From: Aphrocallistes beatrix
Lineage: Eukaryota > Porifera > Hexactinellida > Sceptrulophora > Aphrocallistidae
Assembly (NCBI GenBank): GCA_963281255.1
Contig: OY725493.1
Span: forward strand, 3,131,857 to 3,195,856
Direction of reading: 5' to 3'
Length of the DNA: 64,000 bases
A model generated the notes under the pieces. The model did no database searches and was not told where the DNA came from. It saw only the letters and a list, made by a program, of their open reading frames with translations. Below are positions 1-64,000 of the stretch, one piece after another. Numbering within the stretch: the stretch's first letter is position 1; each line of letters starts with the position of its first letter. The position numbers and the translations under genes were made by a program.

Positions 1-171
1 GACAAATTTGGTGATTTTTCAAGTGATATCGATTTTAACAATAAGATAGACATATTCAGATATGTTATATCCCTTATAATTAACCAATGTGACCCCAGGC
101 GACCGAAGTGAGCTTCCGGCGGACACAAAGTGTACCCCACCCGCGCAGCGTAAGCAAGCGAAGCGCGCTTG
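1..171 (+). repeat. Family H repeat, 3' half
   Basis: This is the 3' part of the most common repeat in the window, cut by the left edge. It shows the conserved run from ACAAATTTGGTGATTTTTC through ATATCGATT and ATAATTAACCAATGTGA into the GC-rich tail. The tail normally contains hairpin arms GGCGGACAC and GTGTCCGCC; here the second arm has decayed to GTGTACCCC. It ends AAGCGCGCTTG followed by T. Confidence 0.8.
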
Positions 172-175
172 TCTT

Positions 176-503
176 AAAAGAATGTGAAAAACTCACCTGG
201 AAAATGCGAAAAACTCACCTTTTCCGCATCGCACACCCCACAACTACATAATTAACCCTAGATTATCGAAAAGTCGCGATATCGCGGATATCTCCAGCCA
301 TTTTCAATTGGAAAGAAGCCATAAAGTTATACCACTGTGGTACATTTCGGCAGTCTTAGGTTAAACACTTAATATACACACCTTAACTTAATTTCAAAGC
401 ATATGCATAAGTTCATGCATACACTACATACATTGACTATCATTGGACAGTGCACTTGAACATAATAATATGGAATCTGCACAATTTAATATTTTATTAT
501 TAT
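176..503 (+). mobile_element. LINE 3' untranslated fragment (CR1/L2-type)
   Basis: The segment matches the 3' untranslated part of the larger LINE at 44325-46070. Shared blocks are CCGCATCGCACACCCC, AAACACTTAATATA, CTTAATTTCAA and GCACTTGAACATA. Such 5'-truncated tails are typical of LINE insertions. It is split by a small TTAA-flanked insertion at 256-360 that the other copy lacks. No coding sequence remains. Confidence 0.6.
256..360. mobile_element. Small piggyBac-like MITE with TTAA duplication
   Basis: A 105-bp insertion is flanked by TTAA at 252-255 and 361-364. It starts CCCTAGATT and ends GTCTTAGG, so its inverse ends are CCCTAGA and CCTAAGA. CCCTAG/CCYT termini with TTAA target duplications are typical of piggyBac elements. 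The related LINE tail near 44370 is continuous at this point, which supports an insertion. The inverted ends are short and imperfect, so the superfamily is tentative. Confidence 0.5.
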
Positions 504-712
504 TGAGTCATCATTTTTTAATGATAGTTGTATTACATGTGAAGAGTATTAGTATACACAGTCTATCAAAATTTCAGCCCTTGATCACCTAAAATGGCTG
601 AGTTAAAGTCGAAAAACAGAAATTTTTAATAATAAAAATGGTGAAAATTAGCTTTATGTTCCCGGCAGTTTCTTTAATCATATCGATACATATATAGTAT
701 ATATATATGGAA
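504..712 (-). repeat. Family H repeat, internal part, minus orientation
   Basis: Reading on the minus strand, this holds the family H middle section, including the pairing of TTTCAGCC with GGCTGAGTTA and a decayed GGCAGTTTCTT before a TA-rich stretch. Both ends are lost. It lies head-to-head with the next copy, joined through a TA-rich stretch near 700-715. Confidence 0.65.
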
Positions 713-724
713 GTCTTCGAGTCT

Positions 725-1074
725 TTTCGCCACCCTTTGTATAATTAGAAATCTCAGTTTTTCGACGATAACTCAGCCATTTTAGATGATAGAAGGCTGA
801 AATTTTAAAAGAATGTGTATATTAATATATCACACATACGAGACAACTATTATCCAAAAATGATGACTCATCATATGTTATGATGTCAGCTTTACGCATC
901 AAAAATAAAAAATTAACAAATTTCGTGATTTTTCGAGTGATATCATTATTTAACTAAATTAGAAATATTATATACCTTTTAATTAATCTATGTGAGTATA
1001 GGCATCCAAAGGACGCCTCTGGCGGACACAAAGTGTCTGCCAGTAGCACAACGCAAGCAAGCGAAGCGAGCTTG
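725..1074 (+). repeat. Family H repeat, 3' two-thirds
   Basis: This copy carries the conserved middle (AACTCAGCCATTTTAG, AGAAGGCTGAAATTT), the AP-1-like TGACTCA near 862, and a GC-rich tail with hairpin arms that differ at one base, ending GCGAGCTTG before TAAT. Its CRE-like motif has decayed to TGATGTCA. Confidence 0.75.
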
Positions 1075-1184
1075 TAATCATTCATACTATTAAAAATCGA
1101 TTAATGTTTGTGTATATATCACAGCCTACGAACTATAGCCTATTCACGGTACGAATTTACCTCACCATGGATTACTACAAGTCT

Positions 1185-2345
1185 GGGACGCCTGCAAATT
1201 ACCAACAATATGGTTGTCAAATTACCAACAGATTTATGTTGTCAAATTACCAACATATGTTGTCATATTACCAACATATGTTGTCATAATACCAACAATT
1301 GTTGTTATAGCACTAATGAATCCATCAAACTGCTAAAATTTGGTCAAATATGATCTTCCAAGTTTTCTCGATGATCAACCTACAGTATTTATACGCAAAT
1401 CAATCGAATAGCTCAATCATTATTATTTCTGCAAGTATGGCATCAAATTACGAATGTTCGAGTTATAAAAAGAAAAATGGACACATATTTCAGTCACAAA
1501 CTGGATACAAATATATACGAAACTTTGTAAGAAATAACAACATTTATCTGTATTGTGCACTTAGTAAATCGGACGAAAAATGTAAGGGTAGTGCAAAAAT
1601 TGATGTTATAACTAATGAATTATTTGAAATGCGTAAACATAATCACGAGCTTGGCGCATATAAACATTAAATATATAAACTAAAAAACAAATGTAAAGTT
1701 CAGTCCAGCCTCTCTCGCGAAAGCTTAAGTATAGTATTTCGAGACACAACACGAAATCACCCTTCTGCTCCTCATTTTTCATATAAAAATATAGAGAGTG
1801 CAATGTATCGTGCTAGACGTGAGGTTGAACCACCCATACCAGCAAGTGCAGTAGAATTTACTCAAACCATTTCGTCTACAATTCTCAACGTGAACTATAG
1901 GCATTCTGTAATGACCCATATTGAAGAAATTGATCATTATGGAGCAATATTCTATTCAGAAAAGATGGCCCATGAATTATTAAGTGTAGATACGATTAGT
2001 TTTGATGGAACATTCTATACTTGTCCAAAACAGTTCACGCAATTGTGGACCATTTCTGGAAAATTTGGAATTCACACATTTCCAGCGATTCACTGTTTCA
2101 ATATTTGGTTATATTAATTAACTATAGACTTTATATTGTTGGTCATTTGAAGACATGTGTTGGTAATTTGACAACATTGTTGGTAATTTACAGGCCTTTT
2201 TTTCTGCATATTACCAACAATAGACTTTCTATTGTTGATAATTTGAAGACATGTGTTGGTAATTTGAAGACATATGTTGGTAATTTGACAACATAAATCT
2301 GTTGGTAATTTGACAACCATATTGTTGGTAATTTGCAGCAGTCCC
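1185..2345 (+). mobile_element. Complete MULE (Phantom-like) with minisatellite inverted ends and 8-bp duplication
   Basis: The 1161-bp element begins GGGACGCCTGCAAATTACC and ends with the inverse GGTAATTTGCAGCAGTCCC. It is flanked on both sides by ACAAGTCT (1177-1184 and 2346-2353), an 8-bp duplication within the 8-10 bp range of MULEs. Both inverted ends, over 100 bp each, are built from tandem units of the motif TTACCAACA. Inside is a FLYWCH-MULE frame cut short by the right end, so this is an internally deleted derivative. An uninterrupted version of the target is found on the minus strand at 34957-34964. Confidence 0.8.
1437..2117 (+). pseudogene. FLYWCH-MULE transposase, truncated
   Basis: From the ATG at 1437 the frame encodes a FLYWCH-type zinc finger: FQSQTGYKYIRNF, IYLYCALSKSDEKCKGSAK and a final HNHEL. 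The C..C..H..H spacing fits the family. A TAA at 1668 interrupts, but the same frame resumes as IYKLKNKCK and continues through ESAMYRARR to TISFDGTFYTCP and FTQLWTISGK, the start of a MULE catalytic domain (first Asp in FDGTF). The chain then ends inside the right inverted repeat, so the rest of the catalytic core is gone. The pseudogenes at 8890 and 21829 show the same order of blocks. It is not expected to be active. Confidence 0.7.
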
Positions 2346-2508
2346 ACAAGTCTATTTTGAAACAAACCATAATGTTTGAAATAAATTTGACTATGATAAA
2401 ATGCAGTGTATAATATAGGATAAGTATCGCTAGTTTATATCATATTACCTATAATATTTTATACATTTTCTCCCTAATTCCCAGTTTATTCATCCACCTC
2501 TTAGCAGT

Positions 2509-2727
2509 ATGGCAAGTAGGTGTAGTGTAGCCAACTGCTGCTCCAATTACGACTGAACTAATTACGTTCCAGTGTTTGAAATGTTGAATCATTGGTCCAA
2601 GGAAAAGCAAGATGAATGGCGAAGGTTTGCCCATAGAGATGATGCATGGAAATTGGCGAGAGTCTTCATCTGTGCGAGACATTTCTGCGACGAGGATATA
2701 CTACTCCCCAGGGTGACGGTACAGTGA
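2509..2727 (+). pseudogene. THAP-domain exon remnant, copy 1
   Basis: The frame from ATG 2509 reads MASRCSVANCCSNYD, a stop, then VPVFEMLNHWSKEKQDEW, FAHRDDAWKLARVFIC and ARHFCDEDI. This is the C2CH pattern of THAP DNA-binding domains (Cys pair near the start, Trp in the middle, then C-x2-HF). One in-frame TGA near residue 16 breaks it. The downstream text resembles the loop after THAP in P-element-like transposases. The copy at 6708-6937 is a close relative. THAP domains bind DNA in P-element transposases and several cellular factors. Confidence 0.65.
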
Positions 2728-2783
2728 AGAAAGTTTCCAGAGAACCAAGTCTTCGGGTAGTGTCAAGCCCATCAATCTTCTTA

Positions 2784-4092
2784 CTTAGGTCATTTCAAAA
2801 GTACTGATCACTGTTGATTTTTGACAGCTAGTGTATATCTAATGCACCCATTAATATAATCCAGATAGCATTACCCATTCCCTCCTAATATCTAAAACAA
2901 ATTTTAAGATAGCATAAATATTTTTCTTACAATCATCATTTCAATCTTGTCAGTTTTGGCTACATACACATTTATGGCTTCAAAATCGTCAGTTATTGAG
3001 CAAGAGTAAAGGGCGTATATTAAGTTTCGTTCACTGCTAAAAGATTCGAACAGGAACATCCACAATGATCTCGTGGAAGTTTGTGGAGATCAAGCACTTG
3101 CTTATTCCACGGTTAGAAGATGGGCTCCACTATTCAGAGAGGGAAGAGACAGCATTGAAGATGAGCATCGGACTGGTAGGCCTAAATCTGCAACCTGTGA
3201 ACCCTCAATTGAGTTGTTGGTGAATTTCTTCGAAATGACCCTTGCTGCTCTATTGAAGAGATTTCTAAGTATACGGATATCTCACCAGGAAGTATTTACC
3301 GCATTCTGAAGGAAGATCTCGGAGTAAGGAAGGTTTTCGCTCGATGGGTGCCGTATTTGCTGTCAGAGGCCCAGATGAAACATAGGGTGGAATGTTGTGA
3401 AAATCTTCTTCTACAGTACGGAAGATTTTATGCAAGGCGACTCTATGAGATAGTAACCATAGATGAAACTTGGATTTACTATTCACAACCGTAAATAAAA
3501 GGAAAAATCTAAGTGTTGGCTGCTTCCGGGCGAACCCCGACCTAAAAAACCGCGTCCAGATTTTCGTGCCAAGAAGGTAATGTACGCAGTTGCATTTGAC
3601 GCCTACGGCCCAGTTGCTCAAGTTTGCGTTCCGAAGGGCCAGAATGATACTGGAGACTTTTATTGCATTCATGTGCTCGCAGAAGTCAGTAAACACTACA
3701 CAGAGCGTCGGCCGAGAACTGGTCCTCGTGGAATAAAACTTGATAATGCCAGTAGCCATCAAACTAAACAAGTCGCCGCATACATCGAAGATATAGGGAT
3801 GAAAACACTGAATCACCCTCCCTATTACCCTACCCTAAGTCCTTGTGACTTCTGGTTGTTTTCCAAGCTGAAAAGTCATCTCTCTGACAAGGAGTTCACC
3901 AGTCGAATAGAGATCGGATTCGCCATTCATAAGTACCTGAAATCGATCCCACAGACGGAGTATAAAAAGACATTTCGCAGCTGGTTAGACCGTCTGGAGA
4001 CTATTTCGAGAATATATAATTAAATAACACATCAGTCATTGCTTAAGATCAAAATGAGGGGGGAGTGATCAGTACTTTTGAAATGACCTAAG
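2784..4092 (+). mobile_element. Complete mariner element, degenerate
   Basis: The 1309-bp element has perfect 28-bp inverted ends beginning CTTAGGTCATTTCAAAAG and lies between TA dinucleotides at 2782-2783 and 4093-4094. It interrupts the composite element between CTTCTTA and TAATTGTC. Copy 2 reads CTTCTTAATTGTC without interruption at 6991-7003, giving a paralogous empty site. Confidence 0.9.
2974..4023 (+). pseudogene. Mariner transposase, broken
   Basis: Start MASKSSVIEQE is followed at once by a stop. Later blocks are recognisable in several frames: YSTVRRWAPLFREGRDSIED, RRLYEIVTIDETWIYYS (first catalytic Asp), FDAYGPVAQVCVPKGQ, GIKLDNASSHQTKQV (second Asp, with the usual LLHD shortened to LD) and LSPCDFWLFSKLK (third Asp in CDF). 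Several frameshifts and stops rule out function. The YSPDLAPCD block has become YYPTLSPCD. Confidence 0.75.
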
Positions 4093-4095
4093 TAA

Positions 4096-4718
4096 TTGTC
4101 CTTCATGTTTAAGTGTGAATTGGGACTCCCAATTGTCATACATCCTGAAGAAGCAGTCGGCGAAGAAGACGAGGCTATGGGAATGCATGGTACTGGTGAA
4201 ATGGAGGAGTTTAGAGTAGATGGGTTAGATGGACCTAAAACTGCAGATGATCAGGACTGCTTTAGAAAGTTTATTGTTGGTGAGAGCGCTTAAAACGAAG
4301 TCAGCTGAAGGTATGCGAACACCTGATCTCTATATTCTGTGAACATGGAGCACTCACATTTTCCAGACAGATAACGGGGGTGAATTTACAATTAATCTGC
4401 TGAATACGACACTGCGGAATGGCGGCTACAGGTACTTCTTACTCACAGTTGATCTCTTTTCACATTACGAAGAAGCAATCCCGTAGAAAGACCAGACCGC
4501 TACGTCCATCGTTATCCCATTCATGATAGGATCGGTCTATCGTGGATATGGCGTACCAAATATTCTCACAGATCAGGGGAAAATATGGATGGGTTAGCGG
4601 TGCAAGAACTGTGTTACGACTTAGGAATTACTAACACTACACGGTAACACCCGGAGTCCGATGTGATGGCCGAAAGACATATTGGCTTCGTCAAACAAGT
4701 GATAAGTTGCTTGATGCT
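4096..4718 (+). pseudogene. Acidic frame plus chimeric integrase fragments, copy 1
   Basis: An open frame to 4293 encodes an acidic stretch (HPEEAVGEEDEAMGMHG, GLDGPKTADDQD). Beyond its stop, other frames encode an integrase motif around FQTDNGGEFTINLL, resembling SCAND3/ZBED9-type integrases, directly joined to GGYRYFLLTVDLFSHYEEAI, a Ty3/gypsy-type first-Asp motif, and later GVPNILTDQG-like text. Two integrase pieces of different ancestry are therefore abutted. The same junction occurs in copy 2. The piece stops where family H resumes. Confidence 0.55.
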
Positions 4719-4893
4719 GTTTTATACCTTATAATTAATCAATCTGGGCCTAGGCTTCCAAAAGGCGCCTCCGACGGACACAAAATTTCAGCCAGCCGCG
4801 CAGGCAAGCAAGCGAAGCATGCATGTAATAATAATAAATCAAATTCTTGATTCGTAAAACTGTTGTTTAAAATATTAATCTTTGTAACTTAAC

Positions 4894-5133
4894 TTGCAGA
4901 TGGACCCCTGGTCCAATTGTATAGGGGGTCCATTTTTGTCAAAACAACTCTCCAATCCAGTCTATTTTTCTTCAAATTCTGGAACAGAAAGTTATGAATC
5001 TTACAAACTTTGGACCAATATGGCTAATATCAATGGACATTATTTGTTCAAACTCAATTTTCAGGCTACTGAAGTACAATATGTGAATTTTATAAATATC
5101 TTCAAGAAATGTAAACTCTTAACGATACAATAA
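4894..5133 (+). other. Unassigned short open frame (79 codons)
   Basis: The reading frame begins right after a pyrimidine-poor AG (ACTTGCAG) and runs through DPWSNCIGGPFLSKQLSNP and FKLNFQATEVQYVNF to a TAA. I recognise no domain. It is on the strand opposite to the atrophin homologue and lies 420 bp downstream of its third exon. It could be an exon of another gene, a repeat remnant or chance. The following 400 bp contain weak inverted repeats (GTCCTCTTTAATTG at 5134, CAATTAGAGAGGAC near 5230) and no gene. Confidence 0.2.
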
Positions 5134-5553
5134 GTCCTCTTTAATTGTCTACCAGGAGTAAGGCATCAGAAGTGGACAATTAGAGAATTCGTGTGATTGT
5201 ACACATCCTAGTATATATAGATTGCGTTCAATTAGAGAGGACAAAATGTAATGCATTTGTATGAGTATATAGCACATACAATTTAGCAGTAATACTATAC
5301 AAGGCGGCGCTAGCGCTCTACCATAGGTGAGGCACAGGCTTCACCCTCGAGCCTCCACTGCTTACAGTATTCCTAGGTACCAGATATCATTTTGTAGCAC
5401 ATTTTGGTCTGGGAAAATAAGGGTGAATAATAATATATTTAAGTAGAAAATTAGATAACCTAAACAAATCGAGAGAACTTATATACATTTAAACTCACAA
5501 GGAAAATATAATAGTACATAAGATAATAATCACTAAATACAAAGAGGCAATAC

Positions 5554-5913
5554 CTTTCCAACTTTTCGAATTCCCTTATAAAAGCTTTTGGCTTCGTCTT
5601 GAGTCCAAGACTTTTCATAGATAATATCAAATGCATTTGGCTTTTGTAAAATATGTCTTAAGGAGGTTTTTGTACAATAATTATCAAAGAAAAGCAAATC
5701 ATAAGAGTTTTGAGTCAATCTATCACTTTGCATTGCCAAAATGCCGTCATCTATTCTCCCTCTTAAACACCAACCGGAATGCATCGAAATACTTCTAGTT
5801 GCTTTAAGATACATCTGTAACTCTGAATCTTCAATCATATTAGGACTCCATATTTGAGATTCTATAACTGCATCAGATAAATTAGAAGTTTTAGAAGCTA
5901 ATGGAAGTGTAGC
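5554..5913 (-). CDS. RERE: RERE/atrophin homologue, coding exon 3 (ELM2 and start of SANT)
   Basis: This exon encodes residues 259-378. A pyrimidine-rich acceptor TTTTCTTCTCTAG precedes GCT, and the exon ends in AAG before GTATTG, 360 nt, phase 0 at both ends. The join with exon 2 reads GASHQ-ATLPLASK, matching GPSHQAKLPDLQ of RERE. The exon contains QIWSPN, ELQMYLKATRSISM (ELM2 core; RERE has LLMYLRAARSMA), a divergent middle with ILQKPNAFD, and SWTQDEAKSFYKGIRKVGK (SANT; RERE has CWTEDEVKRFVKGLRQYGK). ELM2-SANT modules recruit histone deacetylases in MTA, MIER and RERE proteins; that is family knowledge. Reading through the donor would add only five residues before a stop, so splicing is expected. 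The rest of SANT, the GATA finger and the atrophin tail are not seen between 1 and 5553 and should lie beyond the left edge. Confidence 0.85.
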
Positions 5914-6707
5914 CTAGAGAAGAAAATATTAATAAAATACAGGTTCAGTCTTTTTAAAAATATGCTTTGGAAGGGTATTATAATTTCAAAATTACTTCAT
6001 TGAGGTATTTTCATCCCATATTTGCACTATTCGTCAAACTATCATAAAATGCGGTTAGCCAGCACCTTTTCTGGAATGCAAAGTCATTTTTTGAATTTTT
6101 TTGAAACTCCCAACAAGTCTACCAGATACAGCAATGTATTCTTACTATATACTACTGAATTTAGCAATATAAATATATAAGTATAAATGCGAATAAATGC
6201 CTGTGAATGCTTTTATTCATTTTTAATTACTCATTTTACATTGTTCTTAACATCTAAACTTAAAATCTCTATCTCGGGATTTCCATTAGGCGATGAAGCA
6301 CTCGATTTTCGATATCTTATAACTTGGGGATTTGATCCCTGATTTACCAAAAAAAAAGGACGTTTCGCCGTTTTTTGGCACTTTTTCAGACACCAATAAA
6401 ATTCTCAATTTTTGTCATTTTAACTTTCTTTTGGTCCTATGAGGTGGTAAATATGATAGACTATCTATGATTCGATTTTGGAAGCATTTGTTTCCTTGGT
6501 ATGTTCTAAAAGAATTTTTGTAAATATAAATACTAATTAATCGAGTTTTAATAGTAAGGATCTGCAAAATATTTGGGAAATATTTGTACTCTTAGTGTGT
6601 GATATAGGATAAGTATCGTTGTTAGTTTATATTGCATTTACCTACAATCTTAAATTTTCTTCCATATTCCGAATTTGTTCATCCACATATACATTTTTCT
6701 TAGCAGT

Positions 6708-6937
6708 ATGCCAAATAGGTGTAGTGTAGTCAACTACTGCTCCAATTAAGACTGCACTGATTACGTTCCAGTGTTTGAAATGTTGAATCACTGGTCCAAA
6801 TGAAATGCAATATTAATGGCAAAGGTTATCCCATAGAGATGATGCATGGAAATTGGCGAGAGTCTTCATCTGTGCGAGACATTTCCGTGACGAGGATATA
6901 CTACTTCACCTCGATATTCCCCAGTGTGACGGTATAG
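6708..6937 (+). pseudogene. THAP-domain exon remnant, copy 2
   Basis: MPNRCSVVNYCSN, stop, then DCTDYVPVFEMLNHWSK and ARVFICARHFRDEDILLHL followed by DIPQCDG. It has the same C2CH THAP layout as the copy at 2509. Two early stops and a small frame disturbance make it non-functional. Its continuation VKKVSRKPPGLRK is typical of the basic loop that follows THAP domains in P-like transposases. Confidence 0.6.
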
Positions 6938-7000
6938 TAAAGAAAGTTTCCAGAAAACCTCCTGGTCTTCGGAAAATGCCAAACTCATCAATCTTCTTAA

Positions 7001-8040
7001 TTGTCATTCATATTTAAGTGTGAATTGGGGCTCCCAATTGTCATACATCCTGAAGAAGCAGCCGAACATTTCAGCGAGAAAGACGAGGCTATGGGAGAGC
7101 ATGGAACTGGTGGTATGGAAGAGTTTAGAGAAGATGGGTTAGATGGACCTAGCACTGCAGATGACCAGGACTATTTAGCAAGTTATTGTGCTGAAAGCGC
7201 TTAAAACGAAGTAAGCTGAAGGAATGCGAACACCTGATCTCTATATTCTGCGAACATGGAGCACCTCATATCTTCCAGATAGATAACAGAAGTGAATTTA
7301 CTAATAACCTGCTGTGCAGTGGTGGCTACAGGTACTTCTTACTCATAGTTGATCTCTTTTCACATTACGTCGAAGCAATACGTTGAAAGCCGGACCGCAG
7401 CGTCCATCGTTAACGCATTCATGGAAGGATGGGTCTATCGTGGATATGGCGTACCAAATATTATGCTCACAGATCAGGGGAAGAAAGTGGGTTAGCGGTG
7501 CATGAACTGTGACACAACTTAGGAATTACTAACGTCACACCATACCGTAACACCCGGAGTCCGATTGGATTTCCGAAAGACGTATCGGCTTCGTCAAACA
7601 AGTGATACGTTGCTTGATGCTCGAAAGCCACCTAGAAACGGGTTCCTGACCGTCGTTGTTACAAGAGATTACTTTCAACTGCAGTAATCTGGACAACGCG
7701 TCGTGTAAAATATGTCGACACATGTTGACGTTTGGCCGTTTGCCGAGATCACCAATCGATATGCTCATTAGCACTGGTAATACTCCAACAAAAGTCACAG
7801 GGTCAGCCAGGCAGTATAACGAAACAATGGTCAAGAAGAGTCAAGAATTGAGTGAAATTGCACGAGAAAACCAGGAGTGCACCCAATCGGAGGCTAAGAA
7901 GAAGTATGATAAAGGCAAGAAAACATCCAACATAAGCACGGGAGATTGGGTCATGATTAATATGAAGGACTATTCGTATACAAGTTATTTTGTAGTAATA
8001 GAGAGAACTATCACAGTTTTCCACCTCTTTTCTATTAATT
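7001..8040 (+). pseudogene. Acidic frame plus chimeric integrase, copy 2
   Basis: The first frame, to 7204, is acidic (HPEEAAEHFSEKDEAMGEHG, GLDGPSTADDQD). In the next frame ISIFCEHGAPHIFQIDN and SEFTNNLL form a DN-x2-EF integrase block. GGYRYFLLIVDLFSHYVEAI follows at once, then YGVPNIMLTDQGK and a late frame (7656-8042) with SNLDNASCKIC, RSPIDMLI and SEAKKKYDKGKKTSNISTGD, which resembles the end of a gypsy integrase just before its basic tail. Multiple shifts and stops are present. The double set of catalytic blocks shows a fusion of two integrase lineages. Confidence 0.55.
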
Positions 8041-8315
8041 AATATTCATTACACGCCATCAAATTTTAGCAAAATATAGATATGTTACACAGTTGTATTT
8101 TGCACATAAGACTTGAAGTAATCCATGGATAAATACCATGAACAGGCTATACGTAGTTACGTAGGCTGTGTTGGAAAATACAAGTACGTATATTGAAATC
8201 GTGACATTTTGTCTTATATCGTGATATTTTGCTAGATTTGAGCGGTCTGTGGTGAGATCCTGACTACTTGCACTAAATTGTGAGACTCACGAAGAGATCG
8301 TGAGGAGTCCGCACA

Positions 8316-8615
8316 TTTTGATCAAAGACACATGTATAATTTTGATCAAATTTCTCAAGTAGAACTTTGATCAAAATAGTTAACTTGATAAAAACGACGT
8401 TTTTGATCAAAGTACTACATTTATCAATATGTGTAGAACTTTGATCAAACTATGTAGAATTTTGATCAAATCTGGAAATGCCACTTTTGATCAAAGTTCT
8501 ACAGTAAGAGGTGATGTAGAACTTTGATCAAATCTGGAAACGCCACTTTTGATCAAAGTTCTACAGTAAGAGGTGATGTAGAACTCTGATCAAATCTGGA
8601 AATACCACATTTTGA
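8316..8615. repeat. Array of palindromic decamers TTTGATCAAA
   Basis: Nine exact copies of the palindrome TTTGATCAAA and one with a single change occur in 300 bp. Flanks alternate between TAGAAC before the core and GTTCTAC after it, so successive units point in opposite directions. The last part is a true tandem repeat of about 62 bp (TCTGGAAACGCCAC to GAGGTGATGTAGAAC). The preceding 120 bp carry loosely repeated CGTGAKATTTT words. There is no coding potential. Confidence 0.85.
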
Positions 8616-8889
8616 TTCTCTATCATAAGTGTCAATATCAAACATAATGATGTTAAATTACAGACGAAAATTAATAACAATAGTGAGTGTTGCTTTCACA
8701 TATGGATTCATTCCCATAACTTTAGGCTCCATTCATCAATATAAGTAAACATAGGTCATTTGAAAAAGAAAATCTCAATTAATAATTTTCTAGAATTTAT
8801 GCCCTGTTAGTTAAGATACATAAATAAGTTATTGATGTAATGGAGTACCAGATCATTGAAGGAAAAAGTTATGGTTTAAGAATTTTAGA

Positions 8890-10225
8890 AGTAATGATTT
8901 CTTGTACAATCGCTCCTCTTCAAATGAACATTGTACATATTTGAGGTGTACTTTATGGAGAACCAGAGGAATAGAGTGTCCTGGATTTGGGAAGATTATC
9001 CATGAAACAAATCTCTTTCATATAAATAAAGACCACTGTCATACAATAGAGGCTTATAAATCTGAAATAATTATCTTAAACAAAAGATTAAACGTGCTGC
9101 TGAAATCTCAACCGAAAACCTCCAACAAGTTTTCGATAATGTCATAAGCGGGGATCAAGCAGGAGCCTTAATATCGTTTCGGAATGTACGCAACACTATG
9201 CTCAAAAGAAGAAGGATAGAGGTTCCGGGCAATCCAAAAACGCCGGGAGAATTTGAAAGAATGTTGAAGCAAACTCGGTTTGCAAAGAACTTTCGAACTA
9301 TGGTTATTGTCTCGGAAGGTTTTGCAGCAATTTTTGCCACCGACTTAATGCTTTCGGCTCTACAGGACGCCAATTACATAAATTTCGACGGAACTTTCTA
9401 TGTAGTCCCGAAACTATTTTATCAATTATCCACTATCTTTATTCAGAGAGGTCATCATGCTCTACCAGCAATACATGTATTGATGTCACAAAAATGCGAA
9501 TCTTTATATATAGCTATTTTACAAAAGATTGTAGAAATAATCCCTAATTTTCGTCCAGAATTAACAATAGGGGATTATGAAAGAACTCCACGCAATGCTT
9601 TCAGAGCTATTTTTACACGCATTGTTGTATCTGGTTGCCTTTTTCATTATTCAAAAGCTATATGGACTAAGGTGAAAAAATTACAGCTTAATTCTACTTA
9701 TGCTAGAAATTCGAACTTGAATAAATGGATTCGGGCAATAATGAGTCTGCCACTACTACCACAAGAAGATATTTTATCTGTATTTCAAATTCTATCAAAT
9801 GACATATCCTCACTGAATCTAACCTCAAAAGATGAAAACCTTGTCATTAAACTAAAAAGGTATATTCAAAAAGAATGGCTCAAAAGGATTGATATGTCTA
9901 TTTTTATGGGATCCAGAAGACGAACAACTGCTGTGAAATTTACCACAAATAATTAAAGTCCGTAATTCGTGTTAAAAAGCATAACATATGAAGTTTCATG
10001 GAACTATTTCAAAGGATTTTGGTCAAATATGACCTGGAGTATGAAAGTATATCAAACGGATTAGAAATCGGTGAGCGAAGGAAAAAATATGTTGAAAATG
10101 AAAACACCCGAGAAATTTGCAAAGAAAAACTTCTAAGTATGGAATATACTCCCATCGAATTTATTAAAAACATATCCACCACAATTGGTAAATGTCTAGA
10201 TTCGGAACTTTGTGTTGAAAGCTGA
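8890..10225 (+). pseudogene. FLYWCH-MULE transposase, nearly full length but broken
   Basis: Frame 8902-9147 holds the end of a FLYWCH finger (HCTYLRCTLWRTRGIECPG, FHINKDHCHTIEAYKSE). A frameshift near 9095 leads into ISTENLQQVFDNVISGDQ and then an open frame to 9955. That frame includes NYINFDGTFYVVPKLFYQL (first Asp), HHALPAIHVLMS, LTIGDYERTPRNAF (second acidic position) and GCLFHYSKAIWTK (CxxH-type block), the canonical MULE catalytic order. After a stop, 9998-10225 encodes ERRKKYVENENTREICKEK and YTPIEFIKNISTTIG, shared with the C-terminal part of the remnant at 21829. At least two breaks remain. Confidence 0.75.
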
Positions 10226-10242
10226 CAATTGGCAAGTGGGTC

Positions 10243-10666
10243 TTTTGGATATGGCTCTACTAAGTTTTGATCTTATAGGGAAAAGTCTACTCAGCATGGA
10301 ATTATGACGTAATTTTCAACTCCGTTTATACTAGTAATTAGAAATTTCAGTTTATTGACTATAACTCAGTTATTTTAGGTGATAGAAGGCTGAAATTTAA
10401 GACTGTGTATATTTATATTCTTCACAAATGACTATAAAAAATAATGACTCATTACTCGGTTATGACATTATCATTATGAATCAAAAAGTGAAAAATTGAT
10501 AATGCTTGCAATTTTTTAGTAATAACGATTATCACAGCAAGACAGACGTTTTAGAGATGCTATCTACCTAATAATTAATCAATGCGAGTCTAGGCGCCCA
10601 AAGGGAGCCTCTGGGGGACACAATTGTGTACGCCAGGCGCGCTGCGTATGCAAGCGAAGGACGCTT
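10243..10666 (+). repeat. Family H repeat, 3' three-quarters
   Basis: It begins within GGCTCTACTAAGTTTTGA and runs to GGACGCTTG before TCAT. The hairpin arms are diverged (GGGGGACAC, GTGTACGCC), so this is an older copy. It follows the MULE pseudogene by about 20 bp. From 10667 to 11041 there is AT-rich sequence without recognisable content. Confidence 0.7.
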
Positions 10667-11043
10667 GTCATAAATCAAACACAGTTGGCAAATCATCGGT
10701 TTATAACTCGATTTCTGAATTCTTAGAATTGAATAATTTTAATACACATTTGTTTCTAGGATAAGAACGGTTCATAGATATGCAATTTATTTGATCAAAT
10801 TCCATCAGCAACCCAAAAATATATCTGGGGGATTTTCAATAACCAAATATGGCTTCCAAGAAATAATTTGAATTGCGAAATATGATTAAATTTCAAACCT
10901 CAGGTTAGCTTGCAAAAACATTAATTTGCAATAAGATAGAATCGGTCACTAATTGACATCACTTGACCCAAAATGTCAAACAATGACTTTAATTTGTGTT
11001 TGGGACTAAAAATTTAGAAAATCAAAATCTGTCATTATAGGTA

Positions 11044-12188
11044 CAGGGTAGGGTGGCCGAGAAAAATTGAGACAAAAATGAAAAATGTGTATAAAATTCG
11101 ATAATTCAGTCTATTCAAGTCATTTTCTCCCAAGCTTTCCTAATTTTTCTTTCTAGATCTTGCAAACTATTTGGGGGTACGCGATATACCTCCTGCTGCA
11201 GCATACCCCAAATTCCGTAATCGAGAGGATTGAGATCGGGTGAGTTTGGGGGCCAATCTTCTTTTGTCCAAAATCTCAAATATTCTGCGTTTCTCTTAGC
11301 TGTGTGGCATGGTGCGGAGTCTTGTTGGAAAACAAGATCGTGCTGTTGACAAAGGGGAACAACGATGGGAGCTAAAATCGCACTTTGCTACCGATCTGCA
11401 TCCAAAGTTTCCCCTTGTCGGAAGAAAACAAGATCGGTTTTCACGTTATGAGCTACCCCTGCCCAAACCATCAGTTTCCGACTGAATTTGCTCATTTCAA
11501 CTACTGTTTTCTCATTAAGAGACTTCTTAATCCCTTCCTTCACGTAAACTCGATCGTTCTGCCGATTAATGGGCTGATCCATTAAAAAAATTTTTCATCA
11601 CTGAACAGCACTCGCCTGTGCAAATCGCCTTCCAAAAATCGACGTAAAGCTCTCGACCTTGTAGCTCTCTTGACCCTTTGGGGGCTTACGAGGGCCTGTT
11701 TTGTTTCTTTCTTCCTTGCCCTTAGTTTTAAGTCTCTTCCAACAATGTCTTGGGCCGTTGATTTCGATATTCCGATCTCCCTCGCGATTTTCCGGACTGA
11801 CTGGGCGGGATTCCGCCGGAGACGATCAGTTAGCTTTCTCTTCGCAATACGAGTGGTCTCTAAGAATTTAACTCCTGAACCCGTTTTTCTGGAGCTATTT
11901 CCACCATTTTGGAGCTGTTTGACAACTCTGTAGATTGTAGCTCGTGAAATATCTACGTACTTTACATGTCTCCATATTTGAGAAGCAGTTTGTCCATGAT
12001 TAAAAAATGATTGAATAACTTTTCTCTTTTCTAATTCTTTCATTTTCGAATTAGCATTCACAATTTTACAATGATAATACAATATTGCTATGCAAAAACA
12101 GAATTTTAGTAGCTAATGTCATTTTAAATTGATCCAAGGTTGACTTTTAAAGCAAGTAAATTTGTCTCAATTTTATTCGGCCACCCTG
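11044..12188 (-). mobile_element. maT-type (DD37D) Tc1/mariner element
   Basis: The 1145-bp element lies between TA dinucleotides (11042-11043 and 12189-12190). Its right end reads inward CAGGGTGGCCGAATAAAATT; its left end is the same apart from a 5-bp duplication after CAGGG, and both continue TTGAGACAAA. An isolated end of the same family lies at 24045-24082, and a second coding copy starts at 28488. Confidence 0.85.
11115..12082 (-). pseudogene. maT transposase with three lesions
   Basis: The protein starts in frame at 12082. Residues 15-150 contain two helix-turn-helix segments (KRKVIQSFFNHGQTASQIW, RATIYRVVKQLQNGG, IAREIGISKSTAQDIV). VLFSDEKFF supplies the first Asp. One T has been lost from a T run at 11582-11590, after which MDQPINRQNDRVYV and FSRKLMVWAGVAHNVKTDL continue in another frame. 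A TAG at the QR/RQ junction near 11388 replaces a Lys codon seen in the second copy. FQQDSAPCHTA gives the second Asp and WPPNSPDLNPLDYGIW the third. Only 32 residues separate the last two; the second copy has the canonical 37. Confidence 0.75.
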
Positions 12189-12243
12189 TATTTAAAATGC
12201 TTATTTGTATAATCAAAGTAAATAAGATTATATACAGTTAGAA

Positions 12244-12657
12244 ATGAACATTCTTCAAACATATAATACTCTTGAAGCATGTAGCGGCAATACACGAGAA
12301 GCATCGGAACAGATAGCATGTGAATTTAAAATCCCTGATGCGAGTTGCCTGCTATTCGTTCCTGCATGACACGTCTGAAGGAGAAGAGATTTCGAGAAGC
12401 GCAATGATCTTGATTCCTGTGAAGGAATGCACTTTTGTAACATTCCCCCATCTATATCAATGATTTTGAAGAAACGAGAGTACTCACTTTCCTTAAGTGA
12501 ACCCATGCAAAGACTTGTGTTCGAGGTAGATCCAAATCGAGAAATTCGAACCCCACTTCTTGAGTTAAACACCAAACAACTCAGAAACCATCTCAATACT
12601 GCATTGTCGCACATCAAGTCAATTGCTGAGCGAATTGATCCGACGTTTCAATAAAGG
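12244..12657 (+). other. Unassigned frame with one stop
   Basis: A frame starting MNILQTYNTLEACSGNTREA is interrupted by stops near 12370 and resumes as FCNIPPSISMILKKREYSL, MQRLVFEVDPNREI and LNTKQLRNHLNTALSHIKSI to a stop at 12654. I do not recognise the family. The sustained frame on both sides of the stops suggests a decayed coding exon, perhaps an accessory transposon protein. It begins just outside the maT element. Confidence 0.25.
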
Positions 12658-12727
12658 TCGAGGTTTGAAGTCTTTCTATGAATTGATCGGACGTTTCAAT
12701 AAAGGTAGAGGTTTGAAGTTTTTCGCT
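12632..12727. repeat. Tandem duplication, 48-bp unit
   Basis: Two copies of a unit starting GAATTGATC and including GACGTTTCAATAAAGG and GAGGTTTGAAG occur in a row and differ at a few positions. The first copy overlaps the end of the unassigned frame. The next 300 bp, to 13028, show nothing recognisable. Confidence 0.7.
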
Positions 12728-13028
12728 CAAGAAGGTTTAGAAGTTTGTCATAAATATATTCAAAGATATCGCAGGAAAATTAGCCAGAAAAATATCATTT
12801 GAAGCAAATCTCAAAGAACTATTCGTTCGCTTTATTTCTCAATCTGTTGCATTCTCTTTTTATCAAAGAAAGCTTAATGCTAGTAAACCAGCTAAAAAGA
12901 AGTAAAAACAGATTTCCAAACACGAACAATTATTTAAAGTGTAGTTATTTTGTAATGATCCAAATAGTTTCGATCATAATACATACTAATAGAGTTGTAT
13001 CTACTTGTGCCTGTCAAATTAGTCAATA

Positions 13029-13523
13029 CAAGCAAGCTTTGCATGTTTGCGCTGCGCGGCTGGTGGACACTTCGTGTCCGCCGGAGGCGCCTGGGGTCAC
13101 ATTGATTAATTATAAGGGAAATAACATCTCGAAATACGTATGTCCTACTGTTATAATCGATATCGCACGAAAAATCACCAAATTTATCAATTTTTAAAAT
13201 TTAGATGAGTAATGATGAAGTCATAACAAAGTAAAGAGCAATCATTTTTTGATTATAGTTGTACCATATGTGAGACATGTTAGTATACAGATTCTATTAA
13301 AATTTCAGCCTTCTATCTTCTATAATAGCTGAGTTATGTTCGAATGACTGTATTGCTTAACTTTTAAAAATGTGACAATGACGTCATAATTCCATGATGA
13401 GTCGACATTTTGCTCTGAGCTCAGAACTTACTGGAGCCATAGCCAAAAAACTCCCACATGCAAAAATCAGCTTTCGGGGCCTGACAGTTTCTTCAATCAA
13501 TTCGTTACAGATATATATATATA
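13029..13523 (-). repeat. Family H repeat interrupted by a pogo-like MITE
   Basis: On the minus strand this runs from its TA microsatellite (13510-13523) to the GC-rich tail, with clean hairpin arms GGCGGACAC and GTGTCCACC, ending at CTTG before T. The MITE at 13524-13966 sits in its microsatellite. A remnant of TATA on the far side is all that follows, so the 5' terminus was lost. Confidence 0.75.
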
Positions 13524-13966
13524 CAGTGGAACCTGTATATAACGGCCACCCAAGGGACTGGACAAAATTGGCCGTTATACACAGGTGGCCGTTATATACA
13601 GGTGTTGTCTTAATCCTCAAAAGGTATCAACGTAGTGAAATGAATATCAAGTTTTTAGAAATATATTACTTGAAGTAATATAATGAAACTGTTTATCGTT
13701 CGTAACAGGTCCTGTCATAAACACATAAAATGGTGGAAAAATGGATGGCCATTATAGACAGGTAGTGACCATTATAGACAGATAGTCGCCGTTATACACA
13801 GTTTTGGGTCAGTAAGGGACTGCAAATGGGTGGCCGCTGGCCGCGTTGAGCAGGTGACCGCTATACACAGGGTCAATATTATGGAATTTCGGACGGGACT
13901 GTTCAATGGTGACCGCTATAGACAGGTGACCGTTATACAGAGTGGCCGTTATAGCAGGTTCGACTG
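13524..13966. mobile_element. pogo/Tigger-like MITE, copy 1
   Basis: The 443-bp element lies between TA dinucleotides. Its ends read inward CAGTGGAACCTGTATATAAC and CAGTCGAACCTGCTATAACG. The body contains repeated direct and inverted words of the type GGCCGTTATACACAGGT, so the subterminal region is itself internally repeated. The CAGT-GAACCT end type is characteristic of pogo/Tigger-derived MITEs. A copy in the opposite direction is at 39879-40283. Confidence 0.75.
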
Positions 13967-14021
13967 TATATAGTGGATATCGGTTATAAGAACACCGGTT
14001 ATAAGAACATGTCTATAATTT

Positions 14022-14252
14022 ATCAATGTGACCCCTGCGGGCGCTGGGGTCACATTGATAAATTATAAGGGTGATAACATCCCTAAATACGCCTCTACTA
14101 CTGTTATAATCGATATCGCACAAAAATCACCAAATTTATCAATTTTTAAAATTTAGATGAGTAACGATGACGTCATAACAAAGTGATGAGTCATCATTTT
14201 TTGATGATAGTTGGCTGAGTTATAATGGCTGAGTAATGGTCGAAAAACAGAA
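14022..14252 (-). repeat. Family H fragment with a head-to-head join
   Basis: A 45-bp palindrome (ATTTATCAATGTGACCCC and its inverse around TGCGGGCGC) marks two family H tails meeting head to head at 14022-14066. The right-hand copy continues on the minus strand through TGACGTCA and TGAGTCA to GAAAAACAGAAATTTA, where another copy starts. Confidence 0.65.
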
Positions 14253-14262
14253 ATTTATCCTT

Positions 14263-14527
14263 ACTATTAAAACTCGATTAATGTTTGTTTGTTTGTTTGT
14301 GTGTATATGTATATATATATATATATATATATAGTATATATATCTGTAACGAAATGATTGAAGAAACTGCCAGGCACAGAAAGCTGATTTTTGGCTATGG
14401 CTCCACTAAGTTCTGAGCTCAGAGCAAAATGTCGACTCATCATGGAATTATGACGTTATTGTCACATTTTTAAAAGTTAAGCAATACAGTTAGTTATTCG
14501 AACATAACTCAGCCATTATAGATAGAA
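14263..14527 (+). repeat. Family H repeat, 5' half
   Basis: It starts at TCCTTACTATTAAAACTCG after an A and includes GTTTGTTTGTTTG, a TA microsatellite of about 35 bp, TCTGTAACGAAATGATTG and the GACTCATCATGG block. It stops in CTCAGCCATTATAGATAG, where a decayed pogo-like MITE begins. Confidence 0.75.
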
Positions 14528-14529
14528 CC

Positions 14530-14705
14530 TCAGTAGAAAGAGAACCTGTAGAACCTCATTAATACGAACACCAGGTGACGGTGGAAATGTGTTTGCACTT
14601 TCCCCGGAATTAGTATAACCGGAGTGAGTTAGATCTATTTTTCTCCATATGGTAGAAAATATCTGTTCGTATTATCTTTGTTTGTATTGACGCGGTTCTA
14701 CTGAC
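14530..14705. mobile_element. Decayed pogo-like MITE
   Basis: Left text GTAGAACCTCATTAATACGA and right text CGCGGTTCTACTGA read as inverse CAGTAGAACC-type ends. The body contains GGAATTAGTATAACC. No clean TA duplication is visible, so extents are approximate. Fragments with related ends occur at 23886-23990. Confidence 0.4.
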
Positions 14706-16351
14706 AAATTTTTTAAAATAGTAGATCTGCACCACTAAAAACCCTAGGTTAATCGTAAGCTAGTCTCTAGCATATATATAAAAAATTAGTCAAGAAGTGT
14801 GAAAATATGTATTAGATTGTGTGAAAAGCAATAATAAATAAGATTACATACACCAATAGGACAAAAGTATTTTAACATTTCATTTTTCACACACAAATTA
14901 TACTAAAATCTAAGTTGACTAATTCATTGAAAGATGAATTATGAATTATTCAATTAATTAATTATTCAAAATCTCAAACATTAGTGCAGATTCTAGGACC
15001 AACAGTGGTTAAAAGGTTGCTCATGTTATATACCTCTAACATTGCTCTGTCCCTAAGCGAAATATCGAATATTTTTGTCATTATTTTAATTTCAAATTTT
15101 GAGTAATTCATTGATAATTCATGAATTAGCTACTTAGACTCAAATGTGTCTATTCATGTAGAGATTACTTCTAAACGGTATGGGATATAGCTAATCTGAT
15201 TCCAGATTTTAATAATTATACACATCTGAATTAGTCACATTTGAAATTTTATTATTAATCATTCATTCCTAACTTTTGTAATTATCAATCGGTGGAACCT
15301 TATGCCATATAAACCCGTTTAAACCACTATACATGATGGCAATGAATTACCTATAGTGGCTCAGGCTAATAAGATCATTCATTGAGTTGAAAAATTTATT
15401 AGATATATTCAATTATGACTAATTCGAATGTAGATTTCGAATCTGAATTCAGATTTTTAGTATCTTTCAGAATTTAAGAGTTTGTCCAGGCTGGGATGAT
15501 AAGTATTTTAATTTAGCAGACTTAAATAAATTGATTTTATGTCGCCTAAGAGAGGCTGGTCATCCACACGCTTAGTCAATTACTACAACCAATTTATGAC
15601 CTACGACATGCCATAAGGCTTTGCAATTGTTTCTCTTGCTTTTGAGTTATTTAACGTTAATATCAACATCGGACATGAATAGTTTGTGAAGAAGTAAGAT
15701 TATGAATTCGAATCAATAATTTATAACAGTTCTAATTGCGATAAAATTGGATCGTATTGCTCCTATCAATTATTAATATCATACTCCCCTTTTTCATTAA
15801 ATTGTAATAATAATATTGGTTATTACATCAAAGCACTTCTATGTTAGTTATTATTTAGCAGCCTTCATGTTACGTAAGATATTGAGTGATGAAGACATTT
15901 TGTACTTTAATCCAAATCATTGTCGTGAAACCATACTACAGATAATGGTGACTACAAAAAATAAAGAGAGTTCTAATTGTGATAAAATTGGATTTTTCTT
16001 AGCAATTATTAATACGGTCGAAAACATTTTTTCCTACATCAGGTTATTCCTACTTATCGTTTTTTCTTACTATCTCAGAATATTTATAAGCGTAGAAAGT
16101 TCATCTATGTAAATTTCAATCGATTTTTCCTTACTGTTTGAACCTGTAAAGAAATAGTAAGGAAAAACCAGTTCGACTGTATTACATTTATTTTAACATA
16201 GTTCCCTTCGCAAAGATGTAAAAAAATTATTCATAAAATTGGGAATTAGTCAGCTTCGAAGTCGTTATAAATAATAAAAACTAAGAATATGCTGGTACCT
16301 ACTATCTCAATGTATTCTTTACTGATATATTGTCTTTTATATATCATTTCA
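14706..16351. other. AT-rich intron sequence without recognised content
   Basis: This 1.6-kb stretch is very AT-rich and has many ATTAATTA words. A 98-codon open frame at 15816-16112 is hydrophobic and low in complexity and I do not take it for a gene. No repeat family described here is present. Confidence 0.5.
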
Positions 16352-16821
16352 GGTGCTAATTTGGTACAACTACAATCATTTTTAATTGCTAGAGAGTGAA
16401 CGTGAAAGGCACTGAAAAGGATCTGGAACTCCCTTTGAAATCTCAGGTGCCAGAAATCTACAAAAAAGTTCCATGATAAACTCGCTGATCCAGAAATGAA
16501 TGCCACCGACAATTGTTCTATTCAGCAACGATACACATGGACAGGGATGTACAAGGACATTGAACACTATGTGAGTGTTTTTAGTGATTTAAATATTTGG
16601 TTTAATAAGTATAATTCCACCATCGAATTCAATATGATAATAGTGACTTATGTATTGATAGGTGAGGACTTGCCATATCTGTCAAACGGAAGCGGTTTAC
16701 CACCTCAACCACAAAAGAAACTCCAACCTACATCACCTCCATCTCTTTCTTGGAAACACATAGGAATGGACCTTATTTGTGACTTTCTCGAGAGTGAAGA
16801 GGGTTTTAAACATATTTATTG
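16352..16821 (+). pseudogene. gypsy-type integrase fragment (zinc-binding and core start)
   Basis: FHDKLADPEMNATDN followed by QQRYTWTGMYKDIEHYV matches the HHCC zinc-finger part of Ty3/gypsy integrases (usual text RYYWPGMYKDI). After a non-matching stretch that begins GTGAGTG and ends ATTGATAG, QPTSPPSLSWKHIGMDLIC and EGFKHI match the start of the catalytic core (first Asp in MDLI). The gap resembles an intron but could be an insertion. It is on the opposite strand to the gypsy pol at 17397-19650, so the two are separate remnants. Confidence 0.5.
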
Positions 16822-17106
16822 ACTGTTTGCTTTCTCAGCATTTACCTAATAGTAAGAAACAATCCAAATATTTCAAACCGCGTCACTAATTCATCAAGTA
16901 CGCTGGAGCTTGCTCAGTGTAGTACAAACCCGACATCTACATTATACATTACCAAGTATGCTAATCACTATGAACCCGTCGTATCTATGCTGAACAGTCG
17001 ACTCCAACTTATGGTATTATATCGAATCAAGTACTAGTGGTTATCGAATAAATATTCTAAGTCATTACTTGATCCGATCAAATACTACACCTCAGATGCT
17101 GACCCT

Positions 17107-17176
17107 AGATACTCGACCCCAGATACTCGATTCCAGATACTCGACCCCAGATACTCGATCCCAGATACTCGATCTT
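17107..17176. repeat. Five tandem 14-bp units inside the LTR
   Basis: The unit AGATACTCGACCCC is repeated five times with changes limited to the last four bases. It lies within the presumed gypsy LTR. Short tandem units in LTRs often act as enhancer modules; here that is only inference. Confidence 0.8.
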
Positions 17177-17396
17177 AGATTGGGTTATTTGGCGTATATA
17201 CATGTGACAGCAGGTAAATACGTTTAATAAGTAATCCTAAACGGTAAGTATCTACGCAAACAGTAAATAATATGAATGGAACTCCTAACAATGAATGACT
17301 ACTGATTGAAGTATATATAGTAGAATACTAGATAGCCCGCACACGTCTAAGACTCAATTATTGAACTACGTAACACTACCCCCTTCCTAAAAAAAA

Positions 17397-19650
17397 CTAC
17401 TTGTATTTCCCTTTTGAGGATGGCCATACAACCCGCTCCCCATACCACTCAGGCTCCTTCCTCTGACGTGATGATCTTCTCAATGTGTCCGTTTCGTCCC
17501 CTTCTCTCAGAGCCTCACCGCTCTCCACCTCACTTTTAGGTACCGCATCGATATACTCCATTACGTCAGCGTGTTGTTGACCCGAAGCGTTTGCTCCGTT
17601 CCCGCTATCGCAAGTCGCTCCTGTAGATACCCCTTCACTAGCGTAAGTAGTAAGATAGGGAAACGAACGATCCCCATCCAAATACGAAGGTTTCGCTGCT
17701 TTCTTGCACCGGTTCAAGTGAACAACCGCTTTGAGGTTTCCACTAGGATCCGACAAATGTACATTAACACTTCGTCTATCAAGTACCAACCAGGGTCCCC
17801 TAAACATCGGAGAAAGGGAATGCGTCCGCGCATCGTTCCTAAGCCATACCCAGTCTCGCGATTTAACATCAGTCTCTTTCGATCCACGGTCATAAATTCT
17901 CCGCATCAACTCCTGAGAGTACTCGATATTCTCGACCACACTTTGACTGATCCCTTCCCTTGACTGCTTCGAACAGGCACAGTAACTTGGGACGTCCGAA
18001 AAATTCACTTCTTCCGAATGTGGAAAAACCGCATCCGCCCTCGTTCGCAGACGTACACCGTACATAATTTCCTGTGGAGAAAAGCCTGTACTCGCATTAA
18101 TTTGAGTTGCAATTAAATGTAACCTCCTGGACCAGAGTCGGCCAATCCGTGTCATTTATCTTTCTGTCTTCTAGCAAACACCTCATTGTTTGCTTAAAAG
18201 TTTCAACGCTTCTCTCTGCCTGCCCATCCCCTTGAGGATGGTAGGGTGATGAGCGAAGTTTTGAGATATTTAAACTCTCGCATAATGTGTTGACGAGGGC
18301 CCCATTCACGTTCCGGCCCTGATCCGAAAGTAACGTGAGAGGGTACCCATGACGCAAAAACCACCCTGTTCCAGACCCTTCACCACAGAGCCAGCCTCCT
18401 GATTTCTCATCGGTACAGCTTCCACATATTTCGAAAATAGATCAGTTATCAACAAAACGTAACGATAACCACCCGATGACCATGGAAGATTCGCAATGTC
18501 AAACGATACTACAGCTCTCGGGAACTTATAAGGGATCTCAAAAGGCACGAGAGGCTGCTTCCGGGTGCTAGACCGTTTGTTTCGGGAACAAATGTCACAG
18601 TTGAAACAGAAATTCTCGATATCCTTAAACATCCCTTTCCAGTAGAAAGATCTACGCAGTTCTTCGAATGTCCTCTGAACCCCTCCGTGCAGGTTATTGT
18701 GTACGGTTCGCATAATCATGTCCCTTACAGCTCGGGGAACAATAATTATTTGGCCAAGGCAGAGCAGGTTATCTCGTAACCTTAGTCCTCTGAACTTTTT
18801 CAGATGTCCATCCTCCACAGTACCCTTCGATCTCAACTGACGAATTGCATCTGCAATAACCTGATCAGATTCCTGCGCATCTTGCAATTCGCTCTGAATC
18901 AGTGGTGATTCCAGGACAACTGTCGTACGTGCTTGATAATTGGTCGATTCCTTTTGAATGCAACTGCTCCACTCCTTCTGCTAACGTTGCAATACTTCCT
19001 TAAGATAGCTTAGGTGTTCAGTGAATGAGTGCGAGTAAGTCAATGTATCATCAATGTACGGCAAACTGTTGGGTGTGTCACACAAAGCCGAATCAATAAC
19101 CTTCTGAAACGTAGAAGGTGCGTTGCATAAGCCAAACGGCATGACACGAAACTCGAATTGCCCCCTTGGCGATAAAAAAGCTTCTCCCTATCCTTCTCTG
19201 CTATCGGGACGCTCCAGTAGGCGCTGGCTCCATCGAGAGAAGTGAAATACCTACTGCCCTGAAGCTTATCTAGGATGTCCTTAAGCTCTGGTATAGGATA
19301 GGAATCCTTTTTTGTTAGATCGTTAAGGGAACGATAGTCAACGGCAAAACGTGTAGACCCATCCTTCCTCTTGACTAAAATAATACGGCTTGCCCATGGA
19401 GACGCGGATGGACTTATTATGCCATTCTGTAACATCTGTGCGATTTGTCTATTAATCTCTTCCTCTGTATGTGGCGAAACTGATGTTCTTTGATTTCACA
19501 GGAAGGGAGTCACCTGTATCAATTACGTGTTGCATAAGATGCGTGGTTTTTGGTTTCTTCGGGTTTAATGCGAAAACGTCCCGTATTCTTCAAGTATTTC
19601 TATCAGCGTTTCCAAGACATTCTCTACATAATTGTTTTAAGTATTGCCAT
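17397..19650 (-). pseudogene. gypsy pol: reverse transcriptase fragment fused to integrase
   Basis: From 19650 the minus strand encodes LNPKKPKTTHLMQHVIDTGD and SPHTEEEINRQIAQMLQNG, then the reverse transcriptase blocks IILVKRKDGSTRFAVDYRSL, YFTSLDGASAYWSVPI, FRVMPFGLCNAPSTF and YIDDTLTYS (catalytic YIDD). The chain jumps within about 100 bp to LQDAQESDQVIADAIRQL, so the rest of RT and nearly all RNase H are deleted. The integrase is well kept: HGGVQRTFEELRRSFYWKGM with C-x2-C, FDIANLPWSSGGYRYVLLIT (first Asp), LTLLSDQGRNV (second) and SSPYHPQGDGQAERSVETF (Glu). The C-terminal frame (18155-17397) is intact to its stop. Three frameshifts lie at about 18888-19040, 18350 and 18110. Confidence 0.75.
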
Positions 19651-19985
19651 GCTCTATTCCCTGCAAAACAAATACGCGGCAAGTAGAAACAATTTCGAAT
19701 AAATCTATTTCTAGAATCCGTCAAGAATTTCATGTATAAGAATTCCATATAAATTCTAGTTTTAGCAATTCATAGAAATTGTCTTAGAATAAAACTGAAA
19801 AATTATAAAAAAATGAATTCTAAGAAGTTTAGCGAATTCGGCCCCAGAAATTAGAAAATCAATCATACACAATACATTTATGCACTTTTGTTTCATATTC
19901 TTACGACTTTAGACACTACAGGTTGATATAAAATAGCAATGGGAAACTGGTAAAACGACTCAAAATTAAATGCTACTAGTACTAC

Positions 19986-20119
19986 TAGTACCTCAAAATA
20001 TGATAGTATATGATATTCATTGAGTATCCCAAGTTCAGTGATATAAACGCCTCAAAATACGATAGTATACACTTTTTATTGAGTATCCCCGGTCCAGTAA
20101 TATAAGTGCATCAAAATGC
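19986..20119. repeat. Tandem repeat, about 60-bp unit, 2.2 copies
   Basis: The unit starts CCTCAAAATA and contains GATAGTATA, TTGAGTATCCC and GTAATATAA. A third partial copy begins CATCAAAATGCGATA. The 300 bp before it contain many GAATTC/GAATTT words but no recognised feature. Confidence 0.7.
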
Positions 20120-20144
20120 GATACAAGAGGTCTCACAGTAATTT

Positions 20145-20868
20145 GCGGATTTTGGATAGGGATGCGGTAAAAGATGGTTAAACTAATATATGAGCTCCCT
20201 TAAATCATTAACCACGTACAATAGAGCGATGGAATTAATTACCAACATATATAATATGGCATCAAAGTACCATATCCGTTGTTAAATGCAGATTAGCCAT
20301 CATATGATTGCGGAATAGGTCATATTTGTGACAAATTAGTGTTTTAAGAGGCCTTTTAAGGACAATTCTAAGTGTTTTTATTATAACAAGCGCGCTTCGC
20401 TTGCTTGCGCTGCGCTGCGCTGCTGACAGACACTTCGTGTCCGCCAGAGGCTCCCTTCGGTCGCCTGGAGGTGACATTGGTTAATTATAAGGGAGATATC
20501 ATCTCTAAATATGTCCATCTTAGTTTAAAAATCGATATCACTCGAAAAAACACCTAATTTGTCAATTTTTAAAATTTTGATGAGTAATGATGACGTCATA
20601 GCAAAGTGATGAGTCATCATTTTTTGATGATAGTTGCATCATATGTAAGACGTGTTAGTATACAGATTCTATCAAAATTTCAGCATTCTATCTCCTATAA
20701 TAGCTGACTTATGCCCGAATAACTGTGTTGCTTAACTTTTAAAAATGTGACAATGACGTCATCATTCTGCTCTGAGCTCAGAACTTACTGGAGCCATAGC
20801 CAAAAGACTCCCACATGCCAAAAATCAGCTTTCTGCACCTATCAGTTTCTTCAATCAATTCGTTACAG

Positions 20869-20903
<35 letters not shown>

Positions 20904-21420
20904 TATAAATAAATATACATTAATCGAGTTTTAATAGTAAGGATGTTTTTCGAATAGAACTAAGCTGTGAATGGTTTGATGCGATGAATTTTTTTCAAGG
21001 AATGTTCTTACATTCCAGTGTTGCAATGGAAACGTATTCTGTTCAGTTGGGGTCATATCTCGAAAATCGCAAACGCAAGAAATTCAAATTTGATTCCATT
21101 TGATAGCGAATAGGATACTTCCTATTAAGCGATAATATAATTTCTACGTCTAAATTCAAAGGTTTATGAGTTATTCGGCAAATTACCAAATGTGACCAAT
21201 ATGATAAATTGTCTAATAACTCGTAGACCATTGAGTTTAAACGTAGAAATTATTTATCGCTTAATAGGAAATAGCCTATTTGCTATCAAATGTAACCAAA
21301 TTTGATTGCTTAGAGTTTGCGGTTTTCAAGATACGACCCCTACTGACCAAAATACGTTTCAATAGCACTGGAATGTATTAACATTATATGAAAAAATTCC
21401 AAAAATATACTCAAACTTAG
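20145..21420. mobile_element. Foldback element, copy 2, split by family H
   Basis: The first 200 bp (20145-20340) match the outer arm of the palindrome at 46640-47705, for example CATCAAAGTAC, TCCGTTGTTAAA and TAGCCATCATATGATTGCG. After an inserted family H copy, the inner arms form an inverted repeat of about 230 bp each, centred near 21205, around CATAACTC/GAGTTATTCGG-type text. The right outer arm is missing. No coding sequence. Confidence 0.55.
20397..20943 (-). repeat. Family H repeat, essentially complete
   Basis: On the minus strand it begins A|TCCTTACTATTAAAACTCG at 20943 and ends GCGCGCTTG at 20397 followed by T. The TA microsatellite spans about 20868-20925. Both TGACGTCA motifs and TGACTCA are present. 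The arms read GGCGGACAC and GTGTCTGTC, with an expanded GCGCAGCGCAGCGCAG between them and the end. Confidence 0.85.
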
Positions 21421-21828
21421 AAATATTGCGGTTTAAAAATCTTTGAATATATTGCGAGTTTCGTTCGATGATTATTCAAACTCATCACACAACAACATTC
21501 CAAAAAATCTCAATCGATTAGTCAAATTACGTTCTTAGTGTGGGGGAGCTACACATGTCAGAATTTACAGTTCTGATTTTGTCAGAATTTTCAATTCGGC
21601 GTTTCTGAAGTTCTGCACTTGTTAGAATCAGTATTTTTCAGAATCCTTCTAATCACTGTTTACTAATCTCTTGTACTATCTTTAAAAAAAATGAATGGTT
21701 TGGAGTCTCTACTATTGTCGCTTACTGGTCAACTGATTTATTACAGCATGCGTGTTTTAACATCACATTGACTCGACGTATTAAGTACAAATGGTGACAT
21801 TTTTGTGAGTAATTAAGTCAAGCAAATA

Positions 21829-23041
21829 ATGAAATACTATAGTTCAGAAGAGAAAAAACGTTGTAGGGGAAATGTCTTCCCAATTGTAAACGGTTATAAA
21901 TATGTGAGATCGATGATTAGCAAAGAATACATCTACCTCAAGTGCGCTCGATTCAGGATAAGTTGTAAAGGAACTAGAAGGCTCAACAAACAAACAAATT
22001 TAATTAGTCCTTTATACAATCATAATCATCAACTAGAAGACAATAAAACAAATATCTTCCAACTGAAAGCAAAGTGCAAAACATTGGCAAAGCAATCTCA
22101 AAATAATCTCAGTAAAGTTTTCGATGATGCAGCAAGAATCGATCCCTATGAACGTGAAATTTATTTCAGGGATTACGAATCAGCCATGTATCGATCGTGA
22201 GGGACGTTACATCCCCAAATCCCTCTGCCTAGATCAGAATTTTGCCGCCTGTTACCTTCAAAAACTTTTTGCAACTGTCGGAAGACACAGGTTCCCTAAG
22301 TTAAAACTTGAATCTTCTACTCGCCAATACATTCAAGAATAACATTGAAATCCAGGTATTCTTAAGATACCTAATGTCATCCCTTTTCTTCCAGTGTCAC
22401 TTATAGTTTTCTTCAATTACCTACCTTAAGCGAAGCAGAAAGGATTAACCTCGAAAAAATTCAAAAGTATCACCTAAAAAGCATTGGATTAGACAAATAA
22501 CTCCTGATCAAGTCCCCATTAATGATCATAATATCGCTACCAACAATGCAGCGGAGAGTTATCATTCCAAACTGAATATATTATAATAAATAGCCATCCT
22601 AGGATATGGGCATTTATGCCAACTCTCAACGACATTATGAGGGAAACAGGCAACGATATCGGTAGCTTGAAACTGGGTAGAGAGATAAGTAGACCAAGGA
22701 AGAAAGCTGATATCAAAAATGATAAACAACGGAGCACTTGTAAGTAAAGGTTACGTGATGGAACGTACACACCGTGGGAATTTCTTCGAGCCATCAGCCA
22801 TACTGTTGGTTACATCAATGCCGACATTAAAGAAAATTTTGAAGAAGAGAGTGAGGAATCTAGCGATTCTGACGAGAGTGAGGAAGTTAACCGATCAAGG
22901 AACATTTGCGTAGTCTGCCTGTCAGTACGGCAACTTGGATTTTTATGCCTTATACTTGTAAGCATGCAAACTGTTGCACAGAGTGTAGTGGGAGAATTTG
23001 TGCGTGAGGTTAACCGTGTCCTGAGTGCTACTCAGAAGTAG
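21829..23041 (+). pseudogene. FLYWCH - MULE C-terminus - RING finger remnant
   Basis: The frame at 21829-22200 encodes a complete FLYWCH finger (FPIVNGYKYVRSMIS, IYLKCARFRISCKGTRRL, HNHQLED), then LKAKCKTLAKQSQNNLSKVF and ESAMYRS, shared with the element at 1185. The catalytic MULE core is missing. Broken frames then give NNAAESYHSKLNI, a conserved MULE C-terminal block, RRDGTYTPWEFLRAIS-type text and an acidic EEESEESSDSDESEE tail. Finally comes a RING-HC pattern across a frameshift: ICVVCLS, CKHANCCTECS, PCPECYSEVEN. RING fingers usually act in ubiquitin ligation. Possible inverted ends carrying TTCTGCACTTGT lie near 21605 and, inverted, 23230. Confidence 0.6.
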
Positions 23042-23650
23042 AGAATAAGCCCCAGATATTTACTAATTAACCTCTTTTATGTTACTACTACTACTTCAAT
23101 TCATTTTTCTAAATAAAGAACTATACAAATTTCAACAGTATCATTAAAATATTTGGAAATTATGTTAACATGTTGTGATATGGTTGCGTCGATAAGAAGC
23201 AACAACAGAAGCCTCTCGGATGTTTTAGAGCTTCTGACAAGTACAGAATTCTACCAGTAAGTATAAACTGGCTCAGTTATTGCTCAAAAATGAATCACTG
23301 TAATCAACGATGCTCACTTGGTATCGCGGCGCATTTGTAGGATGTCTGGATAGAGACTGCATGATAAAGGTCGAGGCAAACCGGGGTAAATTTATGATAC
23401 TCATTTATCTATACTACAGTGGTGGTTCGAGAGGGATCAGGAGAGCTGATATTAATGAGATTATTTTACTAAGAGGAATCTTAACATAATGTAACATAGC
23501 CATTCAAAAATAAGTCACTATGCATTCTCAGGACCTAGGAGTCGAAGCTCGACTTCAGAGGGTTATAGAAAAAGACTGCATTCGCTATAATATCTTTCCA
23601 TGCATATGATTTAGGTGTGATCTATAAATTTAGTAAGCAATTGCTACATC

Positions 23651-23700
23651 GCTGTGGCTAGATTCACTGAGGCTGTCCCCACACGGAATCTAGCCACAGC
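23651..23700. repeat. Perfect 15-bp hairpin
   Basis: GCTGTGGCTAGATTC at 23651-23665 is followed by its exact inverse at 23686-23700, with a 20-base loop. Its origin is unknown. The surrounding 23060-24040 has no coding features; 23886-23990 contains pogo-like CAGTAGAACTTCTATAAG text. Confidence 0.7.
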
Positions 23701-24044
23701 TTGATGAAGTGGTTAAGTTTTGTTAATTTGATACGAGTTACTGGTGTAGCATATTCCAATCTGATGCACAACTCGTTCTGAGTGCAGCATAAAGTGCATC
23801 CTGTGTGCTACGAAATTCAGTTCAATAGTCCCAACCATAATTATTTATTATCTACCTCTTTATGGTTTGAAAGATCTTCGTATACAGTAGAACTTCTATA
23901 AGTGTGGTTTCTATATTTGGGGAACCTCTCTAAGTGGAGCAAATTTAACAGGTCATTTTTATTCGTTTACATACAAATGAATCTCTATATGTGGAGAAGT
24001 GGGGAATGGGGGAGTAGACACATTTTATATTCACAGGTCATTTA

Positions 24045-24082
24045 CAGGGTAGCCGAACGAAATTGAGACAAATATATTTGCA
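24045..24082 (+). mobile_element. Isolated maT-type terminus
   Basis: After TA, the text CAGGGTAGCCGAACGAAATT and GAGACAAATA matches the inverted end of the maT element at 11044-12188. The remainder of that element is absent; family H begins 30 bp downstream. Confidence 0.6.
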
Positions 24083-24109
24083 TTAAACAACCCTTAAATC
24101 TTGTCAGGT

Positions 24110-24330
24110 CCTTGTGTCTACCGGAGGCGCCTGGGCAGACATTGATTAATCATAAGGGATATACTAACATCTCTAAATTTGTTAGTCTTACTGTTAAAAC
24201 TCGAACTCGAGAAATCATCAAATTTGTCAATTTAATTATTGATGCGTAATGATGACGTCATAACAGAGTGATGAGTTATCTTTTTTGATGAGAGTTGTAT
24301 CATATTTGAGATATATTAATATACACATTC
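24110..24330 (-). repeat. Family H fragment, minus orientation
   Basis: It starts in the GC-rich tail (CTTGTGTCTACCGGAGGCGCC) and includes TGACGTCA near 24257 and a changed AP-1 site. It breaks at ACACATTC, where GTGACCTACGTAATATAAGG follows. The inverse of that same 20-base word follows the copy ending at 27766, so the two breakpoints are related. Confidence 0.65.
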
Positions 24331-24609
24331 GTGACCTACGTAATATAAGGCCTGGGTATAGTAATGAAAATTTGGACCAAGGATGCATCAAAAGGGTAAT
24401 ATGTATTTTATTATAACAATTCTAATTGACCTAACTTAGTTATGATATGTGATTTAAATCTACTTAGAGGTCTAAAATCAATCAATTTAGTAACGAGAAC
24501 AGCTATTGTTTGAGGTAATCCAAAAATTATGTGAATACTACATGTACACTGTACACTGTGGCAGCAATGTACGCTAGCTACGCTACATTAATGAACAGAA
24601 ATAAATAAC

Positions 24610-26965
24610 AACTGAAAAGTTATTCTACTCTTAACTTCTTTAATTCGCGCTTATCTTCTCCTTTTGATATAATTTGAGCGTTTTTTACTTTGTTAGATAA
24701 TAAGCAATTAGTGATTGGAGTAAGCAACTTTCGCAACACATCCCAGCCCAATATATTACACTCTAGACATCTCTCCCTCCATGCTTCACTTCCAGTTTCA
24801 TTGATTAATTGGACAGCTAGTTGAGAAGGTCCAGATAACAATATTCCCATTAAGTACAGTTGTTGTTCAATTCTAATAAGAATTTCAGAGATAAATGGTA
24901 GACTCCAGGACACGATCCTCTAGAGGGCCATATAAGAGAGCCTCGGTCAAGTAATGATATTAATGTGTACTTACTGCCAACATCCTCTTCGATTTCAAAG
25001 GTTTTTGCTTCATACAATATTTTAAGACATGATTCACACTTCGAGTGTTAGAAATTAGAATAGATTGAGTAACCAGCAACAAAAGCTAAAATATGCTAAG
25101 TAGTTACATCAAGGTGTATATTCGATAGATCATTTAGATCTTCTGTGTAATCATTTAGATCAGCTGGCGTCCGAATGCTCTCCGACAGAAGAAGAAAATG
25201 TTTTAGAAGATCTTTTAATGAAGTTTTCCAGCATCCGGTGTATTTGTAAGTAATTTCAAAATTCTTGCTAGTTTCAACCGATACTCTGTTTCGAGAATCT
25301 GGCAATATGTTATATGATAGTATCTACCAGCCATCATACGATAGAGACCAAAGCGATGCTCTAAAGGATCGTTTTGAAGGAAATAGGTTAGGAATAGGTT
25401 AAAATGAGGGTATCTAAGCATCTTATTGTAGTCTTTGAGGTTTAGCCAGTTGTTGCGGATAGATTTCAAAATATGAACAAAATCAAACAATAGAAATAAT
25501 GAACGGCTGGAATCACAAGGATGTGGGATTGCAGCATCCAAAGTTTAAGACGGTGAGAATAATTTGAAGATACCAACGTTCACAGGTTAGTTATCAGTGC
25601 ATAACAACAAGGTTACAATGCTCGAGATCACAGAAAATTTGCTTAACCAGAGAGAATAAAGTTTCAGCTGATGTCGTAGAACAGGGAATAAGTCGAACAA
25701 TCGCAGACCATTTCTTGTGTAAACTGGAAACCATTAGAGCTAAGACGGTACGAGTTGGTTCGTTAAAATTTCCCGAAGAAACGATAACCTTTCCAGCTTT
25801 GTATGTTAATTCAGATTTAACGTGGATCTCGTCCATCTGTACTATGACGTTACGTTGTTGTGGAGTGAAAAATGTCGTTGCCTGATTGAGGTACACACTG
25901 TAGTCATCATCTATCCCGACTTTTGTGAATAATTTCTGGATATTCCTATGGTGGGGAATATATAAACAGTCTAGAAATTACAGGTAATTGTAGCAAATTG
26001 GTGAGATGAGGTCTGATTTTAATGCAACTACTTATGTGACAATGTTATACCTCTGTCTATTACTAGGGACAGTTGTGTTCTTTAATTGACACAAAACAAA
26101 CTGCAAACGAGAAATGTGAGAATGCGTATCAGACGAATCGGTCGACAGAGAATTGGAATCTAAATCTGTATCTTGGTTAGTAGCTTCATTAAACAATTCT
26201 AAAGACTCCTAAATGTGATCTGATGCCTTGGTAATATGTTGATATACATTGTTGGATGGAACTTCTTGAACTCTCTGTTATCATTTATTTCAAGAAGATT
26301 GTTTCAATCTGTCTGATATCATTGATAACTTCCGTATAAATCTTAATAATTTCCCCCTTCCGAAAGGCCTTGATGTTAAGAGAACTGTTAATGGTTACAG
26401 TTGAATCAATTGATACAGCGGGATCAGTGAACGAAAGTTGTATTAAGTGAAGAGTATAATTCTCAGAGTGCCGTTGAATGCTGTTGTCAGGTAAAGATAG
26501 TGAGGGAAGCTTTCCCAGCAGGTCTTTAAAGCCATGAAGTGTGAATTTTTTTCTTCAACAAGTCGTTCGGCAATGCTAAGTTTCAATGCTTCATTAAACA
26601 ATTCTTGTTACTTAGACTCATACGTGAAGCGGGAAGGTTTGTTAGCAGTGGAAGATAAGTACTCTGGACAACCAGGTAGGATACAAGATGGCAGTGTCTA
26701 ACAGTTTGGGCTTCGAACGTTCAATATGCTGTATAGAGCCGTCCACTTTAAATTTCACAAAATGCTTACTAATACATACATAGTAGACTGACTTTAATTC
26801 AATAGCTCCTTCTCAACAAATAGTTCGTCGCCATTTATCCGCTATGTCTGGATACTTGGGTAGATAAAAAACAGGTGTATAACCTTCAAACTTATAATTG
26901 CTTCTGCAAATTGGGAACTCAACATGTTTTGGGCATTGATATGCAAAAAAAAGGCGAATATTCAA
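24610..26965 (-). pseudogene. P-element-like (THAP9-type) transposase, decayed
   Basis: Reading from 26965 down: an N-terminal THAP domain in two frames (MPKTC, CRSNYKFEGYTPVFYLPKY, PDIADKWRRT, then KHFVKFKVDGSIQHIERSKP). A poorly kept middle follows. Next is an open frame (25896-25594) with RNVIVQMDEIHVKSELTYKA and TVLALMVSSLHKKWSAIVRL, then IPHPCDSSRSLFLLFDFVHI with LKSIRNNWLN, and PLEHRFGLYRMMAGRYYHIT with QILETEYRLK (25541-25215). These blocks are characteristic of P-element/THAP9 transposases (MDE...K, LFDFVHI.KSIRNNW, D..E.RFG.YR). Two further frames to 24620 complete the C-terminus. About six breaks are present. It could be a decayed transposon or a dead domesticated copy. Confidence 0.7.
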
Positions 26966-27208
26966 TAATTAATAAAATAAAATAAGAGTCCGGGACAGAG
27001 TATGGACAATAAAATAATTCAAGTAATAAACTCGGGAGTGTAGTAAAACGAAAATTTTCAATTAAAATGAATAACTATTTCAAAAATTACATACTAAGAG
27101 GATAATAACGATTTATTAAGATGTGTGATAAATATTGGCATTTCAGATATAAATATTATGGATAAATAAAATATTACTCTTTTAGTCAATCCGTGGTCTT
27201 TCTGTGCA

Positions 27209-27766
27209 TCCTTACTATTAAAACTAGATTATTGTTTGTTTGTGTGTATATATACGTATATATATATATATCTGTAACGAATTGATTGAAGAAACTGCCA
27301 GGCGTAGAAAGGTGATTTTTGGCATGTGGGAGTCTTTTGGCTATGGGTCCACTAAGTTCTGAGCTCAGACGAAAATGTCGACTCATCATAGAATTATGAC
27401 GTCATTGTCACATTTTAAAAAGTTAAGCAACACAGTTATTCGGGCATAACTCAGCCATTATAGGAGATAGAAGGCTGAAATTTTAATAGAATCTGTATAC
27501 TAACACGTCTCACATATGATGCAACTATCATCAAAAAATGATGACTCATCACTTTGCTATGACGTCATCGTTACTCATCAAAATTTTACAAATTGACAAA
27601 TTTGGTGTTTTTTCTAGTGATATCGATTTTAAAACTAAGATGGACATATTTAGAGATGATATATCCCGTTTAATTAACCAATGTCACCTCCAGGCGACCG
27701 AAGGGATCATCCGGTGGGCACGAAGTGTCCGCCAGCCGCGCAGCGCAAGCAAGCGAAGCGCGCTTA
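27209..27766 (+). repeat. Family H repeat, complete
   Basis: A 558-bp copy with both termini: preceded by A, it starts TCCTTACTATTAAAACTAG, and it ends GCGCGCTTA before T. It contains GTTTGTTTGTGTG, a TA microsatellite, ATTATGACGTCATTGTCAC near 27391, TGACTCA at 27541 and TGACGTCA at 27560. The arms are GGTGGGCAC and GTGTCCGCC. This copy is a good reference for the family. Confidence 0.9.
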
Positions 27767-27789
27767 TAGGCCTTATATTACGTAGGTCA

Positions 27790-27983
27790 CGACACATTCT
27801 ATTAAATTTTCAGGTTTTTATCGCCGAAAGTGGCTGAGGAAATTTCCAATTATAAAAAAGTTGACGATGATGTTCATAATCCCATGATGAGAAGAGATTT
27901 TAGTCTGAGGTCAGAACTCAGCGGAGCCTTAGACAAAAGACTTCCACAAGCCCTTTTGCGCAAATACTTTTGTTCAGGCAGTA
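27790..27983 (-). repeat. Family H fragment plus a MITE end
   Basis: Minus-strand family H middle (GGAATTATG replaced by GGGATTATGAAC) with strong decay occupies 27790-27955. At 27958-27983 the words ATACTTTTGTTCAGGCAGT are the terminus of the CACTGCCT MITE found at 35580 and 54695. Both are broken pieces. Confidence 0.5.
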
Positions 27984-28485
27984 TATATATATAACGAATT
28001 GATTGAAGAAACTGCCGGGAGCAGAAAGCTGATTTTTGGCATGTGACAGTCTTTTGGCTATGGCTCCACTAAGTTCTGAGCTTAGACAAAAATGTCGACT
28101 CATCATGGAATTATGACGTCATTGTCACCCTTTTTATAATTAGCAATTTCAGTTTTCCACTCTAACTCAGCCATTTTAGACGATAGAATGCTGATATTTT
28201 AATATAATATGTATGTATATTAATATACCTCACATATGATGCAACTATCATCAAAAATTGATGACTCATCACTCTGTTATGACGTCATAATTATGCATAA
28301 AATTTTTAAAAATTGACATATTTGGTTATTTTTCGAGTGATATCGATTATAACAGTAAGACACACATATTTAGAGATGTTATCTACCCTATAATTAATTA
28401 TTGTGAGCCCAGGAACCCAAAGGGTACCTCCGGCGGACACAAAGTGTCCGCCAGCCGCGCAGCGCATGCAAGCGAAGCCCGTTTG
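27984..28485 (+). repeat. Family H repeat lacking the 5' terminus
   Basis: It begins with the end of the TA microsatellite and AACGAATTGATTGAAG and runs to GTTTG before TAAT. The hairpin arms are perfect (GGCGGACAC, GTGTCCGCC). The next base pairs are the start of the second maT copy. Confidence 0.85.
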
Positions 28486-28487
28486 TA

Positions 28488-29990
28488 ATGAATGAATTGG
28501 AGAAGAGAAAAGTTGTTGAGGCCTATTTTAACAGTAGACAAAGTGCGTCTCAAATCTGGAGTAAAAGATCTTGGGTTATCACGAGCCATAGTCTACAGGT
28601 TGGTTAAAAAGTTCCAAAATGGTGGAAGTAGCGACAGGAAATTGGGTTCTGTGGGTGAATTTTCAAATAAAAACCGTAGTGCAAATAGAAAGATTGCTGA
28701 TCGTCTGCGCTGGAATCCTGGTCAGTTAGTCAGAAAATCACGAGAGAGATTGAATTCCAAAATCCACGGCTCAAGCATTCGTTTGAAAGGACTTGAAACT
28801 GAGAACAAGAAAGATAAAGAAAAAGCGCTCACAAGTCCCCAAAAGGCAAAAAGAGAGACAAGATCCAGAACTCTCGGTAGATCATTGGGTAACGACTCGA
28901 ACAGAGGAGTGTTTTTAGCGATGAAAAATATTTCTTGATGGATCAGCCCCTTAATCGCTAAAATGATCGTGGAAAAGAATAAACTTATTCAAAAACTCAT
29001 GATCTGGGCAGGGGTGGCATAAAACCTAAAAACTGATCTGGTTTTCTTCAGGCAAGGAGAGACTGTGAATGCGGATCGGAAGCAAAGAGCAAATTTTAGC
29101 TCCAGTTGTCGTTTCCCTATGTCGTCAGCCAGGGTTGGGTTTAATTATATTTTTATATTCAATTACAATTACAATTACAACCAATTCGAATTTACAATTA
29201 TAATTATAGTTACAATTACAAGCAACTTTAATTTCTAATTATAATTACAATTATAATTATAATTGAGAAGATATTCACAATTACAATTACAATTACAATT
29301 ACAATTACAATTACAAAAATGATGCGTGTATATCTTCGGTGACCATATTTATAGTGCACAGGAACAATGAAAAAGAGAGAATCCATATGCTTACTCGTAA
29401 AGTTGTCAACTTACACTTACCGATTCCCGAGAAACACCGAACACAACGATATCAAAACAATAATGTAAAGAATTAACACATGTATAGGAATTGTAAGCGT
29501 GGCTTTAGCCTTAAGGTATAATTTAGACGTAATTACAATTATGTACTCCAATTACAATTACAATTATGTCAATTTTTTTGAATTACAATTACAATTACAA
29601 TTACAAAATTTTTCAATGCTCAATTACAATTACAATTACAATTACAATTATGTACAAAACGTAATTAATTGTAATTAATTAATTACAATTATAATTGAAC
29701 CCAACCCTGTCGTCAGCACAACCTCGTTTTCCAACAGGACTCCGCCCCTTGCCACACGGCCACCAGAGTCGCAGAATTTTCGAGAACGGAAAATATCGAT
29801 TTTCGGACTAAATAAGATTGACCACCAAACTCTCCTGAACTCAATCTCAATCTCGACTATGGGGTATGCTGGAGAAGGAGGTGTAAGCCACAAAAGGATT
29901 TGGAGGGATGGAGAGCAAAATTGGATGAGCTTGGGAGAATTTGGATCTGTCCAAAGTGAACAGGTAAATTGATCGATTTAAGGGAGGATT
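28488..29990 (+). pseudogene. maT transposase, copy 2, split by a hAT MITE
   Basis: MNELEKRKVVEAYFNSRQSA and SQIW open the protein directly after a family H tail; the 5' terminus of the element is gone. A frameshift near 28560 leads to SRAIVYRLVKKFQNGG, KIADRLRWNPGQLVRKS and SPQKAKRETRSRTLGRS. Another shift precedes SDEKYFLMDQPLNR (first Asp), then LMIWAGVA and VFFRQGETVNADRKQR. The hAT element at 29130-29709 interrupts here. Beyond it NLVFQQDSAPCHTATRVAEF and PPNSPELNLNLDYGV complete the core. Spacing between the last two acidic residues is 37, the DD37D signature, though the SPD block has changed to SPE. Not functional. Confidence 0.7.
29130..29709. mobile_element. hAT-type MITE with TTACAA microsatellite core
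   Basis: The ends are CAGGGTTGGGTTTAATTATA and the near-perfect inverse TATAATTGAACCCAACCCTG. The flanks are the identical 8-bp duplication TCGTCAGC (29122-29129 and 29710-29717). An 8-bp duplication and CAGGG ends are hallmarks of hAT elements. Most of the 580-bp interior is AATTAC hexamers, broken by 190 bp of unique sequence at about 29325-29515. It splits the maT transposase without loss of target sequence. Confidence 0.9.
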
Positions 29991-30408
29991 GCGACAATGT
30001 AGAAAAGCAAAAGAGAGCAATTTAGAATGAAAATTTTGAATAACTCAAATAACAAGTTTTTGTAGCATAAAATCTACTTATCCTTACTATTAATAAAAAT
30101 ATATATTATGGCGCTCCAAATTCTAAAGTTGAAATATTTAAATGGACAAGCGCGTTTAGCTTGCTTTCGCTGCGGGGCAGGCGGAGACTTTATGTCCGCC
30201 GGAGGCACCCTTTGGGGCCTGGGCTCACAATGATTAATTATAAGGGAGATAACATCTCTAAATATGTGTATCTTAAAGTTATGGTCGAAAAACTGAAATT
30301 TTCATCTGAGCTCAGGCTCAGAACTTAGTGGACCCAAAGCCAAAAGAACCACACATGCCAGCTTCCTATGATCAGAAGTTTCTTCAATCAATTCGTTACT
30401 GGTATATA

Positions 30409-31748
30409 CTACGGGCGTTCAATAAGTTCTGATCATTAAGAGATAACATGACTATATTGTACAAGTACCATAATTCGCTCATAGAATATGTTTATTCTAT
30501 CAATTACCTAAAAGTCAGTTTTTATTTCATCTTGATATTACATTTACTTATTGATTTACACATTATTTTGTAAAACCGATTTTGCATACTAATCAATTAT
30601 GGCGTCATCAAAGAAGAATTCTTATATTGAGCAGATATCATACGTTAAGATTCGTACTCTGCTCGGGAAATCTGCGCACGATATACATGTTGACTTGGTG
30701 CAAGTCTACAGTATGAAAGGTGCTCTATCTTATCCTGGAGTCAGACGATGGGCCCAGCGCTTTAGGGTAGGTAGAGAGTCTGTGGAAGATGACCCTCGGG
30801 CTGGAGCACCTGTTACGGCGGTTGTCCCCAAGTATTCCAGTGCTGTTAAGGAACTCGTTGATTCAGATCCTCATATCACTGTTAAAGAGTTAGCTCATAT
30901 TATTGGGATCTCAACGGGAAGTGTTGATCACATTCTGAAGTCAAAACTCAATCTATCAAAGGTTTGTGCCCGATGGGTCCCTCATTGCTTAACAAAGGCC
31001 CAAATGGCAACCAGGGTTAGATGTTGCCGAAACCTCTTAAAATTGTATAAAGGAGCTGACACTCGCCGTTTATTTGAAGTAGTGACTGGTGATGAAACGT
31101 GGGTACAGTATAGCACACCTCTATCTAAAGAAGCGAACAAGGTGTGGAAGGAGAGTCACTCGGATCCACCAATGATCCCTAGGCCCGATTTCAGGTCATC
31201 CAAGGTGATGTACTGTATATTCTTTGATGGATATGGCCCAGTTGCTCAGATAATAGTTCCAAAAGGACAAACCATTACAGGGAATTTCTATACTAGCCAG
31301 TGTCTTCGTGAAGTTGAACAAAGACTTTTTAAACGAAGACCTAGTACGCGAGCGAAGGGGTTAAAATTATTGCACGATAATGCCCGCCCTCACAAAACCA
31401 AGCAGGTCAAAGCCAAAATTGCAAGCATGGGGATGGTTGAGCTTGAGCATCCACCCTACAGTCCAGACCTAGCTCCTTGTGACTTTTATTTATTCCCGAA
31501 GCTAAAAGAGTACCTTTCTGGCCGCCATTTCGACACAAATGCAGCACTGGGTTCGGCGATTTTCCAGTATCTAAACCTTATGCCTCCAGAGGACTATAAA
31601 AAAGTATTTGAACAATGGTTAGAACGTTTACAACGCTGTATCAATAATCGTGGGGAGTATTTTGAAAAAATAAAACATTAACAACTTGTTTATTGTGTAT
31701 TTTAAATGTTTTACAGTTTACTGATCAGAACTTATTGAACGCCCGTAG
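30409..31748 (+). mobile_element. Complete mariner with uninterrupted transposase
   Basis: The 1340-bp element has 27-bp perfect inverted ends starting CTACGGGCGTTCAATAAG and is bounded by TA at 30407-30408 and 31749-31750. The ends resemble those of the mariner at 44447 (CTAAGGGCGTTCAAAAAG), so the two are related subfamilies. Confidence 0.95.
30599..31681 (+). CDS. Mariner transposase, intact reading frame
   Basis: A 360-residue frame with no stops, close to the usual 345-360 for mariner. Residues 1-120 hold two helix-turn-helix segments (VRRWAQRFRVGRESVEDD; VKELAHIIGISTGSVDHIL) that bind the inverted ends. The linker WVPHCL (usual WVPHEL) is at about residue 129. Catalytic residues: Asp in VVTGDETWVQY (about 164), Asp in LLHDNARPH (about 258) and Asp in YSPDLAPCDFYLFPKLK, with 34 residues between the last two, giving DD34D. 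The enzyme cuts and pastes DNA at TA. It starts 190 bp inside the left end. Intactness and perfect ends suggest recent arrival; activity is not shown by sequence alone. Confidence 0.95.
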   Translation: MASSKKNSYIEQISYVKIRTLLGKSAHDIHVDLVQVYSMKGALSYPGVRRWAQRFRVGRESVEDDPRAGAPVTAVVPKYSSAVKELVDSDPHITVKELAHIIGISTGSVDHILKSKLNLSKVCARWVPHCLTKAQMATRVRCCRNLLKLYKGADTRRLFEVVTGDETWVQYSTPLSKEANKVWKESHSDPPMIPRPDFRSSKVMYCIFFDGYGPVAQIIVPKGQTITGNFYTSQCLREVEQRLFKRRPSTRAKGLKLLHDNARPHKTKQVKAKIASMGMVELEHPPYSPDLAPCDFYLFPKLKEYLSGRHFDTNAALGSAIFQYLNLMPPEDYKKVFEQWLERLQRCINNRGEYFEKIKH

Positions 31749-31789
31749 TATATACACATTAATCGAGTTTTAATAGTACGGATATATAT

Positions 31790-32203
31790 TACCAAGCATT
31801 AAAACTCGAGTAATGTCTATATATATATATATCTGTAACGAATTGATTGAAGAAACTGCCGGGCGCAGAAAGCTGATTTTTGGTATGTGGAAGTCTTTTG
31901 GCTATGGCTCCACTAAGTTCTGAGCTTAGACCAAAATGTTGACTCATCATGGAATTATGGCGTCATTGTTACCTTTTTTATAATTAGAAATTTCAGTTTT
32001 TCCACTATAACTCAACGATTTTAGGTGATAGAAGGCTGAAATTTTTAAAAATATGTATATTAATATACCTTACATATGATGCAACTATCGTCAAAAAATG
32101 ATGACTCCTCACTCTGTTATGACGTCATCATTACGCATTAAAATTGACAAATTTGGTGATTTTTCGAGCGATATCGATTATAACAGTAAGACAGACGCTT
32201 GTA
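31790..32203 (+). repeat. Family H repeat with shortened 3' end
   Basis: It runs from GCATTAAAACTCGAG through a TA microsatellite and ATTATGGCGTCATTG to AACAGTAAGACAGACG, then jumps straight to CTTGTATA. The GC-rich hairpin tail is deleted. Its AP-1 site is changed to TGACTCC. Confidence 0.75.
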
Positions 32204-32207
32204 TATA

Positions 32208-33545
32208 CAGTCTGTCAAGTATTTATTTAGAAAATCCACTTTTATAGTAAACCTTATAGCTGTCCATAGCAGTTTATTGTACTTATTCCAACAGTTTGAG
32301 CTGGAATTTTAGAGTATATTCTTTAGGCTTTCATAGTATATTAGAGCATTTTGTTAAATTCAGTCTCATTATTCTTGCTATATTATAGTGACGTCATCAT
32401 TATTTCTATTTTTAGCTTTCTTGTACTTTATCGGGTGTTTAAACTATTTCTTTCATAGGATTAGACTGATTTAATGCCTCAATTAGCTAAAAGTGAAGAA
32501 ATCGAGAAATATCTAAGATTCTCTTCGCTTACATGTCCTCAAATTTCAAAAAAAGTTGCTGTAAGCCTTACCACAGTGTACAACGTTAAGAGGCGGGTTA
32601 AAAATGGGTCAAGTCTTCGCCATAACCTTGGCGCTGGGAGACTAAGTACCCTACGAAATTCAATAAAAAGGAATATTAGTGCCTATATTAGACATAAACT
32701 CCACTTATCTCTTCGCTGTATCGCTTCGAATCTTCAACCAAGTGTCTCACATGAGACTGTACGAAGTAGCCTACGGGATATGAACTACAGTAAACCCTAC
32801 CCTACTCGATCTCCACTGCTTACGGAGAATCATAAAACAATGCGCGTGAAATGGGCTAAAAAGTTCAGATACCCCAAGAACCAGTCGGCCAAAACCATTC
32901 TTGTTGACGAAATGTCGGTTTGGCTTTCGAAAGGGAAAATTAGGATGTGGACAAAAAAAGGCCAAAAAAGAATCAGTCCTACCACTAAACATTCCCCGAA
33001 GATAAATGTCTGGGCTGCTTTCTGCTCAATGGGAGTTTTCCCAATTTGCATTTTTAAGGAGAATATGGATAGCAGATTGTTTATCCAAATAATGGAGGGG
33101 TATTTGCTAACGCAGGCGAACGTATTTTTTGAGAGCAACTGGAGATTAGCCATGGACAACGATCCAAAGCACACTTCGCGGCTAATCCGTGATTGGATTG
33201 CGTCTAATGTCCCTAAAAGGATACCTTCACAGAGCCCCGATTTAAATCCGATCGAGAATCTGTTTGTTGGGTAAAGCAAAAACTAACGAAAAAAGGACCA
33301 AAATCGATGAAAAAATTAAAATCTATGGTGGAAGAAATTTGGGGACTTGTAGGACCAGAGTTTCTGAAACCATTTGGGAGTCAATGCCACACCGTTGCAA
33401 AATGGTAATAGATTCTAATGGGAACTCAATCGATTATTGATATTTGAATATTTTTGAATAATTTTAGGTAGTATAATTTTCCCTAGGGTATAGAACACCA
33501 TAATTATATATAATCTAAAATTCTAAATAATTACTTGACAGACTG
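32208..33545 (+). mobile_element. Tc1-like element, complete
   Basis: The 1338-bp element has inverted ends of about 25 bp beginning CAGTCTGTCAAGTA and TA dinucleotides on both sides (32206-32207, 33546-33547). It sits just beyond the shortened family H copy. Confidence 0.9.
32474..33408 (+). pseudogene. Tc1-like transposase with one frameshift
   Basis: MPQLAKSEEIEKYLRFSSL opens a paired-type DNA-binding region with two helix-turn-helix segments (ISKKVAVSLTTVYNVKRRV; LRCIASNLQPSVSHETVRS). Catalytic blocks: TILVDEMSVWLS (first Asp), WRLAMDNDPKHTSRLI (second Asp) and PSQSPDLNPIENLF (Glu). There are 32 residues between the last two, two fewer than the Tc1 norm of 34. At 33265 the frame breaks: FVG and a stop replace a WVKQKLTKKG-type continuation, which resumes in the next frame (WVKQKLTKKGPKSMKKLKSM, CHTVAKW) to a stop at 33408. 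A single small indel would account for it. Confidence 0.8.
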
Positions 33546-33574
33546 TATGTAACAGTCAATATGTGTAATCAGTT

Positions 33575-33712
33575 ATTTCATGAAAAGCCAAGTGATTTCA
33601 CGAAATTACTAAGCTTTTCGTGAAAAAACCCACACTCATTTCACGAAATGCATACGTAGTAATTTCATGAGATCACTAGGCCTTTCATGAAATCCTTTAT
33701 TTCACAATCTGT
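33575..33712. repeat. Array of TTTCRTGAAA palindromes
   Basis: Six copies of TTTCATGAAA, TTTCACGAAA or TTTCGTGAAA-type decamers, one carrying a mismatch, occur in 130 bp with variable spacers. It lies right after the Tc1-like element. It resembles the TTTGATCAAA array at 8316 in design but not in sequence. Confidence 0.65.
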
Positions 33713-33724
33713 CTATAACATACT

Positions 33725-34072
33725 TGTGTATATATATATATAAATATAAATATATATATATAGAGAGAGATATATATATATATATATATCTGCAAACGAA
33801 TTGATTGAATAAACTGCTAGGCAGAGAAGCTGATTTAAGGCATGTTGGAGTATTTTGGCTATGGCTCCAATAAGTTCTGACCTCAGATCAAAATGTCGAT
33901 TCATCATGGAATTATGACGTCAATGTAATCTTTTTTTATAATTAGAAATTACAATTTTTCAAATATAACTCATCCATTTTAGGTAATAGAAGGCTGAAAA
34001 TTTAATAGTATGTGTATATTTTATATATCTCAAATATGATACAAATCTCATCAAAAAAGATAACTCATCACT
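33725..34072 (+). repeat. Family H repeat, 5' half with long TA microsatellite
   Basis: A 60-bp TA-rich stretch with GAGAGAGA is followed by AACGAATTGATTGAAT and the usual middle, breaking off at AAGATAACTCATCACTGA. From 34073 to 34850 the intron is AT-rich with nothing recognised, apart from weak foldback-family words (TATTGCGCAATCACATGATG) near 34563. Confidence 0.7.
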
Positions 34073-34849
34073 GACAATCAGAATCCATGAATGCAACCTT
34101 TTAATCTTTTAGGTTTTCTTTATTTAAAAATATTCTATTATTTATTTCAGACTAAGCAATGCAATTCTATTGTTTAAAGATTAACATTAATTATACCATA
34201 AACTAGTGTGAGATTATGAAAAAGATAAAATTCAAATTCAATTGATACGAGTACACAACAAATGAACGGATTAATATTTGCTACTATTAATATAGAACTG
34301 AATAGTATTACACAATATTACTGAAAAAGATTAGTATGTTTATTTATATATACCATAAAAGAATAAAACTATGCAGATTTTTCGTGATAATTTCGCAATA
34401 AAAAAGATATAAAAAGTCAGAATGATTATGCTCACTATACACTTTTTGGACTTTTGGGATTTGTCCTTTCTATTGTTGCCCTATCAAAAATTAAAACATT
34501 AGAGATGCAGATAACGAAGTTTAAAATGGGCTAGAACAGCAGCATTTTATTCTAAAAAGAGCATATTGCGCAATCACATGATGACATTTAAAATTTTCAT
34601 ATGGTATAATAAATATATAATGTCTATTGTATACGTCTTTTGATTTATCGGTCTAATTAAACTTTGAATTGTGTCAAAACTGGGCTTTTATTTTCATGCC
34701 TTCTCGGTTACATACAACACGCCCATGTATTAAGTAGGTCATGTTCCTAAGTTTATGAAGTCCAATTTTCGTAGTTTCCTTGTATTTAATCGGAAAATTT
34801 TGACCCAATATTCTTTCTCAATTAATCTATGAAAAATGTATGAAAAATT

Positions 34850-35010
34850 GTAAGTATGTGAAACAATATAAACTAACAATGATACTTATCCTATATTATA
34901 CACTGCATTTAATCGTAGCCAATTTTATTTCAAACATTATGGTTTGATTACAAAATAGACTTGTGAGGTAAAATTTGTACCGTAAATAGGCTATAGTTAC
35001 GTAGGCTGTG
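34850..35010 (-). mobile_element. Left terminus of the THAP/integrase composite, copy 3
   Basis: On the minus strand from 35010: CACAGCCTACGTAACTATAG, then CACAAGTCTATTTTG, ACCATAATGTTTGAAAT and TATAGGATAAGTATC. This equals 1120-1184 joined to 2346-2430 of copy 1 without the MULE. It ends before the THAP exon. Confidence 0.7.
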
Positions 35011-35088
35011 GGGGATATCAATTGAACGCCTACAGTTCTTACTTAAAGGAGTATAAGTTGGGGATATATAACCTCGAAATAATAGAAA

Positions 35089-36089
35089 CAAGCGCATTTC
35101 GCTTGCTTGCGCTGCTGGCGGACACTTTGTCTCGACCGGAGGCGCCCTTTGGACGCCTGGGGTCGAATTGATTAATTAAAAGGGAGATAGCATCTGTAAA
35201 CACGTCCTACTGTTATAATCGATATCGTAAGAAAAATCACCAAATTTGACAGTTTCTAAATTTTTCATTGTAATGAAGACGTCATAACAGAGTGATGAGT
35301 CATCATTTTTTGATGATTGTTATATTATATCTGAGATATATTAATATACACATTATATTAAAATTTCAGCCTTCTATCACCTAAAATGGCAGAGTTATAG
35401 TCAAAAAACGGAAATTTCTAATTATAAAAAAGTGCAATGACGTCATAACTCCATGAGGAGTAGACATTTTCGTTTGAGGTCAGAAATTAGTGGAGCCATA
35501 GCCAAAAGACTCCCACATACCAAAAATCAGCTTTATGTGCCTAGTAGTTTCTTTAATCAATTTGTCACAAATATATATACACTGCCTGAACATAAGTATT
35601 CGTACACCCCATAATTCCCCATACAAATAGTTATAATACTGATTTATTTAGCGAGTCAAGGTATTTAATTGGTAAGAGATACGCTTAATTTAACTTCAAA
35701 TTCGAATTCTCCATATTCGAATTACACACTTTTTAATCTTTCAACTTGTTTACACCCTCACAAGGTTAAAATTTTTCAAACTGTGACACCTCATACCACC
35801 AATGCCATCATATACAATGGTGATCACTCGCGACATGTGGTATAGGAAAGCAAATGCTGAAAATATTTAATCTTGAAGAAGAGTAATTAAGTTGAAAACT
35901 CATTAAGTGAGTAATTTGAATGTGGAGAATTCGAATTTGAAGTTAAATTAAGTGTATCTCTTACCAATTAAATACCTTGACTCGCTAAATAAATCAGTAT
36001 TATAACTATTTGTATGGGGAATTATGGGGTGTACGAATACTTTTGTCCAGGCAGTGTATATATATATTTACACATTAATTGAGTTTTAA
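35089..36089 (-). repeat. Family H repeat split by a MITE
   Basis: The minus-strand copy runs from a 5' end AACTCAATTAATGTG near 36089 to CTTG at 35089. Its microsatellite holds the MITE at 35580-36056. TGAGTCA and one TGACGTCA are intact; the arms are decayed. Confidence 0.75.
35580..36056. mobile_element. CACTGCCT MITE with long inverted ends
   Basis: A 477-bp element between TA dinucleotides has inverted ends of about 155 bp starting CACTGCCTGAACATAAG and CACTGCCTGGACAAAAG. The arms are nearly identical through TATTTAGCGAGTCAAGG. TA targets and CACTG ends point to a Tc1/mariner-derived MITE. Older copies lie at 54695-55098 and 27958-27983. Confidence 0.85.
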
Positions 36090-36094
36090 TGCTA

Positions 36095-37930
36095 GTGACC
36101 TCAAAGTTCTATTACGTTATATGACTACTTTCATAATCTAGAAGTATAGTTCAAAACTTAGTAGCTACTTTACTTTCAGTTTGGAAAAGGCAAATTATAA
36201 GCATATCAGCTTACAAATTTTAGAATAACAAAGGTAGTTACTATTAAATTGCATTTTTTCGCTTCCATTATTTATAATACAACCAATACTATTTTTCTCA
36301 ATTACTCTATACAATGCTCTCTTCTTGCCAAATTTTTTATAATCTGTCATTATGTATGCTGAACGCCGATTTTTCGGGATTTTCACGAAATTTCTAAAAT
36401 AATTCACACTAATTCGTGAAACAAAATTTTAAATAGAAAATCGGCTTCGTTAGATATGTAATTCATCACCTATTACATGTTTTTGGAAAGTTTTAACTCT
36501 ATATCTCAAACCTTCTCTTGTAGAAATATTTTTTAGCTATTCATTATTGGCATTAGAAGATATACGAGAAAACGGATGACAAATCAAATTATATTTTCAG
36601 GATGAAAAAAATGTTAAGAACAATGTAAATGAGCTATTAAGGATAAATAAAAGCATTCATGAGCATTTATACAGATGAATTAGATCTATTCCAAACAAAA
36701 TAGCAAAAGTATACTGAAAATCCACAAATTTCCTTGAGCCCACTAATTAAAAAATCTAAACTTGCATTCCATAGGATGTATTGCAATTATTATAAAAGAA
36801 TCATATATGTACCCTCATAAAAAGTATATTAGGAAGTGAGAACTAAGAATTTGGGCTTATATTTACAGAAATAGAGAGATATATCTTTTTGGACCCTAAA
36901 TGGGGGGTTTTGACCGAATATGGGAGATCCAAGGCCAGAACTTTCAAAATATTCATCAAAAGTTCTCCAATTTTTCTGTATACATTATTAACTACAATTT
37001 TATTCATTATTTACCATAATAGCCACATTTGGATACATTTTTCATGATTCGATTCACCATTTTCTAAAATATTCAAAGTTCTCCATATAATTTGTATTAC
37101 AATAAAATCAATGAAAAGTCGAGAAATATCTATTTTTTGACAAAGAGATTGTTGAGGAACCTATATATTATCATATATATACTTTCATTTAAGATTATAA
37201 TATATTGTATATCTTCAATAGTTTTTAATATGACATTGGCCTCTTTTTGGGACCATAGAGAGGTATTATGCCCGAACTTTACCTATAATAAGCAATAACT
37301 TACGAACAAATGGTCGGATCTGAACAATCTTTATTTTAAAATAATCAGAATTTTATTTTAGATACAATTGTGCTAAATAGCTGATTTCACACTGGCCATG
37401 TCCAGGGGCGGTTCCAGGGGGGGCCTCCGGGGCATTTGCCCCTGGTATGATTCTGCGGCCCCGGATTTCATTCGACAACCTAAGCCAAAATCATAGTACG
37501 GTCCCGGATATTTTTTCTTTGGCCCCGCTTCGCCCCGGTTTGGAAAATTCCTATGACCGCCCCTGGCCATGCCCCGAGCATTTTAGAAATAAAGTCCCTT
37601 ATAAATATATTTTGATTGGATTTAATATGCCTTTTTCCTTAATCATTATTGTTTTATAATCACTAAAGGGGCCAAAACAATTTTGAGGTCTATATCATTA
37701 AAAAATATCAAATAAGCAAGAAACTAATTGATGGCGCCGAAAAACAATCAATAATTTTTCAGTTTTTAGTAACGTTGAACTTTACGGGGTTAACTTATAA
37801 AAGTCAAAATAAATACAGTCCAAATAGTAAGATTAGATGGTAGACCACTCAGTGAGATAATGAAATTGACAATAAAAAATTTGCCACTTTTTTTTACTTC
37901 AGGCAATGTTTTTCGAGGGCACTAGCGATA
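36095..37930. repeat. Dispersed long repeat, copy A
   Basis: Its ends match 57140-57195 plus 58425-59095 (for example TTCTATTACGTTATATGACT, GCATATCAGCTTACA, GATTAGATGGTAGACC). The centre (36515-37680) is absent there but similar to 51470-51990. No coding frame. It holds a hAT MITE at 37403-37565. It may be a large non-autonomous transposon whose ends I could not define. Confidence 0.5.
37403..37565. mobile_element. Small hAT MITE, CAGGGGCGG ends
   Basis: The 163-bp GC-rich insertion has ends CAGGGGCGGTTCCAGG and the inverse CCTATGACCGCCCCTG. Flanks GCCATGTC and GCCATGCC form an 8-bp duplication with one change. The base composition contrasts sharply with its surroundings. Confidence 0.8.
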
Positions 37931-38860
37931 ATAGTAAGGATATACTCCACTCAAATTAAGTAATGCTAGAATCTAATGCATATTCCAAATGTCAGCACAA
38001 TATCACTTAAAATGAGTTATCAATGAGCAACCTTCCCTGGAGGGGACTAGGGAAAATTCTATATACTTCCGCTAATGTTTAAATTTAGGGTTCGTGAGAA
38101 AGAAAATTCATAAATCGAAAAATAATATGCAAATATTATATAGTTAGCTGTAGCCTCTCAAGATAATTTCATTTAAAAATAAAGACTGGAAAAAAATGCC
38201 AGAAAATCAGAGTAAAAGTTGCGGGAAAAATTAAATTCGCCTGATTCAGGGCCTCGTTTGACAATAACCTCCTATACATTCGACCCAGGTTTCCAGAAGA
38301 ATACCTAATTTTTTCTCTCTTCTATATACATTGGGAACTTGAATCAAATGCCAAAACCACTGCCCCAACAATGCAAGCGGAGTCATAGCCAGCGACTGGA
38401 CTATATACTACGTATCGGATCTATCATCTTTCGAAAACACAATCACTACACTAAATGATCTTGAAGGATTATAAAATATAACGAAACCAAGATTAAAATT
38501 TCAAACTGTACAAAATATTATTAGCAATGAAGCAAATAAAAACGTATAATCCCAGTCAGAAAATATGGCTACTTTACCGCTGATACACCTTCTAAAATCG
38601 GGGAGAACCATGTCTCGTTAAGATCGTGCTCAAACTCACCATAGCTAAGATCGAATTTAAGTTATCTAAATTCTCAGTGATTACGCCGCGTTTGAAGTTA
38701 AATTGGTCTAAACTAAATTGAAGTCAGGTTCTTAACTTTCTTACGCGAACAATCTTATGGTATTGATAAAACTTAAAATTAGATATAGTCATACAGGAGA
38801 AAAATCTAATCTACATACATGTAAATACATAAATACATGCATATTCATAGTACACATTGA
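37931..38860. other. Intron sequence without recognised content
   Basis: Apart from a trace of a family H 5' end (TAGTAAGGATA near 37933) I see no gene or repeat. Base composition is like the rest of the intron. Confidence 0.4.
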
Positions 38861-38945
38861 ATTGTACAGCGCACTTGAACATAGTACGTAATATGGAATC
38901 TAAAATTATAAATGTATATACTATTATATTATTATTAAGTAGGGA
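38860..38945 (+). mobile_element. LINE 3' tail fragment
   Basis: GCGCACTTGAACATAGTACG, ATATGGAATCTAAAAT and TATTATTATTAAG match the terminal part of the LINE tails at 430-500 and 46020-46070. It lies about 50 bp inside intron 2 from the donor of exon 2. Confidence 0.55.
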
Positions 38946-38996
38946 ATCAGAAATCAATACATTCATGTTTTTGAAGGAAAATAATTATCGAAATAC

Positions 38997-39353
38997 CTGA
39001 TGGCTGGCACCGATTCGTATTTCTCCTTTAAAATCTGAGAGCCTCCTAGTTATTGGATCAAATCCCAAAATACAAAAGAAATTGTCATCTTTCTTCGTAA
39101 AATCCTTCAGATCTAAAATTTCTGAAAGAGGTAATACATTACATTTCCCACGAAAAAGGGACACAGATGTAATATTACAACAATCGACATTCGAATTTAA
39201 ACCAGAACGAAATAATTCTCGAGATCTTACTTGTTTATCTATCAAACTATGAGAAATCGTTTCCTCCAGATTATCAGCCTGTAAACAACGATCTTGAACT
39301 AAACTATCGAGTACAGAAGCTGGAACTTCTGATGGTCTATAATACCATTGGAT
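38997..39353 (-). CDS. RERE: RERE/atrophin homologue, coding exon 2 (rest of BAH domain)
   Basis: This exon encodes residues 140-258. It follows an acceptor TTTTTATTAG and ends in CAG before GTATTT, 357 nt in all, phase 0 at both ends. The protein begins IQWYYRPSEVPASVLDSLVQ and continues with RSRELFRS, SLFRGKCNVLPLSEI, FFCILGFDP and GEIRIGASHQ. The same blocks occur in the same order in the vertebrate RERE BAH domain (WYYRQSEVP, NRELF, ALRGKCN, FFYILGYNPETRRL, GEIRVGPSHQ). Neighbouring sequence on both sides is repeats with no other plausible exon. The intron to exon 1 is 16,481 bp and the intron to exon 3 is 33,083 bp. No stop or frameshift is present, so the gene looks functional here. Residue numbering assumes exon 1 carries the true start. 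Confidence 0.9.
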
Positions 39354-39837
39354 CTAATAAAAATATTTCATAAAAGGGAGACAAGAATAATAAACTTACA
39401 AATCCTGAGAATAAAATACGAGGGGTGATTCTGCAGGGTTTGATCTAGAAAAATCGACAAAGGGGGGGACAAAACAGCACAAAGATAATTTTAGGGGGCA
39501 TATATTTTAGGACAGTGTACGTGAAGGGTCGAATGCATTCTACACAATGGGTAAACATCAATACAATGTTTCCAAACTTTAATGAACTTTGAAAAATCAG
39601 TATATCAATCACAATCACCATAATTTAAGTAGAAATAAGTTTCTCTCAGATGAAGATGGTAAACTCATTTACGAAACCGATTAAGTGATAGCAGCCTTTG
39701 TCTCCATAATGAAAATAGCATTAGAATCACCATACGCAATGACAGATAGTATCCTTGAAATATTTAAAGACATATGGAATAAGAAGGGAAGAATAATTTG
39801 TACTTAAGGACAGCTGATATTTTGATGTGCATTTTCA

Positions 39838-40759
39838 TCCTTACTTTAAAACTCTATTAATGTTTATTTGTGTATATACAGTCGAACCTGCTATAACGGC
39901 CACTCTATATAACGGTCACCTGTCTATAGCGGTCACCAATGAACAGTCCCGTCCGAAATTCTATAATATTGAACCTGTGTATAGCGGCCACCCGTTTGTA
40001 GTCCCTTACTGACCCTAAAACTGTGTATAACGGCCATAACCTGTCTATAATGGCCACTACCTGTCTATAACGACCATCACCTTTTTCACACTTTTATGTG
40101 TTTATGACAGTACCTGTTACGAACGATAAACTAGTTTCATGTAATTACTCCAAGTAATAGATTTCTAAAAGCTTGATATTTATTTCACTACGTTGATACC
40201 TTTTGGGGATTAAGACAATTACCTGTATATAACGGCCAATTTTGTCCAGTCCCTTGGGTGGCCGTTATATACAGGTTCTACTGTATATATAAATATCTAT
40301 GTAACGAATTGATTGAAGAAACTGCCAGGCACAGAAGGCTGATTTTTGGCATGTAGGAGTTTTTGGTTATGGCTCCACAAAGTTCTGAGTTCAGACGAAA
40401 ATGTGGAATTATGACGCGTCATTGTCACATTTTTAAAAGTTAAGCAATACAGTTATTCGAGCATAATTCAGCTATTATAGGAGATAGAAGGCTGAAATTT
40501 TAATAGAATGTGTATATTAACATTCTTCACATATGATACAACTATCATCCAAAAATGATGACTCATCACTCTGTTATGACGTCAACATTACGCATCAAAA
40601 ATTTAAAAATTGACAAATTTGTTGATTTTTCGAGTAATATCGATTTTAACAGTAAGACAGACGTATTTAGAGATGTTATCCCCCTTATTACTAATCAATG
40701 TGATCCCAGGCGCCCAAATGGCGCCCAGCCGCGCAGCGCAAACAAGCGAAGCGCGCTTG
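39838..40759 (+). repeat. Family H repeat split by a pogo-like MITE
   Basis: Start TCCTTACTTTAAAACTC after A; end GCGCGCTTG before T. TGACTCA and TGACGTCA lie at 40559-40581. The arms are missing (GGCGCCCAGCCGCG). Its microsatellite is interrupted at 39879-40283. Confidence 0.8.
39879..40283. mobile_element. pogo/Tigger-like MITE, copy 2
   Basis: A 405-bp element between TA dinucleotides with ends CAGTCGAACCTGCTATAACG and CAGTAGAACCTGTATATAAC. It is the inverse of the copy at 13524-13966 and shares its internal GACCGTTATAGACAGGT-type words. Confidence 0.8.
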
Positions 40760-41493
40760 TATTAATAAACACATAAATGACTATTGATTTTGCTAACTAA
40801 TTCCGGTTAAGTAAGAAATGCGGAGTCCATGCTATAAATAGAATTGCCCCAGGGTCATCGTCGGGTTTAAATACATTCAAATATTCACTAAACAATTACA
40901 ACACCAGGGGGGGATGCCCCACTCGCATCCTCTTAAAATAAAAACATGGGTAAATGAAAGATTCAGGCCTGACATGGAAGGAGATAGTTTATTCTCAAAA
41001 TGAGATTCTATTTTTCAATATATAGCCAAGTAAATCTCTATAAGTGGGGAAGTCAGAATTGAGTCTAAAATTTGGGAATTTACTTCAACACTGAATCGAA
41101 TAAGAAATAACATTCAGATAATGATATGAGATAATATCAAACCAACTACAGGAGACATCACAGCTTCCAAACCTTCTTTACTATAGGCCTACTGTTCTCC
41201 TCCTTCTCCAGGTAGGCCTATTCCTCCACTCAGCTCGCACACTCCTACTATAAATAGGATGAAGTCAGCTGATTTTCCATCTTCATATTCTCGCTCTCAT
41301 CTTCTTCCACTCCACCACAGCTTCCAAAACGTCTATACTATAGGCCTACTGTTCTCCTCCCCCTCGCTCGCTGCGCTCGCTCAGGGAGACAGGTACACTG
41401 CACCTGGACCACTTACCATCCCTTAATCACATCTGTAACTCTATCTTTCATTCGCTCCTTCCTCATTCTTATCCTCATCATTCTCCATCCCTC

Positions 41494-42820
41494 TTGCGTA
41501 ACGCCATCAATATTTCTTCTGTACGAAATCCATCCAACATTATTACAATCAAGCCTATTAAATCTTTCTCGCGTGGTCATCCTCATCTTATAACCTTCCA
41601 TCTTCTCAACGCTCGGAATCTTAGGACGAAATTATCTCGTTTTCTTGATTATGTATATGACCACCATCCTGAAGTTGTTGCCGTTACTGAGACCTGATTC
41701 ACGTCAAGGGATGCAGCGGTGAGAGCTGAATTCACTCCATCCCGCTACCAACTCCTTGATCGCGATAGGTCTGCACATCGTCAGGGTGGAGGCACTGCAC
41801 TTCTCTGTCGTGATTGCCCCACGCTGAAGTGCAATGCATCTGGTGAAGTGTAATCTTTTGAGTTCTCGGATTGAACTATTTCTTCTTCTGAAATCTCCAA
41901 TCGTATTATCCTAATATATCGGCCTCCCTAATCAAGGAACCTTCCTTGAACAGACTTCTTCCCTCCTCGAACCCATCCCCTTATGCAAGGAACCCCTAAT
42001 AATAACTGGAGACTTCAATATCCATGTTGACATCCCGTCTGAGTCTTTACAGTTCTCCGAGCTCCTGCGTTCTCTATCTTTAATCCAGCATGTGAATCAG
42101 CCAACTAATGAGAAGGGTTACATTCTCGATCTGATAATATCTCATTCTGCTCACAACACCATCCTCTTTGATCCTGCTCCTGTCCATCTATTATCTGACC
42201 ATTTCTCCATTTCTTGTAGTCTCTCGCTTTCGAAACCTTCTCTTTCCACTCAGGAGGCTACCTATCGTTCCATATTCATCAACCTCCCAATCTTTCTTGC
42301 TGATCTTGCTTCCTCTGATCTCTGTGCTAACCCACCTGATCATCTTGAAGAACTTATAGCATCATATAGCAATATTCTATCTTCCATCTATGATCAGCAT
42401 GCTCCTCCGCGAACCAAAACTCCCCGCTTCCCTTGGTTCACCAGTACCATCAAGCAGGTCAAGCCAGCGAGAAGGAAAGCTGAACGGAAGTGGTGCGAGC
42501 CTAATGACCCTGAACATTTAGCTGAATTCAAGCATCAGAGGAATCTTGTGACTGACCTGATCAACAGGGAACGTCACAGTTTCTATTCTGATTGGATCAG
42601 TCAGTCCCGTCATGAGCAGCGCTCACTCTTCCGTAAGGCTCTACCACCTCATACTGATGAGGCTGCTCTTACTCAGGAACTCGCCAACTTCTTTGTTCTT
42701 AAAGTAGACAACATCGGTTCCAACATCGATTCGAATGCATCGTCGTCTTCCGTTACCCACTCAGATAATTCAAATATCCAATTCCAACATCCTTTCCACC
42801 AATTTAAAAAAAATATCTGA
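41494..42820 (+). pseudogene. LINE endonuclease region, broken
   Basis: Blocks of an AP endonuclease appear in order: HLLNARNLRTKLSRFLDY, EVVAVTET (Glu), RPPNQGTFLEQT-type text in a shifted frame, ITGDFNIHVDIP (Asp and Asn), GYILDLIISH and LLSDHFSISCSL (catalytic Asp-His). A long open frame, 42092-42820, continues into the linker (PRFPWFTSTIKQVKPARRKA, ERKWCEPNDPEHLAEFKHQR). This matches CR1/L2-clade ORF2 proteins. At least five stops or shifts lie upstream of 42092. Confidence 0.7.
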
Positions 42821-42935
42821 GGAAGAAATCGTTTTCCTTGCTTCCTCTGCTCCTAATAAATCCTGTATCCATGATCCAATTCCAACATCCCTGGTCAAAT
42901 AATCTCTACCCATCCTAGCGCACATCCTTAAGAGA

Positions 42936-44325
42936 ATGGCAAATAGTTCCCTCTCCAATGGTCATTTTCCTTCTCCCTGGAAGCGCGCCAAGAACTTGCC
43001 TAAATTTAAAAGACCAAATCTCGATCCCATCTTCTCCAACGATCGCCCTCTTAGCAATCTTACTTTCATCTCTAAGATAGCTGAGAGGGCCGCTTCCAAC
43101 CAGGTCATGAATCATCTTATATTACACCATCTCTTCTCCGGGACGCAGTCTGCCTATCGTAAGCATCACAAAACGGAGACTGCGCTCCTGAATGTCACAA
43201 ACGAAATCCTCCTGGGCATGAATCGCCAACACGTATCCCTTCTGGTTTTTCTTGATCTTACCTCAGTCTTCGACACCGTCGACCACACCATCTTACTCAA
43301 TCGTCTCCAGTCTCATTTCGGTATTTGTGACTAATTCTCTGTCTTGGTTTAAATATTACCTCTCTGGTAGGACTCAATTCGTCTAAATAAAGGGTTCTGA
43401 TTTCTTCAATATCCCGGTCCAAGACAGAGTTCCTCAGGGTTCTTGTCTTGGTCCGCCTCTCTTTAGCCTCTATACTAGTCCTCTTTTCGACCTTATTAAG
43501 CCCCAACTCCCCGAAATGCACTGCTTTGCCGACGATACTCAGATCTATCCTTCTTTTAAACCCGATTCCATCTCTTCTAAAGATTCTGCCATTCGTTCTT
43601 GACTCCACACCAACAAGTTGCTTATCAATGACATCAAAACTGAGATATATAGTATAATAGGGACTCGTCAACAACTCGTCAACAACCAAGGTTCAAACTG
43701 ATAGCATCTCTGTTGGTGAGTCGAGCATCTCTTCATCCAAAGAAGTACGGAATCTTGGAACTTGGCTCGACAACACCCTCTCAATGTCTACTCAGGTCAG
43801 CAAAGTTGCTTCCTCCTGCTTCTACTACATCTAAAACAACCGGCGTATTAGAAAGTATCTCTCTAGGGAAGTGTGAGAAACTTTCGTCAAATTCTTTTAT
43901 CATATCTCGTCTTGATTACTGGAACAGCCTCTTGTATGGTTTCCCTCATCCCTCTTAGCTCGACTCTAGCGAGTCCAGAACAGTGCAGCCAGGCTTATCT
44001 GCAATGTCTCCATACCTTCTCGTTATCTCCTCTTCTTATCAACCTCCACTGGCTCGCTGTTAAACATCGCATCCTCTTCAAAATCCTCCTCATAACTTAC
44101 AAAGCCATCCATTCTCTTGCTCCCGACTATATCATCCAACTCATACAGGTTAAGACATCCGATCGCATTCTACGATCATCCAACGCCATCCTCCTTGAGC
44201 ATCCTACTATCAAATCCTTCAAAACCCTGGGTTATCGTGCTTTCACTTTAGCTGCGCCTGTTGGGTGGAATCTTCTCCCACTGAGCATTCGGAATGCCCC
44301 TCCCTATCTTCAAAAAAACTACTGA
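42936..44325 (+). pseudogene. LINE reverse transcriptase region, broken
   Basis: NLTFISKIAERAASNQVMNH, FSGTQSAYRKHHKTETALLN and SLLVFLDLTSVFDTVDHTIL are RT blocks 1-4. A stop follows at 43334. Then come SWFKYYLSGRTQFV-type text, [19 protein letters not shown], and the catalytic [14 protein letters not shown] (FADD) near 43530. Further on are LDYWNSLLYGFPH, ARLICNVS-type text, LINLHWLAVKHRILFKILLI and TYKAIHSLAPDYI, the C-terminal domain typical of CR1/L2. Around five breaks are present, so it is dead. Confidence 0.8.
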
Positions 44326-44446
44326 AAACTCACTTCTTCCGCATCGCACACCCCGAAACTACTTTAATAAACACTTAATATAATCAACTTAAATTAATTT
44401 CAACGCATATACAAACACTACATTATAAGAATACATACATATACTA

Positions 44447-45792
44447 CTAAGGGCGTTCAAAAAGTTTACATCATTTGCTTCTTGCTAGAAAAGTAATGCA
44501 TGTAGTAATGTAAAACCATTGATAGCTGAAAATAGGGCTATCGATATGTTCTTTAAATTGCTGTAAAGTAATCGAATCTAGCTATTATACTTTTGAAATT
44601 TGAACTTCTTGAACTTAGTCAACTTTCTGATAGTCTATTTTTATGGCTTCAAAATATTCATCAAGCAAATATGAACAAAGAGCATTCATCAAAGCGTGTA
44701 CGCTGTTGGGTGAAAACCAGTCGATATTTATGAAAAGCTCGTCAAAGTATATTCATATGATGCTCTTGCATATTCAACCGTTAGACAATGGGTTCGTCAA
44801 GTGAAAGAAGGAAGGGAGGACATTGAAAATGAGGCTCGGTCAGGTAGGCCAAAATCAGCGTCTACCAGTGGAACAATTGCTATTGTAGAGGAATTGATAA
44901 ATGATGATCCCCATTTAAGCGTGATAGAGATTGCTGAGACTGTAGACATCTCAACGGGAGCAGTTCATCACATTCTGCATGACGTTCTGAATTTGCGGAA
45001 GGTTTCAGCCAGGTGGATACCAAATTGCTGACAAAAGACCAAAAAAAACAAAGAGTGTCGTGTACATAAAAACTCATCAAAAAGTATGAAGATTGTGATA
45101 CACGAAGACTATATGAAAAAGTTACAGGGGACGAAACATGGATAAAGTTCTCAGAGCCTGAACGAAAGGAGCGGAGCAAAGCATGGCTCCGAAAAATTCG
45201 ATCCCCCTTACAAAACCTCGGCCCGATTTCAGAGAAGAAAAGGTACTATACAGTATATTCTTTGATGCATATGGCCCAGTAGCACAAATACCTGTGACTA
45301 AAGGCGGAAAGATGAATGGTGACTTTTACTCATCAAAATGTCTACGAGAGGTTGAAGATTTTTACAAAACCAGAAGACCAAGCACTGGCGCTCGTGGAAT
45401 TAAGCTTCTCCACGATAATGCCAGGCCCCATGTCTCCAAAAGTAAGCTTACCAGACAAACTATAGATGAAATCGGGTTCGAAGTTTTAGAACATCCTCCA
45501 TACTCACCTGATCTTTCACCATGCGACTTCTGGCTATTTCCAGAGATGAAAAAATTCCTTGGAGGGAAACATTTTTCAACAAGATCCGAACTGGGAACCG
45601 CCGTTTACCACTACCTACATAGTGTCGAGAGAGATGAGTACAAAAAAACTTTTTCGAAGTGGATTGAACGTCTGAAACTTTGCATCGATAATCAAGGAGA
45701 GTACTTTGAACACATTATGTAATTACATTGATAGTAGATATGTTGGTTTAGTTAATATTTACAAATGATGTGAACTTTTTGAACGCCCTTAG
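44447..45792 (+). mobile_element. Complete mariner in the LINE tail
   Basis: The 1346-bp element has inverted ends of about 30 bp starting CTAAGGGCGTTCAAAAAGTT and flanking TA (44445-44446, 45793-45794). It interrupts the 3' untranslated tail of the LINE. Confidence 0.9.
44643..45722 (+). pseudogene. Mariner transposase with frameshifts
   Basis: MASKYSSSKYEQRAFIKACT begins the protein; a shift near 44725 separates it from YSTVRQWVRQVKEGREDIEN and IAETVDISTGAVHHILHDV. A second break follows SARWIPNC at 45028. Beyond it KVTGDETWIKFSEPERKE carries the first Asp, and a third break near 45190 leads to an open frame, KPRPDFREEKVLYSIFFDAY, IKLLHDNARPHVSKSKL (second Asp) and YSPDLSPCDFWLFPEMKK (third). 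The frame 45183-45722 is uninterrupted to its stop. All catalytic residues survive, but four frames are involved. Confidence 0.8.
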
Positions 45793-46077
45793 TACATATG
45801 TACCAGGAGATTATCTAGGAGCGCAAGACGCTCCTTTAGGAGTATGATTTTAAGCCTCAAAGTGTTTAGGAGCGTGAAAATCCAGAATAATACCCAATTT
45901 ACCCTATTTTATAATGCAATTTATAGATTTAGGCGTATGAAAATTTTTTGGATTTTAGATTAGGAGCATATCTCTGAAGGGCTGTATAATACCCTGATAT
46001 GTACATCTATTATTATTGTACTTCGCACTTGAACATATTAATATTGAATCAGCACTATATAAATGTATATATATGTA

Positions 46078-46155
46078 TAAGCGCGCTACGCTTGCTTGCG
46101 CTGCGGGGCTGGCGGACACTTTGTGGGCGCCTGAGGTAACATTGATTAATTAGAT
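46078..46155 (-). repeat. Family H tail fragment
   Basis: Only the GC-rich 3' tail remains, with arms GGCGGACAC and a decayed partner, directly after the LINE tail. Confidence 0.65.
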
Positions 46156-46379
46156 GGATTGCTTCCCAAAGAATAATATTATTAACATGTGCAAACCAGA
46201 GGTAAATTAACGTGAACTTCTATAGTGGTAAAAATGGATATACAGTCTGTTTCATAATTATTAGCACTAAATTAATATTGTCAGAAAGTAAATTTGTGTT
46301 GATACAGAAGACAAGCAATTATAGGTTACATATTGCAATATCTAAGTATTATGATATCAATAAAATCAGTACTTTATCT

Positions 46380-48410
46380 CCTTTCCTTTTATTTTGATAC
46401 ACTGTCGTATCCGCTTTGGCATTTATAAAATTCGCAAGAAAATCGGTGGTAAAAGTGATCCACTGTTTACCAATTGCGGTTTCTAATTCAGCTATGTTTG
46501 AAAAGTGAGTGATTGAGAGACGATGCTTTAATACCCTCCAGGTGTTTTCTATTGGTTTTAGATCCGGGGAATAAGGTGGCCAAGGCAAAACTTTCAAATC
46601 TCACTATCTTTCCAAGCTCTACTGACTTTGGATGAGTCATAGCCTACTCTAATAATGCCGCACAGTAGATTGAAAATTATGGACTAGGAATGAAGTAGTA
46701 GCCGAATGGATTAATACACGATTAACCTAAAATCGTTAACAATGCAGAATAGGCATTAAGAATGTATTACCAGCATATATAAACAAGGTATCAAAGTACA
46801 TATATCCGTTGGAAAAATTTCGATTAGTCATCATATCATTGCGCAACAGGTCATTCTAAGGACAATTTTAGCGATTTTCTTGTTAGTTGTTTTAACCCTA
46901 TTTATAAATGGTATTAAGGTGTGATTTTTGTGTAGAACCAAGATTAGTACGAGTTGATTTGAAAAATTTAGAATTTTTCAATGGAATGTTGTTGCATTCC
47001 TGCGTTGCTATGGTGATGCATTTTGGTCAGTTTGGGGCATTTCGTGCAAACTGTAGTAACTAGATCTTCAAATTTGATCGTGTTTGATAGGCAATGTACT
47101 ACTTACTTACTATTAGGTGATAATAAAACCTGAACTTCTAAATTCAACGGATTTTGAGTTATGGGTCGATTTTAAGAATGTGACCAAAACACTAAATTGT
47201 CGCATAACTCCATAGTCTGTGAATTTAGAAGTTTAAATTGTATTATTAATAGGAAGTAGCCAATTGCCTATCAAATACGATCAAATTCGAAGACCTAATT
47301 CTTACAGTTTGCAGGATAAGGCTCAAACTGCTCAAACTGCTTTACCATAGCAACGTAGGAATGTAACAACATTCCATTGAAAAATTCTAAATTTTTCAAA
47401 TCAACTTGTACTAATCTTAGTTCTACACAAAAATTCTACCTTAATAATGTTTAGAAGTAGGCTTAAAACAGCTTAGAAAATTGCCAAAATCGTGCTTAAA
47501 ATGACCTGTTGCGCAATGATATGATGACTAATCGAAATTTTGACAACGGATAAATGTACTTTGATGCCATGTTTATATATGCTGGTAATACATTCTTAAT
47601 GCCTATCCTACATGGTTAACGATTTTAGGCTAATCGTGTATTAATCCATTCGGCTATTACCGCATCCTTGGTTATTTTACTGTGAGGCATTATTAGAGTA
47701 GACTATGGATGAGTGTATTGGAGAGTTGTCTCTTTGCAGTATCCATCCTTCTGGATATAAAACGTGAGCTGATTCAAGCAAACATTCATTTAGTGTTTCG
47801 ATATACAACTGTGAATCAAAATTCTGTTTGAAAACCTTTAGTACAGTAGCTCCTCTAGCAGAAATACCACCCCAAATGTGAAGTTTCGGTACATGACGGG
47901 ATATCTGTGAAATTGGATTTTCATCTCCTTTAGTCCACACCGCAGACGGTGTCTATTTAGCCAAACCGAATACTCGTCTGTAAAGAAAACAAATTCCCAG
48001 TCTTTCAGCTTTTGTTCTTTACACCATGCAACTCTTCTTTTCGCTATTACATTAGTAATAAATAGACCTGTGACAGGTTTTTCAAAACTGAATCCAGCTT
48101 TCAGAATAAATCTGAAGACAGTGGAGTTAGAGGGGGCATCTTGGTATTTGTAAGCTAAATTTGAACGAAGCTTACGTATAGACATTTTTGGGAAGGTTTT
48201 AAGAGTTCTGATGAGTGATTGTTTATGAGATGTTACTGTTGGTGGTCCTGCACCTTTCTTATGCTTTATGGATTTTCCAGACATCACAAGCATTTCAATA
48301 CGAAATATTGTTCTTTTAGGACACCCAGTTCTTCAAAATATTTCCTCCACCGAGTCTATCCCTGCATCAATTAATCTTTTAATCTTGATTCTTGTATCAT
48401 ATTGACACAT
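46380..48410 (-). pseudogene. Tc1-like transposase, interrupted
   Basis: MCQYDTRIKIKRLIDAGIDS starts at 48410, followed by a stop, then KSIKHKKGAGPPTVTSHK (the GRP-like motif), IRKLRSNLAYKYQDAPSNST and FVFFTDEYSVWLNRHR (first Asp). A frameshift near 47940 leads to LHIWGGISARGATVLKVF and WILQRDNSPIHSS (second Asp). The palindrome then intervenes. The last part, VLPWPPYSPDLKPIENTWRV, supplies the Glu (46597-46349). It is a DD(34)E-type enzyme with at least two breaks besides the insertion. Confidence 0.75.
46640..47705. mobile_element. Foldback element (long palindrome), copy 1
   Basis: Two arms of about 530 bp are inverse copies along their whole length, centred near 47175. Matching pairs include CTACTCTAATAATGCC, AATGGATTAATACACGATTA, TAAGAATGTATTACCAGC, GATTAGTCATCATATCATTG and TTCAATGGAATGTTGTTGC. 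There is no coding frame. It sits inside a Tc1-like transposase gene between its second and third catalytic blocks. A split relative is at 20145-21420. Confidence 0.85.
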
Positions 48411-48429
48411 TCCGAATGCTATGTATATA

Positions 48430-49006
48430 TCCTTACTATTAAAACTCGATTATTGTATATATATATATCCTTACTATTAAAACTCGATTATTGTTTATAT
48501 ATATATATATATCTGTAACGAATTGATTGAAGAAACTGCCGGGCGCAGAAGGCTGATTTTTGGCATGTGGGAGTTTTTTGGCTATGGCTCCAGTAAGTTC
48601 TGAGTTCAGAGCAAAATGTCGACTCATCATGGAATTATGACGTCATTGTCACATTTTTAAAAGTTAAGCAACACAGTTATTCGGGCATAACTCAGCCATT
48701 ATAGGAGATAGAAGGCTGAAATTTTAATAGAATCTGTATACTAACATACCTCACATATGATGCGACTTTCATCGAAAAATAATGACTCATCACTTTGTTA
48801 TGACGTCATCATTACGCATCAAAATTTTAAAATTGACAAATTTGGTGATTTTTCGAGTGATTTCGATTTTAAAACTAAGATGGACACATTTAGATATGAT
48901 ATCTCCCGTTTAATTAACCAATGTCACCTCCAGGCGACCCAAGGGAGCTTCCGGCGGACACAAAGTGTCCGCCAGCCGCGCAGCGCAAGCAAGCGAAGCG
49001 CGCTTG
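48430..49006 (+). repeat. Family H repeat, complete, first of a tandem pair
   Basis: It starts TCCTTACTATTAAAACTCG after A; the 5' end is itself duplicated at 48468. It ends GCGCGCTTG at 49006. All landmarks are present: TA microsatellite, two CRE-like motifs, TGACTCA and perfect hairpin arms. Confidence 0.9.
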
Positions 49007-49512
49007 TATATATATATCTCTGTAACGAATTGATTGAAGAAACTGCCGGGCGCAGAAGGCTGATTTTTGGCATGTGGGAGTCTTTTGGCTATGGCTCCAG
49101 TAAGTTCTGAGCTCAGACCAAAATGTCGACTCATCATGGAATTATGACGTCATTGTCACATTTTTAAAAGTTAAGCAACACAGTTATTCGGCCATAACTC
49201 AGCCATTAAAGGAGATAGAAGGCTGAAATTTTAATAGAATCTGTATCCTAACACGTCTCACATATGATGCAACTATCATCAAAAAATGATGACTCATCAC
49301 TTTGCTATGACCTCATCATTACTCATCAAAATTTTAAAAATTGACAAATTTAGTGTTTTTTCGAGTGATATCGATTTAAAACTAAGATGGACATATTTAT
49401 AGATGCTATCTCCCTTATAATTAACCAATGTGACCTCAGGCGACCGAAGGGAGCCTCTGGCGGACACAAAGTGTCCGCCAGCCGCGCAGCGCAAGCAAGC
49501 GAAGCGCGCTTG
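49007..49512 (+). repeat. Family H repeat, second of a tandem pair
   Basis: It follows the first copy with no spacer, starting in the TA microsatellite and ending GCGCGCTTG at 49512 before T. The downstream CRE-like motif is changed to TGACCTCA. Head-to-tail joining is a known outcome of rolling-circle transposition. Confidence 0.9.
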
Positions 49513-49654
49513 TGTATGATTAAACTGACTTGAAAATAATAGGTTAAGATGGGTGAAGTTGAGTTCAGTTTAAATTTTTTTTATAAGGATTACCACAGTT
49601 TAATTAGACTATCAAGATATAAAGTCGTTTATTATTAATCATAGTTCATTAAAA

Positions 49655-49897
49655 ATGGCAGAAACATTGATTGAAGTGATAATATATAAGTCATACAATC
49701 TAGAATATAAAATTTCATTGAGTGCCAATAATGTTTTAGCAAGGCTGACTTTATCAGACAGAGGTTATTTGAAACTTGTTAAGCAAGTCGGAATCTCAGA
49801 TAATGATGTTAACTTATTACGTAATTATAACGCAATGGAAACATTTTCTATAAACAGAAATTTCTGTTTTACAGGCAAAATATATTGTGCACATTGA
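49655..49897 (+). other. Unassigned short open frame (80 codons)
   Basis: MAETLIEVIIYKSYNLEYKI leads through LARLTLSDRGYLKLVKQVG to a TGA. The composition looks more protein-like than neighbouring chance frames, but I recognise no family and see no second exon. The surrounding 49513-50840 otherwise shows only repeated AATCGTGAGATT-type words at 50025-50130. Confidence 0.2.
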
Positions 49898-50845
49898 ATA
49901 AAGGAATTGAAGCTAGTAGAAAATGATATTAATTAGGATTACAAAGTTTTTAGCTTGTTGTTTCTGATGAAACAGAGATTATCAAGGCCCAATAACTCTC
50001 GATTTTTGATAGGTACTGTTGAGTAGAATCGTGAGATCGTAGATTCGTGAGATTCTTAGATTACATAACTACTGATGCTTTAGTAGCATAGAATCCTGAG
50101 ATTATCCATAGAATTGTGAGATTTACTCAAATGGCCTTGTGGTTCAATTGATTTATTGTAACTAGATAACTTGATTGCAAAAGTTAATAACATTTAGTGG
50201 TTAATAATCATGCAGCAAAGGAATTAAGGAAACCGCACTCGAAAAATGCTTTAATTTGCCTCGCAACCCCAGTCAAAAAGAAAGGTATCTAAGATGTTAA
50301 GCGTGGGCACGTAGTCGATTAGGGAAAATATTAACCAATGCCAAATCTTTTTGATTATATGCATAGTTTTTCGGATATAGCGTCTCAAAGTTTTTCCGTT
50401 TTTCGCTAACACATCTTAATAGTTAATCCCCCTACAATGCGTTAAAGGTTTTGAACAAACCGTCGTACAAAAGCTTCAAAAATTGAAACACAGATCGTCC
50501 ACCAAATTAGGAATCAGGAAATACCAGAAAAAATGCAAAAAGACAAAAATGTCAATTTTATAGGGGATGAAAATAAAAGGGGCCAAAATCGGCGAAAAAT
50601 TGCCGTTTTTTCTCTAAATCAACTATAAAATTTCTAGACGTATATATAAATTCATAAATGTTCTAGTCTTTTCTATATCGCAGAATGGGGTAGAACAACT
50701 GTGAAAATTTCAGCTTGATTTAACGAGCCAATTTAGAAATTTAACATTCTGGAAATAAATGGATATTAAGTTCAAGGATTAAAAACAATGTAATATGAGT
50801 CAGTAAGAGTATATACAAGCATTTTCAGGCATATATTCACATATA

Positions 50846-51428
50846 CATGGTGTATCATAAGTGTTATCAGGTAATATTATTATTGAATTTTAAAACCCAG
50901 AAATGTGTATCCTGTAGCATACATTTTTATTTACTTCTGTAATCTCCTCTACAATCTATTACTGATTTAATACGATTAGGCATACTGGTGACTAGATTCT
51001 CGGATCAATCCTTGCCCAGGCCTTTTACTTGAAAAATCAGGTGTTCGATTTTAGTAGCATTCTCCATTCGACTGACACTATCTTTCAAAATGAACTATAG
51101 ATTCTTGATAAGATTTAGATCGGGTGAGTTGATTGCCAATCCCCTTTACGCCAAAACGCTAAAGCATTCAGCATTCCAATGGCCTGCATACGGAGATCTA
51201 AACCATGATCTCGGACATTCATTTTACAGGAAATAACAGGTTGACAGCGTTAGTAAAAATTCTGGAATTTCAGTTTAGCTGTAAATAGATTAAGTAATTT
51301 TCTGTAAAATGAATTCAACCGAATACTAAGCAATACTGAACTAATAAATGAAGACTATTTATGGTTATGATACAAAGTATGACTACTTAAGCAATTCTAC
51401 TACCCGACAACACTTATGATACACCTTG
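50846..51428 (-). mobile_element. Internally deleted Tc1-like element
   Basis: TA-flanked ends CATGGTGTATCATAAGTG and CAAGGTGTATCATAAGTG bound 583 bp. On the minus strand a decayed Tc1 transposase C-terminus is readable: WQSTHP..L-type text replacing WP.SPDLNPIENLW, then LKDSVSRMENATK and SMPNRIKSVIDCRGDY in broken frames. The DNA-binding and most catalytic parts are gone. Confidence 0.65.
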
Positions 51429-51429
51429 T

Positions 51430-52349
51430 ATATGAATGATTTTAATAGTCGAACAGAAATTTGGGATAACAATATAAAAGTCCGCTGAAAATCCCCGAAT
51501 TTCCTTGAGGACCCTTATCGCGAATATTTTCAGGTAATTGTGAACAATAATTTATAACAATACTAATAAGAAGTAAAATCTTCAGTTTATAATGAATAAA
51601 GAGCTTCTTAAAAGTATATTAGGACGTTATATAGAGTTGGATATAATATTTTTCAATAGTTTTTAAGATATGAACATCGGCATCTTTCGAGGCCTAGTGA
51701 GTTATATGCCTGAACACTATCCATAAATAGTCATAACTTACGAAGCAATGGTCAGATCTGAACACTTTTTTTAAGATGATCTAAATTTTAGTTCTGATGT
51801 AATTATCGCTAGATCTCTCCTATTAAAACAAACTTTCCCGAGTATTTTAGAAAGGAACTCTCTTTTAGATTATTTTGAAGTTATTTTAATAATTTTACAC
51901 TAAATTCTTGTATTTTATAATCTTCAAAGGGCTAAAACAATGTTTGAGTTCCATATCATTACAAAATTATCAAATAAGCAAAAAACCTTGTTTTTCTAGG
52001 CTATGTACACTGAGTTCGAATTTGTTAATATAAATACTCTAAATACCAATTTGGGAAAATAACGGCATGTAGTTTGGCATGTCAGTTATTTAGTGCAAAA
52101 GTCTATTTAAAATGATGATTCATCTGTTTTACATCAAGGAAATCAAATAAATTAAAAATTTAAGTAAGTTGGATGCATAAGCATAAAGTGTGAACTTTGC
52201 CAAAGTTGGGGGAGCCTGCACTCCCCACTGCTAATAAGTGCGAGATGGGATCACCTCCCACTTTTCAGAAGCAGATTGTCCAACCTTTGGACTGTACCTA
52301 GTCGGGAATTTTGATCGCGTAGCCGACAACCGAGGGCAAACCCCGAATA
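51430..52349. repeat. Dispersed long repeat, copy C (centre only)
   Basis: Segments such as CTGAAAATCC, AATTTCCTTGAG, ATAACTTACGAA and ATGGTCAGATCTGAACA match 36705-37330, and GTTCCATATCATTACAAAAT with AAATAAGCAA match 37690-37720. The remainder to 52349 is unique, with a GC-richer patch at 52200-52345. Confidence 0.4.
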
Positions 52350-52357
52350 TACTAGAG

Positions 52358-52522
52358 CAGCGCTGTCCAACAGGCGGCCCGCGGCCTTGCTTTGTGCGGC
52401 CCACGTTGCGTCCAAAATGCTTCTATCCATACCCATCCCGAGTGCACGCCCCTGTATTGCGGCCCGCCACTAAATGGTATGAAGCAGTTGCGGCCCGAAG
52501 TAAATATAGTTGGACAGCCCTG
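52358..52522. mobile_element. Small hAT MITE, CAGCGCTGTCCAAC ends
   Basis: The 165-bp GC-rich insertion has ends CAGCGCTGTCCAACAGGCGG and GTTGGACAGCCCTG, flanked by identical TACTAGAG (52350-52357, 52523-52530). The GGCCCGCGGCC motif inside the end is common in hAT MITEs of this type. Confidence 0.9.
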
Positions 52523-53851
52523 TACTAGAGGATCCAGGAGTATGTTCCTCCCGGAAACTTTTGAAACCTGGAGACCCTAAAGCACCATTCCCAGGAGATA
52601 AATATTTATGACAAAAAAGTTTTGGTAAATTAATGGTCATTTCTCGCTTAATTCTCATTAAAAAACATCATTGTGATAAAATTCTCGTTATTCCTCAGAT
52701 ATATTCACTTAAGCATATTAAAAGTCAGATAAAGTTAGTACTTATCATTGAAATCATTGAATTCACTAGTCTTATTTGACAATCCAGACCGAATTTGTAT
52801 CGGGATTAGGGGTTTTAAAGCAAAATCGGGATGGTTGGACACTCAGCAGAAGCGTAGATTTAATTAACTGAGTGGAAAATCGCCAAGGAGCAGGGGGTCA
52901 ACTTCCCTCCAATATTATTTATACAAATCAAAAGTGCTCGACAGAATGCAAATTTGGCGGCGGCGATCTAACTAAACACGAGAAACCAGATAATGATACA
53001 AGGTAATAGTAATCTCTCGTCATATTACAATATATCACTTTAATTCTATCTTACTATTCTGGATTCGCCGATATTATTCATTCAGTATAACTGTGTTTGA
53101 ATATCTTACAATCAAAAACCTAATGAAAACCTAATGCCTATGAGTCAATCATGTCTAAATTTCTGATTTATTTGAATTTCTTTAATGTAAAACAGATGAA
53201 ACACCATTTAAATACTTTTGCATTAAATGAATGAGATGCCAAACTACATGTCGTTATTTTATTAGCAAATTGTAACTGAGTAACATAGCCAAGAAAAACA
53301 AGGGGTCACTCGATATGGTTCAGGCCAAGTTTGGAGATCGGAATGTTGTCACATTCCTGACGTTATTAGGAAATTACAGCTTATCAAAAGATTGGAAATT
53401 AAGCTGAGCACGAATATAACAATAAAAGTTGATTTGAAAGCATTTAGATTAGGCAAAATTTACAAAACCAGCGATTATTGGCGGAGTAACAATATTTCCG
53501 AAAATGAAATCGAAAAGGAATGAAAATAGTTCTGGTATATTGGTAAATTACATAAGCAGTCACACCAATTTATCTGTACATTCAGTGTGCATTTTGGGTT
53601 CAAATCTATGGAGCCGCCCCTGATCATAATATGCTCAACTGTTACCGGTATCAGTATAATTCCTTAGGTTTGATTGCAGTCTATAATAATACCAAAACAA
53701 AATATCCAATCTCCTGACCTCATTAGTAATACATTGTTAAGGAACAGGATTGTATCTTCATTCTAAATCAAAATTCATAATTTCGGAGAATAGACAGGTA
53801 GTGGCGTTTCTAACTTTGCAAATAAAAGCATATGGCCCTCCACCCTATCTA

Positions 53852-54623
53852 CAGGGTGGCTCATAAGTTATGTGACAAGCTTCATTAGGTATAAAATTTC
53901 TTATACTCAGACAATCTTAGTTATTACGGTCTTTAAGAGATTGTAATTCGATTATTCTCAATGACTTTGAAAGATTTTTCGAGTCTAAGACCTGGAACTG
54001 TGTTTTGTGTGGTGAGTTTTATGGGGAAAAAATGTGTCCTAGCACGCAGCGAAATTCGAGAATCAGGGCTCACTGCTTTACGAATGATCTTTCTAGAGTC
54101 TTCAAATTCTAGGAAAAATTGGCTCTCACATTTCTATCGAACACTCTAAATTTGTAGAATATTAAGATGTTTATATCAGTACATATTGAGAGCAATTTGG
54201 ACCAGATTTTTGGTGATGTGAAAAAAAGTGCCATTTTGGGTGATTTTGCAAATTATACCTAATTTGAACACGTGAAATAATAACTTTCTCTCGTTTCTGA
54301 TAATGAATTCAATGAATTTATGAAATATTTCCATGGTGAATGAAAGGTATTTGGTGTTAAATCGTCATAGAACATCGATTATGAAGACATTTTTTACAGA
54401 AGCTGTGACCTTGATTCTCGATTTTTGCTGCGTGCCAGGACACATTTTTCCCCATAAAACTCACCATACAAAACACAGTTCCAGGTCTTAGACTCGAAAA
54501 ATCTTTTAAAACCATTGAGAATATTCGAATTATAATCTCTAAAGACCATAATAACTAAGATTGTTCGAGTATAAGAAATTTTATACCTAAAGAAGCTTGT
54601 ATCAGAACTTATGGGCCACCCTG
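53852..54623. mobile_element. CAGGGTGGC MITE with long inverted ends
   Basis: Between TA dinucleotides, inverted ends of about 230 bp start CAGGGTGGCTCATAAGTT and CAGGGTGGCCCATAAGTT and continue through GACCTGGAACTGTGTTTTG and GTCCTAGCACGCAGC. The 772-bp element has a central unique 200 bp. It is probably derived from a Tc1/mariner transposon. Confidence 0.85.
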
Positions 54624-54694
54624 TAATTGGGAAGCCCTGCTCTACAGGCTTCTCTGACATCAAGCAGAGGTACCAGGCCATTTACGAAAATTCT

Positions 54695-55098
54695 TAGGTC
54701 AAAAACATTTAATCAGTAACAGATACACTAAATCTGACTTCAAATTCGTTTTCTTAACATTCAAATTACTAACTTTATACAAGTAAGCTTTCAACCTAAT
54801 TACCCTCCTTCAAGAATAAGTATTTCAGCATTTGCTACCCTATGCCACATGTCACGAGTTATCATATTGTATATGATGGCATCGGTGGTACGGGGTAGCA
54901 CAGTTTGAAAATGTTCAACCTTAGAGAGTAATTGAACTGAAAAATTATGGAGTGATTCGAATGTGGAGAATTTGAAATTGAGGCAAAATTAAGCATATCC
55001 CTTACAAAATAACTGCTCTTGACTAGATAAATAGAGCAGAATTGTGAGTATTTATATGGGGAATCTTTGAGTTGTACGAATACTTTGTCCAGGCAGTG
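54695..55098. mobile_element. CACTGCCT MITE, old copy
   Basis: The right end reads TTGTCCAGGCAGTG before TA. Arms with TCAAATTCG and TTCGAATGTGGAGAATTTG resemble the element at 35580-36056 at a lower identity. The left outer 70 bp are lost. Confidence 0.7.
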
Positions 55099-55834
55099 TA
55101 GAGTAGGCTATGCTTTGAAGTATTAAAAAACAATTGCAGTGAAAAATTGTTTTCCATTTTTTTTGCAGAAGTGTGAAAATTACGCATAGATCTTCGAATT
55201 AATTGTAGACTCATAATTTGATACCTACATGCCAATTTTCATATATTTACGACTTGCAAATTCTTAAATCAATTCGGACAAACAAGCAAACAAACAAAAA
55301 ATCCAAGCGTTTTAATATATAAGATAATAGAAGATAGATAGAACTCCTCCAATCAAATTTGGTTCTCAATGATATCGAAAATTAATAAAGTAATTCAAAT
55401 TACGTACATTGTTAGATAAGTGAGTAAATGATATCAGTAAATGGAAGTCTTGAAGACAATAAATAGCTTATAAGCTAAATATATAGACTTTTAAGAATTT
55501 AAATTCCCATCCTCAAATCGAGTGCAGTAACCTCAAAAATTATAATGTCGCAACAAATCAATACACCAATCGAAAGCTAAGCTTCTGTGGACTGGATAAT
55601 CGAAAATATACAATTTTCACTACCTTTTGGCATATTCAGATATGGGATCATTATTTTTTAAAATATATGAAAATGTTTGCTATCCACGTCAGATATATGA
55701 AATTTCGGCTAGAAATCAGAACTTCAATAATAAATTATTCGACACTTGCTTCTGCCAACTCCTGTTAATTATTTGTACAACAAATAATAGGAAATATCGT
55801 AAATAAAATAATTATAAAGAATATGCTAACTTAC

Positions 55835-56251
55835 TTCGGCGAGAATTTCATCTTTTCGTGTCGTTTTAAAATCCAGGATTTGGCCAATAAAATATGGAGT
55901 AGATATTGTATCACTCTGAATATAAGCAGTTTCACCAACAGCATATATTTGACCATCAGAACTAATATAATCATCTTGATCTAAAATTTGCCTAACAGGA
56001 TTAAAACATTGACGGACTGAATTACCCTGGAACAAAGATATTTCCTTTATATGATGTTTCGAATTCCCTTTGTTCCGTGGCCGTCTTCCTCTTTTACTAG
56101 AAGGGCGCGTTCCAGAACGAGAATCTAAAATATTATCTGAAAATTTACAGCCAGGATATGGAACCTTAGATTTTCGAGATTTGGGTCTTTTATGCTGCAG
56201 GTTAGAAGAAACACGTGTTTTACGTGTTTTAAATCGCTCACATGAAGACAT
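55835..56251 (-). CDS. RERE: RERE/atrophin homologue, coding exon 1 (start, basic region, start of BAH)
   Basis: This exon encodes residues 1-139 of a nuclear corepressor of the RERE/atrophin (Drosophila Grunge) type. The ATG at 56251 is directly preceded by an in-frame TAA, which supports the start. Residues 6-70 are rich in Lys/Arg (KRPKSRKSK, KRGRRPRNK) and resemble a nuclear localisation region. From about residue 101 the chain reads IYAVGETAYIQ, then TPYFIGQILDFK, which is the opening of a BAH domain and parallels VYIES...TPYFICSIQDFK of vertebrate RERE. The exon ends at GAA followed by the donor GTAAGT at 55834. Joined to the next exon in phase 0 it gives LAE-IQWYYRPSEVP, matching the RERE BAH core. 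BAH domains bind nucleosomes or histone tails; that role is family knowledge. The family assignment is strong. Vertebrate RERE has a longer N-terminus, so non-coding upstream exons are possible. Confidence 0.85.
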
Positions 56252-56838
56252 TTAACAGAGTATAGCTAATACTAATAAAAATAAATAAATAAGAGTGAAA
56301 TGTAAAAAATACCAGAGTTAATTTGTTGTTTAAAAAAGTTAAAAAATTATTTGTATTCCTAATTAAAACCCACTAATAACCTGGGGTCCATTCTATTTAG
56401 AGCATGAGCCACATTTCTAAGGTTTCCCCAACAATTGACTAAATTAACCAGCAAGGTCAGCAAAATCCATATATATGAGTCAGCAAAATCCATAGATAAG
56501 TATACTAGGAAGTTAGAGCAAGATTCTAAGATCATTCATTTCAAGTTATAAACTCTTCATGCTCAGTCATTATACTACCCATTATCTACGTAACCGTTCA
56601 ATTATAATGATTAGTGATTGAACGAGCAAGTAGCGAAGCAATTTGTCTAATTTTAGCTAAATATTTTTGTAATAAAATATATTTTGTCGGAAATTGAATG
56701 TTGAAAAAATCAAAAGTATGAAGACTGGTTTTCACGAAGAAATGACCGAAATTTTTAAAATTTCGGGTAAATAGCCCATGAGCTTCGTAGCTATAAATGG
56801 CTAAAGTCTTTTCACACCCAAATGTTATGGAATTATAT
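56252..56838. other. Upstream region of the atrophin homologue start codon
   Basis: No clear promoter can be defined. The 590 bp 5' of the start codon (to the right) have repeated TCCATATATATGAGTCAG / TCCATAGATAAG words near 56466-56500 and no CpG-rich patch. A 5' untranslated exon may lie here. Confidence 0.25.
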
Positions 56839-57202
56839 TTACCAATAAAACTCGATTAATATTGAGATATATAGGTTGGTGTTTCCTTTCAGAACTAACT
56901 CAAAAAGTGTTCATTATTTTCTCCTGAAATTTTTTTGGAAACTGTTCTCGATGAGTTATCAGCAAAAATGCACTTTTCGGGAGCTCAAGAAGCAAGAAAA
57001 AAATTTATTTTCCCAAATGACCTAATTTATAGAGGACATTCAAGGAAACTTCAATGGCTTATGCCTCTTTTACTCAATTATTCTTGCACGAAATGGTTGA
57101 ATAAAGAAAATAATAGGAATAGAATTTTCAATTTTAAAGCTAATGACCTCGAAGTTCTATTACGTTATATGACTACTTTCACAATCTGGAAGTAGAGCTT
57201 AA

Positions 57203-58420
57203 GGTTGGTGTTTCCCATGCGAAACTTGTTTTTTATTAAAAATGTGCCCGAATTGCTTTTTTATCATTTTTAGATCCTTATAGGGGTTCTAAACAATAAT
57301 CCCGATTTTTATAACTCCAGCCCTAATATTTCGCCACTTTGAGCCACTTGTATCACCTGGTGTCGCTCTAAAAACGACACATTTTAAATGCGAAATGTCC
57401 CACAGCTCTAACTTCTTTAAACAGTGCCAGATCATCTTTTTAATGCTGAATTCATGCTCAGCACTGGATTTCCAGCAATTTGATATATATAATGACCATA
57501 TTTGGAAACATTTTTGTTTGACCGTGCCTAGCAACGGCCAGAAATTTTTTAACATTCCTGACCGTTGCTAGGAAAAGGCAACCAAAAATATTTCCAAATA
57601 TGGTCAATATATATATCAAATTGCTGGAAATTTAGTGCTGAGTACGAACTCAGTATTAAAATAACGACCTGGCATAGTCAAATAAAGTTATAGGTATGGG
57701 ATTTCGGCGGAAACTATCGGACATGGTCATTTTTGGGCCCCCAGTGATAACTGTCAACTTTTTCACACTTTTGAAGGTGTCATGATGTGAAAATATTTGA
57801 TATGCCATATTTTGAAGTTAAGTACTACAATAAGTTGTTGATTGAGGATGTTTTGATGTTATATATTATCAGAATTCCGTAAAAACAAATGGAAATCAAG
57901 CCTTTCCGAAGAAAATTGCTTTGTAGCATGTTTTTAACACTCAAAAAAATCAATTTTACAACGGAGGAATCTCTAGTTACAAAAGTCATAGAGTAAAAAC
58001 TCGATTGTTTTGGAAAGATCTCGTCACGTAGAACAAAATGATAGAGATAGATTTTCGATATTCTACTTTAGAAAAAAGTTAAAATGTTTTTCCTTTCGAA
58101 AATCTGCCTCTAAATTTTGTATAAACGAAATTTGAAAGAAAAAATTATTTAGGTTAAAATTGAAAATTCTATTCCTATTATTTTCTTTATTCAACCATTT
58201 TGTGTAAGAATAATTGAGTAAAAGAGGCATAAGGCATTGAAGTTTCCTTGAATGTCCTCTATAAATTAGGTCATTTGGGAAAAAAATAATTTTTCTCTTA
58301 CTTCTTGGGCTCCCGAAAAGTGTATTTTTGCAGATAACTCAACGAGAATAGTTTCCACAAAAAATTTCAAAAGAAAATAATGAAAACTTTAAAAGTTAGT
58401 TCTGGAAGGAAACACCAACC
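57203..58420. mobile_element. TTAA-flanked element 1
   Basis: GGTTGGTGTTTCC begins after TTAA at 57199-57202, and the inverse GGAAACACCAACC ends before TTAA at 58421-58424. The interior has a 130-bp palindrome centred near 57548 (AGCAACGGCCAG / GACCGTTGCT). Sequence left and right of it is contiguous in the repeat at 36140-36165, giving an empty site. Confidence 0.75.
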
Positions 58421-59840
58421 TTAAATCTTAGTAGCTACTTTACTTTCAGTATGAAAAAGGCAAATTATAAGCATATCAGCTTACATATTTTAGAATCACG
58501 AAGGTGGTTATTTTTAAATTGCATTTTTTCGCTTCCATCCTTTATAATACAACCAATACTATTTTTCTCAATTACTCTATACAATGCAATCAATGTTTCA
58601 GCTTCTAATTTGATTAAATGGATTATAATAAAGATAATGATCGAAGCATTAAAGCTCTCTTCTTCCCAAATTTTGTATAATCTGCCATTATGTATGCTGA
58701 ACGCCGATTTTTCGGATTTTTTCCGAAATTTTCAACAAAATTCACACGAATTCGCGAAACAAAATAGAAAATAGAAAATCGGCTTCGTTAGAGATATAAA
58801 TCATCACATATTACATGTCTTTGGAAAGTTTTAACCCTATATCTCACAATTTTGAGGTTCATTTCATTTAAAAAATATCAAATAAGCAAGAAACTAATTG
58901 ATGAATGCGCCGAAAAACGACCAATAATTTTTCAATTTTTAGTAACATTAAACTTTAGGGGGTTAACTTATAAAAATCAAAATATATACCGTCCAAATAG
59001 TAAGATTAGATAGTAGACCACTCAGTGATACAATGGAATTGATAATAAAAATTTTTGATATTTTTTTACGTCAGACAATATTTTTCGAGGGCACTGGCGT
59101 TAACCCAATTAATATTTTATTTCTAATTTCGTTGCTACAATATTTAGAAGCAGATTTTCGAAGAAAAAATATTTTAACGTTTTTCTAAAGTAGAATATCG
59201 AAAATCTATCTCTATCATTTTGTTCTACGTGACGAGATCTTTCCAAAACCGTCGAGTTATTTACTCTACGACCTTTATAATTAAAGATTCCTCCATGGTA
59301 AAATTGATTTTTTTAAGTGCTAAAAACAGGCTACAAAGCAATTTTCTTCAGAAAAGCTTGATTTCAATTAGTTTTACTGTATCCTAGTATTAAATAACAT
59401 CCAAACATCCAAAATCAACAACTTATAGTAATACTTAACTTTAAAATATGGCATATCAAATATTTTCACATCAAGAAACCTTCAAAAGTGTGAAAAAGTT
59501 GTCAGTTATGACTGGGGACCCAAAAATGACCATGTCCGATAGTATCCGCCGAAATTCCACATCTATAACTTTATTTGACTATGTCAGATCGTTATTTTAA
59601 AACTGAATTCGTGCTCAGCACTAAATTTCCTGCAATTTGATATATATATTGGCCATATTTGGAGAATATTTTTTGGTTGCTTGTTCCTAGCAACGGTCAG
59701 GAATGTGAAAAAATTCCTCGCCGTTGCTAAGCACGGTCAAACAAAAATGTTTACAAATATGGTCAATATGTATATCAAATTGCTGGAAATCTAGTGCTGA
59801 TCATGAATTCAGCATTAAAAAGATGATCTGGCACTGTTAA

Positions 59841-61498
59841 GGTTGGCCTTTCCTTTGAGCATTTTGTTTTTTATCAAAAATTTGCCAGAGGTCTTTTTAA
59901 TCATCTTTAGATCCCAAAAGGGGTTCTAAACATTAATTTCGATTTTTAAAATTTCAATGATAATATTTCGCCACTTAGAGCCACTTGTACCACCTGGTAG
60001 CCCAAAAAAAGGCACATTTTTGTACCGAAATGTCTCATATCCATAACTTCTTTGAACCATGTCAGATCATCATTTAAGGTTGGTGTTTCATTCGAAAGCT
60101 AACTCAAAAAGTTTTCATTATTTTCTCCTGAATTTTTTTGCGGAAACTGTTCTCGATGAGTTATCTGCAAAATTATACTTTTCGGGAGCTCAAGAAGCAA
60201 AAAAATTTTTCCCCAAATCACCTGATTTAGAGAGGACATTCAAGGTAACTTCAATGGCTTATGCCTCTTTTCACTCAATTATTCTTGCACGAAATGATTA
60301 AATAAAGAAAATAATAGGAATCGAAATTTCAATTTTAACCCAATTAATTTTTTCTTTCCAATTTCGTTGCTTCAATATTTAGAAGCAGATTTTCGTCAGG
60401 ATTTTAACGTTTTCTAAAGTAGAATATCGAAAATCTGTCTCTATCATTTTGTTTTACGTAACGAGATCTTTCCAAAACCGTCGAGTCTTTTACTCTACGA
60501 CTTTTGTAACTAGAGATTCCTCCGTTGTAAAATTGATTTTTTTGAGTGCTAAAAACAAGCTACAAAGCAATTTTCTTCGGAAAGGTTTGATTTCCATTAG
60601 TTTTTACTGTATCCTAGTATTAAATAACATCCAAACATCTTAAATCAACAACTTATAGTAGTACTTAACCAAAATATGGCATATCAAATATTTTCACATC
60701 ATGACACCTTAAAAAGTGTGAAAAAGTTGTCAGTTATGACTGGGGACCCAAAAATGACCTTGTCCGATAGTATCCGCCGAAATCCCATATCTATAACTTT
60801 ATTTGACTATGTCAGGTCGTCATTATATTTGGGTGGCCAGTCATCAATGACCAGTTTTTAAACTTTTGATGGTGAAAAATTTTTATATCCATATTTTGAA
60901 GTTAAGTCCTGCTATAAGTTGTCGATTAAGGATATTTGCATATTATTTAATATTCCAAAGCAGTTAAAACTAATGGAAATTGAGGGACTTATATAAATAT
61001 TTTCTAAATCCTGTTTTCTGATACTTTTTTTCAGCAATTATAAAGGTGATAACTTTTTATAAATTCAACATAGGGGCGAAAACTCAACGGTTTTTGATAG
61101 ATCTCGAAGAGTAGAACATAAAGAACAGACATATTTTTGATATTAGGAATAAAAATAGAATTATGAAAAAAATAGTGCCAAAATCACTAAAAATATAATT
61201 CCTCGAGTGTTTTGGTGTGATTTTTTAACAATTTTCAAAATTTGAAAATCTGTGTGTTCATTAGTTAGATCATCGATTTATGAATCAATTTGAAAAGTTT
61301 CTAAAGGATTGTAAGCATATTGTGTCCGATTTCTTCTTTATGAAATGACCAAATTTTTTAAAAAAAGTTTTTATCTGTTGAATTATGTCAATTATTAATG
61401 CAGTTTTGCAGATAACTCTGCGATTCAAATCTGCACTGAAAAAATTAAAAGAATCGGTTGAAAAAGTCAAAAGTTAGCTATTATAGGAAAGGACAACC
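59841..61498. mobile_element. TTAA-flanked element 2
   Basis: TTAA at 59837-59840 precedes GGTTGGCCTTTCCT, and the inverse AGGAAAGGACAACC ends at 61498 before TTAA. A further terminus (GGTTGGTGTTTCATTCG after TTAA) at 60078 points to a nested piece. No coding frame. Confidence 0.6.
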
Positions 61499-62099
61499 TT
61501 AAAAGAAGTTATAGCTGTGGGATATTTCGCATTTAAAATGTGTCGTTTTTAGAGCGACACCAGGTGATACATGTGGCTCAAAAAAGTGGCGAAATATTGG
61601 GGCTGGAGTTAAAAATCGGAATTATTGTTTAGAACCCCTATAATGATCTAAAAATGATAAAAAAGCAATTTGGGCACATTTTAGTAAAAACAAGTGTTCC
61701 ATGGAAACACGAACCTTAAAACTCGGAATTATGACGTCATTATCACCTTTTTTATAATTAGAAATTTTTTTTTCGACCATAACTCTGCCATTTTAAGTGG
61801 TAGAACTCTGAAATTTAAATAGCTTCTGTATGCTAATATGTCTCACATATGATACAACTATCATCAAAAAATAATGACTCATCACTTTGTCATGACGTCA
61901 TCAATACGCATCAAATTTTGTGAAATTGATAAATTTTGTGATTTTTCGTGCGATATCGATTATAACAGTAGGACAGACGTATTTAGAGATCTTATCTCCT
62001 TCACAATTAATCAGAAAATACTTCAGGCGCCCAAAGGGCGACTCAGGCCGAAACTTTGTGTCCGCCAGTTGCGCAGCGCAAGTAAGCGAAGTGCGCTTG

Positions 62100-62775
62100 T
62101 AGTTTGACTCAAAAATACATATATTAAAAATGACTATGTGTTAGCGCCTATCCGTTTTGTCATTCAATTTTTCTATCTCCCACATTTTTTAGGACGAATA
62201 GATGATTTCATTATAATATAGTTTTGTCTGAAAATGGATATCTACTATAGTATTTTCCTATTATAGATAATGTGTAACGCGATGAAAAACGGACAGTAAT
62301 ATTTCATAGCCTCGGTTGAGAGTCCTTTGCATTTTACAAACGACTTGAGAATTCATTTGACCATCATTTTTTGTCTCTTCGCTGGTCACTCTAGTTGTGA
62401 CTACAAACTGATCAGAAGAGTTGATTAACTAGCTGCAAACATGTAAACTCGATTTAATTAATCAACACAATTCAACCTAGTTAGAAAATGGAGAAGTTAT
62501 AAAATAATGTGCACTCATTACTGATCATAGCAATTTTTAGCCTAACAAAAGAATTCATATTGTGGTAAAATATGTTTTAAGTACAAGGCACAATGAATAT
62601 TTTCCCATATTCAAAATTATAAAATCCTAAATTAAACACTCACATGCCGACCCGGGGCCCTAGCTACCCTGGGCCCCCCGGTTTTACTCCAACTATCCCC
62701 TTTCTCGCCAGCCCTGCTGTTATGGGTTAACAAGAACACAACATAATTAATATATATACTTGTACTTGTATATAT
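62100..62775. other. Intergenic or upstream sequence, no gene seen
   Basis: AT-rich, with one GC-rich spot at 62648-62690 that can fold (GGGGCCC and GGGCCCC around TAGCTACCCT). Nothing else is recognised. Confidence 0.4.
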
Positions 62776-63130
62776 ATACAAACATTAATCGAGTTTCAAT
62801 AGTAACAAGCGCACTTCGCTTGAATGCACTGCGAGGCTGGAGGAAACTTTGTATCCGTTAGAGGCGCTTTTGGTCGCCTAGGAACACATTGATCAATTTG
62901 AAGGTGGATCATATCCCAAATACGTCGGTTTATAAACGATATCGCTCGAAAGATGACCAAATTTTTTAATTTTTAGTGGTGATGATGACGTCATAACAGA
63001 ATGATGAGCCATCATTTTTTTAGAGTTGTGTCATATCTGAGATATATTAATATATACATTATATTAAAATTTCAGCCTTCTATCACTTCAAATGGCTAAG
63101 TTATAGTCGAAAAACAGAAATTTATAATTA
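62776..63130 (-). repeat. Family H 5' end joined to a family H copy
   Basis: On the minus strand, the copy ending CTTG at 62806 is followed at once by TTACTATTGAAACTCGATTA, the 5' end of another copy, down to 62776. This is a second head-to-tail junction. The main copy contains TGACGTCA near 62985 and breaks at 63130. Confidence 0.75.
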
Positions 63131-63136
63131 TAAATA

Positions 63137-63244
63137 GCCCCTCACAGACGGGCCAGAAGTGTGCTTCCACATTCCTTGGATGATGACACAATACATGCCA
63201 TCCAAGGAATTTGGAAGCACACTTCTAGCCCGTCTGTGAGGGGC
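63137..63244. repeat. Near-perfect 46-bp hairpin
   Basis: GCCCCTCACAGACGGGC through GAAGTGTGCTTCCA and TTCCTTGGATG is followed, after a loop of about 16 bases, by its inverse, ending CGTCTGTGAGGGGC. Only one or two mismatches are apparent. It interrupts a family H copy. It may be a tiny foldback MITE; its size and shape also resemble a microRNA precursor. No clear target duplication. Confidence 0.75.
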
Positions 63245-63295
63245 TTTTCTTACATCAATTAAAGTTTGCAGGATTAAAATTGTGGAAGTAAATTT

Positions 63296-63570
63296 TGGAT
63301 GTGTCATCATGATGACGTCATAATAATTAATTAGCATAGTTTTGTATAGTCATCTACACTGAACACTTTATACAATATATGTTTATTTCTATTTCCTATC
63401 ATTTTAACTCTATTAGCCATTTATAATTATTGCTGTGTCATCATGATGACGTGAGCATAATTAATTAAGATAATTTTGTTGAGACATCTATATTAAACAC
63501 TTTATTGAACAATTGTTTATCTCCAACTAATTAATAATTTGAGCTCTAAATAGGCATTAATCATTAAAAT
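63296..63570. repeat. Tandem duplication, about 135-bp unit, with CRE-like palindromes
   Basis: Two related units start TGTGTCATCATGATGACG at about 63299 and 63434 and continue TAATTAATTA, then ACACTTTAT. The first contains a full TGACGTCA, the second TGACGTGA. Beyond 63570 to the window end I see no further gene or repeat. Confidence 0.65.
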
Positions 63571-64000
63571 TAGGCGATGATGACGTGAAAATTTTAAACC
63601 GAAAATTGCTCAGAGGTCCTATGTCCGATGGATCTAGGAATGAAAAATGAAAAAGGTTTTAGAGGGCCTCATACTTCACCAGTGTTACCAATCTCAAGCT
63701 TCTATCTCTTCTAGTTTTTGTGCAATAAGCAAAATAATGAAATCACAAAATGCTACGTAATGATTATGATTTAGCATATATTAAAAATCGTATGAGTAGG
63801 TGCACATCTACATATTTGTCCACTTCTTCACAAAATATTTCAGGGCGATATCTTTTGGTCTGTGCACCACTTACGGCCGGCTGGCCATACACCAGCACTC
63901 ATTTTAGTACTGTGCTACTATATTATTTTATTGGATTATAGATCCAATATAATAATATAGGAAGCACACTAAAAAAGGTAACAATTGCTTCATAATTCCA

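Follow-up and report, generated by a model that had tools for sequence, protein, structure and literature searches.

What kind of element could carry, between inverted ends, a THAP exon together with pieces of two different integrases? This question is raised by the window, i.e. the whole stretch of DNA that was analysed, which comprises 64,000 nt of Aphrocallistes beatrix (contig OY725493.1, positions 3,131,857-3,195,856, assembly GCA_963281255.1). An earlier note on this DNA had described one unit from 1120 to 8170, in which a THAP exon was followed by an acidic frame, a DN-x2-EF block and a GGYRYFLL integrase. This order of parts was found in both a left (W1) and a right (W2) copy, and inverted CACAGCCTACG ends are present at 1120 and 8170. 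The terminal inverted repeats, previously put at about 65 bp, measured 66-71 bp, with 77-83% identity between a window end and the opposite end of L016, the complete family copy of 1,660 bp which was used as map reference. The features are the following, with reference positions referring to L016.

1120..4714, plus strand: left copy W1, 3' truncated, reference 1-1132, in pieces 1120-1184, 2347-2786 and 4093-4714
1120..1184, plus strand: 5' terminal inverted repeat region of W1, 94% to reference 1-67
1184..2346, no strand assigned: nested MULE-like element in W1, with 116-nt inverted arms (91%) and a FLYWCH domain (E 4.4e-6)
2509..2786, plus strand: broken THAP exon of W1, from the sequence and its alignment to L016
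2781..4095, no strand assigned: nested mariner in W1, with 32-bp perfect inverted arms and TA on both sides
4111..4714, plus strand: foreign filler of W1 (acidic frame, DN-EF block, start of the gypsy-type integrase), from alignment to L016
6594..8170, plus strand: right copy W2, 5' truncated, reference 120-1660, 85% over 1606 columns
6594..7016, plus strand: P-derived 5' part of W2 including the THAP exon, common to L026 (84%)
7017..7160, plus strand: acidic frame of W2, present family-wide
7160..7312, plus strand: DN-x2-EF block of W2, with homology to an integrase gene, for example L106 (C3:4646170-4646370)
7316..7973, plus strand: broken gypsy-type integrase piece of W2, rve core to C-terminal part (PF00665 in copy L034)
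7974..8170, plus strand: P-derived 3' end of W2 with terminal inverted repeat, common to L026 (83.5%)
34833..35010, minus strand: third copy, end only, reference 1-190, 82%

The single unit from 1120 to 8170 was rejected. W1 and W2 are two separate, broken elements, because their maps overlap on the reference (1-1132 versus 120-1660) and their outer flanks, TTGTGTATATAT for W1 and TTGGAAAATACA for W2, have no target duplication in common. The insertion at 1184-2346 in W1 is MULE-like as judged by eye and has ACAAGTCT on each side; a search of its second frame for a MULE domain gave no match. The mariner at 2781-4095 matched Transposase_1 (PF01359, E 4.7e-6) and, below the cut-off, HTH_48 (PF17906, E 0.0002). 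The W1 filler ends near 4713, where another repeat begins.

The CACAGCCTACG 11-mer occurs 87+68 times in the genome versus 6+7 times for the reversed control. The copies belong to a genuine repeat family: with the right copy as query, at least 57 genome matches were obtained from the 40 of 248 first-look candidates that were scored, the long ones being 81-89% identical. The family, about 1.66 kb long, lies at roughly 100 places, as judged from one internal piece, for which 108 matches were obtained, a number of these being split. Copies diverge from one another by 6-14% depending on the stretch, and to a similar extent from L026 (8-12% on average). Any extra conservation of the ends is weak: when 29 rows were collected by similarity to the body, divergence was 5.7% in the first 60 bp and 9.2% in the last 60 bp, compared with 9-11% inside. 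An apparent excess of conservation at both outermost ends (5.8% and 8.0%) was discarded, since that sample included copies retrieved through an exact match to their ends; once these are left out, the 5' end alone stands out as conserved. Four long two-ended copies (L018, L024, L025 and L027) were rejected as autonomous forms, since they align as family copies with inserts.

W1 and W2 are very probably decayed members of a non-autonomous, P-superfamily-like family which has captured integrase pieces, an option that the earlier note had listed. A copy with the THAP exon and CACAGCC ends and without integrase, a finding which the earlier note had named as refuting its unit, does exist: L026 has the ends and THAP exon of the family and a P transposase in place of the integrase. 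Its blocks common to the family at both ends are 84-93% identical, and a TNP-like RNase H domain (PF21787) was detected with an E value of 2.6e-7. The THAP-transposase order in L026 is colinear with open frames of 955 and 963 aa at other places in the genome, L073 and L076, the former of which matches structure 6p5a, the P transposase of Drosophila (E 2.2e-9), and carries a THAP domain (PF05485, E 3.1e-9). The THAP pieces of L026 and of family copy L031 lie below the Pfam cut-off (E 0.0094 and 0.099, respectively), and the L026 piece can be aligned with the THAP of L073 at 39% identity over 64 aa (E 1.3e-12). A P-type transposase preceded by an N-terminal THAP is therefore found between these ends, in the sole two-ended transposase-bearing CACAGCC copy found, whose transposase is itself broken.

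The family copies, in turn, consist of a P-derived 5' end with the THAP exon (about 543 bp), a P-derived 3' end (about 190 bp) and, between them, about 926 bp of filler made of the acidic frame, about 171 bp from a single integrase gene and about 600 bp of gypsy-type integrase. All four copies compared (L030, L046, L053 and L048) have 90-93% DNA identity to L106 over 170-171 bp of the DN-EF block, relatives of which also occur in longer frames. The gypsy-type piece matches PF00665 (E 1.3e-10, copy L034) and is 60% identical at the amino-acid level to a pol frame at C7:3838889, where RT_RNaseH and integrase lie in a single 1,189-aa frame (C7:3837914-3839122). In frames longer than 300 aa, the best integrase matches reach 63% and 60% identity, and the exact gypsy donor was not found among such frames. 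We also looked for the origin of the acidic piece and found none among its 108 matches, the longest open frame of which is 179 aa. A PDB search with the integrase core returned nothing useful (best E 0.29).

One may ask whether a P element was hit by a retrotransposon, of which later deletions left just integrase scraps. Gypsy pol frames are numerous in this genome, nested insertions are common here (two in the left copy alone), and the filler might contain a solo LTR. However, the pieces, which come from two different integrases, adjoin one another with the same orientation, DN-EF homology stopping at about 823 and gypsy homology starting at about 826 on the reference, and the P middle is absent instead of flanking an insert. 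In most rows examined the position of the foreign middle is the same, with 33 and 37 of 43 rows spanning its two junctions; the remaining rows are truncated, deleted there, or L026. No direct repeat of at least 20 bp was detected in the filler of two copies (L016 and L031), hence no LTR pair, a test which would pass over a solo LTR. Integrase blocks flanked by an LTR pair of their own, which the earlier note had named as a sign of nesting, were accordingly not seen in these two copies. Nor does the filler have the layout of a gypsy LTR element, with paired LTRs around a pol containing RT and RNase H, since about 926 bp is too short for a full pol. We consider such an origin improbable: simple nesting accounts for the interruptions of W1 and is not supported for the integrase.

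The integrase is a dead passenger, which does no work for the element. In 37 of 39 copies a stop occurs at the same codon, ahead of the third catalytic residue, and two bases inside the DN-EF block are missing relative to L106 in the four copies compared. In a test for purifying selection, the integrase frame showed no third-position excess (43 rows, L026 among them), with variable sites of 76, 61 and 73 by codon position, out of 172 columns each, at the laxest cut-off, where the second position was slightly lower, and 17, 21 and 17 at the strictest, where it was not.

Retention of the THAP exon suggests another possibility, namely that a short THAP protein encoded by the founder was of use in repressing or titrating the transposase, as with Drosophila KP; repressors are known to be encoded by short P derivatives, the 207-aa KP protein being an example (PMC7776569). 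In agreement with this, a 54-column THAP piece read in the L016 frame gave 1, 4 and 7 variable sites of 18 by codon position. The full THAP frames lack this pattern, with 26, 22 and 23 of 86 columns each for L031 and similar values for L036 and L045 (no third-position excess in 30-31 copies with these three reference frames), although such codon tests see change after spreading and not in the founder lineage. The THAP piece is moreover open in only 3 of 32 matched copies and diverges by 9.8-10.7%, like the rest of the element. A repressor founder appears equally improbable.

Target duplications at the CACAGCC ends, which the earlier note had proposed to look for, were found and are 9 bp long. 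Among 24 fetched two-ended copies, 12 have a perfect 9/9 duplication, seven more match at 8/9 and five at 7/9 or less; at length 8 the best match in any copy is 5 of 8. L026 has a duplication of its own (8/9). Three pairs of sister ends, CACAGACTACG, gave one 9/9 duplication, one 8/8 and one none, the 9/9 pair (C12) bracketing P-transposase matches. The CATGG/CATAG P families of the same genome have 7-bp duplications. Locus L017 holds a 32-bp remnant, made of 17 nt of one end and 15 of the other, with flanks matching at 8 of 9 positions. Since P transposase makes a 17-nt staggered cut (PMC7776569), this remnant resembles a P-type excision footprint, as a single case among the loci fetched.

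Duplications of 9 bp are typical of Mutator elements. Mu in maize makes 9 bp (PMC2774946), and at least 121 MULE domain matches were obtained genome-wide from the 150 of 168 candidates that were scored. A Pack-MULE-like family was therefore considered, with a Mutator-type transposase as its driver. When the long two-ended CACAGCC copies were read by eye, no MULE transposase was recognised in them. This driver was dropped on account of the P transposase between the same ends of L026 and of the C12 sister pair, the L017 remnant also fitting P excision, and we regard it as very unlikely. Finally, a new class of DNA transposon moved by its own THAP-integrase fusion protein is strongly disfavoured, despite the constant order of the pieces in the copies read and the open frame of 178-179 aa across acidic frame, DN-EF block and integrase core in some of them, given the shared stop, the missing bases, the mostly broken THAP, the lack of codon-position signal and the P transposase of L026; we also looked for an intact frame running from THAP into the integrase and saw none. 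A tempting false lead is thereby removed.

Under the preferred reading of a P-like family with captured integrase pieces, a P-like element with CACAGCCTACG ends would have lost its transposase core while keeping its THAP-bearing 5' end and its 3' end. The middle may have been replaced by the foreign DNA from the acidic frame and two integrases through template switching while the gap left by a P excision was repaired; ectopic-template repair of a P gap is also favoured by the authors who described P-MITEs (PMC1562414). The founder would then have been cut and pasted by a P-type transposase, probably supplied in trans, with a 9-bp target duplication, and would have spread to about 100 places.

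P elements have an 8-bp target duplication (PMC7776569), or 7-8 bp in Galileo. Because the duplication here is 9 bp, we call the family P-like by its transposase and ends, an outlying clade and not a typical P element. The 9-bp duplication is new, since 8 bp is the length given in the literature and the other P families here have 7 bp; no 9-bp P element was found in the literature searched on 7-bp and 9-bp duplications. We consider it likely that the P superfamily is split in one genome into clades with 9 bp (CACAGCC, perhaps CACAGACTACG) and with 7 bp (CATGG/CATAG), beside the 8 bp of flies and fish, and that the commonest product seen of the 9-bp clade is a chimera with a middle made from two different integrase genes. 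The clade transposases would then set the two strand transfers at different spacings, and, if so, a comparison of sister clades could show which transposase residues determine the spacing. Differing duplication lengths among P clades in one genome would make it possible to study, through such relatives, the spacing set by the transposase.

Among known systems, Ginger transposons have an intact integrase-type transposase, TGT..ACA ends and duplications of about 4 bp. The Ginger-type relative suggested in the earlier note does not agree with the CACAG ends, the 9-bp duplications and the stop in most copies. In Pack-TIRs the captured sequence comes from a non-transposon gene, whereas two of the three pieces here are mobile-element integrase sequence. 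Animal Pack-TIRs (PMC8277862) are alike in that the inverted ends of a DNA transposon enclose foreign sequence, with an origin by gap filling or template switching. The Drosophila P element (PMC7776569) combines THAP with a P-type RNase H transposase, as does our transposase-bearing relative; it has shortened derivatives including KP, and the single remnant L017 would fit its 17-nt stagger. It differs in its 8-bp duplication, and the derivatives described in the relevant passages of that source are internal deletions, not integrase replacements. Galileo, of the P superfamily (PMC4168063), mostly has a 7-bp duplication, like the CATGG/CATAG families, but its long foldback-like ends and 7-8 bp are unlike the 9 bp of this family. 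Zebrafish Pdre2 (PMC10983969) likewise has a THAP9-type gene between inverted CA-starting ends and internally deleted relatives, with an 8-bp duplication and 13-bp ends that are unlike those here.

The family has the features of a foreign-filled P derivative: P ends, an unrelated middle, no transposase and many copies. No P derivative with integrase filler was found in the literature searched; at about 1.66 kb and with 9-bp duplications, the family also departs from MITE size and from the 8-bp duplications that P-MITEs have in common with their P master. The P-MITEs described from Anopheles gambiae (Quesneville et al. 2006, PMC1562414) similarly have P ends, an inside unrelated to P and many copies. 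As described there, P-MITEs have 8-bp duplications and, unlike them, our family keeps the THAP exon and has two filler pieces recognised as integrase. Foreign-filled P elements are thus already known and the two-integrase filler is new; the family documents a P-like element rebuilt from other mobile elements, with one donor lineage still recognisable at 90-93% DNA identity.

The window holds three pieces of a P-like DNA transposon family with CACAGCC ends. All three were placed on a map of L016 (the reference), a complete family member elsewhere in this genome with 1,660 bp between its ends:

1120-4714, + strand: left family copy, reference 1-1132
1184-2346: MULE-like element with a FLYWCH domain, splitting the left copy
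2781-4095: mariner, splitting the left copy
6594-8170, + strand: right family copy, reference 120-1660
34833-35010: third family fragment, an end only

Because their reference spans overlap, the left and right copies are not one element, and the single unit running from 1120 to 8170 that an earlier note had proposed was rejected; the flanks of these outer ends showed no matching duplication when compared. The left copy breaks off near 4713 at the start of a different, dispersed repeat of 66-115 bp, also seen near 58, 961 and 10558. Just beyond the 8170 end lie partly palindromic tandem units of ~62 bp (8332-8612). The neighbourhood also contains a frame of 296 aa (9066-9956) that matches a MULE transposase domain (PF10551, E 1.8e-8) and minus-strand frames (11115-12112) which, judged by eye, resemble a broken Tc1/mariner-type transposase.

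The origin of the family is indicated by one further locus:

C10:1615955-1619736: element with family ends and P-element transposase frames (L026)

L026 and the family have their ends in common, along with the initial ~543 bp, in which the THAP exon lies, and the final ~190 bp. The middle of L026 is ~3 kb with broken P-element transposase frames (PF21787). These are colinear with open frames joining THAP to transposase in other fetched loci, 955 aa long in L073 and 963 aa in L076; the L073 frame matches the solved structure of the Drosophila P transposase (6p5a, E 2.2e-9). Over three stretches that both possess, L026 differs from family copies by a mean of 10.7%, 12.2% and 8.3%, and family copies differ among themselves by 5.8-13.6% depending on the stretch; since these divergences are close, L026 is no old outgroup. 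It probably represents the parent type of the family.

In place of the transposase, the family carries ~926 bp of foreign filler. An acidic frame comes first, for which a genome search with that piece (120/120 candidates scored) found no source. It is followed by ~171 bp which, in four copies, share 90-93% DNA identity with part of an integrase gene (L106, C3:4646170-4646370), known here from 201 bases and belonging to the DN-EF lineage, which we take to be KRBA2/SCAND3-like. The matching stretch of L106 lies within a 335-aa open frame, other relatives being found in frames of up to 689 aa; a related sequence at L025 shows 50% identity over 30 aa and a weak match to rve, below the cut-off (E 0.0016). 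The DN-EF homology stops at reference ~823 and a gypsy-type integrase begins at ~826 (PF00665, E 1.3e-10 in family copy L034), 60% identical to the integrase of a 1,189-aa frame on C7 that also contains RT_RNaseH. The two integrase lineages described in the earlier note are thus both present.

A stop at reference 1063-1065, which presumably precedes the third catalytic residue if roles are as in rve, is found in 37 of the 39 copies with letters there (the same codon in 35), 5 of 44 rows, L017 and L026 among them, being gapped. As this stop is common to nearly all copies, the integrase is, on sequence grounds, dead and without function for the element. The DN-EF block is two bases short relative to L106 in 4/4 compared copies. 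Counting a piece as open when its frame ran through at least 95% of it, one alignment gave 3/32 (THAP), 13/38 (acidic), 11/39 (DN-EF), 15/39 (integrase core) and 17/39 (integrase tail) matched copies. No third-position excess was detected in the integrase frame. The same was true of full THAP frames, which lowers the odds that the founder's THAP protein served as a repressor, an explanation we regard as very improbable.

A search with the right window copy yielded at least 57 matches, with 81-89% identity among the long ones and 40 of 248 first-look candidates scored; the acidic piece gave 108 (120/120 scored), including a few copies split in two. An 11-base end occurs 155 times in the genome versus 13 for its reversed control. 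Two ends in range were found in 24 distinct copies among the fetched loci, many picked for close facing ends among the first 100 end places listed. Their flanks matched over 9 bp at 9/9 in 12, 8/9 in 7, 7/9 in 2, 6/9 in 2 and 3/9 in 1, the TA-rich flanks of L007, L011 and L036 carrying less weight. The 8-bp duplication expected of P elements was not recovered, the best match at that length being 5/8. Three family copies with the same flanks (C2:5638425-5640312, C2:5657707-5659594 and C2:3829569-3832823; L014, L015 and L013) may go back to duplications of larger stretches.

At L017 301-332 (C4:1868621-1868652), one CACAGCC end contributes 17 nt, and the other 15 nt, to a stretch of 32 bp flanked by a near-perfect 9-bp pair (taatctata/taatctatc). 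Since Drosophila P transposase is described as cleaving 17 bp inside the element ends (passages of PMC7776569), this single case resembles the footprint left by P-type excision; no second example turned up when the window and all fetched loci were scanned.

Other P families are present in the genome. A second end set, CACAGACTACG, adjoins a transposase 52-69% identical to that of L026, its three end pairs showing a 9/9 duplication, an 8/8 duplication and none, respectively. Families with CATGG or CATAG ends have 7/7 duplications in 7 of 9 pairs (CATGG 5/7, CATAG 2/2), an extra CATAG pair (L078/L105) reaching 6/7 by eye. The P family with CATGGCCTACTTAACTC ends is numerous (60+62 end matches at ≤3 mismatches; examples C9:1746918-1750494 and C15:1974640-1978230), with 7-bp duplications in 5/7 pairs; its C15 locus contains a 990-aa frame that combines THAP and transposase. 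Elements of ~1.07 kb with CATAGCCTACT ends and 7-bp duplications lie inside CACAGCC copies (L018 4588-5654, L027 1621-2691); the two are only ~73% identical.

Taken together, the family is very probably a P-like derivative with a repaired foreign middle, mobilised in trans. A P-like element would have been excised or broken, gap repair would, we infer, have copied in at least two different sources of foreign DNA, and the product, retaining both P ends, would have been moved in trans by a P-type transposase. Our confidence is slightly reduced because conservation of the 3' end failed in a set of 29 rows retrieved through similarity to the element's body, where the first 60 bp were the least divergent (5.7%) and the last 60 bp (9.2%) resembled the interior (9-11%). 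P derivatives with foreign middles are already known and the two-integrase filler is a curiosity; specialists are more likely to be interested in a 9-bp duplication in a P-type clade, with 7-bp clades in the same genome. The scheme is the same as that favoured, in passages of PMC1562414, for Anopheles P-MITEs, and as the model of gap filling to which passages of PMC8277862 refer for Drosophila P. In contrast, the CACAGCC family duplicates 9 bp, where the corresponding passages report 8 bp for Drosophila P (PMC7776569), Pdre2 (PMC10983969) and Anopheles P (PMC1562414) and 7-8 bp for Galileo (PMC4168063); lacking the 8-bp duplication, it is P-like by its transposase and ends, and no typical P element.
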